A stretch of 64,000 bases of DNA, from contig CAMDUB010000007.1 of NCBI GenBank assembly GCA_945878575.1, positions 1-64,000 of the forward strand, in the 5' to 3' direction. The translations under genes were made by a program, and so were the position numbers. This document shows positions 1 through 64,000 of the stretch, piece by piece (positions within the stretch are counted from its first letter, which is position 1; each line of letters begins with the position of its first letter). Below the pieces are notes generated by a model. That model had not been told where the DNA came from, ran no database searches, and saw only the letters and a program-made list of their open reading frames with translations. The stretch comes from Phycisphaera mikurensis NBRC 102666. GTDB taxonomy: Bacteria; Planctomycetota; Phycisphaerae; Phycisphaerales; SM1A02.

Positions 1-1
1 T

Positions 2-343
2 GCGCCGCGCGACATCACCCCCGAAGCACTGCGCACAGTCATGCATCGCGAACATGCCGGCCTCATGGACCTTTCGCGCCTGCGCTGCCTTCAGAAGACG
101 CCGCGCACATTTCTTTCGCGCGGCATTGCCGGAACAATCAACCGCACACTGGTGATCACCCTGCCCGGATCACCGCGCGGGTGCACCGAAATGTTTGAGG
201 CGATCGCAGACATTCTTCCACATGCGATCGAAACGCTGCGTGGCGATGTCAAAGATGATGGTCGGCCAGAGCTGGATGCAACCGGGCAAGACGGATCAGA
301 TTCGGGATCGGGTTCGGGGCGAACCATCCATCACAAGGATTGA
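2..343 (+). CDS. MogA/MoaB-type molybdopterin adenylyltransferase, C-terminal part
   Basis: The 5' end lies outside the window; the frame is open from base 2. The visible part starts with an APRDITPEAL segment and continues through LSRGIAGTINRTLVITLPGSP and a PHAIETLRGD stretch. This is the pattern of the C-terminal half of MogA/MoaB proteins (TP-E motif, then SRG and LPGSP). These enzymes adenylate molybdopterin before molybdenum insertion. The last 25 or so residues are a Gly/Ser/Asp-rich tail that looks unconserved. The gene converges on the xanthine dehydrogenase set, and that enzyme needs molybdenum cofactor, so the placement makes sense. MogA and MoaB cannot be separated from this fragment. 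Confidence 0.85.
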   Translation, partial: APRDITPEALRTVMHREHAGLMDLSRLRCLQKTPRTFLSRGIAGTINRTLVITLPGSPRGCTEMFEAIADILPHAIETLRGDVKDDGRPELDATGQDGSDSGSGSGRTIHHKD

Positions 344-378
344 TCGCGCCTGTTTCAAGCATGACCGCACTTTGAAAC

Positions 379-1293
379 TTACTTCGCAGACACAAACTGA
401 AATTGGATTTGCTGCGGTACGCACGCGTGCCACCACGAATGAACGTGCGCGGGCCTTTCCGCTGGCAATTCAACGATTCGCGCCCGCATGACGACGGGCA
501 GTGGATCAATATCAAACGGATACGGATTCAGTTCAATTCTTCGATCACCTCGCGGGGTGACTGTGATTGTGCAGCGATCCATCCACCTGCGGCGAGGAAC
601 ATCGTGCAGTTCATAGGAATCATCACCAAGACCTTTAGAAGCGCCAGTTTTTGAAGGGATCAAGGCAGAACATAGCCCAAGCGAAATTCCATCACACAAC
701 TGAATCAGTCTCTGCAGCGGCGCGAGACTTGCGGGCTCAACCCACGATGCCGTTTCAGGATCTGCGCGAAGTTCTTCGATCCATCCAAGTTGCTTCTCCT
801 GCAACTCAGCCATAAATGCCAGTAGCGCTTCATTGCTCTCAGGACAGAGTTTTTCAGGCGCGCCCTTCCAGAAGAGCGGATGATTGAATGCAGGTTCTGG
901 AGTTTGAAGTGCACGCGCGGCATAGAACAAATACGCATGAGAACTGATGAGAAGATTCACAAACGGTCGGCGTGGAAATCTTGTGAGTCCCCTTCGCCAC
1001 CGATCGATTCCTGCTTGTTGATTCTGCAGTGCTTCGCCAAGACCTGCTGGGAAACCATCTGCCACAGAAAGCTCAGGAATCGCCTCCCACTCCCACCAAC
1101 CATTGTCATGCTCGGCGATAGCAAGAATCACTTCTGCGCGAAGTCGCTCAGGATCCGCGACGGTTTCTGCAGAAAAAAAACCTGGGCGAGTGAAGAGCGT
1201 GTTTCCCCAGTGTGCTGCAATAAATCCAGCGATCTGGCTGTGATCAGGCTGAGTGACCATCCAAAGCTTGCCATCTTGATTTGTCTTCAGCAA
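379..1293 (-). CDS. DUF3891 family protein in the purine operon
   Basis: The 304-residue product matches what I know of DUF3891: an N-terminal WMVTQPDHSQIAGFIAAHWGN segment and, near residue 60, AEHDNGWWEWE, with conserved His, Asp and Trp that could bind a metal. The family has no established function that I know of. The chosen start is a TTG at 1293, with an AAGG about six bases upstream; an ATG at 1260 is the alternative but would cut into the conserved N-terminus. It follows xdhC by 27 bases on the same strand, so it is probably the last gene of the xanthine dehydrogenase operon. A role in purine breakdown is inferred from position only. The C-terminal 100 residues look less conserved. 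Confidence 0.8.
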   Translation of the reverse strand: MLKTNQDGKLWMVTQPDHSQIAGFIAAHWGNTLFTRPGFFSAETVADPERLRAEVILAIAEHDNGWWEWEAIPELSVADGFPAGLGEALQNQQAGIDRWRRGLTRFPRRPFVNLLISSHAYLFYAARALQTPEPAFNHPLFWKGAPEKLCPESNEALLAFMAELQEKQLGWIEELRADPETASWVEPASLAPLQRLIQLCDGISLGLCSALIPSKTGASKGLGDDSYELHDVPRRRWMDRCTITVTPRGDRRIELNPYPFDIDPLPVVMRARIVELPAERPAHVHSWWHACVPQQIQFQFVSAK

Positions 1294-1320
1294 TGAGAGC
1301 CTTGTCGGGTGTGAGTCATA

Positions 1321-2142
1321 TCAAAGGACACATTTCCTGATCACGTCACGTTCCTGCAAGAGTTGTGCGGCGATGCTGACTGCGATTTCCGGCGGGGAGT
1401 TTGATCCAATTGGCAGGCCAATCGGGCAATGAATTCGCTCAACCATCAATTCGTCGAATCCCTCTTTGAGAAGAGTGCTTCGCAGCGTTCGTGACTTTGG
1501 CTCGCTGCCGATGACGCCGATGAATGCGGCGTCACCTCGTCGGAGAATTTCGCGCACGATCGGTAAGTCGGTTGCATGACCTTGCGACATGCAAAGATAA
1601 AATGTTCCTGCAGGCAACTTAGAAACAAACTCCGCAGGTTCTGCGACAAGCACCTTGCACATGTTGGGCTGCGAGGCAATTTTCGCCAGCCAGTCATCGC
1701 GTGGATCAATGCAGGTCAAACTGCACTCGAATGTGCAAAGAAGCAAAAGTGTCGCTTGCGCAACATGCCCCGCACCGAAGAGTGCGATATTCCAATTCGG
1801 CAGCGCAGAGATTTCATAAAACAAAGTTGCAGCTCCGCCACAAACCATGTTCAAATCGCGCAGAAGTTCATATCGAACAATCTCCGGCTGAACCGTAGCA
1901 GCAGGAATTGCGCCCGCAAGCTGCCGAGCGATCATCGCTTGCCCATGGGTGATTGCGCGAGCCTCAAGCCGACCGCCGCCGACAGTTCCCCATGCAAGTC
2001 CACTCGCAGTGACAATCGCTTTCGCCCCAATATCTTGCGGAACGTGCCCTTCAGGCTCAACAAGTGTGACGGTAACAAAGACTGTGCCTCGCTCGGCGAG
2101 TGCACTTGCCTGATGAAGATATTCACGCATCGAATAACTCAT
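1321..2142 (-). CDS. xdhC: XdhC-type molybdenum cofactor sulfuration/insertion chaperone
   Basis: XdhC proteins bind the molybdenum cofactor, promote its sulfuration and deliver it to xanthine dehydrogenase. The 273-residue product shows the N-terminal XdhC domain (VTLVEPEGHVPQDIGAKAIV, then WGTVGGGRLEA) and the C-terminal Rossmann-like domain (NIALFGAGHVAQATLLLL, and FIGVIGSEPKSRTLRSTL with a following IHCPIGLPIGSNSPPEIAVS). The start is the ATG at 2142, preceded by GGGAGC; the longer open frame upstream is noncoding-looking and overlaps xdhB. It lies 16 bases after the xdhB stop, in the order xdhA-xdhB-xdhC, which is a common arrangement. Confidence 0.93.
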   Translation of the reverse strand: MSYSMREYLHQASALAERGTVFVTVTLVEPEGHVPQDIGAKAIVTASGLAWGTVGGGRLEARAITHGQAMIARQLAGAIPAATVQPEIVRYELLRDLNMVCGGAATLFYEISALPNWNIALFGAGHVAQATLLLLCTFECSLTCIDPRDDWLAKIASQPNMCKVLVAEPAEFVSKLPAGTFYLCMSQGHATDLPIVREILRRGDAAFIGVIGSEPKSRTLRSTLLKEGFDELMVERIHCPIGLPIGSNSPPEIAVSIAAQLLQERDVIRKCVL

Positions 2143-2158
2143 TGTGAGCTCCCGATTG

Positions 2159-4651
2159 TCAATGGACAGCACTTGCTTCTTGCGTATCCCAGATGGCGAA
2201 TGATTCTGGTGAGAGTCCGCGCAACACGCGCTCTGCGGTTGCTGGAATGGCCAGCGGGACAAGGTGCACGTTTTCTGTTTTTGAATGATTGCGCGCCGAC
2301 ATGATCGCATCGCGCACCGCGGTCCACACTGAGAGCGATAGAAGCAGCGGCGGCTCGCCCGAAGCCTTCGAGCCACGCACATTCACCGTATTTCCATGGT
2401 TAAAGATCAGGTCCGCATTGAAGACACGCGGGGTGTCCTGCACGTTCGGAATCTTGTACGTGCTGGGTGAATGGGAAAGCAACTTGCCATTGTCGTCATA
2501 CACCAAGTGTTCCGTCGTCACCCAACCCATGCCTTGCACGAAGCCACCCATCACCTGCCCCATGTCAAGCGCGTGGTTCACCGGCCGACCCATGTCCATC
2601 AGAATGTCGACGCGCCGCACCTTGACCTCGCCGGTATGCCGATCAAGCTCCACCTCACTCGCGGCAACGCCCTGCGTGAAATACAAGAATGCTTTGCCCT
2701 TACCAGTGAGCTTGTCGAATCCCAAATCAGGGATGCGGTAATGCGCGTATTCGCTCACGGAAATTCGATTGAGATACGCCTCGCGTACAAGTGCTGCGAA
2801 GCCCACGGAGAACACTGATCCAGAGCGATCCGTCACCGTCACCACGCCGTCGCTGAACTCCACGCGCTGCTCATCGGTCCCACGTGGACTGACTTCTGAT
2901 CCCACCGTGATTTCCGGCATGGTTCCAAGAGCGGCGGTCTTTCCCGCCCACGATTCCTGCGGAATTGATCGCAGGCGAATGGCGAGCGCAGATAGGCGCC
3001 CGCGAATCGTCTCGCATGCCTGAAGCGCAGCAGCACCATTGATATCGGTGCCCGCCGACGCAGCGGTCGGCGATGTGTTCGCGTTCTTCTCCGTCGATGT
3101 TGGCATCATCCGCACTGACTCGGTCGGCAGCCCAAACTGCTCAGCAACGATTGCCGCAATGCGCGTATTCACGCCCTGCCCCATCTCAACTGCGCCGGTT
3201 GAGACCTGCACAGTTCCATCGCGATGAAGATTGACGAGTGCGTTGCCTTGGTTCAAAAATCGCGTGGTGAACGAAATGCCAAACTTAACCGCCGTCAGCG
3301 AAAGTCCACGCGGATGCCCGTCCGGATTGCGCGCCCGATCACCGTTCCACGCTGCAATTTCCGCGCGGCGCGCGCGGTATGCGCATCGTTCCGTGAGCGT
3401 TGCGAACAGCTCCGGCAAGTGGTTGTCCTCAACGCGCTGCCCATAGGGCGTCATGTCTTGGCCAGGCCCGTAGCAATTCAATATGCGAACATCAAGCGCG
3501 TCACGACCAACAACGCGTGCGATGTCCTCAATGACGGACTCAATGAGCGCAACGCCCTTGGGGCCACCGAAGCCGCGAAATGCAGTGTGTGGATGGAAAT
3601 TGGTGCGACACACCTGCCCGCGCACACGCATATTCGGAATGAAATACGCGTTGTCGCAGTGCAACATGGCGCGTTCCATGATCGCCGTGGAAAGATCGGC
3701 ATACGCACCGCCGTCGGCATGCAACATTGCGTCCATCGCAATGATTCGACCGTCCACATCGAAGCCGCACTGATACTCAATCCGGAAAGGATTTCGCTTC
3801 CCAGTGATGATCATGTCGTCGTCCTTGGAAAGAACGAGACGCGCCGCGCGGCCAGTCTGCTTCGCCACCAATGCGGCATACGCGGCAATAGGAGCCGCCT
3901 GCGATTCCTTGCCCCCAAATGCGCCGCCCAAGCGCTTGGCAATGCACACCACATCGCTGAAGCGCACGCCGCACGCTTCTGCAACCACGTGTTGCGTCTC
4001 AGTGGGATGCTGCGTCGAGGAATGCACTTCGAGCTGCCCGTCCTCGCGCGGATACACCACTGCCGCTTGGCTCTCAAGATAGAAGTGATCAGCGCCACCG
4101 ATCTCTAGCGTTCCCGCAATGCGGTGAGGCGACCGCGCCAGCCCTGCCGCTGCGTCACCAGTTGCGATCGTGCGTTCCGATCCGATGAAACTCTTCGCCG
4201 CCACCGCTTCTGCCACGCTGCGAATGGCAGGCAATTTTTCCCATTCCACTACAACTGCAGCCAAACCCTTCGCGAGCGCTTCCTTGGTCTCTGCACCCAG
4301 CACGGCCACCACTTCGCCAACGAAGTTCACCTCGGATGCTGCAATGATCGGCTGATCTTGAAAGATGGTGCCCCAAACGTTGTGCGCCACATCAGCGGCG
4401 GTCACAGCACACACAACGCCAGGAATAGCGAGCGCGGGCGCGGTTTCGAGGCGGCGCACTCGCGCGCGCGCGTATGGGCTGTACACCAGCCCGCAGTGCA
4501 GTTCGCCCTTTAGCATCGGGCGGTCATCGATGTATTCCGATTTTCCCGTGACATGGGTCGTAGACGAATCATGCGGCACCGATCCCTGATCAGTAATGAT
4601 CGCAGCGAGCCGAGTAGGAGTACTGGTGTGCTCAGCCACGGAGCACCTCAT
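2159..4651 (-). CDS. xdhB: Xanthine dehydrogenase, molybdopterin-binding subunit
   Basis: This is the large catalytic subunit that oxidises hypoxanthine to xanthine and urate. Key segments, numbered from the ATG at 4651: GGAFGGKES near 243-250, whose Glu249 matches the purine-binding Glu802 of the bovine enzyme; AFRGFGGPKG near 357-366, whose Arg359 matches bovine Arg880; and GSKASGEPPL near 760-769, whose Glu766 matches the catalytic Glu1261. All three support purine rather than aldehyde oxidation. The length (about 830) is slightly above the usual 770-780. The gene overlaps the end of xdhA. A GTG at 4639, with GAGGTG just upstream, is an equally plausible start and would give an 8-base overlap. 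Confidence 0.95.
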   Translation of the reverse strand: MRCSVAEHTSTPTRLAAIITDQGSVPHDSSTTHVTGKSEYIDDRPMLKGELHCGLVYSPYARARVRRLETAPALAIPGVVCAVTAADVAHNVWGTIFQDQPIIAASEVNFVGEVVAVLGAETKEALAKGLAAVVVEWEKLPAIRSVAEAVAAKSFIGSERTIATGDAAAGLARSPHRIAGTLEIGGADHFYLESQAAVVYPREDGQLEVHSSTQHPTETQHVVAEACGVRFSDVVCIAKRLGGAFGGKESQAAPIAAYAALVAKQTGRAARLVLSKDDDMIITGKRNPFRIEYQCGFDVDGRIIAMDAMLHADGGAYADLSTAIMERAMLHCDNAYFIPNMRVRGQVCRTNFHPHTAFRGFGGPKGVALIESVIEDIARVVGRDALDVRILNCYGPGQDMTPYGQRVEDNHLPELFATLTERCAYRARRAEIAAWNGDRARNPDGHPRGLSLTAVKFGISFTTRFLNQGNALVNLHRDGTVQVSTGAVEMGQGVNTRIAAIVAEQFGLPTESVRMMPTSTEKNANTSPTAASAGTDINGAAALQACETIRGRLSALAIRLRSIPQESWAGKTAALGTMPEITVGSEVSPRGTDEQRVEFSDGVVTVTDRSGSVFSVGFAALVREAYLNRISVSEYAHYRIPDLGFDKLTGKGKAFLYFTQGVAASEVELDRHTGEVKVRRVDILMDMGRPVNHALDMGQVMGGFVQGMGWVTTEHLVYDDNGKLLSHSPSTYKIPNVQDTPRVFNADLIFNHGNTVNVRGSKASGEPPLLLSLSVWTAVRDAIMSARNHSKTENVHLVPLAIPATAERVLRGLSPESFAIWDTQEASAVH

Positions 4652-6107
4652 TGCCAAAGCGTCGGAAGATATATGCAGCAGTCACGCGTCGGTATGCACC
4701 ACTGCCGCGAACATCAGAGATCGGCGCAATTGATCCAGCGATCAGGTGCGCTACTGATTCAATGCGCTCAGTCGTGAGTTCGCCGCACAGGGCCTGCTCT
4801 GCGTCTGGCATCCGGACAGGCGTCGCTGCAACTCCGCCGTAAGCGATCCGCGCGGATGTCACACACGGCGCCGATTTCCCGCGACGCCCAGTGCCGAGCG
4901 TGACCGCAAATGCCCCGCTGACTGCGCTGATATCGAGATCCTTGCGCTGCGAAACCTTGCAGAGTCGCAGCACCTCGCGCGATGGCGTCCGCTGAAATGA
5001 CACGTGAGTAATGATCTCGCCCGGCTCGAGCGCCAGTTGTTTATACCCAAGATACAACTCAGTCATTGCAATCGATCGCTTGCGAATCGGCCCCTTGCCA
5101 CCCGGCCGCCCGGCGACATGGACTGTGCCGCCTGCAATCAGAAGAAACGGCAGCGTGTCTCCAATCGGCGACGCGTTCGCGATGTTGCCGACCAGTGTCG
5201 CAACATTCTTAATCTGCGGCGACGCAAAGAGGTTCAGGAACTGCGCAAACTCCGGGGCAACGTCCTCGCTCACGCGGCGCACCTCTGCAAGCGTCACGCG
5301 CGCGCCGAAAGTCGCGCCAGCGCGACTCACTTTCGTTGCATAGAGCTCGGGTACAAGATGCAAACTCAGAAGCGCCGCAGGCATCGGCTTGCCCTTATTG
5401 ATCTGCACACCAAGGTCCGTAGCCGCACCAATCACCCGGAATCCCGGATGGAGCGCAGCAAAGGTGACTGCCTCGCGCAGCGTTGCTGGCGCAAACAATT
5501 CCACGCCGTCATGGCTCACTCGCATCGACTGCTCTGTTGCTGTAATCGATTCGGCAACTGCGTTCATATCTGAATATCGAAGGGCCACGGAATGTTGCTC
5601 AGTAGCGCGCACGGTGAGTGCCGCCTGAATGATCGGCGCATATCCAGTGCAGCGGCATAAATTCCCGGTGAGATAGTTCATTGCCATCCGCTCATCGGCC
5701 TGCGCATGCTTCTCCAACATGCCGCTCAACGCCATCACGAAACCGGGTGTGCAGTAGCCACACTGCGATGCGTGACATACGCGCATGGCATGTTGCGCTG
5801 GCGACAATTCATTACCGCGCTGCATGCCTTCCACTGTGACGATGTGCGCGCCATCCATCTGCGCCACGGTCGCAATACAAGAATTCATTGCCTCATACTC
5901 AAACGCTGCCCCTGCGACGAAGGCTGCGCCCGGTCGCGGGAACGCACGCAACACCGTGCACGCGCCACAGTCCCCTTCCGCACACACAATCTTCGTGCCA
6001 GACAGGCCGGCTTCCTTGCGCAACCACTCCGCGAGCATCATCAAGGCCTCACGACCTCGTATCTCACGGCGCACGCCATTCACATGGAGAAGTGCATAAT
6101 CACGCAT
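4632..6107 (-). CDS. xdhA: Xanthine dehydrogenase, FAD and iron-sulfur subunit
   Basis: The 491-residue product carries electrons from the molybdenum site through two [2Fe-2S] clusters to FAD. The plant-type ferredoxin domain has CAEGDCGACTVL at 42-53; the second cluster domain has CHASQCGYCTPGFVM and NLCRCTGYAPI. The FAD domain follows with VIGAATDLGVQINKG and ATLVGNIANASPIGDTLP, and the CO dehydrogenase flavoprotein C-terminal domain ends the protein. Fusion of both halves in one chain is the usual bacterial XdhA layout. The ATG at 6107 is preferred; a GTG two codons upstream (6113) is possible. It starts 36 bases after the giant fusion gene and overlaps xdhB, so the three are probably one transcript. 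Confidence 0.95.
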   Translation of the reverse strand: MRDYALLHVNGVRREIRGREALMMLAEWLRKEAGLSGTKIVCAEGDCGACTVLRAFPRPGAAFVAGAAFEYEAMNSCIATVAQMDGAHIVTVEGMQRGNELSPAQHAMRVCHASQCGYCTPGFVMALSGMLEKHAQADERMAMNYLTGNLCRCTGYAPIIQAALTVRATEQHSVALRYSDMNAVAESITATEQSMRVSHDGVELFAPATLREAVTFAALHPGFRVIGAATDLGVQINKGKPMPAALLSLHLVPELYATKVSRAGATFGARVTLAEVRRVSEDVAPEFAQFLNLFASPQIKNVATLVGNIANASPIGDTLPFLLIAGGTVHVAGRPGGKGPIRKRSIAMTELYLGYKQLALEPGEIITHVSFQRTPSREVLRLCKVSQRKDLDISAVSGAFAVTLGTGRRGKSAPCVTSARIAYGGVAATPVRMPDAEQALCGELTTERIESVAHLIAGSIAPISDVRGSGAYRRVTAAYIFRRFGNEVLRG

Positions 6108-6142
6108 TGACACGATCGTAGCACCCGCAGCACGCGCGCTAC

Positions 6143-9100
6143 TCAGGGCGCCGCGAACACCCGCACCCGGTTCATTCCACCATCAGGAAACACGATCACC
6201 CGAATCTGCTCACACGGGCCGACTCTGCCCACTTGGAAGGCGATGATGTTGCCAGCAAACGCCTTGACCTCCGTGAGCGCAACCAATGGCACCCACTCCG
6301 TGCCACATAGGCCGTCGATCGCAACCTCGCGCGGATTGTTGTTGACGAAATGACTAAAATCCAACTCAATTCGACCGATCTTTGCCGGTTGCCCAAGCCT
6401 GATCACCACATTCTCCGAGTGTCCCGGCTCACGACTTCGCGCCGACTCGAGCCCGTCCACCATGCTGAGCGGCGGATACGGAGAGATGACTTGCGTGGCT
6501 GGCGAGTAGTGCTCATTGGAAGCAGAAACCACCTGACCACCGAAGGCCGCGCTTGCGAGATCCGCCAACCCACTACCGACCCGGGCAATGCTGGCGGCCA
6601 CCTCCGCAGCGGTCGTGGTGTATCTCGGCGTCATCGGCTTCTTCGTTTGCGGATCAAACGCATGCCAAGCGCGGATCGCGGGTGAAAGCATGCGCTCCTT
6701 CTCAGCCACAGGAAGCTCATTCCCATACAGCGCGAGACGAGTGACGCCCCCATCGGGGTACATGCGCACGCGGATCCGCTGAAACTGAGCAACACCCGAA
6801 ATGGACTCCACCGCGTGGGCGCCGTGTCCAAAGAGTTGCATAGGCGCCACAATCGCCTGCCACTCCCCGCGCGCTGCATCCCAACCGTCGATCTCCAGTT
6901 TCTCGGCATGATTTCCAAGATGGAACTGCGTCGAAACCGCAACACAACTCACCGCTGCAGGACGTTGCAATTCAAAGATCATCCAATCAAACGGTTCCGG
7001 ATTGTGGCGAACCGTCTCCCAACTATCCATGATCTTTCCCTGACGCCCAAAAAGCTTGGGATCGAAAGTAGGCAGATACGGCGACAGTAAATTCTCCGCG
7101 CGCGCAAATCGCTGGTTTGAAACCGCTTCGACACGTGCGCCGACTACATGATTGAAGGTGGCGAGCGGATCACGCGGCCCGTGCGCATCGATCTCCTCGG
7201 GCAGATCCGCTGCAAACGCTGCGAACACCAATTCTCGGTAGCCCGCGTTGACACGCTGTTCCGGTGGAATACCGCCGAATGCCAAATCACTCCGAAATTG
7301 GCTCGTATCTACGCCGCGCATTCCCATGTGCCGCAGAATGATCTGCGCGGCCTCTGCAACGAACAACATGCCCGCGTGCTCCCCATTGCACAACACCACG
7401 AAGCCGTTCCCTGCGTCTGGACCCGCGTAACAATGGACGAACAGCGCGCGGAATCCGTCATTCGCACCCTGATGTATCGCCAGACGATTCGGTCCCGCTT
7501 CGGCCGTGAAGATGCCAAGACCCATGTTGCATCCCATAAATTCACGACATCCCCTATCGGATCCATGCAACATCCGCACCGCCGTCTCATGAGAAATCAG
7601 TCCGCATCCATTGATGCTCTGATGCGCGTTACTCAGTGCCATAAGGAACCGCGCGACGTCAGCGGCTGACGCCACTGCCCCAGCAGCGATTGCGGGAAAC
7701 ACCTTGCGCGTACCTACTACTGGTTCTCCAGAATCAAGAAATCCAGTCGCGCACTCCAAGCCAACCAGTTCATCTTCACAGAACGTACATTCGTCCATTC
7801 CGAGCTCGCGCAAGAATGCATCGATCTGAACATGAACGGGTGCGCCTCCCATACACTCGATGAGGTGCTGAAGTACCAGGAATCCACCGCCCGAATATTG
7901 AAACCGCGTTCCCGGCGCATTCACAACGCCCACTGGCTCGTACCCATGTCGCTCGTTACCGTTCAGGAGCTCAAAGATCGGCGGAAATGCCTCGTTTGCA
8001 GGCACGCCATTCACATAATGCATGTTCAAGCCCTGGTGCGACATGAGGTGCGCCACCGTGACTTGATCCGCCCATTCTGGATGCGCTGCGTCGAGAGACG
8101 GGACTCGAAACTTCGAACCAGCCTTGGAAAGGAGCGCGTTCACGCTCGCAGAAATTGGAACGCCCGCCTTGCGAAATTGCTCCATCACGAAGCACGTACC
8201 GATGCTCTTACTGAGCGACGCGATCTCAAATCCTGTCTGCGGAGTGACTGCATGGAGCGCATTACGATTCCCAAACTGCAACGATTGCAGATGATTCACC
8301 GGGGAAGCGACACACACCGATGCACCCTTCACCCCGTGCCGCGCAAGCGCAGCGGTGATCTCATCAAACACTGTATCCACCGGCTGCGCGAGCAATCGAC
8401 CCTTTGTGATCTGCCAAAGCGCTTCGCGCGCATGCCCAAGCTCCACTTCATGCGAATGCTCGATCCGAGTTCGCAGCGCCTCCAGCAGTTCTGTCCCAGT
8501 ACGCCCCTTGGCAGCCACCAAAAACTTGAAACCAAACCGCTCTCGATATCGGCTGCCGAGGCCGCGAAGTTCCTGTGCAACTTCGGCGGTGCCTCCTAAG
8601 ACCTTCGCCTGCTCCTGCGCCGCCGTCGCGTCGAGCGTCCGAGCAGCCTCGCCAATATCACCGTGAAAGTGCGCTGCCTCATTGATCTCATGAATATCAA
8701 AGCTGCGCACCAACTGCTCGGCCTTGCCAAGATCCAACACCGGATCGAGCGCCATTTGCTCGGCAAATCGCCGACTTCCACACGCCGAGAAGAACGCATG
8801 TAGTCGCGCCAACCGCTTCGGAATCGCATACTTCGTAGGCTCGATCGCCTGCAGCGCTGCCCACGGATCCTCCTGCGTTCGGATCGCATCAAGCGTGAAC
8901 GGCAGCAACAGCTCAGTAGCGAATTCAACTGGCGACTCGCTGCCCATCAGCTGCAACATCAGATTCATAGCAACCGGATACCACTTCCGCGTGCGATCGT
9001 CCCACTTCACCTGGACGATCTTGCGCTGGTCCGAAAGATCCTTCCGAATGAAATGCATTTCCTCATGTGCAATGCGCATGAAATCGGCACACGAGAAGCG

Positions 9101-10969
9101 TCCGTGCTGCAGTTCGTGCCAAACTTCCCAACGCGATCGCTCCGCGGTTGCCAAGTCATCCATGACCCGCACCGGCACACCATCGATATTCGCCGGGAGC
9201 GCGACGCAACCATTGCCGCTCAACCAGTCGGTGAGGTACTGCAGCGCTTGGAAGACGTTGTAACGAATCTCTTCCGGATCATTGTTAGCAACGAAACCCG
9301 CCGTATTTCGATCCGCCACAAGCAACGAACGCGGATACAACGGATTGTCCCGATCAAGGCCGCGCACATCTGAACCATGAATGAAGTCCAGCACCTCGCG
9401 GTGGTGCTCCGGCACGAGAAGCGCGGTGACAAGCGAGTCCAACGCTGCTCCGTCGCCCTTCTGCGAGCGCTTCCACGCCTCCACCAGCGCCAACCCAAGG
9501 CGGACAAAGTCCGGATGCGCTACCCAGAATCCCGAGAGATCACGCTTCATCTGCGTGATGACATCCTTGATGAATCCCTTGATGGCTACTTGAAATGATG
9601 CGCCACGAATATCGCCGTCGGCAGGAAGAACACCGTACATACCGCCAACTTTGATGCCGCCACGCGAACCAACCACCTGCGCAAGAAGATCGTGGGAGGC
9701 CTTGATGTAATTGATCACAATGCCCGGATCCGCCTTCACGGGAATCCGATAGTTGCCGTCATTCTTCATCAGCCGCGCCGTCGACGCAAGAAAGTCATGC
9801 CACCCGAGCGACGCGCCAGCGAAGTACGGATCCAGCGCATCCATGATCTCATTGACACGGAACATCGCGCGTGGATTCTCCAACACAATGAGTAAACGAA
9901 TGGTGCCGATTCGATACTCGGGATGCTGCGCCGCAATCAACCGCTCCGCACGCTCAAGCATGACGCGAATGTACGCAGCCTCCTCTTCCGTCTCTAACTT
10001 CGGAACATAGAAGGCCAATGCCTGCGGATTGTTCCAGTTGGCGAAGAGGTGCAATGCAAAGTCGTAGAGATGCAGCGGCAGCGGATTACCGTGCAGGAAT
10101 AGAAATGGGCACGGCAATGCCAAACCCGGAAACCGCTTGATCGGTACGGATCGATGCGACGCGGCCAGCCGGTACTCCTTGCCAGAGCGCGGATCGTCAT
10201 AGGAAATCGTGCCCTGCAAACAGCCAGTCAGATTCTCCCCAGCCAATACCAGATCACCGCGCAGTGGCGTCTTGGAATCCTCGTCGTCGGCGCCCCACTT
10301 GGCGGAACCTGAAAAATCCTTCAGTAATTCTGCCACGATCCCTGGCTCGCCAGGAAGCGTTCGATGAAATGCATTCATCGCATTGATGGAAAGTTTCGCA
10401 TCATCCGGCGGACCAAACAGTGTCACATGACTTCCCTGCAAGAACTCCGGAATCGGTGCGATCGGCGCCCCACTTCCAGCGCGGCAATAGAAACTATTGC
10501 GCGGCCCAATCACCACACGACCGTCAATATCTTCCTGACCAATCACTGTGCGATAGGCCGGATCGCCATATCCCACTTGAAGCTTCGCGTTCAACTCAAA
10601 GCACGCGCGAGTGCGTTGATCAATAAACGCTCGATCCGTCACCCGCTGTCGTAACACGGACGCTAAGTCCAGCTTTACCGCGTGGTACAGGTCGCAAAGA
10701 AAGTGCAGGGATTCCCGGCTTTCAAGCCCACCAATAGTGCCCAACTGCAATAAACCATCAACCCCCGGCACCGGAATCAGCTGCGAACGCAGGTGATCGA
10801 TCAACTCCGCGGAGATGTAGTCACGGTACGAGGGAATCTCAGCGGTGTGCGCACCTTCTCGTCCAGTCATCACCGCACGATACCTCTGCCACCACCGCCT
10901 TCTTGGCACAATCCGTTTATGTTGCGAGCAGTTTGCTCCAATCTCCCTCATCAACGTTGACCCACACAT
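6143..10969 (-). CDS. Giant purine-catabolic fusion: malate synthase-like + OHCU decarboxylase + serine hydrolase + allantoicase
   Basis: One uninterrupted 1608-residue frame. Residues about 45-720 resemble malate synthase: PKLETEEEAAYIR at 323, VLENPRAMFRVNEI with Glu364, GWHDF with Asp392, RGGIKVGGM at 436, and the C-terminal MDDLATAERSR with the catalytic-Asp equivalent Asp605; the usual RPRG arginine motif is not seen verbatim. Residues about 720-860 resemble OHCU decarboxylase (HFHGDIGEA at 767, AAQEQ at 783, YRERFGFKFLV at 808). Residues about 865-1225 are a class C beta-lactamase/esterase-type hydrolase (SLSK 918-921, YSG 1025-1027, HQG 1166-1168). Residues about 1265-1608 are two allantoicase repeats (MDSWETVRHNPEPFDW at 1314; MVDGLESARSREPGH at 1503; YPDGG and FPDGG ends). 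The start at 10969 has AAAGGAG five bases upstream; the ATG at 10870 is an alternative because the first 33 residues look unconserved. Confidence 0.88.
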   Translation of the reverse strand: MCGSTLMREIGANCSQHKRIVPRRRWWQRYRAVMTGREGAHTAEIPSYRDYISAELIDHLRSQLIPVPGVDGLLQLGTIGGLESRESLHFLCDLYHAVKLDLASVLRQRVTDRAFIDQRTRACFELNAKLQVGYGDPAYRTVIGQEDIDGRVVIGPRNSFYCRAGSGAPIAPIPEFLQGSHVTLFGPPDDAKLSINAMNAFHRTLPGEPGIVAELLKDFSGSAKWGADDEDSKTPLRGDLVLAGENLTGCLQGTISYDDPRSGKEYRLAASHRSVPIKRFPGLALPCPFLFLHGNPLPLHLYDFALHLFANWNNPQALAFYVPKLETEEEAAYIRVMLERAERLIAAQHPEYRIGTIRLLIVLENPRAMFRVNEIMDALDPYFAGASLGWHDFLASTARLMKNDGNYRIPVKADPGIVINYIKASHDLLAQVVGSRGGIKVGGMYGVLPADGDIRGASFQVAIKGFIKDVITQMKRDLSGFWVAHPDFVRLGLALVEAWKRSQKGDGAALDSLVTALLVPEHHREVLDFIHGSDVRGLDRDNPLYPRSLLVADRNTAGFVANNDPEEIRYNVFQALQYLTDWLSGNGCVALPANIDGVPVRVMDDLATAERSRWEVWHELQHGRFSCADFMRIAHEEMHFIRKDLSDQRKIVQVKWDDRTRKWYPVAMNLMLQLMGSESPVEFATELLLPFTLDAIRTQEDPWAALQAIEPTKYAIPKRLARLHAFFSACGSRRFAEQMALDPVLDLGKAEQLVRSFDIHEINEAAHFHGDIGEAARTLDATAAQEQAKVLGGTAEVAQELRGLGSRYRERFGFKFLVAAKGRTGTELLEALRTRIEHSHEVELGHAREALWQITKGRLLAQPVDTVFDEITAALARHGVKGASVCVASPVNHLQSLQFGNRNALHAVTPQTGFEIASLSKSIGTCFVMEQFRKAGVPISASVNALLSKAGSKFRVPSLDAAHPEWADQVTVAHLMSHQGLNMHYVNGVPANEAFPPIFELLNGNERHGYEPVGVVNAPGTRFQYSGGGFLVLQHLIECMGGAPVHVQIDAFLRELGMDECTFCEDELVGLECATGFLDSGEPVVGTRKVFPAIAAGAVASAADVARFLMALSNAHQSINGCGLISHETAVRMLHGSDRGCREFMGCNMGLGIFTAEAGPNRLAIHQGANDGFRALFVHCYAGPDAGNGFVVLCNGEHAGMLFVAEAAQIILRHMGMRGVDTSQFRSDLAFGGIPPEQRVNAGYRELVFAAFAADLPEEIDAHGPRDPLATFNHVVGARVEAVSNQRFARAENLLSPYLPTFDPKLFGRQGKIMDSWETVRHNPEPFDWMIFELQRPAAVSCVAVSTQFHLGNHAEKLEIDGWDAARGEWQAIVAPMQLFGHGAHAVESISGVAQFQRIRVRMYPDGGVTRLALYGNELPVAEKERMLSPAIRAWHAFDPQTKKPMTPRYTTTAAEVAASIARVGSGLADLASAAFGGQVVSASNEHYSPATQVISPYPPLSMVDGLESARSREPGHSENVVIRLGQPAKIGRIELDFSHFVNNNPREVAIDGLCGTEWVPLVALTEVKAFAGNIIAFQVGRVGPCEQIRVIVFPDGGMNRVRVFAAP

Positions 10970-10985
10970 CGATCTCCTTTAACCT
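10957..10985 (+). promoter_or_regulatory. Possible promoter giving a leaderless hiuH transcript
   Basis: TTGACC at 10957-10962 and TAACCT at 10980-10985 are 17 bases apart. The first matches the -35 consensus at five of six positions and the second the -10 at only three. Transcription would start at or next to the GTG at 10992, which has no Shine-Dalgarno sequence. Only 22 bases separate this GTG from the start of the divergent fusion gene, so promoters must overlap the coding ends or the fusion gene must start further in. This is a weak prediction. Confidence 0.3.
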
Positions 10986-10991
10986 CATACC

Positions 10992-11342
10992 GTGACCCAT
11001 CCTGCTGAACTCGGCCTCTCAACGCATGTTCTCGACACTTCCACCGGGCGACCAGCACCGGGAGTCCATCTTGAACTGCACGCCCTGCATGGGGGCACTT
11101 GGAAGCAGGTGCATACCACTCATACCGATGCCGACGGCCGCGCCCAGGGACTGAGTAAGGGTCCGCTGGAAGCCGGTGACTATCGCCTGCAATTCGACAC
11201 TTGCTCATGGTTTGCAAAGCAGGGCATTGAGTGCTTCTTTCCATCCGTCACCATTGAGTTCCGCGTCAGTGACACGCAACGCCATCACCATGTTCCGCTT
11301 CTCTTGAGCCCGTTCGGATACTCCACTTATCGAGGCAGTTAA
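10992..11342 (+). CDS. 5-hydroxyisourate hydrolase (transthyretin-like)
   Basis: The enzyme opens 5-hydroxyisourate, the urate oxidase product, to OHCU. The 116-residue product has the family hallmarks: GLSTHVLDTSTGRPAPGV near the N-terminus with the active-site His, FPSVTIEFRV in the middle, a HHHVPLLLSPFGYSTY segment, and the diagnostic C-terminal YRGS. The length is typical. The start is a GTG and no ribosome binding site is visible ahead of it. It precedes urate oxidase by two bases and diverges from the fusion protein that holds the next enzyme, OHCU decarboxylase. Periplasmic versions carry a signal peptide; this one does not, so it is cytoplasmic. Confidence 0.95.
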   Translation: MTHPAELGLSTHVLDTSTGRPAPGVHLELHALHGGTWKQVHTTHTDADGRAQGLSKGPLEAGDYRLQFDTCSWFAKQGIECFFPSVTIEFRVSDTQRHHHVPLLLSPFGYSTYRGS

Positions 11343-11344
11343 CT

Positions 11345-12256
11345 ATGACCATCATTCTTGGTGAAAATCGTTATGGCAAAGCAGAGAACCGGGTCTTCCG
11401 CGTCACTCGCCACGGCGACACCCATGAAATATTGGATCTCAATGTCTCAGTCCAACTCAGTGGTGACTTCGCCGCCACTCACCTCACGGGCGACAACCGC
11501 AATGTGCTGCCAACCGATACGCAAAAGAACACCGTCTTTGCGCTGTCGCATCTGCACGGCGCCATGGAGCCTGAAGCGTTCGGCCTTGTTCTTGCACGCC
11601 ACTTCTTGAGCAATCACCCGCACATTTTAGCGGTCGAAGTTCGGCTCGAAAAGTTTGACTGGGATCGAATCGTCTGTAACGGGACCCCACATCCGCATGC
11701 ATTCCGCCGCAATGGTTCGCTGATCCGCACTGCCACGGTGCTTGCGTCGCGCACCACCACCGGAGTGCGAGAATTGGTGGTTTCCGGATTGAAGGACTTA
11801 ACAGTTCTGAAGACCACTGGCAGTGAATTCAAGGGGTACCTACGCGATCAATTCACCACGCTTGCTGAAACAACCGACCGCATCATGGCCACACAGATCT
11901 GCGCGCGCTGGCATGCCACCGCCACTGACGCCGCCACTCTTGACCGTGTCGATTGGCTCAAGCAGTACAACGACGCTTTGCACACACTGCTCACTACATT
12001 TGCTGAGCATCACAGTCTCTCCCTTCAACAAACGCTCTACGCCATGGGCGAACGCGCACTCTCCGTGTTACCCGCTATCGCAGCAATCAAACTCTCACTG
12101 CCAAACAAACATCACTTTGCTGTTGACCTCTCCGGATGTGGTCAAGAGAACTGCAACGAAGTATTCATCGCTGCCGACCGCCCCTATGGTTTGATTGAAG
12201 CAGTCATCCAACGGGACAACGCGCCGTCTGTGACTGAACTCTGGCCGTCATGGTGA
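11345..12256 (+). CDS. Urate oxidase (cofactor-free uricase)
   Basis: Oxidises urate to 5-hydroxyisourate. The 303-residue length fits the family. Visible signatures are YGKAENRVFRV near residue 10, whose Lys is the general base partner; VLPTDTQKNTVFAL near 54-67, which holds the catalytic Thr; a second tunnel-fold repeat with PHAFRRNGSLIRTA and GLKDLTVLKTTGSEF; and NKHHFAVDL near 254-262, with the Asn/His of the active site. It starts two bases after hiuH stops and is surely cotranscribed. With xanthine dehydrogenase and the fusion protein it forms a continuous urate pathway. No terminator is visible in the 98 bases that separate it from the convergent hydrolase gene. Confidence 0.95.
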   Translation: MTIILGENRYGKAENRVFRVTRHGDTHEILDLNVSVQLSGDFAATHLTGDNRNVLPTDTQKNTVFALSHLHGAMEPEAFGLVLARHFLSNHPHILAVEVRLEKFDWDRIVCNGTPHPHAFRRNGSLIRTATVLASRTTTGVRELVVSGLKDLTVLKTTGSEFKGYLRDQFTTLAETTDRIMATQICARWHATATDAATLDRVDWLKQYNDALHTLLTTFAEHHSLSLQQTLYAMGERALSVLPAIAAIKLSLPNKHHFAVDLSGCGQENCNEVFIAADRPYGLIEAVIQRDNAPSVTELWPSW

Positions 12257-12354
12257 ACGCATGACGCGAATTGGTGGTAGCACTGATTTACCTCGCGCCT
12301 AAACTTGTGCTCACGGCGGCAATGAAGCCAGGAATGCGACGCAGCATGTGTTCC

Positions 12355-13962
12355 TCAGAGCGTCCAGTGCGCCAGCAGCGCACCAAGATCGGCGCCGCCG
12401 ACAACGCCGTCACCAGTGAGGTCAGCGGCGCAGCCAGTACAGGGACCCCAACTGCTCAGAAGCGCGCCAAGATCGGCGCCATTGACCCTGCAATCGCCGT
12501 TCAGGTCGCCCGGCTGGTTCAGCGCGGTGATGGCGATGTCGTCGAGTTCGACCGTCGATCCCACGGCATTCCCCGCGCCATCGATAAAGATGCGCACGCG
12601 GCTCGTCCGCCCACGGAACTCGGCGGGAATCAACACGCTCACCGTCTGGAACACCGAGGTGAGCCCCGCGACATCCCACGCCGCCGACTCCAGAGTGACG
12701 GGCTCGACGTCGTTGTGCCCTTGGAGCGAGACGCGCAGCACGTCGTCCGTCGCGCCTGTCCCGATCCGGCGGACCTTCATAGACAACTGCGCGCACTGTG
12801 CCGGGAGATACGCTCGGTTGTGCACTAACTGCGGCGCTGCGGCCGCGAGTCGCGCCACCCAGTTGCCCCCACCGAGGCTCACGATGTTCGAGGGCATACC
12901 GCCGTGCGCGGTCCAACCAGCCTGCGTGCCTTGCTCGAACGCCCCGTTGAAGACCACCGGCGCGGAGTCGGAGGGTGGGGCGCTTCCTGCGGGGATCGCG
13001 GGACGCTCGGCGGCGCCTCCACCGAGGATCGAGAAGTGGTAGCCGGTCTGCAGCCAGCCGTTCGGCCACCACGTCGACCGAGCATTGTTGGAGATCACCT
13101 GCTCGCCGTCGCTTGGATTCGGCGCTCGGTCGATCGTGCCGTGATACCAAAGGTGGACGTCGAGATGGGCGAAGGAGTTCGCGCAGCAGTTGAGGGCGCT
13201 CTCGCTGAGGACGACGCCATTGACGTTTGGCAGCGGGATTCCGTCGAAATCGAGGCCATTGATCAGTCCGCCGCCGTCAGCGCGCCACATGTTGTCCGCC
13301 CACGCGACGTTGCTCCAGCGCACCGGCGTCGGATCGCCCCAGTTGGGGTTGTACGGAGCATCGAGCGTGCCGTCGACCGGATGCGAATCGAGCGTGGTCA
13401 TTTGGTCCACCTCTATGCCAGCCAAGGCGAGCCGACGGATCGCCTCGCTGATGACGCTTGCGCCGCGGCTGTGACCAATGAAGTGCACCGCTCGATTGCC
13501 CAGAAGATCAACGGGCCCCACAGAGCCGACTTCGTAGCTTGGATCGCGAAGCATGGCACTAAGCACATCCCCCGCCGCCTGCGTGTAACGCCAGTTCGGG
13601 CCGGTGACCGACGCCGACTCCGGCACCCAATTGAAGATCAGCACGACGTTCTGATCGGAGCCGTCTCCGCCCGCCTCGGGCACCTTCGACCAAACGCCCG
13701 TGTCGCCGGTGTAGCGATACACGGTGCCGATGCCGCCGCCGCGCTCGATGATCGCGCTGGCCATGCTCTCGACCCAGATGCCCTTACTTCCTGACGAGTA
13801 TCCGTGGGTAATGACCGTCGTTGTCGGTTGACCGCCGAACGCGGCCGCGCTGCTCGACGTCGCTAGCGAAGTCAACGTGGCGAAGCACACCGTCATCCAC
13901 GTCATCGGACTGCGGAACCAAGTCAATCCACTGTCAACAGGAGAGCCCATGCCAAAAAGCAT
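12355..13962 (-). CDS. Secreted alpha/beta hydrolase (lipase-like) with C-terminal dockerin-like repeat pair
   Basis: About 535 residues. A hydrophobic N-terminal segment (MTVCFATLTSLATSSSAAA) looks like a signal peptide. The hydrolase domain follows: TVITHGYSSGSKG (oxyanion region), FIGHSRGASV (nucleophile elbow, G-H-S-R-G), an LDSHPVDGT segment and a later HLDVHLWYH that may supply the His. A beta-sandwich-like region (VFNGAFEQGTQAGWT to STVELDDIAI) resembles carbohydrate-binding modules. The C-terminus has two Ca-binding-like repeats, GDLNGDCRVNGADLGALL and ADLTGDGVVGGADLGALL, the dockerin-like anchor common in Phycisphaerae. By eye the gene is more GC-rich than its neighbours. The start is uncertain (13962, 13950 or 13905). 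The substrate is unknown. Confidence 0.78.
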   Translation of the reverse strand: MLFGMGSPVDSGLTWFRSPMTWMTVCFATLTSLATSSSAAAFGGQPTTTVITHGYSSGSKGIWVESMASAIIERGGGIGTVYRYTGDTGVWSKVPEAGGDGSDQNVVLIFNWVPESASVTGPNWRYTQAAGDVLSAMLRDPSYEVGSVGPVDLLGNRAVHFIGHSRGASVISEAIRRLALAGIEVDQMTTLDSHPVDGTLDAPYNPNWGDPTPVRWSNVAWADNMWRADGGGLINGLDFDGIPLPNVNGVVLSESALNCCANSFAHLDVHLWYHGTIDRAPNPSDGEQVISNNARSTWWPNGWLQTGYHFSILGGGAAERPAIPAGSAPPSDSAPVVFNGAFEQGTQAGWTAHGGMPSNIVSLGGGNWVARLAAAAPQLVHNRAYLPAQCAQLSMKVRRIGTGATDDVLRVSLQGHNDVEPVTLESAAWDVAGLTSVFQTVSVLIPAEFRGRTSRVRIFIDGAGNAVGSTVELDDIAITALNQPGDLNGDCRVNGADLGALLSSWGPCTGCAADLTGDGVVGGADLGALLAHWTL

Positions 13963-14117
13963 AGCAATGCGATACCAAAACACGAATAGTTGGCCTCACT
14001 GCGCCACATGGCCGACTTGCGCCTTTGCAGCGGAGCGTGTTCACCCACCCTCCCCTCGGCGGCCTTCGTATGAGGGGATATGCGTCCGGTACACGAACGT
14101 CCCAATGGGCAGCAGAC

Positions 14118-15256
<1,139 letters not shown>

Positions 15257-15257
<1 letters not shown>

Positions 15258-16765
15258 CAGTGTGCTGCCTTCCGTAGCTTCGGGTCAATGGCGTCGCGCA
15301 TCGCTTCGCCGAGCATGTTGTAACTCAATACTGAAAGGAAGATCGCTATTCCAGGGAACACCGCCAACCACCAAACAAATGTTCCCGTGGCAGCGGTGGC
15401 GCTCGAGAGCAACTTGCCCCACGACGCCTGTCCATCCGGTCCAAGGCCAAGATAGGAAAGCGTCGCCTCAATGGAAATGGCAGCGGCAATTGCAAAGCTG
15501 GCGTCCACCAACACCGGGGTCACGCCGTTCGGCAACATGTGTCGGAACAGAATGGCGCGCAGCGGCAATCCGGTTGCCTTGGCCGCCTGCACAAAGTCTT
15601 GATTGCGCAACTTCATGAACTCCGCGCGCGTAAACCGCGCCGCGCCAGTCCAACTGAAGCAGCCGATGATCGCCATCATCACATAAGTATCGCGCGGCAA
15701 TACGCCAGCAGCAACGATCAAGAGAAACAGCACTGGCACCGCCATGAAGATCTCAACGATCCGGAAGAGAATCATGTCCACCTTCCCACCGAAGTAACCC
15801 ATGATGGCACCCATCGTCACGCCGATGACTACTGAAATGCCCGTAGATACAAGCCCAATGGAGATAGAAAGCCGACACGCCCACAACATCTGCGAAAGAA
15901 CATCTCCACCCAAAGCGTCGGTGCCAAGCAGAACGCGGCGCTCACCAAAGGACGTCCCCTTGAACTGCGCCAGTCGATCCACGTCAGCGACGCGCTCACC
16001 CGGCGCGATGGCAACCATGTCACTGCGGGAGTATTGCGGCGACCACGGAATCAGCGTCCAGGTGACCTCACGGATCGCGCCCGACTGCTCGTCCTCCAAG
16101 TAACGCTCAAAGTTGATGAGCGTGGCTCCACCACTCGCCCCGGAAAGTCCCCAGCCAACCAGCAGCGCCAAGACCGCCGCGCCCGCACGCACTCGACCCG
16201 AATCAACGGTCGGTATCCACGCGGCAGCCATCGCAAACAGCAGCGACACCACACCGATGATCGTCCATGGTCCAGCGTCGCTGCGTGCAAACGCCTTGAC
16301 CGACTCGGCGCGACCTGGATCTTGCGCCCAGCCGACGATCGCTCCAGCAATCACAATGGTGAACCCCACTTGCAGCGCTGCCACTACAAAGATCCCGAGC
16401 CGTTGCGCGCGTGTCAGGCTGCGTGGACCAATGAAGATCCAAGGCAGTCCAACAAAGCACCCAATCAGAAGCGCCGAGTCCGTCGGTGTGAGGTTTGCAA
16501 AGAGTGGCCACTCGCGCACTACCGCGCCGCCGGCACCCACACGCACCAAGGTCAATGGGTGCGCATTCGCCACGATCGGGCCAAAAACTGCAAAGAACGC
16601 AATCACTCCGATCCAACACATGCCAAAGATCGCACCGGGACGCTTCAGGACGCGCTCCCATGCATCGGCCCAGAAGCCCTTGGCGCGCACCGCTCCCACG
16701 CCGCGCATCACATCGATACCGGAAATAGCCAGAGGGATGGCAGTTGTGTCCTTACTCTCAGTCAT
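15257..16765 (-). CDS. ABC transporter permease, OppC/DppC type, with extra membrane segments
   Basis: The permease is 502 residues against about 300 normally. The first membrane helix ([22 protein letters not shown], near 45-65) is followed by roughly 190 extra residues with about four more hydrophobic stretches ([68 protein letters not shown]). The standard core follows: [20 protein letters not shown], and an EAA loop, [24 protein letters not shown]. The C-terminal ends [16 protein letters not shown]. It overlaps oppB by eight bases and oppD by one. The insert may change assembly or binding-protein docking, but its role is unknown. Confidence 0.9.
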
Positions 16766-18278
16766 AACTCACCCGCGGGTCGGCCGCTGCATAAAGGAGA
16801 TCCGCCAAGAGAAGTGCCAGCATGTTGACACAGGCAATCAGGAATGTGTCCGCCAAAATCAACTCGCGATCGCGCAGATCAATCGCCTCAATCACCAGGC
16901 TGCCCATGCCGGGCACGCTGAAGATGCGCTCGATCACCACGCTGCCAGCCAGCATCGCCGGGAAGATTCCAACGAACATGGTGATCAGCGGAAGCAAGCT
17001 GTTGCGGAACACGTGTCGCAATACCACATCCTTACGCGGCACTCCCTTGGCCTTCGCCGTGCGAACGTAGTCCGCACTGAAATTGTCAAGCATCGAGGCG
17101 CGCGTCTGCTTGGAAAGCACAGCAAAGCTGCCGTACACCAAGCAAAGAACCGGTAGACCGACATGCCAAAGCGTGTCGAACAGATAGCCACGTTGCCACA
17201 CTCCAGAAGCATCCGTGAACGGCATGAATGTGAACGCTTCGGATCCACTCGCATGGAGTCCACTCACTGGAAACCATCCCAAATACTGCTTGTTTGCCAA
17301 GAAGCCAATGGCAAACACTCCAGCCAACACCGTCGGTATGGAATACAGCGACAAGTACAGGAAACCGGAGAACATATCGAACCCGCCGCCGCGCCGAACG
17401 CTTGCAAGCACGCCGGTCGGCACCGCGATGAGATACGAAATGGGGAAGGCAATTAGGTTGATGAGGAGCGTGACCGGAAGCGCCGCCGCAATCAGGTCCC
17501 ACACCGGGCGGTTCTTTGAGAATGCCACGCCGAGGTCAGGCGTGTCCAGGCTCACCACATCCGGAATCAGCGGGATGCCGCTGGTTGGGTACGGGTGTGC
17601 ACGGAACGCTTGCATCGCCTGGGTCTGTGCCACCAACGCGGCGGTATGCGACGTATGCATGTCCGCGGCCGCCTTCTCTAACTTCGGCCACGCCGCGTTC
17701 GAATGATCGAAAGCAACATCGCTGAAATCGCGCGGATCTGCACCGCCCTTACCGTTCAGTCGTTCTTTCAGTGGGCTACCGGCGGCGCGCGCATAGTCGG
17801 CAATGGCGTCCTTGAAGAGGCGCACCTTGCCCACATAATCGCGCCGCGTTCCCTCTGCTTCACGCTGCATCTTCTTGAATTGCGGGATCGCGCCTTCGCC
17901 CGTGGCAATGACCACGGACGGCACCGTAACCACCGGCACCGGAAATGCTTTCGCGAGCGGTGGCTCATCAATCGCACGCGGCGCCGGCACGCGCTCGCCA
18001 TTGCCGTCACGCAGATCGCGCATACCGAACTTCACCGGCGAAAGACGTCCAAGCCACCGCACGTACTGCACGATCACCGGATCGTTCAATCCGTAACGAT
18101 CTTCCAGATACGCCTGCATCTGTGCCACCCGACTGGTGTCCGACATCTGTCCACCCTGCACTGCCAACCCCGCGCCGATACCGCCCGGTGCGAGCGCCAA
18201 CAGCATGAACACCATCAGCGTGATTCCGAGGAGGGTCGGAACCATGAAGGCGAGGCGTCTTAAGAGGTAGGAGAGCAT
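16758..18278 (-). CDS. ABC transporter permease, OppB/DppB type, with long extracytoplasmic insert
   Basis: The protein begins MLSYLLRRLAFMVPTLLGITLMVFML, the usual OppB N-terminus and first helix, then DRYGLNDPVIVQYVRWL. About 170 extra residues (roughly 90-260) rich in charged residues follow, where normal OppB has a short loop. The core helices and EAA loop (TAKAKGVPRKDVVLRHVFRNSLLPLITM) are intact. The end VSYD matches the ADPRVSYD terminus of the family. Length is 506 against about 310. The insert should lie outside the cytoplasm, facing the binding protein. Both permeases being enlarged suggests they evolved together. Confidence 0.9.
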   Translation of the reverse strand: MLSYLLRRLAFMVPTLLGITLMVFMLLALAPGGIGAGLAVQGGQMSDTSRVAQMQAYLEDRYGLNDPVIVQYVRWLGRLSPVKFGMRDLRDGNGERVPAPRAIDEPPLAKAFPVPVVTVPSVVIATGEGAIPQFKKMQREAEGTRRDYVGKVRLFKDAIADYARAAGSPLKERLNGKGGADPRDFSDVAFDHSNAAWPKLEKAAADMHTSHTAALVAQTQAMQAFRAHPYPTSGIPLIPDVVSLDTPDLGVAFSKNRPVWDLIAAALPVTLLINLIAFPISYLIAVPTGVLASVRRGGGFDMFSGFLYLSLYSIPTVLAGVFAIGFLANKQYLGWFPVSGLHASGSEAFTFMPFTDASGVWQRGYLFDTLWHVGLPVLCLVYGSFAVLSKQTRASMLDNFSADYVRTAKAKGVPRKDVVLRHVFRNSLLPLITMFVGIFPAMLAGSVVIERIFSVPGMGSLVIEAIDLRDRELILADTFLIACVNMLALLLADLLYAAADPRVSYD

Positions 18279-18296
18279 CGGTAGCGCAGGAGCGCG

Positions 18297-20228
18297 TCAG
18301 TTGGCGGAAGGAGATGGTTGAGCGTTCCCAGAGACGCGGAAGAATTCCTGCGGCTCCAGACCGGTCTTATAGGTGTTCACATTGCCAAAGTCTCGCTTTA
18401 CAAAGCGCAGCCACGGTGCCACGCGGACAAAGGTGTACGGCTGGTCTTCAGCAATGCAGGCCTGCAACTGGCGCCACACTGCCATGCGTGTCGCCTCGTC
18501 CATGGTGCGACGCCCCTTCTCGATGAGCGCGTCGCAGTCCTTGTTGACCCACTGCGTGAAGTTGTCGCCGCCCTCCTTGATGCTCTCGGAGTGGAAGATC
18601 TGCCGCGGGTCGCTTTCGGGCGCATTGTTGCCCCAACCCATGGTGATCGCATCAAAGTCGCGCAACTTCAGCAATTCTTGGTAGCGGCTCCAATCCACGG
18701 GCCGCGTGGTCACAATGATTCCGGCCTTCCCGTAGCTGTCCTTCACGAACCGCGCGAGGCGCTCGGAAATTTCACCGCCGGTCGCATACGTGTATTCAAA
18801 GGTGAACTTGTCACCCTTCTCATTCTCCAAGATGCCGTCGCCATCGCGATCTTTCCAACCGGCTTCGGTAAGCAGTTGCTTCGCTTGGTCTTGATCAAAT
18901 GGAAGCGGCTGCACCGCTGGATCGCTCGCCGGGCTCTCCGGATTGTTCGGACCCTTGGAGACGATGCCAATACCGTCCCAGATATCGCGAATCATGCGCT
19001 CGCGGTCAAGCAGCATGGTCATGGCGCGCCGCACGCGCTTGTCAGCAAAGGGCGTCAGATTCTTGCCGGAGCGCGGCCCGCACTGCCACGCAATGAAGCT
19101 GTAACCGCAGCGCATGTTGGTCCACTTGAGCGCATAGTTTGATTTCTCAAACTCCGGTTCCTCCTTGATAACCTTATTGAATTGCGGTGATGTTGGCAGC
19201 ATCATCGATCCCTCGCCGTTACGGTATGCAACCAAGCGACCAAGGTCATCCTTAATACTCTTGAAGCGCATGCGCTCCAGCGCAGGCTTCTCCGCCCAGT
19301 ACTGCTCATTACGTACGAGCACAACATCTTCGCCCGGCGTCCACTGATTCGAAAGATCCTCAGGACCCGATGGCAACTTTGACAAGCGGAAACGGCCGGA
19401 GCCCATCGTGATACCCGTACCCTGATTGATCTGCGACGGCTCAAACTTTGCGTAGTAATGCTTGGGCAAAATTGGGTTACCAAGCGCAATCAGAATGTTC
19501 GTGAAGAACGCCTCCGTAAAGATGAAGTCGACGGTGAGACCGTCCACCACCTTCACCTCCTTGAGATTGTCTTGGGTGCTGCGAGCGCGCTCCGCCTCAA
19601 TGAGCGGATTGTTGATGAAGTCCATGTAGGTCCAGCGAATGTCCTCCGAGGTCACCGGCGTGCCGTCACTAAAGCGCGCGCGCGGATTGATGTGCGCACG
19701 AATCCACAGACCATCAGGATCAATCTGCCAACCATCGGCAAGCGCGCCAACCAATCGCAGCGTCTTGGGGTCGAAAGTACTGAGGTTCTCACACACGCGG
19801 TCGAGGACGCGCGTCGAATAGACGTCGCTGGAGATGTACGGCGTTAACTTGGCGGGCTGCGCCTCAAACAACTCGGTGAACTCGCCGCCCATGCCGAAAC
19901 CAGGAATGGTGGTCGGATCAATGGCGCAGTGCGGTGCGGCCCAGTGCTCTACCTTGACACCCGGACGCGCCCAACTTTGGTCAGTGGAAACAGCCGTCGC
20001 TGCCGTCGATGCGGATGCCGCCGTCGCGCCGCGCACTACGCCGGCACCGGACTCCAGCTTGCGACTGACCTGCGCTACCTGTTGCTCGATATCCGCAAGT
20101 TTAGCGGACATACCCTGCTGGGCAAGTTCCATCCGCGTCTTCTGCACCATTGAAAGCCAGACGCTTCCGAGCGTTGCAAGGAGCACAACCAGAAACACGA
20201 AGTCTTTGATTCCGAATCGATTCTGCAT
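18297..20228 (-). CDS. Membrane-anchored peptide-type substrate-binding protein (OppA/DppA family)
   Basis: The 643-residue protein has an uncleaved-looking N-terminal helix (FVFLVVLLATLGSVWLSMV, residues 11-29), a coiled-coil-like stretch rich in Ala/Gln/Glu (AQQGMSAKLADIEQQVAQVS), an Ala/Thr linker, then a family-5 solute-binding domain: LTPYISSDVYSTRVLDRVCENL, LVGALADGWQID, ARFSDGTPVTSEDI. The end includes LIEKGRRTMDEATRMAVWRQLQ, where peptide-binding proteins have their last helices. There is no lipobox, so the anchor is the helix. One segment (GDGILENEKGDKF) resembles a calcium loop. The gene stands 18 bases ahead of oppB. The ligand may be a peptide or another solute. Confidence 0.88.
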   Translation of the reverse strand: MQNRFGIKDFVFLVVLLATLGSVWLSMVQKTRMELAQQGMSAKLADIEQQVAQVSRKLESGAGVVRGATAASASTAATAVSTDQSWARPGVKVEHWAAPHCAIDPTTIPGFGMGGEFTELFEAQPAKLTPYISSDVYSTRVLDRVCENLSTFDPKTLRLVGALADGWQIDPDGLWIRAHINPRARFSDGTPVTSEDIRWTYMDFINNPLIEAERARSTQDNLKEVKVVDGLTVDFIFTEAFFTNILIALGNPILPKHYYAKFEPSQINQGTGITMGSGRFRLSKLPSGPEDLSNQWTPGEDVVLVRNEQYWAEKPALERMRFKSIKDDLGRLVAYRNGEGSMMLPTSPQFNKVIKEEPEFEKSNYALKWTNMRCGYSFIAWQCGPRSGKNLTPFADKRVRRAMTMLLDRERMIRDIWDGIGIVSKGPNNPESPASDPAVQPLPFDQDQAKQLLTEAGWKDRDGDGILENEKGDKFTFEYTYATGGEISERLARFVKDSYGKAGIIVTTRPVDWSRYQELLKLRDFDAITMGWGNNAPESDPRQIFHSESIKEGGDNFTQWVNKDCDALIEKGRRTMDEATRMAVWRQLQACIAEDQPYTFVRVAPWLRFVKRDFGNVNTYKTGLEPQEFFRVSGNAQPSPSAN

Positions 20229-20317
20229 GGATTACCTCTGAGTTGGGGCAGCGTAGCGGAACGGCTGCGCATTCGGCCCTGCGTTCGCGCACCCGGTCGC
20301 ACGTTATTGACGCGTAC

Positions 20318-21298
20318 TCACCAACGCGAACGCGTGGCGGTTGGGTCAAAGCGCGCCCGAAGCGAGTCGCCGATGAAATTCAGCGCCACCAATGTCAGCG
20401 CAATCAGCGCACACGGCGCCGCAAGCAGCCACCACCGGCTGGTGACGAGATTGACCTCCGAAAGTCCAGCGCTTGCCAAATTGCCCCAACTCGGTACTGG
20501 CTCACGCACGCCGATCCCAAGAAAACTCAGGAAGCTCTCGCTGAGGATCGCCGAAGGCACAGTCAACGTGGCATAAACCACCATGGAACCGACCAAATTC
20601 GGCAATATATGCACGCGGAATTGCCGGAATGGTGGCACTCCTACCGCACGGCACGACTCCATGAATGGCTGCGCGCGCAGGCTCAATACTTGCCCGCGAA
20701 TCACCCGTGACATGGTCAGCCAACTAGTTCCACCGATCGCCACCAATAGCACTGCCAATGCGACAAATTGCGAAGCTCCGGGCGACAGTGTCCTGCCGAC
20801 GCGGTTGACAATCCCATCGACGGCAACTGCCAGAAGCACCACGAGCAAGATCGAAGGCAGCCCGTACAGCACATCCACCGTCCGCATCAGGATGGCGTCG
20901 GATCGTCCGCCTGCGAATCCCGCCAGCGAACCCCACAGCGTGCCGATCACTACCGCCACCGCCGCTGCGGACAGACCGATCGCCATACTGAAGATGCCAC
21001 CCGCCAACACGCGCGCCAGTACGTCGCGACCAAGTGCATCGGTACCAAGGACTCGCCCCGGCACGTACGCCGTCGTCGCCGCCACGCGTTCAATGCGAGC
21101 TGCATCATCGGCCGGCAATGAGTGCCAGTACGGTGGCAACAAATTCAATTCAAGGTTGGAGGCCGCGTAACGCGGAGCGTCAATTGTTCCGACACGCACG
21201 GAACCGAAACTCCATGGCGCTGTAAACACACACAGCCCCAGCACGAACGCGAGGGTCCACCAGCCAACGCGAGCCCATCGACGCTGTGAAAGTTCCAC
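20318..21298 (-). CDS. Second ABC transporter permease of OppC/DppC type
   Basis: The 326-residue permease has one N-terminal helix (VGWWTLAFVLGLCVFTAPW), the hallmark LGTDALGRDVLARVLAGG before the core, five further helices and an EAA loop (CRAVGVPPFRQFRVHILPNLVGSMVVYATLT). The end, LNFIGDSLRARFDPTATR, is the family terminus. It is of normal size, unlike the OppC at 15257-16765. The operon thus has two OppC-type subunits, one OppB, one binding protein and one ATPase. It may pair with the same OppB or replace the larger OppC under some conditions. It starts 18 bases downstream of the hypothetical gene. Confidence 0.9.
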   Translation of the reverse strand: MELSQRRWARVGWWTLAFVLGLCVFTAPWSFGSVRVGTIDAPRYAASNLELNLLPPYWHSLPADDAARIERVAATTAYVPGRVLGTDALGRDVLARVLAGGIFSMAIGLSAAAVAVVIGTLWGSLAGFAGGRSDAILMRTVDVLYGLPSILLVVLLAVAVDGIVNRVGRTLSPGASQFVALAVLLVAIGGTSWLTMSRVIRGQVLSLRAQPFMESCRAVGVPPFRQFRVHILPNLVGSMVVYATLTVPSAILSESFLSFLGIGVREPVPSWGNLASAGLSEVNLVTSRWWLLAAPCALIALTLVALNFIGDSLRARFDPTATRSRW

Positions 21299-21316
21299 CC
21301 CTGCAGTCTACGAATT

Positions 21317-22078
21317 TCAGGGCTTCGGGGCAGAAGGTTGCTCCGGACGCGGCTTGCCACGGCGTTCACCGCCGCCACCACCCTCTCCAAACATCCCACG
21401 CTCTTGAATCGGCTGACCATTCTTCACCGCGTCGGTGCGCTCGGCAACCCGGGTCTCGGTGCTGCGCTGCTCTTTCACCAAATCATCACGCATGGCCTTC
21501 ATCTGCTCATCAAGGGCCACCAGCTCTTGGGCGCGCGCTTTGAGATCAATGTCCACCTGCACGCGAACCTTCGCGGCGATCTGCACACCGAGGGCCGCTA
21601 CCTTCGTTGCGTCGCCCGCCGCCTCAGCGGCGCGGTATGCGTCACCAAGCGTTCGCAACTCCAGTTGCAGGCGCACGTCTTCCACGCGAATGGCATAGAG
21701 ATCCGGGTTGCGTTCCTTGAGAACTGCCAACGCCACCAACCGACGAGCACTCTGCCGCATCGCCTGCGACATTTCATCGGGCGACTTGGTGCATTGCTCG
21801 GCTAACTGTGTGGCAAGCTCGGGCGAAACATCGCGTGCCACGGCAATCACGCGGTCAATCATTTCCTGAGGCATCGGACCATCGGGGCGCCAGCGCATGG
21901 CGTCGCCACGTCGAGGCTCGCTTGGCTGCTTCTGCACTGCGCCATCCTTCGCGGCACTCACGCTGTCATCCGCCCACGACATCATGCCGAACACCAACGC
22001 TGCGCAGCACGCGGCGATAGTTACCACTGATCCGCGCGGATTGCACGCATTGCTCCGCGTCAACATGACGCCACTCAT
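21317..22078 (-). CDS. Exported protein of unknown function
   Basis: I do not recognise the family. The 253-residue product has an N-terminal hydrophobic stretch (VVTIAACCAALVFGMMSW) followed by a likely cleavage site near WADDS. After that come mainly helical, charged segments (PQEMIDRVIAVARDVSPELATQL; LQLELRTLGDAYRAAEAAGDATKV; ARAQELVALDEQMKAMRDDLVKEQ), so a periplasmic coiled-coil or helical bundle is likely. The C-terminal 35 residues are Gly/Arg/Pro-rich. The start overlaps the stop of the putative anti-sigma factor (ATGA, 22075-22078), so the two are translationally coupled. It may sense or modulate the sigma/anti-sigma pair, which is inference only. Confidence 0.7.
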   Translation of the reverse strand: MSGVMLTRSNACNPRGSVVTIAACCAALVFGMMSWADDSVSAAKDGAVQKQPSEPRRGDAMRWRPDGPMPQEMIDRVIAVARDVSPELATQLAEQCTKSPDEMSQAMRQSARRLVALAVLKERNPDLYAIRVEDVRLQLELRTLGDAYRAAEAAGDATKVAALGVQIAAKVRVQVDIDLKARAQELVALDEQMKAMRDDLVKEQRSTETRVAERTDAVKNGQPIQERGMFGEGGGGGERRGKPRPEQPSAPKP

Positions 22079-22617
22079 CGCTGACCTCCGGCGGCAAGCA
22101 ACTCATCCAATTCAACAGTGACATCATCCACTGAGCGCCCAGTCGTCAAGCCGATGGCGCTCGCATCGAATGCACTTCCGCCATCAGTGGCGCCAAGCGC
22201 GGTGTCGCTATCGATGAACGCCACCAGCAACGCTTCTGATCCACCCATCGGGGTCAGTTCAACGGTGCGCGCCATCATGATGTTGGGCGCGCGCGGCGGC
22301 GTGCCACCAAAGACAAAGATTGCCACTGATCCAGCCAACATCACGATCGCTGCAGCAGCCAATGCCCAACGCCGCGTTCGTGCACTCACAAATGCCAGCG
22401 TTGCGGGCAACTGTTCCGTTTGCAATTCGGTGACGCTGCGCGCAAACACTCGATCCGCCAGACCCGGACGCTCCGCAGCGTAGGAAGCGGCGGACAACTC
22501 CAGACGAGTGGCGATGGCGTTCAGCGCTTCATCGGCGGGGAGGCCATGCGGATCATGCGGATCATGCTGATCGTGCTGGTCATGGCGGTCATGGGAATCG
22601 TTGTACATGTCACTCAT
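22075..22617 (-). CDS. Putative membrane-anchored anti-sigma factor
   Basis: The 180-residue protein lies 99 bases downstream of an ECF sigma factor gene, the usual place for its anti-sigma factor. It starts with a His/Asp triplet repeat (SHDRHDQHDQHDPHDPHG, residues 8-25), has an acidic helical N-terminal domain, one membrane helix (WALAAAAIVMLAGSVAIFVFGG, about 88-109) and a short outer domain ending VELDELLAAGG. No zinc-type HxxxCxxC motif is present, so this is not a classical ZAS protein. The His/Asp repeat could bind metal ions. The start is the ATG at 22617. Function is inferred from position and topology. Confidence 0.6.
   Translation of the reverse strand: MSDMYNDSHDRHDQHDQHDPHDPHGLPADEALNAIATRLELSAASYAAERPGLADRVFARSVTELQTEQLPATLAFVSARTRRWALAAAAIVMLAGSVAIFVFGGTPPRAPNIMMARTVELTPMGGSEALLVAFIDSDTALGATDGGSAFDASAIGLTTGRSVDDVTVELDELLAAGGQR
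22542..22595 (-). repeat. Six imperfect 9-bp tandem units coding for a His-Asp repeat
   Basis: Six successive 9-base units of the form GATCATGCG or close variants run across 22542-22595. Read on the minus strand they encode the HD-x triplets at the start of the putative anti-sigma factor. The number of units could vary by slippage, which would change the length of a possible metal-binding segment without breaking the frame. Confidence 0.8.
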
Positions 22618-22716
22618 TGCTTGTTCCTTCTATCGAACGCCCGCCACCCGGCGCGCATTGCACTGCGGGAAGTCCCGCGGGTCGGATAATCCGGTAAATC
22701 ACTGCCTGAACCCCAT

Positions 22717-23358
22717 TCATGGTCGACCCTCCGGGGTTCGACCCGCCTCAGCCGCAGTACCTTCCAAAAATCCGCGCAACTTTGCCAACGCCCGGTGATG
22801 CCGGGCGAGCAAGGTTCCCAGCGGTTCCCCAAGGTGTAAAGCCATCTCTTTGAAGCTCATACCCCCGACATGGCGCAGGTCAATGACTTCCCGGTCGGAG
22901 GCGGAAAGCCGCTCCACGGCGGCTCGGAGCGCCCCGATTTCCTCGGCCGCGGCGCGACCAGCATTCGGGTCCGGAGCCGCTCCCGCAAGCCCCTCAAGCA
23001 CCTCGTTTGCCCCGGCAGGCTTGGCGTGGCGGCGCTTGCGTCGGGCGTCGTCGCGGAGGCGATTCACGGCAATCCGAAACAGCCAACTCTCAAAGCGTCC
23101 GCCCTCAACATAGTCAACCAATTTGGCTGCAATGGTGCAAAAAACCGACTGGGTGATCTCTTCGGCAAGTTCTGGATCAGCGCCCTGCGAGCGCAGCAAA
23201 CCGTACACGCGGCCCGAGTATTCGCCCACCAAGATCCGCCATGCCGCATCGTCGCCACCCGCAGCACGGGCAAGAACCGCTGCTGATACTAGACCATCAT
23301 CTGGCATTGCCGTAGATGAACGCGCTCCCCGCCGCTCCCTTGCATCGGCCTCGGTCAC
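22717..23358 (-). CDS. ECF-type RNA polymerase sigma factor
   Basis: The 213-residue protein has sigma region 2 (WRILVGEYSGRVYGLLRSQGADPELAEEITQSVFC, then FESWLFRIAVNRLRDDARRKRR, the -10 recognition helix) and region 4 (AVERLSASDREVIDLRHVGGMSFKEMALHLGEPLGTLLARHHRALAKLR, a helix-turn-helix for the -35). There is no region 3, as in ECF factors. It starts with a GTG that overlaps the dnaB stop (GTGA, 23355-23358), so its translation is probably coupled to dnaB. A putative anti-sigma factor follows. The target promoters are unknown; the transporter operon downstream is a reasonable guess. Confidence 0.92.
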   Translation of the reverse strand: MTEADARERRGARSSTAMPDDGLVSAAVLARAAGGDDAAWRILVGEYSGRVYGLLRSQGADPELAEEITQSVFCTIAAKLVDYVEGGRFESWLFRIAVNRLRDDARRKRRHAKPAGANEVLEGLAGAAPDPNAGRAAAEEIGALRAAVERLSASDREVIDLRHVGGMSFKEMALHLGEPLGTLLARHHRALAKLRGFLEGTAAEAGRTPEGRP

Positions 23359-24863
23359 CCGGGCATATCTCCATAGTCCGCGCCGCCGTCCGAACGGCCC
23401 GCATACTCAACACCACGCGCTGACCCATGCTGCACCAAGTTGCGGAACGCCGTGGAACTGCTGTCCCACAGGAGTTCCACGGTTCCAGTTGGACCGTTTC
23501 GCTGCTTGGCAACAATCACCTCCGCAACATTGGCTTTCGCCTGATTGGCTTCCACCCAGTTGGGATCTTGCTTGTGGTAGTACGCCTCGCGGTGCAACAT
23601 CATCACCACGTCCGCGTCCTGCTCAATGGATCCTGATTCACGCAGGTCGCTCATACGAGGGCGATGACCCTCGCGGCCTTCTGCTTGGCGATTGAGCTGG
23701 CTCAGGCACACCACCGGAACGTCAAGTTCGCGTGCCATTGCCTTGACACCACGCGAGATTTCACTCACTTCCACCTGGCGACTCTCCACGCGCGTGCCGG
23801 AACTCATCAGCTGCAGGTAGTCGATCACCACCGCGCCGATTCCATGCTTCTCCTTCATGCGCCGCGCCTTGGAGCGCATCTGCAGGAGTGTCAAACCAGG
23901 CGTGTCATCAATGAATATTGGAGAGTTCTTCAGGCCTTCGCACGCACCCATGATGCGCCGCCATTCCTCGCGGGACAGCATGTTTTTGCGGAGTTTCTGT
24001 CCATCCACGCCGCCCTTTGCGCACAAGATGCGCTGCACGAGCTGCTGCTTACCCATTTCCAAACTGAAGAACGCCACTCCATTCGAAGCGGCCGCCATGT
24101 TCTCCGCCATATTGAGGGCAAACGCAGTCTTACCCATTGATGGGCGCGCCGCCAAGATGATCATCTCGCCGCGCTGCAGTCCACTGAGCATCTCATCAAG
24201 TTCATCGAAACCGGTGGGCACACCGGTGACGTGCTTGCCTTCGTTCTGCTCAAGCGTCCGGATGGTTTCGTCTAGCAATTCGCGCAAGGTGGAAGCGGCA
24301 CGCGCTTCACGGCGCTGCGCGATCGCAAAGATGCGCGACTCTGCTTCACCAAGCGTGATGACCGGATCTTGTCTTGATTGATGCGCATCAACCAAAATTT
24401 CTCCGGCGGCGCGAATGAGTTCGCGCAGCGTGGCCTTCTCGCGAACAATGCGCGCATACTCCGCTGCATTGGCGGCGGTCGCAACACCTTCGGCCAAGTC
24501 CATCAGGTACGCCGCACCGCCAACATCATCAAGAACACCGTGATCCTTGAGTCGTTGCACCAGCGAGACGATTTCCATGGTCGCCGTGGCGTCGTACAGC
24601 GCCACCATGTGTTGGAAGATCGTGCCGTGTCCCGCCTTGGCAAAGTCATCGGGCTGGCTGACAATTCCAATCACATCAGCGATCATCTTTGGATCGACGA
24701 TCATTGCCCCCAATAAACTCATCTCCGCCTCCGGCGCGGCCGGCGGTAATGCTGAGAACAGCCGAGCTACCTCGGTGGGATCGGAAACCGTTCTGCGTAC
24801 CGCATCGCGGCGACGAGAGGAACGATCGCCAGGGCGACCGTTGAAACCTGACTGATCTTCCAT
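23355..24863 (-). CDS. dnaB: Replicative DNA helicase DnaB
   Basis: DnaB unwinds DNA at the replication fork. The 502-residue product has the N-terminal helical domain (EAEMSLLGAMIVDPKMIADV, then DVGGAAYLMDLAEGVATAANAAEYARIV) and the RecA-like domain: TGFDELDEMLSGLQRGEMIILAARPSMGKTAFA (Walker A near 239-247), SLEMGKQQLVQRI, VIDYLQLMSSG (Walker B) and SQLNRQAEGREGHRPRMSDLRESGSIEQDADVVM (motif H4). The first 30 residues are an Arg-rich tail. The start at 24863 lies 47 bases after the HU-family gene. An ECF sigma factor overlaps the end, an uncommon neighbour for dnaB. Confidence 0.97.
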   Translation of the reverse strand: MEDQSGFNGRPGDRSSRRRDAVRRTVSDPTEVARLFSALPPAAPEAEMSLLGAMIVDPKMIADVIGIVSQPDDFAKAGHGTIFQHMVALYDATATMEIVSLVQRLKDHGVLDDVGGAAYLMDLAEGVATAANAAEYARIVREKATLRELIRAAGEILVDAHQSRQDPVITLGEAESRIFAIAQRREARAASTLRELLDETIRTLEQNEGKHVTGVPTGFDELDEMLSGLQRGEMIILAARPSMGKTAFALNMAENMAAASNGVAFFSLEMGKQQLVQRILCAKGGVDGQKLRKNMLSREEWRRIMGACEGLKNSPIFIDDTPGLTLLQMRSKARRMKEKHGIGAVVIDYLQLMSSGTRVESRQVEVSEISRGVKAMARELDVPVVCLSQLNRQAEGREGHRPRMSDLRESGSIEQDADVVMMLHREAYYHKQDPNWVEANQAKANVAEVIVAKQRNGPTGTVELLWDSSSTAFRNLVQHGSARGVEYAGRSDGGADYGDMPG

Positions 24864-24910
24864 GCGTGCTGCTCCTCAGGTGCGCGTTTGACCGCGCGAT
24901 GCGCGTCGGA

Positions 24911-25240
24911 TTACTCGGCTCCGGATGCGCTACCAGCGAGCACTGGAACTGTCGACTCTTGGTCGACGCATTGCTTCATCAATCGCCCAACGCGGAAGCG
25001 TGCGGTGCGCTTGGCAGGCACCATGACGCGCTCAAGGGTCTTTGGATTCTGCGCCACGCGCTCGGCGCGCTCGCGCACATCAAAGATGCCGAAGTCGCGG
25101 AATTCAAGGCGATTACCCTTGCCGAGCTCATTGATGACTTCATCAAGAAAACCTTGAACCACTTGACGCACATCTTGTCGCTTCAGTCCTGACTGTTCGG
25201 CAAGCCGTTCAATCAGTTCTTTCTTGGTGACCGTGGGCAT
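24911..25240 (-). CDS. HU/IHF-family DNA-binding protein
   Basis: A 109-residue nucleoid protein. MPTVTKKELIERLAEQSGLKRQDVRQVVQGFLDEVINEL is the helical dimer body, and LEFRDFGIFDVRERAERVAQNPKTLERVMVPAKRTARFRVG holds the DNA-bending beta arms, with the conserved RNP replaced by QNP and RVGRLMK at the end of the core. About 15 extra residues close the protein. The ATG at 25240 has a strong AAGAAGGAG site upstream; the longer frame has no such site. HU and IHF cannot be told apart here. It lies directly ahead of dnaB. Confidence 0.93.
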   Translation of the reverse strand: MPTVTKKELIERLAEQSGLKRQDVRQVVQGFLDEVINELGKGNRLEFRDFGIFDVRERAERVAQNPKTLERVMVPAKRTARFRVGRLMKQCVDQESTVPVLAGSASGAE

Positions 25241-25418
25241 GGATGGCTCCTTCTTGATGTGCGGTCTCGGGGCTTCGTCGCCCAACGAGAGCACGCAGTA
25301 TGCGCCGAATGACGCATTGAGTCAAGACGCTATCGGGCGCAAGTGTGGGCGGATTAAAGGGTTGTGCAATATTGCAGTTGACAGCCTTATCCCCCGCCTA
25401 TCCACCAAAAGGCAATAG

Positions 25419-26489
25419 TTATAGGTGTGTTGGACCGGGCACGACGCCAGCCAGCGCCGCCCGGACCCGTGCCTCGCCACCTAAAAACGCCACCCCAGCC
25501 CGTACAACCAGCCATTCAACCCCGGCGGAGTGGTGAACCAGCCGCGACAGCTTGGCCCAGTCTTTCCCGGAGCAGATGACCGCCGCGCCCATGGAACGGG
25601 CCCGCGCGGCGATCGTCTCAACATCATGAACCGTGAACGCGTGATGGTCGCGAAACCGGAAATCGCCGGCAATGCGTCCTCCATGTGCTGCCACATCAGC
25701 AACAAACGCCTCCGGGCGCGCGAGCGCCGTCGCCACCACCAAGCGCGCGCCATCAAGCGCTGCCAACGGCATATCCCGACCGCCAGCACCAAATCGCTCC
25801 ACACGCGTCCATGCATGACGCGTCCACGCCGCAGGCGGTGCACCATGTAGACGCTCGATCTGCGCTGCCAGGATGGGATCAATACACGTAGCGCGCGTCA
25901 CAATCACCATGCTGGCTCGGCGCAGCGCACGCGCTGGCTCGCGGAGCCAACCTGCAGGCAAGAGCGCGCCGTTGATGGCGGGCCTGCCGGCATCCACAAG
26001 CACAATGTCCAAGTCGCGAGCAATCTGTCGATGCTGAAATGCGTCATCAAGTACCGCGCAGTCAATGAGTTGATCTGCTGCACGCGCACGCGCTATGGAT
26101 GCAATGCGATCCGCACCAACCGCGACGGGAACTCCAGGGAGCATGGCTCGGAACTCTTCCGCTTCATCCGATACTCCGTCGCGTGCCCCGTAGCCACGAA
26201 GCGCAATCACCGGGTGATGCCCCGCCGCCTGCAATGCCTCAACACACCAGCGAACAAACGGCGTCTTGCCCGTACCGCCCACCGAAACATTGCCAACACT
26301 GATGACCGGAATTCCAACGGATGTCGGGGTGCGGATGTTTGCATCCCAGAGTGAATTGCGAGCGCTCACCCCCATTCCGTAGGCAAATGCCGCCACATGC
26401 GCCAGCGGTGCAAGCGCCCGATGCAGCGGTCCAGTCGCTGCAGCAACGGACACGCCGGCACTTTCAGCGGATCTGATTGATTCACTCAT
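25419..26489 (-). CDS. lpxK: Tetraacyldisaccharide 4'-kinase
   Basis: LpxK phosphorylates the 4' position of the lipid A precursor, at the inner face of the cytoplasmic membrane. The 356-residue product shows ISVGNVSVGGTGKTPFV (P-loop, near residue 60), then VIALRGYGA, DEAEEFRAMLPGVPVAVGADR, CAVLDDAFQHRQIARDLDIVLVDAGRP, and LLPAGWLREP. All are standard LpxK features. The start is the ATG at 26489, which overlaps the maf stop (ATGA). Its presence implies a lipid A-containing outer membrane. The 178 bases between it and the HU gene hold no further gene. Confidence 0.94.
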   Translation of the reverse strand: MSESIRSAESAGVSVAAATGPLHRALAPLAHVAAFAYGMGVSARNSLWDANIRTPTSVGIPVISVGNVSVGGTGKTPFVRWCVEALQAAGHHPVIALRGYGARDGVSDEAEEFRAMLPGVPVAVGADRIASIARARAADQLIDCAVLDDAFQHRQIARDLDIVLVDAGRPAINGALLPAGWLREPARALRRASMVIVTRATCIDPILAAQIERLHGAPPAAWTRHAWTRVERFGAGGRDMPLAALDGARLVVATALARPEAFVADVAAHGGRIAGDFRFRDHHAFTVHDVETIAARARSMGAAVICSGKDWAKLSRLVHHSAGVEWLVVRAGVAFLGGEARVRAALAGVVPGPTHL

Positions 26490-27127
26490 GATGCGCCTCT
26501 CATTCCAAGTGCCGGCAGGACTAACCGTGTTGGCAGACCCATGACTGTTTCGGGGTCGCCGACACACTGCAGTGGCCAGCCAACTGCCAAGCGCTCAGCG
26601 TAGTTGTAACCGCCAGCCTTGCCACGCCATGCACCACTTGCCGCATAGTCAGCGATCGCCGCATCAGAGACGTTGCCAAGTGTCACACGTGCCGTGTCCA
26701 CAAAAATCCGTCGACCACCAGTGCGCCGGTCAAGCACACACATTCCGGTGACCACATCGTGCGTGGCACCAACAAAACCCTGCATCATTCGCGCTGCGTC
26801 CTGCACATCAGCAGGCTTGCCGATCACCGCTCCGCCAGCAACGCACATCGTGTCTGCGGCAACGATCCAACGCGGACCGTCGCTGCCAAATCGGACGGAC
26901 GCGTCTGCAAGTACCTGCCGCGCTTTAAACCACGCCAAACTCATCACGAATCGTTCCGGATCGCGGCCGTCGGCGGGGGCATCGGCATCATCAATTGCCG
27001 GAATCATCACGATAAATACAACACCAGCAGCCGCAAGCAGTTCGCGGCGACGTGGTGACCCACTCGCCAAAATAACGTTCGAAAGGGCTGTCACTTCGGC
27101 CATGGCAGTGTCGTCGCGTGGGTGCAT
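26486..27127 (-). CDS. maf: Maf-type nucleoside triphosphate pyrophosphatase
   Basis: Maf proteins hydrolyse non-canonical or excess pyrimidine NTPs. Visible motifs: VILASGSPRRRELLAAAG near the N-terminus, VAADTMCVAGGAVIGKP (the ADT motif), and FVDTARVTLGNVSDAAIADY. The C-terminal end has CVGDPETVMGLPTRLV, where the family has a S-x-x-x-VvGLP pattern. The start may be the ATG at 27127 (used here) or 27103; neither has a clear ribosome binding site. It is divergent from the kinase gene with about 90 bases between, and it is coupled to lpxK by an ATGA overlap. Confidence 0.92.
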   Translation of the reverse strand: MHPRDDTAMAEVTALSNVILASGSPRRRELLAAAGVVFIVMIPAIDDADAPADGRDPERFVMSLAWFKARQVLADASVRFGSDGPRWIVAADTMCVAGGAVIGKPADVQDAARMMQGFVGATHDVVTGMCVLDRRTGGRRIFVDTARVTLGNVSDAAIADYAASGAWRGKAGGYNYAERLAVGWPLQCVGDPETVMGLPTRLVLPALGMRGAS

Positions 27128-27216
27128 AGTTCGACGCTGCGCGGCGTGCAAGGAAATACAAGTATAGTTCGCACCCCGGCAGCAACCCCACTGCACCGCA
27201 CGCGAACTGTTTGACG

Positions 27217-28590
27217 ATGTCCGACCCCCGCCCCAAGCCCGCCAGCACCCCGGACCACGCGGAGCGCGCCCGTCTTGGCACCACCATGTCCGGTGCAAAT
27301 GCCCGGCATTCAGTTGAAACGCTGATCGGTCGTGCCGCGGTCGAGCGCGGGTTAGCAACGCGCGACCAAGTGCTTGCCGCCTTTGAGGTGCTCAAGCAAA
27401 TTCCCAAGGAAGAACGCGCCGCGCAATTTGTTCGCGTCTTTACTGGCCGTGGCGTGCTCACTGCGGAGCAGATCGAAACGCTCCGTGGTTGGATCGGCGA
27501 AGAGAACGATCCATCGTCCAAGTCCGGCTCAAGCATGGCTGGCCCCGCCGTCACCGCTGCACTGTCCATTCCTGGATATGAGGTCATGAAGAAGCTCGGC
27601 GCGGGCGCCATGGGCACCGTGGTGCTGGCCAAGCAACTCAGCCTTGATCGACTGGTAGCAATCAAACTGCTACCCAAGAAATTTGCTTCGGATGCTCAGT
27701 ACATCGACCGCTTCTATAAGGAAGGCAAAGCGGCGGCCAAACTCAACGATCCCAACATCGTGGCCGCCTACGACGTCGGTCGGGCGCCGGGTGGCGAGTA
27801 CTTCTTTGTGATGGAGTACATCGACGGCGATACCGTGTTCGACCGCATCACTGTCAAGCGACGGATTCCAGAAATGGAAGCGATTCACATCACTCGGCAA
27901 GCAGCCAGCGCGCTGAAACACGCGCACGCCAAGGGATTCATTCACCGCGATGTGAAACCAAAGAATCTGATGATCAACAAGGCCGGCGTAGTGAAACTGG
28001 CCGACCTCGGCTTGGCCCGCGCGGGCGATGACGCTGCGGCAATCACTGAGGAAAAGGGCAAAATCTTCGGCACTCCGTATTACATCTCACCGGAACAGAT
28101 CCGCGCGCGCGATGTAACGCCAGCCACGGACATTTATGGTCTCGGCGCCACGCTGTACCACATGGTCACTGGTCGCGTCCCATTTGATGGAACAGCGCCG
28201 AAGGAGGTGATGCAGAAACACCTGCGGGATGCACTGATTCCGCCCGATCAGATTGCACCCAATCTTTCTGGTGGCCTCTCCATGGTCATTGAAATGATGA
28301 TGGCCAAGGATCAACGCGAACGGTATCACTCAGCGGCCGACCTCATTGAGGATCTTGACCTAGTGGCAGCGGGCGATGCTCCGGTCCATGCACGACCCAA
28401 ACTCGATAGCCCCATCTCTGGCATGGGTTCATTGGGCGCCACTGGCACCGACGAAGTGGTCATCACTTCCATGCCGCGCGCGCCAAGCCCATGGTCAACA
28501 CCAGTGGGCATTATTGTGCTGGGTCTGCTGGCAGTGAGTGTGATCGGCAATCTGCTGCTTCTGGCACTGACCTTGCGCGGCGGCAAGTAA
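27217..28590 (+). CDS. Membrane-anchored serine/threonine protein kinase
   Basis: A 457-residue Hanks-type kinase. An N-terminal helical domain of about residues 30-95 (VETLIGRAAVERGLATRDQVLAAFEVLKQIP... GVLTAEQIETL) resembles domains found ahead of planctomycete kinases. The kinase core runs from about 120: LGAGAMGTVVLAK (Gly loop), VAIK with Lys150, FIHRDVKPKNLM with Asp245, LADLGLAR (DLG in place of DFG, common in bacterial kinases) and GTPYYISPEQI. A single membrane helix (GIIVLGLLAVSVIGNLLLLALTL) closes the protein, with no sensor domain beyond it, so regulation must come from partners or the N-terminal domain. The start is the ATG at 27217; an upstream in-frame TTG is less likely. Confidence 0.94.
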   Translation: MSDPRPKPASTPDHAERARLGTTMSGANARHSVETLIGRAAVERGLATRDQVLAAFEVLKQIPKEERAAQFVRVFTGRGVLTAEQIETLRGWIGEENDPSSKSGSSMAGPAVTAALSIPGYEVMKKLGAGAMGTVVLAKQLSLDRLVAIKLLPKKFASDAQYIDRFYKEGKAAAKLNDPNIVAAYDVGRAPGGEYFFVMEYIDGDTVFDRITVKRRIPEMEAIHITRQAASALKHAHAKGFIHRDVKPKNLMINKAGVVKLADLGLARAGDDAAAITEEKGKIFGTPYYISPEQIRARDVTPATDIYGLGATLYHMVTGRVPFDGTAPKEVMQKHLRDALIPPDQIAPNLSGGLSMVIEMMMAKDQRERYHSAADLIEDLDLVAAGDAPVHARPKLDSPISGMGSLGATGTDEVVITSMPRAPSPWSTPVGIIVLGLLAVSVIGNLLLLALTLRGGK

Positions 28591-28631
28591 TCGGCAGGCG
28601 CCACGGCGCTTCGCTCGATGCCTACCCCGGC

Positions 28632-29093
28632 CTATCGCACCTCAACGAGCAACTCAATCTCCACGCTCGCCCCGAGCGGCAGAGCGTTCGTGCCGACGGC
28701 GGCGCGCGCATGTCGGCCTGCCTCACCAAACAGTTGCTGCAGGAGTTCGCTGCCGCCGTTTGCCACCTTCGGCTGATCGGTCCAACCGTTGTCTGATTGC
28801 ACGAAGACCCCAACGCGCACGATCCGCACCACGCGCGAAAAGTCGCCGCCGATCTGGTCGCCAATGACGGCAAGTCCATTCAGCACGCACTGCCGCGCCG
28901 CCGCCTGTGCCGCCTCGAACGAGCACACCGAAGGGACCGGTCCGGTGGCCATCAACTGGCCGTCCTTCATCGGAAGCTGCCCAGAAACGTAGATCAGATT
29001 CCCGGTGCGAACCGCCGGGATGTAGGCCGCCACTGGTTTCGGGGCAGGGGGCAGGGTCAATCCGAGGGCGGCGAGTTGCTGTTCAAAGGTCAT
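28632..29093 (-). CDS. RidA/YjgF-family protein
   Basis: A 153-residue member of the RidA family, whose founders deaminate reactive enamine/imine intermediates. It shows AYIPAVRTGNLIYVSGQLPMKDG near the N-terminus, then AARQCVLNGLAVIGDQIGGDFSRVVRIVRVGVFVQS, and ends HARAAVGTNALPLGASVEIELLVEV, the R-AVGv-LP--A-VEIE pattern. The longer form with an N-terminal extension (EQQLAALGLTLPP) belongs to the YjgH/TdcF-like subgroup often annotated as endoribonuclease L-PSP. The Arg in RAAVG that binds the substrate carboxylate is present. It is convergent with the kinase gene. Confidence 0.93.
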   Translation of the reverse strand: MTFEQQLAALGLTLPPAPKPVAAYIPAVRTGNLIYVSGQLPMKDGQLMATGPVPSVCSFEAAQAAARQCVLNGLAVIGDQIGGDFSRVVRIVRVGVFVQSDNGWTDQPKVANGGSELLQQLFGEAGRHARAAVGTNALPLGASVEIELLVEVR

Positions 29094-29665
29094 GTGGGCA
29101 TCGTAATGAGGGAACCACCTGGTGCGCGCGGGCGCTTATTGGAACTACGGAAATCAAAATTCTGCAGATTCATATGAACCACATGCCAACACTCGACGCC
29201 CCTGCGCCGTATCTTCCTCCTGGACAGACGGAGCGATTGCCCCGCCTGCTCGACATCCCGACGCGCCTGGAGCCCAAAGCGCTCACCTCTCGACTGCGGC
29301 ATCCCCCGCGTTCTGCTCGGCAGAACGGTCCACCACATCACGTGCGGACTTTACGGAACATGAACTGATGCCATACCTGCGCCGCATGAGAGGTGCCCCG
29401 CATCGCCGGACTGACACGGCATACCCAGACGCCTGAGCCACTCCCGCCAAACGGTCGCATTGCGATCGTGTGTCGGATCGCCCATACGTTGATGATCGCC
29501 TACCGGCGATTCCAGCATCAGGCGGCTTGAGCTCAGGCGCTTCCTCCAACGCGCATTCTGAACCTGCATTGCAGATGCCTCGTCGGCATCAGTGCTCGCG
29601 CGTGCGAGCAGTTGGGTATTGAAGTCGTTGTTCTCTCCGAATCGTCTCTTTAGGAGTTACTGAAC
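29094..29665 (+). other. Long intergenic region upstream of the pseudopilin pair
   Basis: I see no gene I can support in these 572 bases. Short open frames on both strands have no family resemblance and no ribosome binding sites. The last bases contain TAGGAG, ten bases before the ATG at 29666, which serves as the ribosome binding site. The region must hold the promoter and a long leader for the pseudopilin-like pair; no convincing -35/-10 pair stood out. Confidence 0.6.
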
Positions 29666-30604
29666 ATGAAGAAGCGCGCATTCACGCTCGTCGAGTTGCT
29701 GGTGGTCGTGGCCATCATTGCCCTGCTCGTTGGTCTCTTGCTCCCGGCTTTGGCCAAGGCGCAACAGACTGCCAAGACCGTCAAGGACTCCAACCAGATC
29801 AAGCAGGTCCATACCGCGATGGTTGGTCGTGCCAACGAGACCAAGGGCGGCAAGATGCCTACCCCAGGCCTCATTAACCGCCTCGCCTACGGCGCTCAGC
29901 AGATCCCCGGCGAAGGCGAAGAGGACTTCGCGCAGAACAGAACGCAGAATTTGTTTTCGGCGTGCGTTGCGCAGCAGCTCTTCAACACCGACATCTTGTA
30001 CGGCGCCACCGAGGTCAACCCGATCGTCAAGGCGTACACCAACTACAACTACGGCGCATACCGCCCCGCCGCCGACAGCTATTGGGACGCCAATATGCAG
30101 GCGAAGATTGATGGCGCGGTCGGCACCAATGAATGCCACACGTCGTTCGCTCACCTGATCCTGTGCGGACTGCGCAAGTCGCAGCACTGGCGTAACAACC
30201 TCGATTCAGCGCGCCCGCACATGTCCACCCGCGGCTGCAAGAACGGCGTTGTGACTGGCGACGAATACGAGCAGAGCCCAACCCTGCGCCTGCACGGACC
30301 CCAGAAGAGCTGGGAAGGCAACGTCTGCTTTGGTGACACCCACATGGAGTTCGTGGAAACCTTCCGCCCCGACGGCGTGTTCTATGAGTGCGGCACCTTC
30401 AACGGCGGCAACCTAACCAAGGACAACCTCTTTGCGTGCGGCGGAACCACTCCGGCCGAGTTCACCGGCAACGGCTGCGTTGACGTGAACGCCAGCAATG
30501 CACCACAGCCATGGGCCGGTGGAGACACCATGCTCGGAATCCACCCCAACGCCTCCACCAAGTGGATTGCCATCCCTGCGTGGGACAGGCTTGACAATCA
30601 GTAA
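29666..30604 (+). CDS. Pseudopilin-like protein with type IV prepilin leader (copy 1)
   Basis: The 312-residue protein starts MKKRAFTLVELLVVVAIIALLVGLLLPALAKA: a short basic leader, a prepilin cleavage site before Phe, Glu at position 5 and one hydrophobic helix. After it, NQIKQVHTAMVGRANETKGGKMPTPG and GVVTGDEYEQSPTLRLHGPQKSWEGNVCFGDTHMEF occur. The second segment resembles the H-x-GDGHV-like end found in planctomycete DUF1559-like proteins. It is a surface or periplasmic filament-type protein of unknown function. Several Cys residues (for example in NECHTSF, ILCGLRK and TRGCKNG) could form disulfides. A close paralogue follows 52 bases later. Genes for an assembly machine are absent nearby. 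Confidence 0.82.
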   Translation: MKKRAFTLVELLVVVAIIALLVGLLLPALAKAQQTAKTVKDSNQIKQVHTAMVGRANETKGGKMPTPGLINRLAYGAQQIPGEGEEDFAQNRTQNLFSACVAQQLFNTDILYGATEVNPIVKAYTNYNYGAYRPAADSYWDANMQAKIDGAVGTNECHTSFAHLILCGLRKSQHWRNNLDSARPHMSTRGCKNGVVTGDEYEQSPTLRLHGPQKSWEGNVCFGDTHMEFVETFRPDGVFYECGTFNGGNLTKDNLFACGGTTPAEFTGNGCVDVNASNAPQPWAGGDTMLGIHPNASTKWIAIPAWDRLDNQ

Positions 30605-30656
30605 TTCGTCTCCACTCGCATTTCAATTACTCACCCCTGACATGAGAGATACTCAC

Positions 30657-31589
30657 ATGAAGAACCGCAACCAAAACAAGGGATTCACCCTCGTCGAACT
30701 GCTCGTCGTGATGGCGATCATCGCACTGCTCCTGGGTCTCCTGCTACCGGCACTTGCCAAGGCTCGCGCCACGGCACGCCAAGTGAAGGACGGAACACAG
30801 GTCAAGCAGATTCACCAAGGTTGGCTCACCGCCGCCAACGATTCGCAGGGCATCTTGCCGCTGCCAGGCGAAATTAACCGCGTCGGCGCAGTGCCCGGCC
30901 GTGGCGACATCGACGAGATTCAAAACAATCACGGCAACCTGCACGGATCGATGCTCGGCCGTGGATACGTCAATGCCCAGATCATGGTTTCGCCCGCAGA
31001 AATCAACGCCAAGGTGATTCCCTGCGCCACGTACAACATGAACATGATCAAGCCAGCCAACGATGTGTACTGGGATCCCGGAGCAGGAACGGGCTTCAAG
31101 GCCGACCTGCTCATACAGAGCAATACCTCCTACTCAGCCATGCCGGTCGACCCAACTTCGCGTCGCAAGACCGAGTGGAAGAACACCGGCAATTCACGGT
31201 TCGCCATCCTCGGCAATCGCGGTCCCAAGGCTGGCGCAGTGACTGGCGATGACTACACCAACTCCAAGACGCTGCTGATTCACGGTGGTACCAAGGAGTG
31301 GGACGGAAACATCGGTTACAACGACAACCACGTTGAGTACGGGCGTACCTCGTACCCAGAAAATGTGAAGCCACTTGCGCAGGCAGCCTGCAGCGGTGGA
31401 CCAGCGGACTTGGTGATCAACACCCTCTCGCAGGACAACATCTTCAAGAATGACACTGGCTGCCAGACCGGCGGTAAGAAGAACGTTGACAGCGTCCTCT
31501 GGATCCAGAAGACCTCATCCAACACCGTCGCCACTGGCACCACCACGGTGGATCTCTTCAGCGGCGGAGATTTCGTTAGCTGGGACTGA
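30657..31589 (+). CDS. Pseudopilin-like protein with type IV prepilin leader (copy 2)
   Basis: The 310-residue product is clearly a relative of the preceding one: NKGFTLVELLVVMAIIALLLGLLLPALAKARATARQVKDGTQVKQIHQGWLTAANDSQGILPLPGEINR against the equivalent stretch of copy 1, and GAVTGDDYTNSKTLLIHGGTKEWDGNIGYNDNHVEYGR near the end. The prepilin cleavage site (KG/FTLVE) is standard. The middle differs more (AQIMVSPAEINAKVIPCATYNMN). The pair probably arose by duplication. The ATG at 30657 is chosen because the leader motif starts ten codons later; the upstream frame is noncoding. A strong terminator follows. Confidence 0.82.
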   Translation: MKNRNQNKGFTLVELLVVMAIIALLLGLLLPALAKARATARQVKDGTQVKQIHQGWLTAANDSQGILPLPGEINRVGAVPGRGDIDEIQNNHGNLHGSMLGRGYVNAQIMVSPAEINAKVIPCATYNMNMIKPANDVYWDPGAGTGFKADLLIQSNTSYSAMPVDPTSRRKTEWKNTGNSRFAILGNRGPKAGAVTGDDYTNSKTLLIHGGTKEWDGNIGYNDNHVEYGRTSYPENVKPLAQAACSGGPADLVINTLSQDNIFKNDTGCQTGGKKNVDSVLWIQKTSSNTVATGTTTVDLFSGGDFVSWD

Positions 31590-31613
31590 TTGTTGAAATG
31601 AAAGTGACCTTTC

Positions 31614-31650
31614 CCGCGGCCGGCACGCAACGCCGGCCGCGGTGCTTTTT
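31614..31650 (+). terminator. Rho-independent terminator of the pseudopilin pair
   Basis: A perfect 11-base stem (CCGCGGCCGGC with GCCGGCCGCGG) and a 7-base loop are followed by TGCTTTTT. It stands 24 bases after the stop of the second pseudopilin gene. Confidence 0.9.
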
Positions 31651-31660
31651 GGCGAGCCGC

Positions 31661-31720
31661 GGTGCAACTTGGTTGGGCTTCATTCAACTTGGTTGGGCGT
31701 CGTGCAACTTGGTCGGGATA
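31661..31720 (+). repeat. Three tandem 20-bp repeats upstream of the NfeD operon
   Basis: Three head-to-tail 20-base units occupy 31661-31680, 31681-31700 and 31701-31720. They share the core CAACTTGGTTGGGC (third copy CAACTTGGTCGGGA). The array ends 15 bases before the likely start codon of the protease-type NfeD gene and begins right after the terminator of the preceding operon. The 20-base period is close to two helical turns, so a protein array on one face of the DNA is possible. Confidence 0.8.
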
Positions 31721-31735
31721 TCCTGTAGCAATCTC

Positions 31736-33457
31736 ATGCAATACTCAGGGGAAGCAATTCACAGCCGGTTCATCGCTGCAACGTGCGTCATGCTGGCCAC
31801 ACTGCTTGCCACGCTTTCGAATGCACAGACGCCCGTGGACGCCGTTGCTGTTCCGGCATGGCGGCAGGCAACGCGGCTGGCCGTCATCACCGTGTACGGG
31901 GAGATCGACGCCATGACGCGCAGCAGCGTGGAGCGGCGCATTGCTGAAGCAGCGGCGAGTGGCTTCGATGCTGCGGTCCTCGAGATTGATACGCCTGGCG
32001 GGGACATGTACGCCACGCTGGAACTGTGCCTCTTTCTGAAAGATCGCGCGCCGCTGCCCGTCTGGGCTTGGGTGCATCCCAAGGCGTACAGCGCGGGCGC
32101 CATCATCGCGCTTGCTTGCCGCGGCATCATCGTTTCGCCGGGCGCTGCGTTTGGAGACGCAGCACCGATTGCGGTACTTCCCGGCATGGGATTACAGCCA
32201 TTACCAACCGCCGAACGCGCCAAGATGGAAGCGCCAGTGCTGGCTGAAGTGGTCGACAGCGCACGACGGCGCGGCTACGACGAAAATCTTGTGCGCGCGT
32301 TCGTCAGTGCGCCTGATGAAGTGTGGCTCCTGGAGCGAGTCAATCCGGATGCGAACGGTAACGCACGCATCTTTGTTGGGCGCCCGGAATATCGTGAGGC
32401 CTTCGGGACCGATCCCCCCACCATGCGAAGTGCGGGCACACAACGGGACGCCATTGCGGCTGGCGCGGCTGCCATTCCGTTTGTTGATCTATCACTGCGG
32501 CGCCGCAACGATGATGGTCCACGCAACGCTGAGGAGCGCGATGTCATGGTGGAAGACCAGCAGACGCGCCCGCCGGTGCGCGAGCGACTCACTGCGGCAA
32601 CGGCGCAAGAGTGGCGCGTGGTGGCGCAGGTCGATGGTGCAGAAGAACTACTGGTGACGTACGCGCCGGAGGCGATCGCCTTTGGACTTGCTGACCGCGA
32701 AATTGGAACCGACGCTGAGCTTTCCTCATACTTCGGTGCGACATCGCTGCAACGACTGGACGAAAATGTCGGCGATGCCCTGGTGCGATTCCTCACCAGT
32801 TGGCCAGTGCGACTGATCTTGGTGGTGGTACTGCTGGGCGGATTCCTGATTGAGATTGCCGCTCCCGGAATCGGCTGGTTTGGAGCAGCGGCGGCCTTGG
32901 CATTGGCGCTCTTGGTTGGCGCGCCTGCATTTGCGGGCGTTACCAGTTGGTGGCCGTTGATGATCGTGGTCTTGGGTCTCGCACTGGTCTTGATCGAGAT
33001 CTTCCTGATTCCCGGGGTGGGAATCGTGGGGTTCCTTGGCGGCGCGTGCATATTGGTCGGACTGGTAGTGGGCTTCCTTGATGCACCGCTGGCCACACCT
33101 GAAGGTCGCGATGACCTTGCCACGGCGATCGGCATCGTCGCTGGTGGCGGGATTCTGGCGATCGGTGTCGCGTGGGCGCTGTTACGCGTGCTGCCACAGT
33201 CACGCCTACTGCATGGAGCGATCCTTGCAACGACCACCGGTGGCCTCGGGCCATCCACCACGGTGCCGGCATCCGGGGCGGTACCGGTCGGTGCGCAAGG
33301 AGTAGCTGTTTCGCCACTGCGCCCCGTCGGAAAGGCTGAATTCAATGGGGTACTGATGGATGTGCAGGCCATCGGCCCGATCATCGCGTCGGGCGCGCGG
33401 ATCGTGGTGGTGCGCTCCACCCCGTACGCTCTTGATGTGGAACAAATCAACGAATGA
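31736..33457 (+). CDS. Long NfeD protein: ClpP-class serine protease domain plus membrane and OB-like domain
   Basis: About 573 residues. A signal peptide (RFIAATCVMLATLLATLSNAQ) precedes a ClpP/SppA-fold protease domain: VITVYGEIDAMTRSSVERRIAEA, AAVLEIDTPGGDMYAT, and AYSAGAIIALACRGIIVSPGAAFGDAAPI, where the Ser of YSAGA would be the nucleophile. Three or four membrane helices follow (LILVVVLLGGFLIEIAAPGIG, AAAALALALLVGAPAFAGV, LMIVVLGLALVLIEIFLIPGVGIVGFLGGACIL) and then a C-terminal OB-like domain (VPVGAQGVAVSPLRPVGKAEFNGVLMDV). This is the membrane-bound NfeD1b layout. It overlaps the short NfeD by four bases. The start is uncertain: 31736 lacks a clear ribosome binding site. Confidence 0.9.
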   Translation: MQYSGEAIHSRFIAATCVMLATLLATLSNAQTPVDAVAVPAWRQATRLAVITVYGEIDAMTRSSVERRIAEAAASGFDAAVLEIDTPGGDMYATLELCLFLKDRAPLPVWAWVHPKAYSAGAIIALACRGIIVSPGAAFGDAAPIAVLPGMGLQPLPTAERAKMEAPVLAEVVDSARRRGYDENLVRAFVSAPDEVWLLERVNPDANGNARIFVGRPEYREAFGTDPPTMRSAGTQRDAIAAGAAAIPFVDLSLRRRNDDGPRNAEERDVMVEDQQTRPPVRERLTAATAQEWRVVAQVDGAEELLVTYAPEAIAFGLADREIGTDAELSSYFGATSLQRLDENVGDALVRFLTSWPVRLILVVVLLGGFLIEIAAPGIGWFGAAAALALALLVGAPAFAGVTSWWPLMIVVLGLALVLIEIFLIPGVGIVGFLGGACILVGLVVGFLDAPLATPEGRDDLATAIGIVAGGGILAIGVAWALLRVLPQSRLLHGAILATTTGGLGPSTTVPASGAVPVGAQGVAVSPLRPVGKAEFNGVLMDVQAIGPIIASGARIVVVRSTPYALDVEQINE

Positions 33458-33999
33458 TCTCTTACGCATCCATTGCTCTGTTGGCTGACACCACTGCCAG
33501 CGGCGATTCCTCCGTATGGATCGCTGCAGGATTCATACTCCTCGCCGTAGCGGTGGTGTTGGGTGTGTTGGAGCTCTTTGTTCCAACCGGCGGTGTGCTG
33601 GCGGTCGCTACTGCAAGCTGCCTGGTGGCATCGATCATCGCATTCTTCATGCACGGCATGTTGTGGGGTTTCGCGGCGCTCCTCGCCTACTCCGCGGGAG
33701 CTCCGTTTGCAGTGGTGTTCGGATTCAAACTATGGACGCGCACGCCGATCGCGCGCCGGATGGTGCTTGGCAACACTGACGCCGATTCCGAAGGCGTGCA
33801 ACCAATCAAGGTCGCTGCAGGCCAGGTAGCCGTGGGAACCGAGGGCGTGGCACTCACGCCGCTGCGCCCGATCGGGTTTGTTCGTTTCGGTGACCTGCGC
33901 ATGGAAGCTGCTGCAGAAATGGGCATGATCGACGTTGGGGCAGTGGTGACGGTGGTCGAATCAACCGGGGACCGCGTGGTGGTACGAGCGCGCGGCTAA
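33454..33999 (+). CDS. Short NfeD protein
   Basis: A 181-residue membrane protein without a protease domain. Hydrophobic segments AAGFILLAVAVVLGVLELFVPTGGVLAVATASCLVASIIAFFMHG and WGFAALLAYSAGAPFAVVFGFKLW are followed by the soluble OB-like domain (VGTEGVALTPLRPIGFVRFGDLRMEAAAEMGMIDVGAVVTVVES). The TPLRP-G motif matches the end of the long NfeD. The ATG overlaps the stop of the long gene (ATGA). A flotillin-like gene starts nine bases later. NfeD partners of flotillin are thought to help organise membrane microdomains. Confidence 0.92.
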   Translation: MISYASIALLADTTASGDSSVWIAAGFILLAVAVVLGVLELFVPTGGVLAVATASCLVASIIAFFMHGMLWGFAALLAYSAGAPFAVVFGFKLWTRTPIARRMVLGNTDADSEGVQPIKVAAGQVAVGTEGVALTPLRPIGFVRFGDLRMEAAAEMGMIDVGAVVTVVESTGDRVVVRARG

Positions 34000-34008
34000 C
34001 ATCCGTGC

Positions 34009-35073
34009 ATGACTACGGAACCCGCACTTCGCAACGGATTCACTTTGCTTGCTCAGGTCGCCCCGGCTACCAGCGGCAACTTCAACATCATCTTCTGGGT
34101 GGTGTTGGCCATCGTGGGCCTGATCGGCTTTGTGATGCTGATCGTCATCAGCCAATACATCCAGCTCGCGGTGCAGGCGTGGCTCTCCGGAGCGCCCGTC
34201 AGCCTGCTGAAACTGGTGATGATGCGCCTGCGCAAGGTTTCGCCCACCGAGATCGTCTTCAACCGCATCTCTGCCAAGAAGGCCGGCCTGGACATCGATT
34301 CAGATCAACTGGAGAGTCACTTCCTTGCCGGCGGAAACATTGAGCGTGTCGTGCGCGCGATGATCGCCGCAGACAAGGCCAAGATCGACCTGCCGTGGGA
34401 CCGCGCCACTGCCATTGACCTGGCGGGTCGTGACATTCTTGACGCTGTCAAGACCAGCGTTGACCCCAAGGTGATTGACTGCCCAAGCGTGCAGTCGGGT
34501 CGTCAGACCATCGACGCCGTAGCGAAGGACGGCATCCAGTTGAAGGCCCGCGCCCGCGTTACCGTGCGAACGAATATTGCACGCCTCGTCGGTGGTGCGA
34601 CTGAAGAGACCATCATCGCTCGAGTCGGTGAAGGCATCATCTCCACCATCGGTAGCGCCGAGGATCACAAGAGCGTTCTGGAGAACCCGGACAAGATTTC
34701 CAAGACAGTGCTTGCCAAGGGTCTTGACTCCGGCACCGCGTTCGAGATTCTCTCCATTGATATCGCTGATATTGATGTCGGCGAGAACATCGGCGCCAAT
34801 CTGCAGACCGCGCAGGCAGAGGCTGACACCAAGCGATTCCAGGCACAAGCCGAGCAGCGTCGCGCGCTGGCAGTGGCGTTGGAAGCAGAACACCAAGCGG
34901 AGGCAGAGAAGAACCGGGCCTTGGTGGTGTTGGCCGAAGCAGAGATTCCCAAGGCCATCAGCGAAGCGCTGCGCAGCGGCAATCTGGGCTTGATGGACTA
35001 CTACAAGATGCAGAACATCATGGCCGATACCAGCATGCGCGCTTCGCTCGGTAAACCGGAGCAGCAATCCTGA
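34009..35073 (+). CDS. floA: Flotillin-like protein FloA
   Basis: The 354-residue product has one N-terminal membrane helix ([27 protein letters not shown]), an [24 protein letters not shown] stretch, the SPFH-type core ([57 protein letters not shown]) and a coiled-coil tail rich in Ala/Glu ([49 protein letters not shown]). This is the FloA (YqfA) layout, which marks functional membrane microdomains. It is about 20 residues longer than Bacillus FloA. It sits third in the NfeD operon, as in many bacteria. Confidence 0.95.
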
Positions 35074-35098
35074 CGCGCTGCGCAGGACTGCTCTGAGC

Positions 35099-35857
35099 AT
35101 GCCCATTCTCTACGTGGTGATGCCTGTCTTTAACGAGGGATCCACCCTTGGAGAGATTGTTCACCGAGTACTTTCGGCACCGATGCCCACTGGCTGGAGC
35201 GTGCAACTCATCATGGTTGATGATGGCAGCCGCGCAGACGCAGCACAGGCGACCGTACAGTGCGCGGCACGTGCGGGTGGTGCGGTGCAGCTCATCGTTC
35301 ACCCGCACAACCGCGGTAAAGGTGCGGCTCTCATGACGGGATGTAGCGCAGTGCTCACCCGCGCCACTGACAGCGATGCCATGCTGGTGCAGGATGCAGA
35401 CCTTGAATACGACCCCGCTGATTTCCGCGCGCTGCTGGCGGCGCTCGGCAATCCGTCCATTGGCGCTGTCTTTGGAAATCGCTGGGGAACCGGTACCGAG
35501 CGCAGCGGGTACCGGCACCTGCACGCGCTTGCGAACCGCGCACTCACTTGGCTAAGTAACCACGCGACCGGTCTGGGCGTGCATGACATGGAATGTTGCT
35601 ACAAATTGCTGCGCATACCAGTGCTGCGAACTGTGCTGCCTTGGCTCTCTGAAGAACGCTTTGGCATTGAACCGCAGATTGCCGCCGCGTTGGCGCGTGC
35701 ACAGATCCGCGTGGCGGAAGTGCCCGTGCAATACTCACCGCGTACCTTTGCTGAAGGAAAGAAGATTCGCTGGACGGATGGCGTCCGTGCGCTGTGGGTC
35801 ATTGTGCGCGAACGTCTCCGTAGCCGCGCACCGCATGCTGTAGGTAACCACCAATGA
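35099..35857 (+). CDS. Family 2 glycosyltransferase (polyprenyl-phosphate sugar transferase type)
   Basis: The 252-residue product has a GT-A fold: YVVMPVFNEGSTLGEIVHRVL, QLIMVDDGSRADA, HPHNRGKGAALMTG, and MLVQDADLEYDPADF (DxD-type motif near residue 98). GNRWGTG and DMECCYKLLR follow. This resembles DPM1/GtrB-like transferases that load sugars on polyprenyl phosphate. It has no C-terminal membrane helices, unlike GtrB. The stop overlaps the next gene (ATGA), which encodes a flippase-like membrane protein, so the two may act in one pathway of lipid-linked sugar transfer. It lies 25 bases downstream of floA. Confidence 0.9.
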   Translation: MPILYVVMPVFNEGSTLGEIVHRVLSAPMPTGWSVQLIMVDDGSRADAAQATVQCAARAGGAVQLIVHPHNRGKGAALMTGCSAVLTRATDSDAMLVQDADLEYDPADFRALLAALGNPSIGAVFGNRWGTGTERSGYRHLHALANRALTWLSNHATGLGVHDMECCYKLLRIPVLRTVLPWLSEERFGIEPQIAAALARAQIRVAEVPVQYSPRTFAEGKKIRWTDGVRALWVIVRERLRSRAPHAVGNHQ

Positions 35858-36867
35858 ACGCACAGCCCACTGAACTGACTGGCTTCCGCGCCATGATGAA
35901 ACGGTTCCTTGCGCCCAAGCGCGCGGCCATGCAGGCGGTGGGATTCCTGGTTGGTCTGGCATTGGTGGCATGGGTAGTGAAAGGCGCCATCGACGTTGCT
36001 GCCGATCCCACTCGTGCCGGGATTCTTGAAAGCGTGCGCGCGGCATGGCAGCAACGCCCGTGGCTGGTGATCGGCATTGCGCTGACCACCGCGGTGAGTT
36101 TGATCATCGACGGCGCACTGTTCTGGATGGTGTTGGCTCCGGTGCGGCGCCTTGGATTCATGGAGATTCAGTGGCTGACGTTCGTGACTGCCACGAGCAA
36201 TTTCTTCCCGGTACGCCTGGGTATTCCGGTGCGTTACGCCTACGCGCTGCTTGCCAACCGCCTGACATTTATGCAGGCCACCGCGTGGTTCATTGCCGTG
36301 ACACTGGTGGTGTTGGTTTCTCTCGGTGCGGTCATCGCAGCGACTGCCATCATTCCCGTCCCTGGGTTTGGTTGGGCCGCGTTAGTACTGGTTGCGCTTG
36401 CCATCGGCGGCTTCGTGTTGCAGCGGCTTGCTCACCTACCGATCATCACGCGTCGCTTCGGTGAGTGGACCCGCATGCTCACCACTCCGAGCACCTACTG
36501 GATCGGCACGATTCTGCGGGTTATCGAAGTCCTCCTGTGGATTGTGCGCATGTGGTGCGCTGCAGAAATTCTTGAGCTGGGGCTTTCCTTTGCCACCGTC
36601 ACTGTGCTTGGGGTAGCGGCGATTGCTGTCATGCTGAATCCATTTGGACGCATCGGATTCCGTGAAGCAACCACAGTCTTGGTTGCCAACTGGATGGCTG
36701 GCGGTGGCCTCGATGTTTCACACGCCGATGGCGGATTCAAGCAACTTGCATTGCTGGAGAGTCTTGGCGAAATGTTCACCACCATTCCGCTCGGGCTCAT
36801 CTCGTTGCCGTTGGTGATTTCTTGGTATCGCATGCGCCGACGCGAGCCCGCCGTCAATCCAAGTTGA
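35854..36867 (+). CDS. Flippase-like (LPG synthase/AglD-related) membrane protein
   Basis: A 337-residue membrane protein with about seven to eight hydrophobic segments, for example VGFLVGLALVAWVVKGAI, WLVIGIALTTAVSLIIDGALFWMVL, FIAVTLVVLVSLGAVIAATAIIPV and GWAALVLVALAIGGFVLQRL. The loop ATSNFFPVRLGIPVRYAYALLAN resembles the conserved region of the lysylphosphatidylglycerol synthase TM/UPF0104 group. The partner glycosyltransferase just upstream points to sugar-lipid work. Late sequence FGRIGFREATTVLVANWM may line the same site. The gene overlaps by 14 bases at its 3' end with the convergent YkgJ gene. Confidence 0.75.
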   Translation: MNAQPTELTGFRAMMKRFLAPKRAAMQAVGFLVGLALVAWVVKGAIDVAADPTRAGILESVRAAWQQRPWLVIGIALTTAVSLIIDGALFWMVLAPVRRLGFMEIQWLTFVTATSNFFPVRLGIPVRYAYALLANRLTFMQATAWFIAVTLVVLVSLGAVIAATAIIPVPGFGWAALVLVALAIGGFVLQRLAHLPIITRRFGEWTRMLTTPSTYWIGTILRVIEVLLWIVRMWCAAEILELGLSFATVTVLGVAAIAVMLNPFGRIGFREATTVLVANWMAGGGLDVSHADGGFKQLALLESLGEMFTTIPLGLISLPLVISWYRMRRREPAVNPS

Positions 36868-38131
36868 CGAGCGCCGCTGCAGCCACCCGGCGCAGCCCAT
36901 CATCAACGCGCAGAAACCGCATGCGCATTGCTTCGGCGCGGCTACCGAGCCACGGTGCACGACCACAAGCGCGATCGACCCGACCGATCGCCGCGCGCAG
37001 GTCTTCAAGCGATGGCTCGGCACGACGGAAGGCGGCAGCGTGCGCGCGCGCCAACCAACAAGCGCACGCCACATTCAACGCCACGGCCTGAATTCCTGCA
37101 GGAACTGACCACCCGTAGTAGCCGCTGCCCCACGCGCGACCGCCCAGGATGGTGGCGCGCATCCACCGCACCAACAGTTCCTCGCACGCGTTCCACTCCG
37201 GCGAATCCGTCAGCGAACGCACTTGATCAATCGCCGCAAACTGCGCCGAAGGCCAACGATCGCCCATCGCCGGCATCATTCCCGCACCCTTCGCAAATGC
37301 GCGACTGCGCAGGTACTGACCAACAATCGCGCGCACTCGGCCAACCCGACGAAGCTCTCCAATCTTGGGATCCTCCAGTCGGAAGAACGCTGCCTGCCGA
37401 AGTGTCGCCCGCTGCGCGCGCGTTGCGGCCTGCACCGGGTGGTGTGGAAGTTCCCGCGGAAGCGCTTGCACCAGCGTCTGCATCAGTTCCTGCAAACGCG
37501 CTCCGCGTACTTTGCCAAATCGCGCACCGGACAGTTGCTGCCCAAGCCATGCCAATCCGTCGATACGGATAACCAACGGCACCGCGCTGTTTGCCATCCA
37601 ATTATCCAGCGCGTCAGCAACACACTGAAGTTCCTCCGGTGTTGCCTCGGTTGCGTCATCAAGAAATGTTCGAACCGGTGCTAACTCCGGGACCGCATCC
37701 GCCATACGCCGCACTTCTCGCACATGGGTAGACAGCGGCGCGCCCTGATTTGCCAACACGCTTGCACACGCAAAGCTGATGCCAACATGCGCAGCTCCAG
37801 CGTCCGGCGCAAAATTAAATGGAAACAACTGGCATGCCAACGGCTTCGCTTCCAGGCCAAATTCGGCGTGAATTCGGCACTTTCCGCCCTCCAAGAGAAA
37901 TACGCAGGCGCCGTCAGCGCGCTGGGAAAGAAATCGTCGTCCGCGAAACTCAACAGTGACATCGCCAAGCGTGCGCTCCCAATCTTGCGAACGCAATTTT
38001 TCCAAATCCGCCTCACGCAGCTGCACTGTGAAATCGCGGCAGCAGTTTCCGCAGCCATGGCAACTGTATCGCTGCGATGGCAATGGAAGAATCGTCAACG
38101 GAATAGTGGAGGCGCGCTGCATGTCGGTCAC
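36854..38131 (-). CDS. YkgJ-type cysteine-cluster protein
   Basis: The 425-residue product opens with a cysteine cluster: YSCHGCGNCCRDFTVQL, later CRIHAEFGLEAKPLACQLFPF. This CxxCxxCC...C pattern marks the YkgJ/zinc- or iron-sulfur-chelating family, seen in proteins of unknown function and in FliB-like lysine methylases. A helical region of about 300 residues follows with no motif I recognise; a stretch ends RAWGSGYYGWSVPAG. The GTG at 38131 overlaps the rdgB stop (GTGA); an ATG three codons in (38122) is an alternative. Coupling to rdgB suggests cotranscription but not a shared function. Confidence 0.85.
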   Translation of the reverse strand: MTDMQRASTIPLTILPLPSQRYSCHGCGNCCRDFTVQLREADLEKLRSQDWERTLGDVTVEFRGRRFLSQRADGACVFLLEGGKCRIHAEFGLEAKPLACQLFPFNFAPDAGAAHVGISFACASVLANQGAPLSTHVREVRRMADAVPELAPVRTFLDDATEATPEELQCVADALDNWMANSAVPLVIRIDGLAWLGQQLSGARFGKVRGARLQELMQTLVQALPRELPHHPVQAATRAQRATLRQAAFFRLEDPKIGELRRVGRVRAIVGQYLRSRAFAKGAGMMPAMGDRWPSAQFAAIDQVRSLTDSPEWNACEELLVRWMRATILGGRAWGSGYYGWSVPAGIQAVALNVACACWLARAHAAAFRRAEPSLEDLRAAIGRVDRACGRAPWLGSRAEAMRMRFLRVDDGLRRVAAAALVNLD

Positions 38132-38748
38132 CAGGAAATCCGCTTATGAATCAAGAGATATGCCAAGCGCCGTACCGCGCGTCCACGATGACTCACTGCA
38201 TTTTTTTCCTGAGGCGACAACTCCGCGCTGGTCATCGCGCGCTCGGGAATCCATAGGTGTGGGTCGTATCCAAATCCGTTTGTGCCGCGCGGCTCATCTG
38301 CGATGACGCCCTCAAATTCACCGCGCGTCTCAATCAATACTATGCCGTCCGGCGTCGCAATACACATGGTGCATACAAATCGCGCGCGACGTTGATCCGG
38401 CGGAATGCCGCGCATCGATCCCACCAACTTGGCGTTGTTGCGTGCATCACGGTCCGCGCGTGAACCCTCGGTACCAGCCCAATACGCACTATGTACGCCG
38501 GGTGCTCCCTGCAGCGCGTCCACTTCCAGTCCGCTGTCATCAGCAAGCACGGCCTCACCAAGCGCCGCCGCGTAATAACGAGCCTTAATTCGTGCATTTT
38601 CTTCAAATGTTGACCCGGGCTCGTCAGGCTCTGCCGGCACCGGGCGACCAAGTTCCGGCAGTGACACCACCGCAAATCCCATCGGCTCAAGCACCGCACG
38701 GATCTCATCCACCTTGTGCGGGTTACCAGTTGCGATCACGATGCGCAT
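38128..38748 (-). CDS. rdgB: Non-canonical purine NTP pyrophosphatase (RdgB/HAM1)
   Basis: RdgB removes inosine and xanthosine triphosphates from the nucleotide pool. The 206-residue product shows IVIATGNPHKVDEIRAVL, STFEENARIKARYYA, LADDSGLEVDALQGAPGVHSAYWAG and RGTNGFGYDPHLWIP, all diagnostic. It ends with AELSPQEKNAVSHRGRAVRRL, the S-RG-A motif. The start is the ATG at 38748. Purine degradation genes lie in the same window, but they are far away and the two systems need not be linked. Confidence 0.97.
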   Translation of the reverse strand: MRIVIATGNPHKVDEIRAVLEPMGFAVVSLPELGRPVPAEPDEPGSTFEENARIKARYYAAALGEAVLADDSGLEVDALQGAPGVHSAYWAGTEGSRADRDARNNAKLVGSMRGIPPDQRRARFVCTMCIATPDGIVLIETRGEFEGVIADEPRGTNGFGYDPHLWIPERAMTSAELSPQEKNAVSHRGRAVRRLAYLLIHKRISW

Positions 38749-38769
38749 GGCTCGCTCCTCTTGGTTGCA

Positions 38770-40419
38770 TTAGGTTTGCAGTACGCCGGTACGAAACGGT
38801 GCTTCGACTGGCGCCTGGTATGCCACTCGCATTGCCGCCACCAGTTCATCACGGGTGTGCTGCGGATCAATGATGCGGTCGACCCAACCACGGCTTGCCG
38901 CGTACTTGATGTCCTGCTGTTCGGAATAGCTGCGCGTGATCGCTTCCAGAAGTTGCGCGCGCATGCCCTCGTCGATCTTCTCGCCTTTGCGTTCGCGCGC
39001 CGCCAGGTCAATCTGCAACAAGGTGCTCGCTGCCTGAGCCGCACCCATCACGCTGCATTTGGCGTTGGGCCACGCCAGTGTGAGCAGCGGATCAAAGGCA
39101 CGTCCACACATGGCGTAATTGCCAGCGCCGTAACTTCCACCAACAATCAACACCAACTTAGGAACTACGCAGTTGGCCATCGCGTTCACCATCTTGGCGC
39201 CCGAGCGAATAATGCCGCCCTGTTCGCTATCGCGCCCAACCATGAATCCGTTGGTGTCGTGCACAAAGAGAATTGGAATCTTGCGCTGATTGCAATCCAT
39301 AATGAAGCGCGCGGCCTTGTCAGCACTGTCGTCATAAATGACCGCAGGCATGTTGGTGGCAACCGAAGGACCAGCCTTGCCGCCGGCCATCTTCTTCTGC
39401 GTCAGTTTCTTCTGATTCGCCACGATTCCCAGCGCAAATCCGCCAATGCGGGCGTAACCACACACGAGCGACTGCCCAAACTCGGCGCGGTACTCATCCA
39501 TGCTGTTTGCATCGACCAGGCAGCCGAGCAACTCGGTCATGTCGTACTGCTGGCCAGGCTCCACGCGAATCACCGAAGTCACTTCAGTCGGCGCGCGCGA
39601 GGGCTGCGCCGACGCAACCGCCGGCGTCGGAGCGGGCAACGCAGCACGGCTCGCCTGCAGCAAACTGCGCAAGCGCGTGATGCATGCCGGATCGTCTTTC
39701 TCCCGGAAATCAATCGTTCCGGAAATCTGTGCATGCATGGCTGCGCCGCCCAAGTCTTCGCTGGAAACCTCTTGCCCGATCGCGGCCTTCACCAGCGCTG
39801 GACCTGCCAGATACAGGCCGCTTCCCTCGGTCATCAACAGCGTGTCGCAGAGCACCGGCAAGTATCCGCCGCCGGCCACACAATTGCCCATGATGGCGGC
39901 GTACTGCGGAATGCCCATGGCACTAAATACAGCGTTGTTGCGGAAAATCCGACCAAAATCATCGGTGTCGGGAAACACGTCTTCCTGCAAAGGCAAGAAC
40001 ACGCCCGCACTGTCAACCAAATACAGGAGCGGCAACCGCGCGCGCTCAGCAATCACCTGCGCGCGAATGATCTTCTTGCAGGTCATCGGAAAGAATGCCC
40101 CAGCTTTCACCGTGGCGTCATTGGCAATGATCATCACCAGCCGGCCCTGCACGGTGCCGATGCCAGTGATCACGCCCGCTGCAGGTGCACCGCCGTATTC
40201 GCGGTACATGTTCCACGCCGCAAACAATCCCAGTTCGGTGAACGCAGTCCCCGCATCAACAAGCAGCGCGATGCGCTCGCGTGCCGTCAATCGACCATGT
40301 CGGTGCTGGCGTTCGATGCCCGAAGGGCCACCGCCTTGCTCGATCTTGGCGCTTTCGGCGATGAATTGGGCGATCGCCCCGTGAAGTCCTGTAGGGGCGG
40401 CGGAAGGGGCGTCTGCCAT
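38770..40419 (-). CDS. Acyl-CoA carboxylase carboxyltransferase subunit (methylcrotonyl-CoA type likely)
   Basis: The 549-residue product belongs to the carboxyltransferase (beta) family that moves carboxyl groups from biotin to acyl-CoA. It shows GLTARERI-like RLTARERIALLVD, GVITGIGTVQGRLVMIIANDATVKAGAFFPMTCKKI, LLYLVDSAGVFLPLQEDVFPD, YAAIMGNCVAGGGYLPVLCD, and a C-terminal GSYGAGNYAMCGRAFDPLLTLAWPNAKCSVMGAAQAAS. The last segment is close to that of MccB. The biotin-carrying alpha subunit is not adjacent. The ATG at 40419 is preferred over the longer frame, which runs into the rpsO promoter region. It lies 21 bases upstream of rdgB on the same strand. Confidence 0.92.
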   Translation of the reverse strand: MADAPSAAPTGLHGAIAQFIAESAKIEQGGGPSGIERQHRHGRLTARERIALLVDAGTAFTELGLFAAWNMYREYGGAPAAGVITGIGTVQGRLVMIIANDATVKAGAFFPMTCKKIIRAQVIAERARLPLLYLVDSAGVFLPLQEDVFPDTDDFGRIFRNNAVFSAMGIPQYAAIMGNCVAGGGYLPVLCDTLLMTEGSGLYLAGPALVKAAIGQEVSSEDLGGAAMHAQISGTIDFREKDDPACITRLRSLLQASRAALPAPTPAVASAQPSRAPTEVTSVIRVEPGQQYDMTELLGCLVDANSMDEYRAEFGQSLVCGYARIGGFALGIVANQKKLTQKKMAGGKAGPSVATNMPAVIYDDSADKAARFIMDCNQRKIPILFVHDTNGFMVGRDSEQGGIIRSGAKMVNAMANCVVPKLVLIVGGSYGAGNYAMCGRAFDPLLTLAWPNAKCSVMGAAQAASTLLQIDLAARERKGEKIDEGMRAQLLEAITRSYSEQQDIKYAASRGWVDRIIDPQHTRDELVAAMRVAYQAPVEAPFRTGVLQT

Positions 40420-40478
40420 GATGGAATGAAGGATACGGCGGTTTCGTCTGTCCCGATAACGGTCATCGCTCCCCCGGC

Positions 40479-40506
40479 TTGAGTTAAACGGCGGATTCAC
40501 TACACT
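40479..40506 (+). promoter_or_regulatory. Probable sigma-70 promoter of rpsO
   Basis: TTGAGT at 40479-40484 and TACACT at 40501-40506 are 16 bases apart, each matching consensus at four of six positions. Transcription would begin near 40513 and give a leader of about 29 bases carrying AAGGAAAG before the rpsO ATG. Confidence 0.55.
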
Positions 40507-40541
40507 ACGCGGCTCAATTCAAGCAAGGAAAGCCAGAAGCA

Positions 40542-40811
40542 ATGTCGATCTCCGCAACGAAAAAAGCCGCTGTCATCAGCGTCAACCGCACCCACGCTAC
40601 TGACACCGGATCTCCGGAAGTCCAAGTGGCCATCCTCAGCGAGCGCATCACCACGCTGCAGGACCACTTCAAGGCAAACCCCAAGGACCACCACGGCCGT
40701 CGCGGCCTGTTGTTCATGGTTGGTCGCCGTAACCGTCTGCTCACCTACCTCGCGCGCACTGACCGCGATCGGTACCAGACCCTCATCAAGCGTCTCGGTC
40801 TTCGCAAGTAA
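40542..40811 (+). CDS. rpsO: 30S ribosomal protein S15
   Basis: An 89-residue S15, which binds 16S rRNA early in small subunit assembly. The sequence shows [47 protein letters not shown] and the [12 protein letters not shown] end, all typical and of normal length. The ATG follows AAGGAAAG. The gene precedes pnp with about 180 bases between, the same order as in many bacteria. The short leader leaves little room for the S15 autoregulatory structure known in other species. Confidence 0.98.
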
Positions 40812-40995
40812 GGCTCGCAGCCGCACCGCCGCACTGCGGCAGTTGGCATCGCGCAGCCTTCACACAACGAAGTCTTTACTGCGCCGTGGCTCCTGTCCTG
40901 AAGGCGGGTGGCTGTCGTCCATTTGCGCGCTGAGACACCCCGTCCAAAATTATTAAACGCGTTAGAGCATCACTTTAGAAAGAGGAATGAAGCAA

Positions 40996-43302
40996 ATGTC
41001 CAGTACCAAGAAGCATGTCATCGTTGAACGTGAAATCGGCGGCCGTACGCTGCGATTCGAAACCGGCAAGGTTGCCAAACTCGCCCACGGAGCAGTTGTT
41101 GCCAGTTACGGCGACACCGTCGTCCTGTGCACCGCCGTCCGCGCCAACCCGCGCGCTGGCATCGATTTCTTCCCTCTCACCTGCGATTACCGCGAGCGCA
41201 CCTCTGCCGCTGGTAAGTACCCAGGCGGCTTCAAGAAGCGCGAAGGCGCCCCAAGTGAGAAGGAAGTCCTGACCATGCGAATGATGGATCGCCCGATCCG
41301 TCCGCTCTTTCCAGATGGCTTCATTGACGAAATTCAGCTGCAGTGCATCGTGCTCAGTCACGACACGCAGAACGACAGCGACGTGCTCGCCTGCACCGGC
41401 GCCAGCGCCGCACTCAGCCTGACCGACGCCCCATTCCAGGGCCCGATCGCCACCGTGCGTGTCGGCCGCGTCATCACTGAACAGGGTTCAACCTTCATCA
41501 TCAACCCAACCGTCGCGCAGCTTGATTACAGCGACATCGATTTGGTGCTCTCCGGTCACAAGGACGGCATCAACATGATCGAAGTCGGCGCGGCTGAAGT
41601 CGACGAGAAGACCATGCTGGAGGCAATCGCCTTCGGTCTGGAGCACGGCATCAAGCCAATCCTGGCTCTGATCGAAGAACTGCGCACCAAGAGCGACGCA
41701 CCAGCGCACTCCATGGGCACGCCCGTTCTCCCATCGGACGAAGTCATGAAGCTCGTCAAGGAGAAGGCATACGACTCCATGAAGGAAGCGCGCAAGATCA
41801 ACGGCAAGAAGGAGCGCAACGCCAAGGTGGACGAAGTCAAGAAGTATGTGCTCGATACATTCTTTGCGATGCCAACCGGCGAAATCTCCTTCAGTACTTG
41901 GCAGACCGCTGACAAGCGCGCCAAGGAAGCCAAGGAAGCCATGCGCATCATGGAGAAGAAGGTCACCCACGACCTCGTCTCCAACCACGGCATCCGTCCG
42001 GATGGTCGCACCAAGGATCAGATCCGCAAGCTCGATATGGAGGTCTCTGTCCTCCCGCGCACGCACGGCAGCGCCTTCTTCCAACGCGGCGAGACGCAGA
42101 GCATCGTCACTTGCACCCTCGGCACCATCAAGGACGAGCAAATCGTCGATGGTTTGATGCCTGAGTACGCAAAGAAGTTCTACCTGCACTACAACTTCCC
42201 TCCATTCTGCACCGGCGAAGCTGGCCGCATCATGGGCCCGGGTCGTCGCGAGCAGGGTCACGGCGCACTCGCCGAGCGAAGCCTTCGCGCGATTCTGCCA
42301 GATCCGGTGGAATTCCCGTACACCGTGCGCCTGATCAGCGAGATCACTGAGTCGAACGGCTCAAGCTCGATGGCCAGTGTCTGTGGCGGCTGCTTGGCGC
42401 TGATGGATGCGGGCGTGCCTATCAAGGCCACCTGCGCTGGCATCAGTGTTGGTCGCTTCACCTCTTCTGAGGGCAAGGTTGGCCACGTGATCGACATCAT
42501 CGGCGAAGAAGACTTCTTCGGCGAGATGGACTTCAAGGTCAGCGGCACCCGCGAGGGCATCACCGGCATTCAGCTTGACCTGAAGGCCCGCGGTCTCTCC
42601 ATCGAAGAAATCACCACGATCTTTGAGATCGCCCGTAAGGGACGCATCGACATCATCGGGCAGATGGAAGCTGTCATCGCTGAACCACGCGGCGACATCT
42701 CCAAGTTCGCACCGCGCATCATCACCGTGAAGATCGACCCCGAGAAGATCGGCAAGTTGATCGGACCAGGCGGCAAGATGATCCGCGGCATCCAGGAGCG
42801 CACGGGCGCCCAGATCGACGTCGAAGAGGATGGAACCGTGTTCATCGCATGCGCCGACAGCGAGAAGGCCGCTCAGGCGCGTGCCGAAGTCGAGGCGCTC
42901 GGTGCGGAGATCAAGCTTGGCTCGATCTACGACGGCAAGGTCATCTCGATCAAGGACTTCGGTTGCTTCATCGAACTCGTCCCCGGAACCGACGGCATGT
43001 GCCACGTGTCGGAACTGGCGCACGGGTTCGTGAAGCACGCCACCGAGGTCGTCAAGATCGGCGATATCGTCAAGGTCAAGGTCATCAACGTTGACGACAG
43101 CGGGCGCATCAAGCTGAGCCGCAAGGCCCTCCTTGAGGCACCAGCCGGCGGCGGTGGTGGCGAAGGTGGTGGCGGTGGAGACCGTGGTCGTCGCGATGGC
43201 GGCGGCGGCGGCGGCGGAGACCGTGGCGGACGCGACGGCGGTCGCGACGGCGGTCGCGACGGCGGTCGCCGCGACCGTGAAGGCGCACCGGCCCAGCAGT
43301 AA
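40996..43302 (+). CDS. pnp: Polyribonucleotide nucleotidyltransferase (PNPase)
   Basis: PNPase degrades RNA 3' to 5' by phosphorolysis. The 768-residue product has the first RNase PH domain (VIVEREIGGRTLRFETGKVAKLAHGAVVASYGDTVV), a helical linker, the second RNase PH domain (RPDGRTKDQIRKL; FPPFCTGEAGRIMGPGRREQGHGALAERSL), a KH domain (KIDPEKIGKLIGPGGKMIRGI, near 578) and an S1 domain (near 638: GKVISIKDFGCFIEL). From about 715 the tail is Gly/Arg/Asp-rich (RDGG repeats), an unusual extension likely to bind RNA. The ATG at 40996 lies nine bases after AGAGGA; the ATG at 40987 abuts that site and is less likely. Confidence 0.97.
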   Translation: MSSTKKHVIVEREIGGRTLRFETGKVAKLAHGAVVASYGDTVVLCTAVRANPRAGIDFFPLTCDYRERTSAAGKYPGGFKKREGAPSEKEVLTMRMMDRPIRPLFPDGFIDEIQLQCIVLSHDTQNDSDVLACTGASAALSLTDAPFQGPIATVRVGRVITEQGSTFIINPTVAQLDYSDIDLVLSGHKDGINMIEVGAAEVDEKTMLEAIAFGLEHGIKPILALIEELRTKSDAPAHSMGTPVLPSDEVMKLVKEKAYDSMKEARKINGKKERNAKVDEVKKYVLDTFFAMPTGEISFSTWQTADKRAKEAKEAMRIMEKKVTHDLVSNHGIRPDGRTKDQIRKLDMEVSVLPRTHGSAFFQRGETQSIVTCTLGTIKDEQIVDGLMPEYAKKFYLHYNFPPFCTGEAGRIMGPGRREQGHGALAERSLRAILPDPVEFPYTVRLISEITESNGSSSMASVCGGCLALMDAGVPIKATCAGISVGRFTSSEGKVGHVIDIIGEEDFFGEMDFKVSGTREGITGIQLDLKARGLSIEEITTIFEIARKGRIDIIGQMEAVIAEPRGDISKFAPRIITVKIDPEKIGKLIGPGGKMIRGIQERTGAQIDVEEDGTVFIACADSEKAAQARAEVEALGAEIKLGSIYDGKVISIKDFGCFIELVPGTDGMCHVSELAHGFVKHATEVVKIGDIVKVKVINVDDSGRIKLSRKALLEAPAGGGGGEGGGGGDRGRRDGGGGGGGDRGGRDGGRDGGRDGGRRDREGAPAQQ

Positions 43303-43331
43303 AATCTGCCGGCAATACCAGTACCTATGAA

Positions 43332-43369
43332 CCGAGGCCATCTACACCAGATGGCCTCGGTAATTTTTT
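43332..43369 (+). terminator. Rho-independent terminator after pnp
   Basis: A perfect 12-base stem (CCGAGGCCATCT with AGATGGCCTCGG) around the loop ACACC is followed by TAATTTTTT. It lies 29 bases after the pnp stop. Confidence 0.93.
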
Positions 43370-43620
43370 CGGAGCGCCTGCGAACCAACCCCTGCGCTCC
43401 TTCGTAAACCCTTTGTTCATAAGCCACTACGTCCGCTGAGTTATTCGAACCCAAATTGCCCGTCCGAAACCCCAAACTATTGATTGTTCAGACTTGCATA
43501 AGTCCGTAAACCGGAGCATAATTCGCGCGGTCTCGGAATCTTTGGGGCCGGCGGATCACACAACCGCACCTTCCTGCGTGTTCATCGGTAGGAATGTCAC
43601 CTAGTTAGAGCGAGCAACCC
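43370..43620 (+). other. Region between pnp terminator and csp, holding the csp leader
   Basis: No gene is supported in these 251 bases. After the pnp terminator there is an AT-richer stretch with the predicted csp promoter, then about 92 bases of leader before the csp ATG, including GTAGGAATG near 43590. A long untranslated leader is characteristic of cold-shock genes, where it folds and tunes translation by temperature. I could not define a fold by eye. Confidence 0.5.
43494..43522 (+). promoter_or_regulatory. Probable promoter of the cold-shock gene
   Basis: TTGCAT at 43494-43499 and CATAAT at 43517-43522 are 17 bases apart. The -10 matches consensus at five of six positions, the -35 at three. 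Transcription would start near 43529 and yield a leader of about 92 bases. Confidence 0.5.
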
Positions 43621-43875
43621 ATGTCCAACACCACTCTCGAAAACGTAGAAGGCCAAGTGAAATGGTTCGACCCCCGCAAGGGATTCGGATTCATTGTTGG
43701 ACCTCAAGGCCAGGACATCTTTGTTCACTTCTCCGTCATCGATCAAGAGGGCGGATTCCGCACTCTGAATGACGCTGAGATGGTCGTCTATTCCGCGACT
43801 GAGGGTGCTAAGGGATGGGCCGCCACCAAGGCTCGTTCGCTGACTCGCGTCCCAGCCGCTGGCAGCGGGACATGA
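43621..43875 (+). CDS. Cold-shock domain protein
   Basis: An 84-residue CspA-like RNA/DNA-binding protein. The two RNA-binding motifs are present: KGFGFIV (RNP1) and DIFVHFSV (RNP2), within GQVKWFDPRKGFGFIVGPQGQDIFVHFSVI. The domain closes normally with EGAKGWAATKA. About 8 extra residues at each end exceed the 66-70 of classical CspA. The ribosome binding site is weak. A sensor kinase gene follows 25 bases later on the same strand. Confidence 0.95.
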   Translation: MSNTTLENVEGQVKWFDPRKGFGFIVGPQGQDIFVHFSVIDQEGGFRTLNDAEMVVYSATEGAKGWAATKARSLTRVPAAGSGT

Positions 43876-43900
43876 TCCGTCGCTCAATGCGGCGCGCCTG

Positions 43901-44914
43901 ATGCATATTGAACTGTTTAGCTCCCTGCTTTATGCAGGACTATTCCCTGCCCGACACCTGCGCGTGTCGGGGGTTCTTGTTGATACGAATGCCACTGGCA
44001 CGATCACCCCTGCTGCGGCCGAATCGATTCCCGGGTGGGCCGTTATCGCCGTGGCAATCTGCAGCGCACTCGGCATCGTGGCGCTCGCGTGGTGGCTCCC
44101 CTACCGCATGATGCGCGTGCAACGAACGCAAGTGCGGCACGCTGAACGTGCAGCTGCGGAGAGCGCGCGTAACGCCGAGATTGCATCGATGACCCGAGGA
44201 CTTGCGCACGAAATCAAGAATCCACTCTCCACCGTGGTCTTGAACGCACAACTGCTGCGCGAGGAAATCCTGGACTCGCCACTTGATGAAACCGATCGCG
44301 CCAGCATGTCGCGTCGCGTGGACACCCTGGCGCGCGAAGCCGCACGCCTGCGCGACATTCTCACTGACTTCCTGCGTTACGCGGGCCGAATGCAACTGGA
44401 TCGGCGGCACTGCGATCTCCGCGATGCCGTTACCGAAATCAGCGACTTCTTCATGCCGCAAGCGGAGCAAGCGGGCGTCCGATTCGTCGTCGATATGGAC
44501 CGGCATCCGGTCATTGTTGACGCCGACCCTTCGCTACTGAAGCAAGCGCTGCTCAATTTGCTCCTAAACTCAGTGCAGGCCATGCAAGACCTCCCCGAGG
44601 ACCGCGCCCGGACACTGAAACTTTCAGTGCACGCCGATCCATCCGAAAGTCGGAACGAGAACCCCCGCTGTGCTGCCATTGAGGTGGAAGACACTGGCCC
44701 AGGATTGACCCCGGAGATGCGCCAGCACACCTTTGAGCCCTATCACACCACCAAGCCGGGCGGCAATGGACTCGGCCTGGCCACCGCGCGGCGCATCGTT
44801 GAGGCGCACGGCGGGAGTATCGAAGCGCTCGCTGCAAGCAATGGCGATGGGGCGCGCTTTCGCATCACCCTGCCACTCGCCGAGACCGCGTCCCACGCAC
44901 CAGCGCCGCGCTGA
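43901..44914 (+). CDS. Membrane-bound sensor histidine kinase
   Basis: A 337-residue kinase. One or two N-terminal hydrophobic stretches (the second, WAVIAVAICSALGIVALAWWLPY, near 46-68, is a clear membrane helix) leave no sizeable sensor domain. The dimerisation/phosphoacceptor motif is GLAHEIKNPLSTVVLNAQLL with His103. The ATPase domain has ALLNLLLNSVQAM (N box), VEDTGPGLTP (G1), FEPYHTTKPGGNGLGLATARRIVEAHGG (F and G2 boxes). This resembles NtrB/ZraS-like kinases. No response regulator lies next to it, so it is an orphan. It may be cotranscribed with the cold-shock gene. Confidence 0.92.
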   Translation: MHIELFSSLLYAGLFPARHLRVSGVLVDTNATGTITPAAAESIPGWAVIAVAICSALGIVALAWWLPYRMMRVQRTQVRHAERAAAESARNAEIASMTRGLAHEIKNPLSTVVLNAQLLREEILDSPLDETDRASMSRRVDTLAREAARLRDILTDFLRYAGRMQLDRRHCDLRDAVTEISDFFMPQAEQAGVRFVVDMDRHPVIVDADPSLLKQALLNLLLNSVQAMQDLPEDRARTLKLSVHADPSESRNENPRCAAIEVEDTGPGLTPEMRQHTFEPYHTTKPGGNGLGLATARRIVEAHGGSIEALAASNGDGARFRITLPLAETASHAPAPR

Positions 44915-44931
44915 TTGCGCGACACCTGCGC

Positions 44932-46068
44932 TCAGTCCAACCAGTCCTTCGCCTTGAGTCGTTGCGGCACATACGTTTCGGTGACGTAGGAGATGTCCTT
45001 GGTAATCAAGGACTCCACTTCCATCTTGAAGCCGTTGTTGAGCATCCCATCGATCTCGCGCTGCCAACCCTTGTGACCTTGAAACCACGGGTACGCGGCA
45101 ATTTCCTTGGCACGCTTGATGTCGGTGTCATTCAGTGCAATCTGTACATCATCACTGAGGCCGCAGGTGCGGTAGTCACTCGCGCGAATACCCAAGTACT
45201 TAACGTCCGGAATCGCCAAGCGCTCACTCTCGAACGCCAAGGAGATACTGCCCTGCTTGATCACGCTGTAGATGTAGTGCCCCCATGGGTCGCAGTCGAG
45301 CAAGCAGTACACCGGCAGCCCAAGTTCTTCGTTCAGTCGACGCAACAAGCGGCGCACTCCGCGCGGTGGCTGACCACCGCCTTCGGTCAAGATGCAATTG
45401 TGCTTCTCCCAGAAGCGATCCTCATTGAAGCGACTCCAAACGGTGTTCTTCTCAACATGCAGGACGAACTTGGCGTCACACTTCTTGAACTTGATCACGT
45501 CTGGTTCCACGATCGACGGGATGGCATAGCCGCCTGATCCCATGCGTCGGCAGTCGATTTCATCACCCGAGTCGATGATGGTGATATTGCCCACCATCGT
45601 GCCCGCCTTCTTGGCAAAGATGTGCAACTCTTCACGCAGCGCCGCAAGCGATACTTCCAGGTCTTCCAAGATTCCGTCTGACTCATCCTGATCAGCGAAG
45701 GTCTTCTCCTTCGTGCCAGCCACGGTGTGCAGGCCCTTATAGAACATTCCACGCAAACTGAGCGTCTTCTCTGCTGCAATCAAGTCCTTGATACTTGATG
45801 AGTGCAGCATGGTCTGCATGAAACTCTTCGCCTGACTCAAGTTGAACAGCCCGCGCTCTTGCGCAGCGGGACCCATTTGCAGGATGCCCTTCTTCTTGTT
45901 CCAGAGCGTGTTGCTCTTGGTGCGCGTGGGAACGCGAACCGTCGGCTCATTCCCTGCCAGCGAACGTTTCGCCACATCGGTAGCGAGTGTCACAATCTTC
46001 TTCTCAGTGGCGGCGTCGCGCTCCTTCTTGGTGCGAGCGGGCGCGCTTGGTGTCTTCTGCTTTGCCAT
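44932..46068 (-). CDS. DNA topoisomerase VI subunit A (Spo11-like)
   Basis: The DNA-cleaving subunit of type IIB topoisomerase VI, 378 residues. The 5Y-CAP domain has TLSLRGMFYKGLHT with the probable catalytic Tyr110; the Toprim domain has IIDSGDEIDCRR and LPVYCLLDCDPWGHYIYSVIKQGS, whose D-x-D binds magnesium. The end (ITKDISYVTETYVPQRLKAKDW) matches archaeal Top6A termini. A 50-residue Lys-rich N-terminal tail is extra. Topoisomerase VI is mainly archaeal and plant; some bacterial lineages, including planctomycetes, have it. The ATG at 46068 is preceded by AGGAA. It lies 48 bases after the subunit B stop. Confidence 0.93.
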   Translation of the reverse strand: MAKQKTPSAPARTKKERDAATEKKIVTLATDVAKRSLAGNEPTVRVPTRTKSNTLWNKKKGILQMGPAAQERGLFNLSQAKSFMQTMLHSSSIKDLIAAEKTLSLRGMFYKGLHTVAGTKEKTFADQDESDGILEDLEVSLAALREELHIFAKKAGTMVGNITIIDSGDEIDCRRMGSGGYAIPSIVEPDVIKFKKCDAKFVLHVEKNTVWSRFNEDRFWEKHNCILTEGGGQPPRGVRRLLRRLNEELGLPVYCLLDCDPWGHYIYSVIKQGSISLAFESERLAIPDVKYLGIRASDYRTCGLSDDVQIALNDTDIKRAKEIAAYPWFQGHKGWQREIDGMLNNGFKMEVESLITKDISYVTETYVPQRLKAKDWLD

Positions 46069-46094
46069 GGGGTCGTTCCTATTTCGTAACTAGA

Positions 46095-46119
46095 TGATCA
46101 ATGATGATCAGAATGATCA
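46095..46119. repeat. Three TGATCA palindromes at helical spacing between the topoisomerase VI genes
   Basis: TGATCA occurs at 46095-46100, 46105-46110 and 46114-46119, at 9-10 base intervals, in the 48-base gap and over the stop codon of the subunit B gene. The sites contain GATC. They may be a binding array or simple slippage. Confidence 0.7.
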
Positions 46120-48312
46120 GAAGAGACGTGGGCCGTCATTACTTGGCTTGCCGCCGCCAGGCTTGCGGCTCGCCGCCTTGGCTGCGCGCGCACGAAGCTC
46201 TGCTCTGGCTGCTGATTCTGGAGCCTGCTTGACAGTTCGCTTGGGGCTCGCTGCGGCATCGGGTTTGGACTTGCCCTTGCTTCGGGACGGAGCGTCTCCC
46301 TTGCTCGTGGGCTGACGAGTCGCACCCTTGGTGGTTGCGCCGGCCTGGCGCGTCTGCTTTTTATTGCTGTTACCAAAGTCCAGCGGCGCAAACGGTGTGG
46401 AGGAAAGCTGCGCCACCGCCGGAGCAATCGCCTCGTGCACAATCAGCACGCCTTCATCGTCCGGTCCGGATGGTTCTTCATCCTTGATGACCTTGCCGTC
46501 TTCGTCAAGCACTTGATCGGCGACTGCGGTGCGTGCATTGGCTTGCTCCAACAATGCGTCATAAATCGCCTTGGGATCAGCGCCCATGATGGCATGCACT
46601 GCCTTGGCGATCTCACCGATGTAGCGCTCAAACACATCGCGACGCAGACCCTCGCGGCGCATGCGCTGGCGTTTGCGCAGGTAGGTGCCCAATTTGCGCC
46701 CGCACTCCATCAGCGCCAGTTTCATCTCCTTGCGAATTTCGTCGTAGTCCGCAATGGCTTCCTTGCTCTCGCTTGTGAACGGCACCCACACCGAAGCCAT
46801 GTGAATCATGATCACCAGCGGTCCAACCGGAATACCGCCACGCGGTTGTGACAGGTTGTAGTTCTTCCAACCCGTCTCACTGACGGCCTTGAAACTGGAG
46901 CATGCACTCTGCTGAAAGAGCAGTGGCACACGGTTGGCAAAGCGAATGACGCGCGCGGTTTCGTCGCCAGGCAACTCACCACCGAATGCAATGGCCGCCT
47001 CAATCTGGAAAGGTCGACCACGGTAGACATCTGCCTCACGGCTCGATGCCGCGTAGAACTCAGCGCGCACCCCTTTGAGCATTCCGGCGAGCAATTGCCG
47101 GACACCAATCGGCGCCAGGCAATCCGTGGGCGGTGGAGCCAGTTTCGACTCCTGAAATACTTTGAAGAGTTTCTCTGCTTGCGGCGGACCAACGTCGGCC
47201 ACTTTGGTGCGGCTGGTCAGCCCGATGGCTTCACACATGCCGCTCGCGGTGGACGCGCTCACGCGGCAGAAGCAATCCTGAAGGAACTTAAAGAGCGTGC
47301 CGCCCTTCTCAGTCGCCTCGTAGTCCTTGAGCATCTGCAGCAGGATTCCCAACTCGATCCCCTTCGGGTGCGGTTGGATTTCCTTGGTTTCCCGCGGCAA
47401 TTCATGAACGCCACGCGGAAAGACAATGACGCCGTTGGTCTCGGTAGTGACCTTGGCAACAGCCGCAGCACTTGCTTCGGCTGCCGTCAGCACATCCGGT
47501 TCATCATCTTCCGTCACCCGTGTCGGCGGCACAAAGACAATGCGTGCGTGCGGATTGGCAATGGCCGTGAGTTCAAGAAACTCGTCCACCGAACCACGCC
47601 CGCGCTGGTACTTGCCGTCAAGCTCAATGCTCACCGACGTACCAGTTGGGAATTCCGTTGCAGTCAAAAATCCACTCTGCTCAGCCAGCGCGCGGGTTCC
47701 CGCACTCAACTTGCGAAGGCGATCCGGCGGGAAGTCCTTGACCTCTTTGTCAAAGGTCACTTCGGCGCGGTTGGTCTTGGTGTTCATCGCCAATTCGATG
47801 TGGTGGGTCGGCTGACCAGCCTTCGGCTTGGTAAAGATGGCCATCGGCCGACCAGTGGTGATCAGCCCGTACATGCCCGCGGCGCTGATACCGATGCCCT
47901 GCTGACCGCGGCTCATTTTTAAGCGGTGGAACTTCGATCCATAGAGCAGGCGCCCAAAGATGTTCTCGACCTGCTTACGAACAATGCCCGGTCCGTTGTC
48001 AACCACCGTCACGCGGTAGCGCGAACTCTTGGCAGATGCAGGACGCGTCGGCTCAAGGTCCTCAATGATCACCGCGATCTCTGGCAAGATCTCTGCTTCT
48101 TCGCAGGCATCAAGCGAGTTGTCGACCGCTTCCTTGATGGTGGTCAGCATCGCCTTGCGCGGGTTGTCAAACCCAAGCAAGTGACGGTTCTTTGCAAAGA
48201 ATTCACTGACCGAAATGTCCCGCTGCCGAGTGGCCATGGACTCCGCATCCACCTTGGGCGTGGCGGACTTCTTCTTCGGTTCAGCCACTGCAACGGCTTC
48301 CTTGGCTGCCAT
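46117..48312 (-). CDS. DNA topoisomerase VI subunit B (GHKL ATPase)
   Basis: The ATPase subunit, 731 residues. It starts with an Ala/Lys-rich tail and then shows SVSEFFAKNRHLLGFDNPRKAMLTTIKEAVDNSLDACEEA (the N-box Asn/Asp of GHKL ATPases), VVDNGPGIVRKQVENIFGRLLYGSKFHRLKMSRGQQGIGISAAGMYG (G1 and G2 boxes) and the transducer domain. The last 90 residues or so (after FAPLDFGN) are Lys/Arg/Ala-rich, unlike archaeal Top6B. The ATG at 48312 follows AAAGGAG; the longer frame has no such site. Subunit A follows, so both are probably made from one mRNA. Confidence 0.95.
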   Translation of the reverse strand: MAAKEAVAVAEPKKKSATPKVDAESMATRQRDISVSEFFAKNRHLLGFDNPRKAMLTTIKEAVDNSLDACEEAEILPEIAVIIEDLEPTRPASAKSSRYRVTVVDNGPGIVRKQVENIFGRLLYGSKFHRLKMSRGQQGIGISAAGMYGLITTGRPMAIFTKPKAGQPTHHIELAMNTKTNRAEVTFDKEVKDFPPDRLRKLSAGTRALAEQSGFLTATEFPTGTSVSIELDGKYQRGRGSVDEFLELTAIANPHARIVFVPPTRVTEDDEPDVLTAAEASAAAVAKVTTETNGVIVFPRGVHELPRETKEIQPHPKGIELGILLQMLKDYEATEKGGTLFKFLQDCFCRVSASTASGMCEAIGLTSRTKVADVGPPQAEKLFKVFQESKLAPPPTDCLAPIGVRQLLAGMLKGVRAEFYAASSREADVYRGRPFQIEAAIAFGGELPGDETARVIRFANRVPLLFQQSACSSFKAVSETGWKNYNLSQPRGGIPVGPLVIMIHMASVWVPFTSESKEAIADYDEIRKEMKLALMECGRKLGTYLRKRQRMRREGLRRDVFERYIGEIAKAVHAIMGADPKAIYDALLEQANARTAVADQVLDEDGKVIKDEEPSGPDDEGVLIVHEAIAPAVAQLSSTPFAPLDFGNSNKKQTRQAGATTKGATRQPTSKGDAPSRSKGKSKPDAAASPKRTVKQAPESAARAELRARAAKAASRKPGGGKPSNDGPRLF

Positions 48313-48458
48313 TTCGGGCTCCTTTACGTGCGTTCGCGGATCAATGCTTCCCGTGCCCAACGTCCTGGATCACGGGCCGCGTCATGCTTCGTCGTTTGGC
48401 GGCGAAGGGCGGGTACGGTAGCACGATCGGCTGAATGCCCTGTCTGACTCGGTTTTTT

Positions 48459-48467
48459 GCTATCCTT
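48459..48467 (+). promoter_or_regulatory. Possible extended -10 promoter of ndk
   Basis: TGCTATCCT at 48459-48467 has the TGn extension followed by a TATCCT -10. No good -35 was found, as is usual for this class. The leader would be about 21 bases, with ACGGAG as ribosome binding site. Confidence 0.35.
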
Positions 48468-48494
48468 GCCGCCCCACAACTTACGGAGAAAAAC

Positions 48495-48965
48495 ATGGAA
48501 ACAAGCCTCATCATTCTTAAGCCAGATGCCGTCCAACGCGGTCTCATGGGTCGCATCATCAGCCGCTTCGAAGAGAAGGGCCTGCAAATCGTGGGTGCCA
48601 AACTCACGCAGATCAGCCCGGAACTGGCCGCTGAGCACTACAAGGATCACGCGGCGCGGCCGTTCTATCCTGGGCTGGTCAAGTTCATGACCTCCAGCCC
48701 GGTGCTGGTGCTTGCCATCCGCGGCAACGGCGCGGTCGCCATTTGCCGAAACCTCATGGGCGCCACTTTCGGGTCCAAGGCTGCCGGCGGAACCATCCGT
48801 GGCGACTTTGGCGTCTCCAACAGTTTCAACCTGATCCACGGCTCTGACAGCCCAGAAGCGGCTATTCGCGAGCTTTCCCTGTTCTTCAACAAGGGCGAAG
48901 TCTTGGACTTCAAGCGCCCCAGCGACGCCTGGGTCTACGACATGTCGAGCGGAACCGCGGAGTAA
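48495..48965 (+). CDS. ndk: Nucleoside diphosphate kinase
   Basis: Ndk balances nucleoside triphosphates by phosphate transfer through a phospho-histidine. The 156-residue product shows METSLIILKPDAVQRGLMGRIISRFEEKGL, RPFYPGLVKFMTSSPVLVLAI, and SNSFNLIHGSDSPEAAIRELSLFF with the catalytic His in NLIHGSDS. Length is slightly above the usual 140-150. The ATG at 48495 follows ACGGAG; the longer frame is noncoding. A strong terminator follows, so it is monocistronic. It is divergent from the topoisomerase VI pair. Confidence 0.97.
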   Translation: METSLIILKPDAVQRGLMGRIISRFEEKGLQIVGAKLTQISPELAAEHYKDHAARPFYPGLVKFMTSSPVLVLAIRGNGAVAICRNLMGATFGSKAAGGTIRGDFGVSNSFNLIHGSDSPEAAIRELSLFFNKGEVLDFKRPSDAWVYDMSSGTAE

Positions 48966-49000
48966 GCAACTCCCTCATCTGCCTAAACGTCTTATAATAA

Positions 49001-49039
49001 CAGCCAAGGCGCTCATTTTGAGCGCCTTGGCTGCGTTTT
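49001..49039 (+). terminator. Rho-independent terminator after ndk
   Basis: A perfect 15-base stem (CAGCCAAGGCGCTCA with TGAGCGCCTTGGCTG) and loop TTT are followed by CGTTTTC. It lies 35 bases after the ndk stop. Confidence 0.92.
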
Positions 49040-49250
49040 CACGGTTCGCTTGCCACAATCCCGAACCCGCGAGCGCCGCTGGGCATCTCAAGATGCAACG
49101 GACTCTGCACCAGCGCTCGGCGATTGGGTGACCCCCAGTCCGCGGTTCGACGTCCGTATTAGGTTTCAAATTTTATTGAATCCGTGCTGAACACGATGCG
49201 AACTCCTTCGTAAGAGATCTGGCGATACCCACCCCGTCACCAAGGACCAA

Positions 49251-50384
49251 ATGACCACACTACCCCACAGCATCATGGACGGAGACGGTCGCCTTCCTCA
49301 GGCACGAGCCCGGCGCCGCCGTGGGCAAGTGACCGGTGGTGGTGGATCTGGTTCGACTCCACTGCCAACTGCACCGCTCGCGCTGCTCGCCCCCGTCGCG
49401 CGCGTAGAGCCGAAGTCGACGAAGCCAGCCAAGCCAACCAAGGCGCACCGCACCCGCGCCGAAGCGGCAATCCTCAGCGAATTGCTTGCAGACGAAATCG
49501 ATTTCATGGATCACCCGGACTTTCACAAGGCCGGAGCAGAACAGCGCATCTATACGAAAGCGCCGATTGTTCCTCGTCCCACCGTGACCTGGTATCGACC
49601 CATGATGGACGACATCGGAACCACTTCGCCGCGCCGGCATGATGGCGTGGTACTCACCGCAGCCCAAGAGCGCGTGATCTTTATGCAGTTCAATTATGCG
49701 CGCTACCGCATGAATCGGATTCAGAAGTCCTTGCGTGGTCGCGCCCCGGGAACAGAACAAGCCAAGGAATTGCTGCGCTGGAACAGCACCGCCACTGCAT
49801 ACCGCGAACAAATTGCGGAGACCAACTTGGCGCTCGTCTTGGCCATGGCGAAGCGTGTTCGTCTTGGTGAAGGCGAATATGCGGATCTGATCGGCGAAGG
49901 CAACATGGCGCTGATGCGATCGGTGGACAAGTTCGATTGCGGCAGAGGTTTCAAGTTCAGCACCTACGCGTGCCGCTCGATCCTGAAGGCATTCAGTCGT
50001 CATGGAATCAAGGTTTCCAAGCACAAACAGCGCTTCCCAGTGGAGTTTGATCCAGCGCTTGAACACGGTGACGGCGTTGCTTCGATCCGTGCCGCATCGG
50101 AACGGCAAGATGCCGCGGAAGTCCGTGACATTGTTGAATCAAACCGCGCTGATCTCACCGAGATCGAACGCGAAGTAGTCATGCACCGCTTTGCATTCCA
50201 AGGTCTTGACCAAGGTCGCACCCCAACACTGGCACAAGTGGGCAACCTGATTGGGCTGACCAAGGAACGCGTTCGCCAAATTCAGAACCAGGCACTTGCG
50301 AAGATTCGCATGACTTTAGAGGGCGCGTGCCGAGGCGACCGTTCAGGACATGGTCATGCATCGCCGGTTGTTGCTATCAACTGA
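49251..50384 (+). CDS. Sigma-70 family RNA polymerase sigma factor with long variable N-terminus
   Basis: A 377-residue protein. The first 150 residues are variable and include a Pro/Ala-rich segment and a TWYRPMMDDIGTTSP stretch I do not recognise. Region 2 follows (AETNLALVLAMAKRVRLGEGEYADLIGEGNMALMRSVDKFDCGRGFKFSTYACRSILKAFSRHGIKVSK), then a degenerate region 3 and region 4 (LTEIEREVVMHRFAFQG...TLAQVGNLIGLTKERVRQIQNQALAKIR). The DLIGEGN and KFSTYA motifs place it near group 2/3 factors rather than ECF. Region 1.2 is not obvious. The ATG follows AAGGACC. It is convergent with the MFS gene; its regulon is unknown. Confidence 0.9.
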   Translation: MTTLPHSIMDGDGRLPQARARRRRGQVTGGGGSGSTPLPTAPLALLAPVARVEPKSTKPAKPTKAHRTRAEAAILSELLADEIDFMDHPDFHKAGAEQRIYTKAPIVPRPTVTWYRPMMDDIGTTSPRRHDGVVLTAAQERVIFMQFNYARYRMNRIQKSLRGRAPGTEQAKELLRWNSTATAYREQIAETNLALVLAMAKRVRLGEGEYADLIGEGNMALMRSVDKFDCGRGFKFSTYACRSILKAFSRHGIKVSKHKQRFPVEFDPALEHGDGVASIRAASERQDAAEVRDIVESNRADLTEIEREVVMHRFAFQGLDQGRTPTLAQVGNLIGLTKERVRQIQNQALAKIRMTLEGACRGDRSGHGHASPVVAIN

Positions 50385-50418
50385 CTTTCAATCACGCTCA
50401 TCTGATCTTCGCGCTCGC

Positions 50419-51699
50419 TTATTGCGCTGAGTTCGCTCGCGTACCACTACGCGAAGCCAGTACTGCCGTCCCGGCGATGAATGCCGTGCTCACCGCGTGC
50501 GCCACTGCAAACACGACAATGACCGACGCGTAGTCGGCATACCCAGGCGCTGCCTCATTACCGATGGCGCTCGCAAGGACGATCGATAGCGTGGTTCCTG
50601 CAAAGAAACCAACATCCCCCGCTGCGCGGAATGAACCAAGAGCAACCGTTGATCCGCCGCTCTCGGCGGCGATCGCCAATGAACTTGAGAACAGCGCGCC
50701 GGCACTGATTCCGACGGCGAACATCGTCACCGCCATGGCTGCTTGATTTGACGCAGCAAATGGAATCATCGCAAACGCCAGTGCGTACACCACGCCGGCT
50801 GCGAGACGTACGCGCAGGCTGCCAACACGGTCACACAGCGCGCCGGCTGGTCCAGTGCACAACGCCATCAACAACAGCGGAAGCCCAATCAACCAGCCCC
50901 GTTGACCCTTGCTGTAACCAAGAAATCCAGCCAATACCAACGGAAGTGTGGTGGTAATCAGGCCACCAGTGGCGCGGTCGAAGAATGCCATCACGCAACT
51001 CCACAGCAGCGGTCGAGGGCGATCGTCAAGCCGCCCCAAGGGAACTCGGCCGGCATGCGAGGCGCCGCTGGCGACCAACGGCCCAGTCTCCGGCTCAACG
51101 GCGGCGATCCCGCCGAGCCAACGTCGAAAGACCAGCGCGCCAATGGCCACCAACACGCTGGCAAGCGCGGACACTCCAAAAACAGCAAGTGCCACATCCG
51201 ACCCCGACGCCGCGTCGTCACTCACGCCAGCAACGCGCTGCGCTGCCAACCCACCGGCGACGGCACCGAGTCCAAGGCCAAGCAGGAGCGGCGTGGATGC
51301 AAGGCCAAGACCACGCGCAGCATGGGACCCGGAATTGCGCCGAACTAAGTCAAAGAGCGAAGCGAACACCACTACATCAGTGATGCCCTCCGCGGCGCGC
51401 ACAGCGAGCGATGACCACAGTCCAATGGGAGCCGACAGGAGCCCCAAGAGCACTGCGTCGGCCAACGAAGCGATGACGAGCATCCGCACTGGTTCCGCAC
51501 GACGGCGCCACCACACGAGCAGCGGCACCGCAGCGACCGCGCCGAGCAGGTTGATCGCCATGAATACCTGCGCTTCCTTGACGGTTGCGCCGTAGCGATC
51601 GACAAACAGTTCCTTCAAGACCGGCGCCGCCATGGTGTCGGGCATGGCCGATAGCACCAGGAGCAAGGCAATCAGGGACAGTGTCGATCGGCGGTTCAC
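50419..51699 (-). CDS. MFS-type transporter
   Basis: A 426-residue protein with about twelve hydrophobic segments in two halves, for example LSLIALLLVLSAMPDTMAAPV, VFMAINLLGAVAAVPLLVWWRRR, and, in the second half, WLIGLPLLLMALCTGPAGALCDRVGSLRVRLAAGVVYALAFAMIPFA. The GALCDRVGSLRVR loop resembles the MFS motif A. No substrate can be inferred. The GTG at 51699 is chosen because it leaves 73 bases to the divergent CoA-transferase gene and starts just before the first helix; the longer frame (to 51774) overlaps that gene. Confidence 0.85.
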   Translation of the reverse strand: MNRRSTLSLIALLLVLSAMPDTMAAPVLKELFVDRYGATVKEAQVFMAINLLGAVAAVPLLVWWRRRAEPVRMLVIASLADAVLLGLLSAPIGLWSSLAVRAAEGITDVVVFASLFDLVRRNSGSHAARGLGLASTPLLLGLGLGAVAGGLAAQRVAGVSDDAASGSDVALAVFGVSALASVLVAIGALVFRRWLGGIAAVEPETGPLVASGASHAGRVPLGRLDDRPRPLLWSCVMAFFDRATGGLITTTLPLVLAGFLGYSKGQRGWLIGLPLLLMALCTGPAGALCDRVGSLRVRLAAGVVYALAFAMIPFAASNQAAMAVTMFAVGISAGALFSSSLAIAAESGGSTVALGSFRAAGDVGFFAGTTLSIVLASAIGNEAAPGYADYASVIVVFAVAHAVSTAFIAGTAVLASRSGTRANSAQ

Positions 51700-51772
51700 G
51701 GCAGCAGCAAGCCTAGCCGCGCCGGGGTTACACTTCTGCACCACAACGCGTGAAACGCAGGAGATCTGATAC

Positions 51773-52474
51773 ATGGCAGCGAGTAAGGTCTATGAGTCAC
51801 CGGCGAGCGCGCTTGCAGGCATCGTTCAGGATGGCATGAGTGTTGCCGTGGGCGGATTCGGCCTGTGCGGCATTCCGGAGCAACTCATCATGGCGCTCCG
51901 GGATTCCGGTGCCCGCGAGTTGACCTGCGTGTCCAACAATGCTGGCGTGGATGACTGGGGGCTTGGGCTCTTGCTGCAGACCCGCCAAATTCGCAAGATG
52001 ATCTCGAGCTATGTGGGCGAGAACGCTGAGTTTGAGCGTCAATACATGAGCGGCGAGCTGCAGTTGGAATTCACGCCGCAAGGAACGCTGGCAGAACGCA
52101 TGCGCGCCGGTGGCGCAGGGATCGCCGGCTTCTACACCAAGACTGGCGTGGGAACGGTGGTTGCTGACGGCAAGCCACACATGGAATTTGATGGCGCGGA
52201 ATACGTGCTCGAGCGGGGCATTCGTACCGATCTGTCATTGGTCAAGGCGTGGAAAGCTGACCCGGCAGGAAATTTGGTGTATCGAAAGACCGCCCGCAAC
52301 TTCAACCCCATGGCCGCCACCTGCGGCGCCATCACCATTGCCGAAGTAGAAGAACTGGTGGCGCTGGGTGACATTGACCCCGATGACGTGGACACCCCAG
52401 GGATCTTTGTGCAGCGCATCGTGGTGACCGTTTCTGAAAAACGCATTGAGCAACGAACCGTCTCCGGCGCCTGA
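51773..52474 (+). CDS. scoA: 3-oxoacid CoA-transferase subunit A, without adjacent subunit B
   Basis: The 233-residue product transfers CoA between succinate and acetoacetate-type acids, when paired with a B subunit. It shows DGMSVAVGGFGLCGIPEQLIMALRD, TCVSNNAGVDDWGLGLLL, QLEFTPQGTLAERMRAGGAGIAGFYTKTGVGT and GNLVYRKTARNFNPMAATCGAITIAEVEE, all typical of ScoA. The ATG follows AGGAGAT. The catalytic Glu is in the B subunit, and no B gene follows; the next gene is unrelated. The B subunit must lie elsewhere, or the gene is a remnant. Confidence 0.94.
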   Translation: MAASKVYESPASALAGIVQDGMSVAVGGFGLCGIPEQLIMALRDSGARELTCVSNNAGVDDWGLGLLLQTRQIRKMISSYVGENAEFERQYMSGELQLEFTPQGTLAERMRAGGAGIAGFYTKTGVGTVVADGKPHMEFDGAEYVLERGIRTDLSLVKAWKADPAGNLVYRKTARNFNPMAATCGAITIAEVEELVALGDIDPDDVDTPGIFVQRIVVTVSEKRIEQRTVSGA

Positions 52475-52625
52475 ACAACCTGCAGCCTGCGCCAACGGGG
52501 TGAAACACGGTCGGCGAACTTCGCACGCACATGGTTGGCAGCGTCCGTTGTTGGTTATCAGTCGCAAAGTGCAAAAGTCCTGTGAGGACTTCCGCAGTCC
52601 GCGCCGATGACATGCGATACGGCAC

Positions 52626-52671
52626 CGACTCGTGCGTTCCTCACCCGCCGACTCGCGCGTTCCTCATCCGC
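52626..52671 (+). repeat. Two 23-bp tandem repeats upstream of the secretion cluster
   Basis: Units 52626-52648 and 52649-52671 begin CGACTCGTGCGTTCCTCACC and CGACTCGCGCGTTCCTCATC and differ at three or so positions. They lie about 55-100 bases before the ATG at 52727. The segment ACCGACTCGTGCGTTC (52624-52639) recurs identically at 57179-57194, before gspG. Confidence 0.7.
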
Positions 52672-52726
52672 CACGATCCACGCTTCCTGCGACAATTCCT
52701 CCTCCCGACTTCCCGGAGACAAGATC

Positions 52727-54157
52727 ATGCCACGCACACCATCCCGCATCGCCCGTCTTGACCACATCGCACCTCGGCTTCGCTCACTGTTTGCAGCCAT
52801 CGCCATGGTGACCCTTGCCGGGGTTGCAACATCGCCGGCATCGGCACAGTTCGGCGGTCGCGGCGGATTTGCGCAAGCATTCCAGCCCGACATCATGCAG
52901 CGCGATGTGACGCTAATGACCAGTTCACTGGGTCTTGAAGAGTGGCAACGACCGGTTGTGGAAGCACTGCTCCAGGATTACATGTCCAACTTCAACACCG
53001 GAGTGGAAGCACTCAAGGATCGCATGAAAGTGGCATCTGACGACGCGGGGAAACTTGCCACGTCAAATGGTGGCGATGCAGTCCTTGAGAAGATCATGGC
53101 GCCGCTCAATTCGTGGCGTACTGAGAAGACGCAGATGTTGGAGAAGTTCATGTCCGACCTCAAGAGCCAGCTGGGTCCGCAGCAGCTTGAGCGTTGGCCC
53201 AGTTTCGAACGCGCGCTGCGCCGCGAGCGCTTGCTCCCGGACGGCGACCTTTCCGGCGAGAGCGTGGATCTCTTTGCAGTGCTGACGCGCATGCAACTGA
53301 CGCCAGCCGAACAAGAGGCTGTCAAGCAACCACTCGCCGCGTATGAACTGATGCTTGACGAAGCGTTGGTGACCCGCATGACCAGCATCGCCGTGTTGGA
53401 TCGTGAATTGTCTGACGCCATGGCCTCTATGAACTATGACCGTGGTGCTGATATTCAGGACAAAGTCATGGTGGTTCGTATTGGCGTGCGTTCCGCCAAT
53501 GATGCTGGTATCGAATTGCTCGCAGCAGCCCTGGGCGATCGCAGCGAAGAGTTCCGCACGCGCGCGCTCGAAGCCGGATACCCGGACGTGTTCCGACCGC
53601 ACCCGGTGATGATCCTGATGCAGCAGGCCTACGCGCTGCCATCACTCACTCCTGAGCAAACCTCGCAAATTGATGCACTCATGTCGGAGTTCGGCACGGC
53701 ATGTCGCGACGCCAACATGAAGATCTACGAGGCAGTGCGTGTCGATCAACCGAAGGCCCCGCGCAAGCGAGTGCAAGCGGCAGCCGATCGAAAGTCGGGC
53801 GCCTCGGGCAGCGCTCCCAATACGCCGCAAGGAGCCAACTCCACTGATCCAGTGGTGAAGGCTCGCATTGACCGCGAGACCATGGGCGCGCCGTTCCGCG
53901 ATCGCTTGCTGGCAATTCTGAACGATGAGCAGAAGGCTGAACTTCCAGGCGGTGTGAAGGTGGAGTCCGCGGAGAATCGCAAGGAAGACCCGGATGCGCC
54001 TGTCAAAAAGGGTCGCGGCGCAGCCAAAGTGGGTATTGATTCGGAAGCCCTGAACGCTGGCGAGAATGTGAAGCGCCGCGACCAACGCGCCACGGGCGAC
54101 ACCAAGCGCTCCGGCGGCAAGGGTCAGGATGAACCACCGTCAGCCAAACCAGAGTGA
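52727..54157 (+). CDS. Exported helical protein of unknown function, coupled to gspE
   Basis: I do not recognise the family. The 476-residue product has a signal peptide (LRSLFAAIAMVTLAGVATSPASAQ, cleavage near ASA-Q), then a Gly/Ala-rich start and a largely helical body (VVEALLQDYMSNFNTGVEALKDRMK; FMSDLKSQLGPQQLERWPSFERALRRERLLP). Repeated phrases such as SLGLEEWQRPVVEALL, RMQLTPAEQEAVKQPL and LPSLTPEQTSQIDALM suggest a repeated LTPEQ-like unit. The last 110 residues are Lys/Arg/Gly-rich and disordered. The stop overlaps the GTG of gspE, so it belongs to the secretion operon by position. Confidence 0.75.
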   Translation: MPRTPSRIARLDHIAPRLRSLFAAIAMVTLAGVATSPASAQFGGRGGFAQAFQPDIMQRDVTLMTSSLGLEEWQRPVVEALLQDYMSNFNTGVEALKDRMKVASDDAGKLATSNGGDAVLEKIMAPLNSWRTEKTQMLEKFMSDLKSQLGPQQLERWPSFERALRRERLLPDGDLSGESVDLFAVLTRMQLTPAEQEAVKQPLAAYELMLDEALVTRMTSIAVLDRELSDAMASMNYDRGADIQDKVMVVRIGVRSANDAGIELLAAALGDRSEEFRTRALEAGYPDVFRPHPVMILMQQAYALPSLTPEQTSQIDALMSEFGTACRDANMKIYEAVRVDQPKAPRKRVQAAADRKSGASGSAPNTPQGANSTDPVVKARIDRETMGAPFRDRLLAILNDEQKAELPGGVKVESAENRKEDPDAPVKKGRGAAKVGIDSEALNAGENVKRRDQRATGDTKRSGGKGQDEPPSAKPE

Positions 54158-55806
54158 ATCGAGTTTCGATGGACCACGACGTGCAAGGTATTCCACTTCC
54201 AGCCGCCGGCCTTGATGCCGCGGCATTCGCATCGATTGGCGGCGATGCATCGCTCCGCGACCGATGCAAGCTGTTCGGTATTGAGTGGGCTGAGGCTGTT
54301 CCTGAATCAACTGACGACGCGTCCGCGCGCATTCCGCCGGACGTAGCCGTGCGCCTGCGGGTGGTGCCGCTGCGCGTTGAACGCGGCAAACTGTTTGTGG
54401 CGATGATCGACCCGCTCGACATCGCTGCGGTTGATGAAACTGCAGCGCATGCGCGCATGCCGGTTTCACGTATTGGCCTTGATGGCGGTCTGTTCAGCGA
54501 ATTGATGCGTGCCGTGTATGGAACTACTGCTGCACGCATGGCCGAGAGCCTTGCTGAAGACAGTGGCGTTGGCGGCGGCGAGGTTGACCACAACCTTGAT
54601 GCCATTGAGGCTGATGATGTGCACCGGATGGCTGAGCAGCCCACGCTCATCAACCTGGTCAACCTGATCATTCTTGAGGCGATTCAGAATCGAACTTCCG
54701 ACATCCACATTGAGCCGTTTGAAACGGAACTCAAGGTCAAGTACCGCATCGACGGCGTGCTCATCGAACAGCCATCGCCGCCCAAGCACTTGCAGCCGGC
54801 GCTGCTTGGCCGCGTGAAGATCATGGCCAACATGAACATCGCCGAGCGCTATGTGCCACAGGATGGTCACATCACGCTGCGCTTTGAAGGCCGCAAGGTA
54901 GACATCCGCGTCAGTACCGTTCCCACCGTCTACGGTGAGAGCGTGGTCATGCGTATTTTGGACAAGAGTTCGCTGCCGCTCGATTTGATCAGCCTGGGTA
55001 TGCGCGACCAAATGCGGGAAATCATGGACCGCATGATTCAGAAGCCGCACGGAATGGTGCTGGTCACCGGGCCAACCGGAAGTGGCAAGACCACCACGCT
55101 GTACGCGTGCCTGAACAAGTTGTACGACCCGCGCAAGAAGATCATCACCATCGAAGATCCTGTTGAGTACGAACTCAATGGCATCAATCAAATCCCGGTG
55201 AACCCAAAGCGTGGACTCACCTTTGCGACTGGCTTGCGCGCCATCCTGCGCCAAGATCCCGACGTCATCTTCGTGGGCGAAGTGCGTGACAACGAAACCG
55301 TGGACATTGCCATCCGTTCGGCACTCACGGGTCACTTGCTCTTCTCAACGTTGCACACCAACGATTCCATCTCATCGGTGGGACGACTGGTAGACATGGG
55401 CGCGGAGCCGTTCCTGATCGCCAGCGTGCTCGAAGGATTGCTCGCGCAACGCCTGGGGCGCAGACTGTGCCGCGAATGCACCGTGCGCATGCCGATGACT
55501 GAAGAGACAGCTGCTCGTATCTCACCTGAAGAACGTGACCTCTTCGTCAACGGCGTTGCGGTTGGCAAGGGCTGCGAAAAGTGCAACGGCTCTGGTTTCC
55601 GCGGGCGAATGGGCTTCTACGAGATTGCCCGCATCAACGCCCGACTCCGCGAAGGAATCAGCAAGAACAAACCTGCCCTTGATCTGCGTGGCATGGTTGG
55701 TACTGATTTCCAACCGATGCGGTTTGATGGCATGGCGAAGGCCGCTGCCGGGCTTACCACGATCGATGAAGTGCTCCGCGCCACGCAGGACATTGACGAC
55801 GCGTAA
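54154..55806 (+). CDS. gspE: Type II secretion ATPase GspE
   Basis: The 550-residue cytoplasmic ATPase drives pseudopilus assembly. An N-terminal GspE-N-like domain is followed by PTLINLVNLIILEAIQNRTSDIHIEPFE, GESVVMRILDKSS, Walker A TGPTGSGKTTT (305-315), Asp box ITIEDPVEYEL, Walker B LRQDPDVIFVGEVRDNETVDIA and His box GHLLFSTLHTNDSIS. The tetracysteine zinc loop is present (CRECTVRM and CEKCNG). The GTG at 54154 overlaps the preceding stop (GTGA); an ATG at 54169 is an alternative. Some features also fit PilB; the pseudopilin set downstream favours GspE. Confidence 0.95.
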   Translation: MNRVSMDHDVQGIPLPAAGLDAAAFASIGGDASLRDRCKLFGIEWAEAVPESTDDASARIPPDVAVRLRVVPLRVERGKLFVAMIDPLDIAAVDETAAHARMPVSRIGLDGGLFSELMRAVYGTTAARMAESLAEDSGVGGGEVDHNLDAIEADDVHRMAEQPTLINLVNLIILEAIQNRTSDIHIEPFETELKVKYRIDGVLIEQPSPPKHLQPALLGRVKIMANMNIAERYVPQDGHITLRFEGRKVDIRVSTVPTVYGESVVMRILDKSSLPLDLISLGMRDQMREIMDRMIQKPHGMVLVTGPTGSGKTTTLYACLNKLYDPRKKIITIEDPVEYELNGINQIPVNPKRGLTFATGLRAILRQDPDVIFVGEVRDNETVDIAIRSALTGHLLFSTLHTNDSISSVGRLVDMGAEPFLIASVLEGLLAQRLGRRLCRECTVRMPMTEETAARISPEERDLFVNGVAVGKGCEKCNGSGFRGRMGFYEIARINARLREGISKNKPALDLRGMVGTDFQPMRFDGMAKAAAGLTTIDEVLRATQDIDDA

Positions 55807-55826
55807 CCCGTCGGCCCCACCCACAC

Positions 55827-57122
55827 ATGCCTTCATATCGACATCAATCCATGGACGGCGGAGGCGCGATCGCAAGTGGCGTCATCATGGCTGCGGATCG
55901 TGCGACCGCTATGCGATTGCTGCAAGGGCAGGGATTGTTGCCAATGCAACTGGTTGCTGCTGATACTGAAGTCATCCAGAAACCATTGCCGCCGCGCACT
56001 GCGCAGGGCGGCGCGGAAACTTTGGGAACTGATCCGCTTGCCTATGTCAAAGGGCTGTTCCGTACCGGTTCTGGCCGACCAACCCTGAAGCGCACCGAGC
56101 TTGCCAACATCATTCGCGAACTCGCCACCGCAATCGAAGCGGGACTTCCACTTCTCAATGCGCTCAAGACCGTGCGCCGCCAAGCCAGTGGCAAGGCGCA
56201 ACCGGTGATCCTGGATTTCATCATCGAACGCGTGGAGTCTGGTCGTCCGCTGCATGAAGCGATGGAAGAATATGGTTTGCCCTTCGATGACATGATCATC
56301 GGCATGGTGCGCGCATCCGACGCCTCCGGACGCATGAGTGAAGTCATGCACCAGCTTGCCGATCTTCTGGACCGTTCCGTGGAACTGCGCCGCGAACTGG
56401 TTGGTGCAACCATTTATCCGCTCATCGTGGCATGCATGATTGGCGTGAGCATCATCATTGCGGTGACGTTCCTGTTGCCACGATTGATGGCGCCCATCAT
56501 CGGCCAGCCGGGCGTGACACTGCCCTTCCCCACCAAGGTGCTGATGGGCTTTGCAGACTTCATGTATGCGTGGTGGTGGCTGGTCTTGGTTCTGACCGTG
56601 GCTGGAGTGGTTGGATTCCGTCGCTGGATGGAGGGCCCGAGAAACCGACGCAAGATCGACCTGCTGCTCTTGAAGACCCCGATCGTGGGGAACCTGGTGC
56701 GAGACATTGCGGTGGCCCGCTTCACGCGCACGCTGGGAACATTGGTGTCTGCTGGCCTGCCGATTCTGAGCGCCCTGAACATCGTGCGCGACACGCTCGG
56801 CAACACCGTGCTGATGGACGCCATCGACGGAGTGCAGGAAAAAGTCACCACCGGACAATCGCTGGCGGAACCCCTTGAGAAGTGCGGGTTCTTCCCGCCA
56901 CTCCTGGTGCAGATTGTGAATATCGGCGAACGGTCCGGACGGCTCGAACCGATGCTCCTGCACGCCGCCACCGCGTTTGACCGGCAAGTGAACACCTCCC
57001 TGAAACTGTTCACCAAGCTCTTGCCGCCCGTCCTGATGGTGCTGATGGCGATGATTGCGGCGTTCGTCCTTGCTGGCATCTTGCTCCCGTTGATGGAGAT
57101 GCAAAAAGCCCTCGGCGGCTGA
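55827..57122 (+). CDS. gspF: Type II secretion inner-membrane platform protein GspF
   Basis: A 431-residue platform protein. The first GspF repeat contains LANIIRELATAIEAGLPLLNALKTVRRQA and GRPLHEAMEEYGLPFDDMIIGMVRASDASGRMSEVM; the second contains FTRTLGTLVSAGLPILSALNIVRDTL and PLLVQIVNIGERSGRLEPML. Membrane helices occur after each (YPLIVACMIGVSIIIAVTFLLPRLM; WWWLVLVLTVAGVVGFRRW; LMVLMAMIAAFVLAGILLPLMEM). A 100-residue N-terminal region carries Pro/Ala linkers. It starts 20 bases after gspE. Confidence 0.95.
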   Translation: MPSYRHQSMDGGGAIASGVIMAADRATAMRLLQGQGLLPMQLVAADTEVIQKPLPPRTAQGGAETLGTDPLAYVKGLFRTGSGRPTLKRTELANIIRELATAIEAGLPLLNALKTVRRQASGKAQPVILDFIIERVESGRPLHEAMEEYGLPFDDMIIGMVRASDASGRMSEVMHQLADLLDRSVELRRELVGATIYPLIVACMIGVSIIIAVTFLLPRLMAPIIGQPGVTLPFPTKVLMGFADFMYAWWWLVLVLTVAGVVGFRRWMEGPRNRRKIDLLLLKTPIVGNLVRDIAVARFTRTLGTLVSAGLPILSALNIVRDTLGNTVLMDAIDGVQEKVTTGQSLAEPLEKCGFFPPLLVQIVNIGERSGRLEPMLLHAATAFDRQVNTSLKLFTKLLPPVLMVLMAMIAAFVLAGILLPLMEMQKALGG

Positions 57123-57237
57123 TGAAAATAGTTATTGGACTTTACTTAGATTCACCGGGATGGACGATGTCAGATCGGACCGACTCGTGCGTTCAATGCG
57201 TACAACACGCAGTCGTGCGCCTCTCTTCTACCCCTAC

Positions 57238-57690
57238 ATGAATTCATTGAAACCCATGCGAACCGACCGCCTCCGCCGCCCTGCCCGCCACGCACGCCGA
57301 GCCTTCTCGCTGGTCGAGTTGATCGTTGCAGTCACCATCATGGCCATCTTGGCTGCGTTGGTGGTGCCACGAGTCTCGCAATGGATTGGCTTTACCAAAG
57401 CCAAGACGGCGCGGGCTGACGCTGAAACCATTTCCAACCAAGTGCGCATGTACATGACCGCCAAAGGAATGAGCACGCTGCCTAGCGACTTTGAACTGGT
57501 GGAACTCACCGAAGGCGACGGCGCGCTGCTCAACAAGAACCAAATCGTGGACCCCTGGAACAGCCCGTACCAGATCCGTATCCCCGGCGAAATCAACCTG
57601 GACTTTGACGTCTACAGCTTCGGCGCCGATGGCCAAGCGGGCGGCGAAGGCGAAGGTGCGGATGTCGTAGCGGGCGACAAGCGCAACTGA
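57238..57690 (+). CDS. gspG: Major pseudopilin GspG
   Basis: A 150-residue pseudopilin. The leader is long and basic, then RRAFSLVELIVAVTIMAILAALVVPRVS gives the prepilin cleavage site before Phe with Glu5. The C-terminal WNSPYQIRIPGEINLDFDVYSFGADGQAGGEGEGADV matches the calcium-binding GspG end (P-D-YS-GADG). The ATG at 57238 is chosen because of leader length; 57256 is also possible. It lies 115 bases after gspF, more than elsewhere in the cluster, so it may have its own promoter. The 16-base motif shared with the region upstream of 52727 is in this gap. Confidence 0.93.
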   Translation: MNSLKPMRTDRLRRPARHARRAFSLVELIVAVTIMAILAALVVPRVSQWIGFTKAKTARADAETISNQVRMYMTAKGMSTLPSDFELVELTEGDGALLNKNQIVDPWNSPYQIRIPGEINLDFDVYSFGADGQAGGEGEGADVVAGDKRN

Positions 57691-57713
57691 CACGCGCCAG
57701 CGTGCCTACTTTC

Positions 57714-58313
57714 ATGCCCCACGCACGCACCATCCACTCTGCACACCCAATCGCTACGCGGCGAGCGTTCACGCTCATTGAGTTGATTGTGGTGGTAGTG
57801 GTCTTGGGTATTGCAGCGGCAGCCATCGTGCCAAAATTCACTGGGACTGCTCGGCAAGAAGCGGACAACGCGGTCGATCAGGTTGCCGAACTCTTGCGGC
57901 TCTTCGCATATCGACAGTCCCTCAGTGCACAACAGGTGGCGCTGTGGCGCGACGGCAATGATGGTCGCATTCATTTACTGGTGATGGACAGTGATCCAGA
58001 GGATCCGGAGGCACTTCCTGCATGGCGACCGGACCGCTTTGCAGCCCCGGTCAGCCTTCCAATGGGCGTGGAATTGGTGGAGATTCAGAATAACGATCAA
58101 CGCGTTGATCCAACCGAATGGACCATCGCCAGTGTCCCTGGCGGCGAACGCCCCAAGATTGCAATTCGCATTGTTGGAATGGGTGTTGACTCCACCGTCG
58201 CACTGCCGCAAGGATCACCAAGCGTTGTGCGTGTTGATGCCGACAAGCCCGCGCCGTTCGCGCGTGAGCCGATCGACCTCAGCCGCGCGGGACGGGACTT
58301 TGAGCCATGGTGA
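57714..58313 (+). CDS. gspH: Minor pseudopilin GspH-like
   Basis: A protein of about 199 residues with leader ATRRAFTLIELIVVVVVLGIAAAAIVPKF, a standard prepilin motif. After the helix, DQVAELLRLFAYRQSLSAQQVALWRDGNDGRIHLLVMD fits the GspH pattern of a longer helix followed by strands. Assignment rests on order (G-H-I-J-K) and size. A GTG at 57702 is an alternative start. It overlaps gspI by seven bases. Function in pseudopilus tip formation is inferred. Confidence 0.85.
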   Translation: MPHARTIHSAHPIATRRAFTLIELIVVVVVLGIAAAAIVPKFTGTARQEADNAVDQVAELLRLFAYRQSLSAQQVALWRDGNDGRIHLLVMDSDPEDPEALPAWRPDRFAAPVSLPMGVELVEIQNNDQRVDPTEWTIASVPGGERPKIAIRIVGMGVDSTVALPQGSPSVVRVDADKPAPFAREPIDLSRAGRDFEPW

Positions 58314-58780
58314 GGCAGCCCCCGTCATCAGTGCGCCGTTTGCACACTGCGCGTAGCGGTTGGGCGCTCATTGATGTCATCATCGGCGGCGTCATTCTTG
58401 GCATCGGCCTCGCAGCGGTGATTTCGATCGCCGAACGGTCGTTGGCGATGCAGCAGCGCTCGGAACGCGAACTTGTAGCCGCGCAACTCTTGGACGGCTT
58501 GCTGAATGAAGTACTGGCGGTTGGCGTGGTGGAGTGGCAACTGTCGCGCGCATCGGATGGTGCATTTGATGCGCCGTTCGACAAGTGGCAGTGGCAACTT
58601 GATATTCAGAAGCATGGGCTTGGCGATCCGTATTCGGTGATGGCCATTGCGCGCGACGATCGCAACTTGGAATATCGAGTGGACACGTTGATGGCGCCGC
58701 GTCCGGAGAACACGGAAGATCCGGTTCGAACACCGGAGACACCGATTGATCGTGAGGCACGCTATGAAGCGCAGCAATAA
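58307..58780 (+). CDS. gspI: Minor pseudopilin GspI-like with altered cleavage motif
   Basis: A 157-residue protein in the GspI position. The leader reads RSGWALIDVIIGGVILGIGLAAVISIAERSLAM. Compared with FTLIE, the first residue would be Trp and position 5 Asp instead of Glu. The Gly at -1 is kept. The conserved Glu5 is what most pseudopilins use for assembly, so this is odd. The body (LVAAQLLDGLLNEVLAVGVVEWQLS) fits a GspI-like short globular domain. It overlaps gspH at its start and gspJ at its end. Confidence 0.75.
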   Translation: MVRQPPSSVRRLHTARSGWALIDVIIGGVILGIGLAAVISIAERSLAMQQRSERELVAAQLLDGLLNEVLAVGVVEWQLSRASDGAFDAPFDKWQWQLDIQKHGLGDPYSVMAIARDDRNLEYRVDTLMAPRPENTEDPVRTPETPIDREARYEAQQ

Positions 58781-59774
58781 GCGTCATTCACAGCTTGGAT
58801 TCACGCTGATCGAACTGGTAGTCGCCGGAACGATTGCGGCGATGGTGTTGATGGCAGTCACCTTTGCGTTAGCGCAACTCAGCAAGACGCGCAACATCGC
58901 GCGCGAGCGGGTGGAAGCGTTTCAGCGTGCCAGCATGTCCATTGAAGCATTGCGCCGCGATATTGCTGCGCTCATTCGTACTGACGACCTCTTTGACACA
59001 CGGTTCTTGCTAACTACGCGCGAAGCCAGTGCGCGTACCGGTGGCCATGAACGAAGCGATTTATTGATGTTCAATATTTCGCTGCGTCCGCTTCACCCCA
59101 TCGATTACCAAGGCGAAGGCCGCGAATACGAAACGCATTATCGCGTTGAGGATGATGAACTCGGCTCAGCCCTGTGGCGCCGACGCGACATGGCTCCCGA
59201 TGAACGCCCCGATGGCGGTGGACTCGCCGAGCCAATTGCCGATGGCGTTGTTGGGTTCCTGGTGGAAGCAAGCGATGGCGATGGCGGCTGGCGCACCGAA
59301 TGGGACTCGGACGTTGATGGAGTGCCAAAGCTCGTACGGATCACTGTCACGGCTACGGGCATCCCCGTTGGTGCAGACAGCGTGAACCTCACCCCTGATG
59401 TTGATCTGCGCACAGTGGTTGCCATTGATCGAGTGATTGGGCCGAAGCCAGACCCGGTGCCAGAGGAAGATCAACCGCCGACCGAAACGTCTGCGAGAGA
59501 GGCTGTGGCCGGAGCGGGCGGTGGTGCTGGTGCTACCGGCGGCGCCGTCAGTGCTGGTGCCGGCGGTGCCGGCGGTGCCGGAACCCTGACACCCGTTGGT
59601 GGAGCTGGTGGCATGCCAGCGACCGGCGGACGTGGCCCGGGTGGTGGTCAAGGCATGGGTGGCGGCGGTCGCGGCGGCCAAGGCATGGGTGGCGGTGGTG
59701 GCCGCGGCGGAACAGGCACGGGCAGTGGACGTCCAGGTGGTGGTGGCGGCGGCGGTCGCGGAGGTCAGCAATGA
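58764..59774 (+). CDS. gspJ: Minor pseudopilin GspJ-like with glycine-rich tail
   Basis: A 336-residue protein. The leader HSQLGFTLIELVVAGTIAAMVLMAVTFAL is a standard prepilin motif. The body (RVEAFQRASMSIEALRRDIAALIRTDDLFDTRFLL; WRTEWDSDVDGVPKLVRITVTA) fits GspJ, whose strand region ends near PKLVRITV. From about residue 248 the protein is a low-complexity Gly/Ala tail (GGAGATGGAVSAGAGG, then GGGGRGGQGMGGGG), absent from normal GspJ. The ATG at 58764 is chosen over 58746 for leader length. The stop overlaps the gspK start (ATGA). Confidence 0.85.
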   Translation: MKRSNKRHSQLGFTLIELVVAGTIAAMVLMAVTFALAQLSKTRNIARERVEAFQRASMSIEALRRDIAALIRTDDLFDTRFLLTTREASARTGGHERSDLLMFNISLRPLHPIDYQGEGREYETHYRVEDDELGSALWRRRDMAPDERPDGGGLAEPIADGVVGFLVEASDGDGGWRTEWDSDVDGVPKLVRITVTATGIPVGADSVNLTPDVDLRTVVAIDRVIGPKPDPVPEEDQPPTETSAREAVAGAGGGAGATGGAVSAGAGGAGGAGTLTPVGGAGGMPATGGRGPGGGQGMGGGGRGGQGMGGGGGRGGTGTGSGRPGGGGGGGRGGQQ

Positions 59775-61387
59775 TGATGTTTGCACCAACCCGTAACCGC
59801 TGGACAACGATGCACGCACCAATATCGCAACGCGCGGCTCACCGCGGCAGCGTGGTGGTGGTAGTGGTGTGGGCTGTGGCCGTGGCGGCGGTATTGGTTT
59901 CTGCCACGCAAATCGTCACGTTCCGCCAAGCGGTGGTTGGACGCGAGACGCTCGCGCGTGTGCAAGCACGCTGGGCTGCGCGCGCCGGCATGGAGCAAAT
60001 GGTGGCGATCATGGAGTTTCACCTCCAGAACGCCGACCCCGATGACCCAATGGCGGTAGTGCGTGACATGGAAGAGCACGCCACCGGAACAACTGCCACT
60101 GGCAGTTGGGATATCCGACATTTTCTTGACGGCCTTGAATGGGCTGGTCCGCTTGATGAGGGTGCCAAACTCAACATCAACGTAGCCACCAGCATGCAAC
60201 TCACCAATATTCCGAACATGACGCCCGATGTGGTCGACGCCATCATCGACTGGCGCGATGCGGATGACAACGTCCAAGGTCTTGGCGCGGAGAGCGACTA
60301 TTACGCCAACCGCACGCTCGGCTACAAGCCGCGCAATGGCAACTTCCGCAGCTTTGCTGAATTGGAGTTGGTTGCCGGCGCATGGCCGCTATACGTCCGC
60401 GGCGAGGACTGGAATCTCAATGGTCGCCTGGATCCCAACGAGAATGATGGAAACAAGAGCTTTCCGAATGACAAGCCTGATGGGAAACTCGACGGCGGTT
60501 GGTCAAAGTTCCTGACTGCCACCTCGGTGCAGAGCCCCATGTCGCTGAGTGGCGAAAACAAGTTGCCTCTGAAGGGCGCCGATTCGGAATCGCTTACCAA
60601 GCGACTCGGAATTGATGCCGATCAAGCGAAAGCATTGGCAGCGTATGGCAACCAGCCCAATGCGAAACCCGAGGCGCTGATTGCTACGCCACTGAGTCAG
60701 CTCGCTTCGGGCGGCACTGGAGGCACCGGCGGTACTGGGAGTACCGGGAGCGGATCGAGCAGCGGCACTGGCGGCAAGAGTGGTGGAACTGGCGCAAGAA
60801 CTGGCGGCACCAGCAGTGGAGGCACCAGCATGAGCGCGAGTGCGAGCGGTGCGAGCAGTGGCGGCCGAGGTTCCACTGGTTCCAGCGGTTCAGGTTCCGG
60901 CAGTTCCGGCTCCTCATCAGCCGCGGGCGGCGGTTCGAGCGGACGTTCCAGTAGCGGTCGATCAAGCGGCGGTACGGGCGGCACCTCCGCTGTCGCGGAT
61001 CTGACCAGTCAGCAATTACGAGCAGTCTTACGCGAAACCACCGCCGATGACTTCGCCAAGCCCGTCCCCGGGCGGATGAATATCAACACCGTGCCAGACT
61101 CGGTACTCAAGGAAGTGCTGGAGATGGATCCGCGCGTGGCCGATGCCATCATCGCTCGCCGACGCTCCAAACCAGAAGGCATTACCAGCCTCGCCGACCT
61201 TTCCGACATGTCTGGCATTAATCCCACGGTTCTTACTCAACTTGCCACGCAATTTGATGTCACCAGCAGCGTGTATACCGTGACGAGCCGTGGCCGAGCC
61301 GCGACAACGGGTGCCGAAGTTGAAATCGAGGCGGTCGTTGATAAGTCTCAGCTCCCCGCCAAGATCATCTCCTACCGCGAGCAGTGA
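59771..61387 (+). CDS. gspK: Minor pseudopilin GspK-like with Ser/Gly-rich insert
   Basis: A 538-residue protein, well above the 300-330 of GspK. Leader RGSVVVVVVWAVAVAAVLVSATQIV lacks Glu5, as is normal for GspK. Then VQARWAARAGMEQMVAIM, KLNINVATSMQLTNIPNMTPDVVDAIIDWRD (helix-hairpin-helix) and RDWNLNGRL-like DWNLNGRLDPNEND (a calcium-loop-like motif). Residues about 314-406 form a Gly/Ser/Thr low-complexity insert. A second hairpin region follows (RMNINTVPDSVLKEVLEMDPRVADAIIARR), then a strand domain. GspK caps the pseudopilus tip; the insert could be a flexible spacer. Confidence 0.88.
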   Translation: MMMFAPTRNRWTTMHAPISQRAAHRGSVVVVVVWAVAVAAVLVSATQIVTFRQAVVGRETLARVQARWAARAGMEQMVAIMEFHLQNADPDDPMAVVRDMEEHATGTTATGSWDIRHFLDGLEWAGPLDEGAKLNINVATSMQLTNIPNMTPDVVDAIIDWRDADDNVQGLGAESDYYANRTLGYKPRNGNFRSFAELELVAGAWPLYVRGEDWNLNGRLDPNENDGNKSFPNDKPDGKLDGGWSKFLTATSVQSPMSLSGENKLPLKGADSESLTKRLGIDADQAKALAAYGNQPNAKPEALIATPLSQLASGGTGGTGGTGSTGSGSSSGTGGKSGGTGARTGGTSSGGTSMSASASGASSGGRGSTGSSGSGSGSSGSSSAAGGGSSGRSSSGRSSGGTGGTSAVADLTSQQLRAVLRETTADDFAKPVPGRMNINTVPDSVLKEVLEMDPRVADAIIARRRSKPEGITSLADLSDMSGINPTVLTQLATQFDVTSSVYTVTSRGRAATTGAEVEIEAVVDKSQLPAKIISYREQ

Positions 61388-61394
61388 AGTACGA

Positions 61395-63545
61395 ATGAAG
61401 AAATCACCAAAGAAGCCCGTAGTCCCCGCCCTCACGCGCGATCCCCGCGTGGTGGCAGTGATCCGCGCCACGCGCGACGGATTCGAGCTGACAGCACTGC
61501 GCACCATCGATGGAGCGGTCAGCATGTTGGCTGCGCAGCACTTCGGTACCGACGATGAACGCGTCGGCAAATGGATTGAGACACAACGCGCTGCACGTGC
61601 CATCGTTGCGCTTCCCGGTGCTGACGTCATCGTTCGGGCGGTGCAACTGCCGCCCGCCGATGAAGCGCGCCTTGAGGGCGCACTGCAACTGAACGCCAGC
61701 GCATTTGTGCAAGGTCGAACTTCTGATTGGCGCGTTGCGTCGGCATTGCTCCCACGCGAGCGCGGTGAAGGAATCCGGACTGGGCTGGTTGCTGAGTGGC
61801 CAGAAGATGCCAACCGAGCGGACATGCCGCACGGACTCAATGAAGGACCGATGGTTTCCTTTGCACCCGCGATCGCCGGCCTCGCCGCCATCGCTTCGGT
61901 GACAGATGTTCCCTTGCTGTGGGTGGATTCAGCGAACGGCGTGCTGTCGGTGTGCGTTCCAACTACCCGTGGCCTGCTCGCACGCGTGATCCGCGCTGGT
62001 GGCAACGGCGAGGACATTGAGATCGCGGAGGTAGCACAAGCCGTCGGTGAAGCGTGCGTGCATGCTGGTGTGCCCGGTGCAGAAATTCCAAACACCATTG
62101 AGCGGACCGTGCAAGCGGCCCGCGGCGCACTGTCTGGCGGATTCGGTTGTGCCGATGCAGACCTTGGCAAGCTCTCCGCATTGGTGCGCGATTGTGATGA
62201 GTCTTCGGACCCGCAGTGGTGGCGCACTCATGGACTAGCGGTTGGTATCGCGCTCGCGGCAAGCGGGCCAGCCATGCCATTGACCCGACTGCAATGGACT
62301 GACTTGAGCGCGCGTCCGGACCGAGTAGGTGCGTTGATCAACCGCATCTCCGAGCCGCGCACTGCGCGTCGCATCATGCTGGTCGGCATCTTGACGATTG
62401 CCCTGGCGCCCCTGGCTGTGGAGGGAGCGCGCTTACTGCTTCTGCGCTGGAAATTGCCGGATCTTCAGGGATACGTGAAGGCTGAGGAGCTTGATCGCAA
62501 GAAGCAGGCCATGTATCGCGTGCTGGGTCGCCAAGGCGCTTCCATGACGAAGACGCTTTCAGACATTGCCTGCAGTGCACCTGACGGCATTGAGGTGGAA
62601 TTCATCAATGTTGCGCAGTCGGCCAAGGGCCAAGCGGTCACGGTACGTGGCAAGGCTCGCGCGGCGGGCGGGCTACAGGGCACCGAGATCATGTTGCAAA
62701 TGGAGAAGCAGTTGCGCGAAAGCGGCGCATTTGAACAGGTGTTGCGCAACTCTGAAGCGCCCGACACACGCGGCTATCAAGAGTTTGCGATCAACGCGAC
62801 TGCAGTACGTCCAACCTACACAGTGGCTTTCCCCGAAGCACAAGACTTTGCACGTACCTCGATGCGAGTCCGTCGCTACGGACCGCCGCCAGACGATGTT
62901 GACGCGGTTGCGTCGGGACTGGATGCGCGGACCACTACCACGCCGAGTTCGACAGCACGGTCAACCGGTGCATCTGCCGATACGAACTCTGGCGCCGCGC
63001 CGGACGAAGCAGCACGGTCCGGCGGTACGGTCGCAGCGGCTTCGGGAACTGATCCCGCCGACGGGGATGCAAAGACCGGTAAAGACAGCGGTCGCCAGGT
63101 GCGCGGTTCAGGGCGAGGGAAGTCATCCGCCGGAACGCCATTCACGCCGTCGACCACCACCGGCAGCGGTGCCGCGGGTGCAGCAACTACGGATGCCGCC
63201 AGTGCCGCGGCCGCGAAGACTGAACCAGCTGACGCGGCTACCTCCGATGCCGGTACCACTGCGGCTGCGGGCGCAGACAGCAAAGCCGCCGCTCGTGGAG
63301 CACGCGCTGCGGGCACAGCGCGCGGTGGACTGGCCACACGCGGCAACCTGGGCGGAAGCAGTGAAGTGGAGCCACCGCCACCAGTCTTGAGTGAGAATGA
63401 AATCAAGCGCATGAGTCGCGAAGAAGCACGCGAGGCCCTTGTGAAGGTCTCACGCGCCAGACAGCGCGCCGATCTTGACGATGCCGTCAAGACTCGTCTG
63501 AAGACCGAGTTCGACCTTCTGCTCGAACGATGCAAGCACGACTGA
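61395..63545 (+). CDS. gspL: GspL-like (PilM/PilN-like) assembly platform protein
   Basis: A 716-residue protein. The N-terminal 320 residues (VVAVIRATRDGFELTALR; AIVALPGADVIVRAVQLPPADEARLEGALQL) look like the actin-fold cytoplasmic domain of GspL/PilM. A membrane helix (MLVGILTIALAPLAVEGARLLLLRW, near 327-350) is followed by LQGYVKAEELDRKKQAMYRVLG and a ferredoxin-like fold (LSDIACSAPDGIEVEFINVAQSAKGQAVTVRGKARA) as in PilN/GspL periplasmic parts. From about 510 to 680 it is a low-complexity Ala/Thr/Ser/Gly linker. The end is a charged helix (SREEAREALVKVSRARQRADLDDAV). Start ATG 61395 is eight bases after gspK. Confidence 0.82.
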   Translation: MKKSPKKPVVPALTRDPRVVAVIRATRDGFELTALRTIDGAVSMLAAQHFGTDDERVGKWIETQRAARAIVALPGADVIVRAVQLPPADEARLEGALQLNASAFVQGRTSDWRVASALLPRERGEGIRTGLVAEWPEDANRADMPHGLNEGPMVSFAPAIAGLAAIASVTDVPLLWVDSANGVLSVCVPTTRGLLARVIRAGGNGEDIEIAEVAQAVGEACVHAGVPGAEIPNTIERTVQAARGALSGGFGCADADLGKLSALVRDCDESSDPQWWRTHGLAVGIALAASGPAMPLTRLQWTDLSARPDRVGALINRISEPRTARRIMLVGILTIALAPLAVEGARLLLLRWKLPDLQGYVKAEELDRKKQAMYRVLGRQGASMTKTLSDIACSAPDGIEVEFINVAQSAKGQAVTVRGKARAAGGLQGTEIMLQMEKQLRESGAFEQVLRNSEAPDTRGYQEFAINATAVRPTYTVAFPEAQDFARTSMRVRRYGPPPDDVDAVASGLDARTTTTPSSTARSTGASADTNSGAAPDEAARSGGTVAAASGTDPADGDAKTGKDSGRQVRGSGRGKSSAGTPFTPSTTTGSGAAGAATTDAASAAAAKTEPADAATSDAGTTAAAGADSKAAARGARAAGTARGGLATRGNLGGSSEVEPPPPVLSENEIKRMSREEAREALVKVSRARQRADLDDAVKTRLKTEFDLLLERCKHD

Positions 63546-63567
63546 AATCGACCGCTCCAGTGCAACT

Positions 63568-64000
63568 ATGACCAATCTTCCCGCCAACCTCGAGAGCAGC
63601 ATTCCAGCACCAGCGCGTGCCAAGAAGCGCCGTTCGTTCCGTAATCAAGCTGCTGATCTCCGCATGCGCTACGACGCGCTTCCGCGCCGGCAACAGTGGA
63701 TGGTCATTGCTGTCCTGGTGGTGATTGCGTGGTTTGCGATTGATGAACTGCTGTGGTCATACGCGCGCGGCTGGGCTTCCGAGAGCGAGCGCATTGAAGC
63801 GGCGTTGGATCGCGGCGCCAAGCGCAATAGCACGGTGAGCGCCGACCTGCGCCGCTCAGTCGCAACGTTTGGCCCAGTGGTTCCTCCTGGCCCAGCAGCG
63901 GTTGGTCGTGAAGAACTTGCGCGTGCGATTGACGAAGTTGCCCGCAAGCACAAGGTGGCGGGCTACAGCTACGAAGCGCGGACCGGACAGCGCGTGAAGG
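63568..64000 (+). CDS. GspM/PilO-like protein, 5' part
   Basis: The gene runs off the right edge; 144 codons are visible. A basic N-terminal region (ARAKKRRSFRNQAADLRMRYDALPRRQQ) is followed by one membrane helix (WMVIAVLVVIAWFAIDELLW), a helical segment (SESERIEAALDRGAKRN) and VGREELARAIDEVARKHKVAGYSYEAR, which looks like the start of a periplasmic ferredoxin-like domain. This is the architecture of GspM/PilO. It follows gspL by 22 bases, where GspM is expected. GspC and GspD are not in the window. Confidence 0.75.
   Translation, partial: MTNLPANLESSIPAPARAKKRRSFRNQAADLRMRYDALPRRQQWMVIAVLVVIAWFAIDELLWSYARGWASESERIEAALDRGAKRNSTVSADLRRSVATFGPVVPPGPAAVGREELARAIDEVARKHKVAGYSYEARTGQRVK

Follow-up and report, generated by a model that had tools for sequence, protein, structure and literature searches.

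OHCU decarboxylase yields (S)-allantoin, allantoicase consumes allantoate, and allantoinase connects the two. The question raised by this locus is how the connecting step is made when both enzymes are parts of one polypeptide that carries, between them, a serine hydrolase of the SxxK type. The window, by which we mean the whole stretch of 64 000 nucleotides analysed, holds a single open frame in which Pfam recognized, in order, a malate-synthase-like domain, OHCU decarboxylase, an S12 serine hydrolase and two allantoicase repeats, all above the curated cut-offs (Table 1). An earlier note on this DNA had proposed one frame with four domains in this order, and the Pfam models that it named as a check (malate synthase, OHCU_decarbox, beta-lactamase and allantoicase) all scored above cut-off. 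Its purine-degradation reading of the fusion holds with these domain calls and with the neighbouring genes; xanthine dehydrogenase, urate oxidase and HIU hydrolase, which it had named as neighbours, were confirmed. It had also taken the three domains that it assigned to the pathway to act at successive steps, which was mistaken, because the allantoinase step falls between OHCU decarboxylase and allantoicase.

Table 1. Coordinates of the fusion gene, its domains, the surrounding purine cluster and related loci in other genomes
Feature	Position	Residues	Strand	Basis or remark
Four-domain fusion gene	window 6143-10969		minus	single open frame, 1608 codons as called
Malate-synthase-like domain	8825-10837	45-715	minus	PF01274 and PF20659, above cut-off
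OHCU decarboxylase domain	8384-8725	749-862	minus	PF09349
S12/SxxK serine-hydrolase domain, proposed serine allantoinase	7265-8383	863-1235	minus	PF00144
Two allantoicase repeats	6146-7153	1273-1608	minus	PF03561
HIU hydrolase gene	10992-11342		plus, divergent from fusion	matches HIU hydrolases encoded in other purine clusters
Urate oxidase (uricase)	11345-12256		plus	TIGR03383, 326 bits, above cut-off
Xanthine dehydrogenase small subunit (FeS/FAD)	4632-6113		minus	TIGR02963, 402 bits
Xanthine dehydrogenase molybdopterin subunit	2159-4657		minus	TIGR02965, 837 bits
XdhC accessory protein	1321-2382		minus	TIGR02964, 169.6 bits, above cut-off; true start probably inside called frame
DUF3891 protein	window 379-1293		minus	downstream of XdhC, end of purine cluster
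G439 loci	L147:2-1645 and L149:7877-9730
Stand-alone malate-synthase-like copies, Desulfobulbales	L105:9986-12052, L108:9962-12073
DUF6986 proteins beside canonical allantoin operons	L165:10716-12059, L166:10588-11937, L141:5812-7323
PuuD-type urate oxidase with C-terminal carboxypeptidase-regulatory-like domain	L053:7991-9667			Bdellovibrionota, adjoins fusion
PuuD-type urate oxidase joined to classical allantoinase	L167:1338-3965			G608, 875-aa frame

In GTDB representative genomes 116 relatives were detected; 80 were retained, and 65 full or nearly full frames from these were aligned with the window's fusion in 66 rows. The same domain order was found in ∼65 single-frame proteins of Bdellovibrionota and Planctomycetota, mostly beside HIU hydrolase. 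A second genome from the window's family encodes a full-length homologue with 61% identity, adjacent to urate oxidase and to a nucleoside deaminase, read here as guanine deaminase. These intact homologues, together with catalytic residues identical in 66/66 rows, rule out an assembly artefact, the objection that the earlier note had itself raised, and the existence of the fusion itself is certain. Other Phycisphaerae, in which the note had advised looking, also carry the architecture, the main home of the family being the Bdellovibrionota. Its remark that no enzyme with such an order had been described held in the literature searched, yet the architecture is common in genomes; no paper on the fusion, on a serine allantoinase or on DUF6986 was found in that literature, which covers subscription journals thinly. 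Translation probably begins at Met34 (window 10870), giving a product of ∼1575 aa, as a Met is aligned there in nearly all Planctomycetota homologues inspected (L041 excepted) and codons 1–33 of the called frame are weakly conserved. A search of NCBIfam named the same families with scores below the equivalog cut-offs, and each domain is therefore a divergent family member.

The OHCU decarboxylase match (residues 749–859; 78.4 bits, cut-off 24) extended to the solved enzymes 5uou/3o7h at 3e-13, and the catalytic His769 and Glu786, identical in 66/66, mark the domain as a member of that family; its scores lay below the NCBIfam UraD cut-offs. The allantoicase match, in two stretches from residue 1277, reached 178.9 bits (cut-off 27) and 3e-33 against yeast allantoicase 1sg3, again identifying the family, while its 197.5 bits to the equivalog TIGR02961 (cut-off 277.9) indicate a divergent clade. 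In the malate-synthase-like domain, MS_TIM-barrel matched residues 283–493 (65.8 bits, cut-off 26.4) and MS_C residues 566–685 (40.6 bits, cut-off 23.1), and E. coli malate synthase A (3cuz) was matched at 8.7e-32. Arg279, Glu364, Asp392 and Asp605 align with the malate-synthase catalytic positions, whose roles we take to be those of the textbook enzyme; they are identical in 66/66 and kept in stand-alone relatives, and profile and residues together place the domain in the malate synthase superfamily. It shares with malate synthase A the barrel, the C-terminal domain and these four positions, but it is fused, has unlike substrate-loop motifs, scores 132.9 bits against the 594.5-bit cut-off of the malate synthase A equivalog TIGR01344, and forms a separate divergent clade in a tree that is rough, its outgroup alignment being poor.

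These assignments suggest a scheme in which the neighbouring xanthine dehydrogenase, urate oxidase and HIU hydrolase would supply OHCU, and the OHCU decarboxylase domain would convert it to (S)-allantoin. The SxxK domain would then open the hydantoin ring to give allantoate, from which the allantoicase repeats would produce urea and ureidoglycolate; the latter would break down to glyoxylate, either within the allantoicase site or without catalysis, and the malate-synthase-like domain would condense glyoxylate with acetyl-CoA to malate. It is likely that the fusion protein takes OHCU through to malate, and we regard as decidedly probable the scheme as a whole, in which the last stretch of oxidative purine breakdown lies on one chain and the SxxK domain is the ring opener, all activities being read from sequence and context.

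One alternative concerns a single step and is compatible with a serine allantoinase: the malate-synthase-like domain might use ureidoglycolate directly, or yield some other acyl-CoA/glyoxylate product, with no free glyoxylate. Its low score against malate synthase A and its different substrate loops would fit such an activity, as would the stand-alone relatives, which lie next to ureidoglycine aminohydrolase in genomes that lack ureidoglycolate lyase. Nevertheless, the four catalytic positions are invariant and as in malate synthase, and ureidoglycolate breaks down unaided to glyoxylate and urea (PMC3793230), so that we consider this alternative unlikely. Two of the stand-alone copies, in Desulfobulbales, occur with ureidoglycine aminohydrolase and allantoate amidohydrolase, and ureidoglycolate lyase was not found in the genomes concerned (L105, L108); one Desulfobulbales carrier of the stand-alone gene is the isolate Desulfosediminicola flagellatus.

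The ring-opening step rests on the third domain, in which the earlier note had recognized an SxxK serine hydrolase while leaving its role blank; the family was confirmed, and genome comparison points to an allantoinase. Pfam Beta-lactamase matched residues 871–1209 at 79.4 bits (cut-off 27), and Ser918-x-x-Lys921, Tyr1025-Ser-Gly and His1166-x-Gly1168 supply the SxxK, Yx(N/S) and (K/H)xG motifs of S12 enzymes; Ser918, Lys921, Tyr1025, His1166 and Gly1168 are identical in 66/66 sequences across two phyla. The predicted structure (pLDDT 94.6) has the S12 fold, with a Z of 36.0 and an rmsd of 2.8 over 335 residues to 2qmi; its matches were S12 hydrolases throughout, among them a Pyrococcus PBP homologue and an esterase (both Z 36), D-amino acid amidase (Z 34.5) and R61 DD-peptidase (Z 33). 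Fold and SxxK, YxS and HxG motifs are thus shared with S12 hydrolases such as R61 DD-peptidase, D-amino acid amidase, EstB, LACTB and AmpC, some of which, for example D-amino acid amidase, are amide hydrolases. The domain differs from them in its 15–22% identity in structural alignments, in an invariant His984-Tyr985, a combination that none of the generic S12 proteins compared showed, and in its genomic link to purine breakdown. Ring opening would probably involve acylation of Ser918, with Lys921 and Tyr1025 serving as general acid/base, a route that would dispense with the metal centre of classical allantoinase; to our knowledge, serine-dependent opening of a hydantoin ring has no precedent. 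When the last three domains were modelled jointly a pTM of 0.92 was obtained, which makes a fixed spatial arrangement of OHCU decarboxylase, hydrolase and allantoicase likely, and it is plausible that the fusion provides channelling and a fixed domain stoichiometry.

Among 291 sampled Bdellovibrionota genomes, allantoicase occurred in 74: as a separate protein in 23 and as the fusion, whole or in pieces truncated at contig ends, in 50, while G439 has a classical allantoinase together with an SxxK remnant; the genomes compared are mostly draft MAGs. Classical allantoinase was present in 23/23 genomes with stand-alone allantoicase but in 0/50 with the fusion. Fisher's test gives p ∼2e-19 on the incorrect assumption that the genomes are independent; the fusion clade has one origin, the exclusion therefore represents few independent events, and the value overstates the evidence. 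The classification itself is clear-cut: 21 of the 23 allantoinases exceeded the TIGR03178 cut-off at 515–577 bits and the other two, contig-truncated, scored 308–312 bits; intact true allantoinases as a whole span 508–577 bits and other full-length amidohydrolases, which occur regardless of allantoicase, reach at most ∼319 bits. Neither TIGR03178 nor the PuuE-type allantoinase model TIGR03212 was matched above cut-off in any of the 47 fusion genomes tested, and the fusion protein itself has no match to TIGR03178 or the amidohydrolase family (Pfam, NCBIfam) or to TIGR03212, of the polysaccharide-deacetylase type (NCBIfam). Genomes with separate allantoicase contained no homologue of the SxxK domain beyond weak generic S12 matches, and among the loci inspected in other genomes no stand-alone SxxK relative lay beside allantoicase. 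Several Planctomycetota with allantoicase but without the fusion have a classical allantoinase adjoining it. The SxxK domain may therefore be allantoinase-like in function while belonging to no classical allantoinase family, and its proposed identity as the allantoinase, the best supported reading of the domain, is one that the genome distribution leads us to consider decidedly probable. G438 has allantoate amidohydrolase and a malate-synthase-like gene while neither a recognized allantoinase nor the SxxK domain was found in it, a pattern showing that a missing HMM match does not prove a missing activity.

The SxxK domain might instead act elsewhere in the pathway, on ureidoglycolate or a side substrate, and opening of allantoin might fall to a hydantoinase-like amidohydrolase scoring below threshold or to an ATP-dependent hydantoinase. 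Many fusion genomes, among them the window's, encode amidohydrolases scoring 170–291 bits against the allantoinase model, some of which could be moonlighting hydantoinases. However, those of 270–290 bits are also found in many Bdellovibrionota that lack allantoicase, and so do not track the pathway, and in at least seven fusion genomes (G404, G405, G406, G409, G410, G419, G428) there was one cyclic-amidohydrolase match, at ∼114–128 bits, consistent with dihydroorotase. A Hydantoinase_B-type protein was found in 6/7 Planctomycetota fusion genomes tested (including the window's) as against 1/29 in Bdellovibrionota, where several fusion genomes have the dihydroorotase-like match only and no Hydantoinase_B protein; ATP-dependent hydantoinase was accordingly rejected as a general substitute for allantoinase. 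As to ureidoglycolate, the lack of its lyase (PF04115) in fusion genomes (0/50) would leave a substrate for the domain, but genomes with classical allantoinase and no SxxK domain lack the lyase to about the same extent (found in 3/32 genomes with separate allantoicase), so that it cannot explain the contrast between the genome sets. We consider such a role elsewhere in the pathway distinctly unlikely. The domain is likewise not favoured as a substitute for ureidoglycolate lyase, which is mostly absent with or without it, and was rejected as an HIU hydrolase, the gene for which adjoins the fusion in 66/80 loci (median distance 17 bases). Ureidoglycolate lyase is missing from nearly all the allantoicase genomes examined in both phyla.

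Assignment of the SxxK domain to the allantoinase step is also favoured by operon correspondence. The canonical Bdellovibrionota operon, whole or partial in the loci read, is PuuD – allantoinase (AllB) – allantoicase – OHCU decarboxylase – HIU hydrolase – DUF6986, while the fusion operon is PuuD – HIU hydrolase – fusion. One of three DUF6986 proteins weakly matches the malate-synthase barrel (Pfam). If malate synthase corresponds to DUF6986, and OHCU decarboxylase and allantoicase to themselves, the SxxK domain is left to match AllB. DUF6986 may be an unrecognized glyoxylate- or ureidoglycolate-using lyase/synthase.

G439 is the sole genome with both a classical allantoinase and an SxxK remnant. 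Besides a fusion of allantoinase with OHCU decarboxylase, it has two malate-synthase-like genes standing alone and a serine hydrolase–allantoicase protein, truncated by the contig, in which HHA replaces the family HxG, with loss of the Gly; the SxxK half of the hydrolase is lacking from the assembly. Its allantoicase is the sister branch to all fusions in the tree, and G439 possibly represents a pre-fusion or decaying state. A damaged HxG beside a classical allantoinase is what a serine allantoinase predicts, in this one case. It is very improbable that the SxxK domain serves merely as a non-catalytic module of S12 origin, structural or vestigial, in what would be a three-enzyme protein: its low overall conservation (13% of columns ≥ 95% identical, among the less conserved domains, vs 34% for the malate-synthase domain) looks accessory-like, but its motif residues are invariant across two phyla and damaged only where classical allantoinase occurs, and the pathway would halt at allantoin.

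We think it probable that the SxxK domain represents a third, unrelated type of allantoinase, a metal-free serine enzyme of β-lactamase fold within a four-enzyme chain from OHCU to malate. Its proposed reaction, allantoin to allantoate, and its place in pathway and operon are those of the classical metal allantoinase (AllB/PucH/DAL1, TIGR03178, of the cyclic amidohydrolase superfamily), but it is unrelated in fold, is expected to have no binuclear metal site, and is mutually exclusive with that enzyme in genomes. Recruitment of an unrelated fold has a precedent in PuuE, an allantoinase analogue of polysaccharide-deacetylase fold (Ramazzina et al., 2008, as cited in PMC6983136), to which the SxxK domain is not homologous. 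If the proposal is correct, a penicillin-binding-type fold took over a step for which either the metal centre of an amidohydrolase or a polysaccharide-deacetylase fold is used elsewhere, and one transferable gene came to hold an entire pathway segment. It would also explain how purine breakdown is completed in Bdellovibrionota and freshwater Planctomycetota, and it offers a direct test for a gap left by current genome annotation.

In the allantoicase tree the fusion copies form one clade, separate from stand-alone allantoicases, and the Planctomycetota copies nest inside those of Bdellovibrionota with support of 100/100, which suggests that the gene was transferred horizontally as a whole. No relatives were found on viral contigs, and no plasmid match covered 80% of the SxxK–allantoicase query. 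At two loci the frame is split into two neighbouring open frames, inside the serine hydrolase in L085 and inside OHCU decarboxylase in L099, by a sequencing frameshift or a true split. OHCU decarboxylase is also joined to a neighbouring pathway enzyme in allantoicase–OHCU decarboxylase fusions of Planctomycetota (L138, L145, L146) and in the allantoinase–OHCU decarboxylase fusion of G439 (L149), but these unite two enzymes, without a malate-synthase or SxxK domain. A ∼545-aa gene lies near the fusion in 53/80 loci and was identified by Pfam as a PuuD-type urate oxidase in one tested representative; such an oxidase carries an additional C-terminal domain in L053 and, as a further purine-pathway fusion, is joined to classical allantoinase in L167.

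Follow-up and report, generated by a model that had tools for sequence, protein, structure and literature searches.

Which enzyme opens allantoin in this locus, where genes of uric acid breakdown lie together without a recognisable allantoinase? The window, a 64,000-nucleotide stretch of DNA from Phycisphaera mikurensis NBRC 102666, carries a purine-catabolic cluster with a fusion ORF that sits between the XdhA, XdhB and XdhC genes on the minus strand and the 5-hydroxyisourate hydrolase (HIUase) and uricase genes on the plus strand. An earlier note on this DNA had proposed that a class C serine hydrolase domain of the fusion (hereafter SH), placed between the OHCU decarboxylase and allantoicase domains, is the missing allantoinase. 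The features on which the analysis rests are as follows.

1321..2382, minus strand: XdhC accessory protein (profile matches)
2159..4657, minus strand: xanthine dehydrogenase molybdopterin-binding subunit, XdhB (profile matches)
4632..6113, minus strand: xanthine dehydrogenase small subunit, XdhA (profile matches)
6143..10969, minus strand: fusion ORF, 1608 aa, with malate-synthase-like, OHCU decarboxylase, class C serine hydrolase (SH) and allantoicase domains
8828..10882, minus strand: malate-synthase-like domain, residues 30-714 (Pfam and alignment to E. coli malate synthase A)
8390..8812, minus strand: OHCU decarboxylase domain, residues 720-860 (Pfam and conserved residues)
7265..8386, minus strand: SH domain, residues ~862-1235, the proposed allantoinase (Pfam, conservation and fold)
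8207..8218, minus strand: SLSK motif with nucleophile Ser918 and Lys921 (S and K invariant, 66/66 covering sequences)
7889..7897, minus strand: YSG motif, Tyr1025 (Y in 65/67; F only in L239 and L241)
7466..7474, minus strand: HQG motif, His1166, equivalent of KTG (H in 69/69)
6155..7141, minus strand: allantoicase domain, two repeats, residues 1277-1605 (Pfam)
10992..11342, plus strand: HIUase (TIGR02962, 134 bits, cut-off 87.45)
11345..12256, plus strand: cofactor-free urate oxidase (TIGR03383, 326 bits, cut-off 168.4)

Two further genes border the cluster. A DUF3891 gene (379-1293, minus strand), present also at L041 and L044 and possibly purine-related in role, ends the xanthine dehydrogenase genes, and a 542-aa frame without a Pfam match (12355-13983, minus strand) adjoins the uricase gene; partly similar sequences lie near the fusion loci L049 and L050.

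The fusion is one 4.8-kb frame with a stop-free translation, and the protein probably begins further downstream than the first ATG, since for many relatives the alignment starts no earlier than about residue 24-48. Its N-terminal part matches the malate synthase TIM-barrel and C-terminal domains over cut-off (PF01274 and PF20659; MS_TIM-barrel at 283-493, MS_C at 566-685) and, aligned to E. coli malate synthase A (3cuz), keeps the Glu of VLENPRA and the Asp residues of LGWHDF and MDDLATAE, which we take to be the catalytic acidic metal/base residues. With the acidic positions kept but a score far below the malate synthase A equivalog cut-off (TIGR01344, 132.9 bits, cut-off 594.5, not met), the exact reaction of this domain remains open. 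The OHCU domain (OHCU_decarbox, 749-859) reaches 78.4 bits against PF09349 (cut-off 24) but only 72.5 bits against the TIGR03180 equivalog model (cut-off 139.4), and the His of its HGDIG and the Glu of its EQ are invariant in 58 sequences. Likewise, the two PF03561 repeats of the allantoicase domain (E-value 7.2e-53) align over both repeats to yeast allantoicase 1sg3, with a score below the TIGR02961 cut-off (197.5 of 277.9). As a separate observation, in the predicted model m345da9d37eaf (residues ~560-892) the allantoicase repeats as a pair could not be superposed on yeast allantoicase (Foldseek, rmsd ~20 A); in this model their arrangement may differ from that in yeast or be swapped between chains.

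Between these two domains, SH scores 79.4 bits against the Beta-lactamase family PF00144 (cut-off 27; residues 871-1209, E-value 3.8e-22) and carries the motifs SxxK, Y-x-[N/G] and [KH]-x-G in the order that this family requires (S918LSK, Y1025SG, H1166QG). Pfam and the motif positions confirm the earlier description of a class C hydrolase with SLSK, YSG and HQG motifs between the OHCU decarboxylase and allantoicase domains, and the span it gave, 7294-8377, corresponds to residues 865-1225 within one base. That the domain order equals the pathway order holds only in part, since the malate-synthase-like domain stands first, at the N terminus. A second HQG, at residue 978, is not the catalytic motif.

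We assessed conservation in an alignment of 70 proteins, counting a residue only where a sequence covers the site. Pairwise dN/dS of SH among close relatives is ~0.08-0.20, within the range of the other fusion domains, and on these ratios SH is judged to be under purifying selection like its partner domains. Furthermore, domain distances across the fusions correlate (r 0.76-0.86; SH versus partners 0.84-0.86), as would be expected of a unit inherited together. The SH structure predicted by AF2 (pLDDT 86.5) matches class C fold enzymes in the PDB with Z of about 29-33, including the IS11 esterase, D-amino acid amidase, LACTB, R61 DD-peptidase and ClbP, and the OHCU-SH-allantoicase block is predicted as a single confident unit (pLDDT 91.4, pTM 0.90). 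Elsewhere in the taxonomic class, SH has paralogues of 27-31% identity, which were set aside; the three contexts examined lie outside purine clusters.

The four-domain protein is widespread. Within the family of the window (181 genomes), a search with SH found the fusion in 21, as long open frames of 1337-1724 aa, some of them cut by contig ends, with SH identities of 45-94%. A profile scan of a species-genome collection returned 66 loci, in 65 of which SH is joined to partner domains (19 Planctomycetota, 46 others); over the two phyla SH identity is 32-94%. The 46 other loci are mostly labelled Bacteriovoracaceae, Bdellovibrionales or Oligoflexia and belong mostly to Bdellovibrionota, although titles of metagenome bins are unreliable: the “Lysobacteraceae” locus L162 (G578) shares its phylum with a Bdellovibrionota genome. 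Three loci (L153, L157, L169) are split into two frames and several reach contig edges; where the contig permits, the fusions mostly lie beside purine genes. The scan patterns were derived from SH itself, and distant stand-alone SH proteins may have been missed. A frameshift or chimera artefact can be ruled out, because the same four-domain frame recurs in 21 family genomes and more than 40 further loci. We also note that in the Bdellovibrionota fusion loci (L121-L170, for example L121 3835-5205) a PuuD-type membrane urate oxidase adjoins HIUase, whereas the planctomycete loci have a cofactor-free uricase.

We then asked whether a known allantoinase accompanies the fusion, using the AllB model TIGR03178 (cut-off 357.85 bits) and the PuuE model TIGR03212, which still bears the name uraD_N-term-dom; PuuE occurs fused to OHCU decarboxylase as well. 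The fusion protein itself matches neither PF01979 nor either of these two models. AllB over cut-off was found in 0/21 fusion genomes of the window's family and 0/39 other fusion genomes (0/60), and there was no PuuE match in the 21 family genomes or in the other fusion genomes tested. The earlier note had seen no allantoinase and had suggested checking the rest of the genome: its view holds for the window and for the 2.79 Mb of its genome sequence (85.8% complete), which contain no AllB over cut-off and no PuuE match, and extending the check to 59 other fusion genomes, several of them 95-98% complete, uncovered none over the AllB or PuuE cut-offs. Nor was an alternative allantoinase found among the conserved neighbours of the fusion; unmatched neighbours shared by four loci read as amino-acid biosynthesis genes.

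The candidates in the window genome are adenine deaminase, dihydropyrimidinase and other amidohydrolases, together with polysaccharide deacetylases, and all of them score below the cut-offs for AllB and PuuE. AllB-model matches of 240-284 bits do occur in fusion genomes, and those scanned are dihydropyrimidinase (TIGR02033, 526-614 bits, cut-off 393.25) or dihydroorotase (686 bits). The check covers these amidohydrolases in part: two from Planctomycetota and two others are dihydropyrimidinases and one is a dihydroorotase, and a 207-bit AllB-model match at L184 in G579 was left without assignment.

The picture is different where the allantoicase is not fused. In the sister family, stand-alone allantoicase occurs in five genomes, with an adjacent AllB in 4/5 (499-524 bits). 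In Bdellovibrionota, 96/368 genomes have an allantoicase; frame length and score mark it as stand-alone in 27, and in 22/27 the adjoining gene is AllB, with 547-577 bits in the four that were scanned. A common unfused gene order is PuuD, AllB, allantoicase, OHCU decarboxylase, HIUase, DUF6986. Like the fusion locus, these unfused operons of Bdellovibrionota and the sister planctomycete family hold the AllB, allantoicase, OHCU decarboxylase, HIUase and DUF6986 function set; they differ in having separate genes, AllB for SH, and DUF6986 for the malate-synthase-like domain. In gene content, operon and fusion locus match function for function with AllB in the place of SH, and we infer that two functionally matching gene sets alternate, differing in SH versus AllB. 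A Fisher test of AllB in unfused versus fusion genomes gave p = 1.6e-17 with phylogeny ignored; it is only a guide, as the genomes are related and the two sets were scored differently (over cut-off genome-wide versus adjacent by BLAST).

The exceptions count against an allantoinase role of SH: 5/27 Bdellovibrionota (G906, G671, G890, G680, G681) have no adjacent AllB and 1/5 sister-family genomes has no AllB over cut-off, at least one of these cases (G906) lying at a contig edge. At L236 (G671) and L243 (G890) a stand-alone allantoicase has PuuD nearby and no AllB within the stretch examined. The sister-family genome without AllB over cut-off is G221 (L097, L106, L248, G221:C6), whose nearest amidohydrolase (L106) sits with genes resembling pyrimidine catabolism. 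DUF6986 (PF22484), which has weak similarity to the malate-synthase barrel, is a steady member of the unfused Bdellovibrionota allantoin operons (L218-L246, for example L222 9587-10942) and likely has a glyoxylate-using role; the open-access literature searched makes no mention of it.

One Bdellovibrionota lineage departs from the four-domain plan. In G679-G681 (L239, L241, L242), SH is joined to allantoicase only, no OHCU domain was found, and G679 and G680 encode the malate-synthase-like protein separately. Where covered, SH of this lineage has Phe for Tyr1025 and HHA for HQG, so that it either has lost its activity or works differently, and G680 and G681 additionally carry a stand-alone allantoicase. 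Since this joining alone is kept, SH and allantoicase are, on domain architecture, the tightest pair. The arrangement is seen for instance at L239 (4746-7034 and 8939-11122), and a class V aminotransferase is a further separate gene in this lineage.

Collectively, we put at roughly 0.8 the probability that SH is a non-homologous, serine-nucleophile allantoinase within a four-domain purine-catabolic enzyme; the support is comparative and the activity is unmeasured. What is observed is the architecture, its conservation in two phyla, the intact catalytic residues, and the presence of SH in place of AllB in gene sets that are equivalent in other respects. We hypothesize that the OHCU domain would make (S)-allantoin and deliver it to SH, where Ser918, aided by Lys921 and Tyr1025, would attack the C4 carbonyl of the hydantoin ring; opening of the N3-C4 bond would leave a diureidoacetyl-Ser918 ester, from which water would release allantoate to the allantoicase domain. 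The latter, adjoining SH, would split allantoate into urea and ureidoglycolate, and the glyoxylate formed subsequently would be used by the malate-synthase-like domain. Such chemistry would need no metal, unlike that of AllB. Serine-based opening of allantoin is plausible because some enzymes of the class C fold, among them DD-peptidases and D-amino acid amidase, split unactivated amides. Against it stands that no class C fold enzyme opening hydantoins is known to us.

Could SH instead act one step later, releasing glyoxylate from ureidoglycolate (or ureidoglycine) by hydrolysis or as a lyase, with allantoin opened by something else? The ureidoglycolate step is also without an enzyme, the known ureidoglycolate lyase AllA (PF04115) being found in 0/21 fusion genomes, and SH adjoins allantoicase, the producer of ureidoglycolate, to which it is still fused in the G680 lineage. 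PF04115 is, however, absent from all 29 genomes searched, which include, besides the 21, the five sister-family controls, in which allantoicase is stand-alone and of which four have AllB; because AllB-bearing genomes do without PF04115 too, SH is not needed to explain the missing lyase, whereas the absence of AllB and PuuE is specific to fusion genomes. We regard a later step as unlikely. Still less probable, in our view, is that SH is accessory and allantoin is opened by dihydropyrimidinase (HydA), a cyclic amidohydrolase related to AllB that some fusion genomes possess (594.5 and 526 bits in Planctomycetota, 593 and 614 in two others) and that could act on allantoin. In the window genome, HydA is the amidohydrolase closest to AllB (594.5 bits to the dihydropyrimidinase model, cut-off 393.25), but it lies on a different contig from the purine cluster, and its neighbours, judged by eye and not scanned, read as PreA and PreT (dihydropyrimidine dehydrogenase), beta-ureidopropionase, an aminotransferase and an NCS1 permease, suggesting that it belongs to a reductive pyrimidine breakdown operon. 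Many fusion genomes (e.g. G388, G398, G308 and most Bdellovibrionota) have only dihydroorotase-level matches, and the SH active site is intact in fusion genomes with and without HydA.

The closest structural neighbours of SH are esterases, peptidases and beta-lactamases, and its Pfam, sequence and fold matches (beta-lactamases, DD-peptidases, LACTB, esterases) would also suit an ordinary hydrolase of this fold fused by chance. We consider this very improbable: SH lies mid-protein among cytosolic metabolic enzymes with no export route of its own, and the fusion has retained it across two phyla (32-94% identity), its domain distances following those of the partner domains. An Ambler class C beta-lactamase in particular was rejected, the KTG and YAN of those exported proteins being HQG and YSG in this internal domain of a metabolic protein. 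There is very little, finally, to recommend a catalytically unimportant SH that merely scaffolds OHCU decarboxylase and allantoicase. The three domains do pack confidently in the predicted structure and the G680 lineage, having lost the catalytic Tyr, keeps SH-allantoicase, an observation that also weighs against an allantoinase role; yet no sequence that covers Ser918, Lys921 or His1166 departs from these residues, and the dN/dS of SH is like that of the surrounding enzymes.

The allantoinase reading of the earlier note is thus supported comparatively, by the absence of AllB and PuuE, the presence of AllB in the slot of SH in relatives of two phyla, and the retention of the catalytic residues, while activity on allantoin has not been shown. 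In the open-access literature searched, two allantoinase folds are described, AllB (PMC9863593) and PuuE (PMC10967932). AllB shares with SH the predicted reaction and the operon place beside allantoicase, OHCU decarboxylase, HIUase and a malate-synthase-superfamily protein, but it has a binuclear metal centre with a carbamylated lysine (PMC9863593), whereas SH, a serine hydrolase, has a different fold and is unrelated to it in sequence. PuuE, of the NodB / polysaccharide-deacetylase fold, is a precedent for a non-homologous, non-metal-dependent allantoinase (PMC10967932, citing Ramazzina 2008). It differs from SH in its fold and in using no serine acyl-enzyme. The class C fold serine hydrolases (PF00144) resemble SH in fold (Z 29.8-33.1) and in their SxxK / YxG / HxG motifs, as in the IS11 esterase 7spn, R61 DD-peptidase 1hvb, D-amino acid amidase 2drw, LACTB 7v21 and the Pab87-type 2qmi; they differ in substrates, at 17-21% identity, and SH is an internal domain of a metabolic fusion. 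Open-access text yielded nothing relevant on an allantoinase of the serine hydrolase type, on a protein joining allantoicase to malate synthase, or on the allantoicase of Bdellovibrio; an earlier description in subscription papers is not excluded.

Taken together, it seems likely, by inference from comparison alone, that SH is a third evolutionarily independent allantoinase, in which a serine acyl-enzyme on a class C beta-lactamase fold opens the hydantoin, and that a single polypeptide serves the OHCU-to-glyoxylate end of urate breakdown in Planctomycetota and Bdellovibrionota. If true, this would provide a metal-free scaffold testable for hydantoin chemistry and would prevent the mis-annotation of the fusion proteins as beta-lactamases. 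An activity so far known from two folds would gain a class with a new mechanism, the allantoinase gap in a urate pathway that occurs in both phyla would be filled, and a beta-lactamase-fold enzyme would prove to have been turned to cytosolic purine catabolism.
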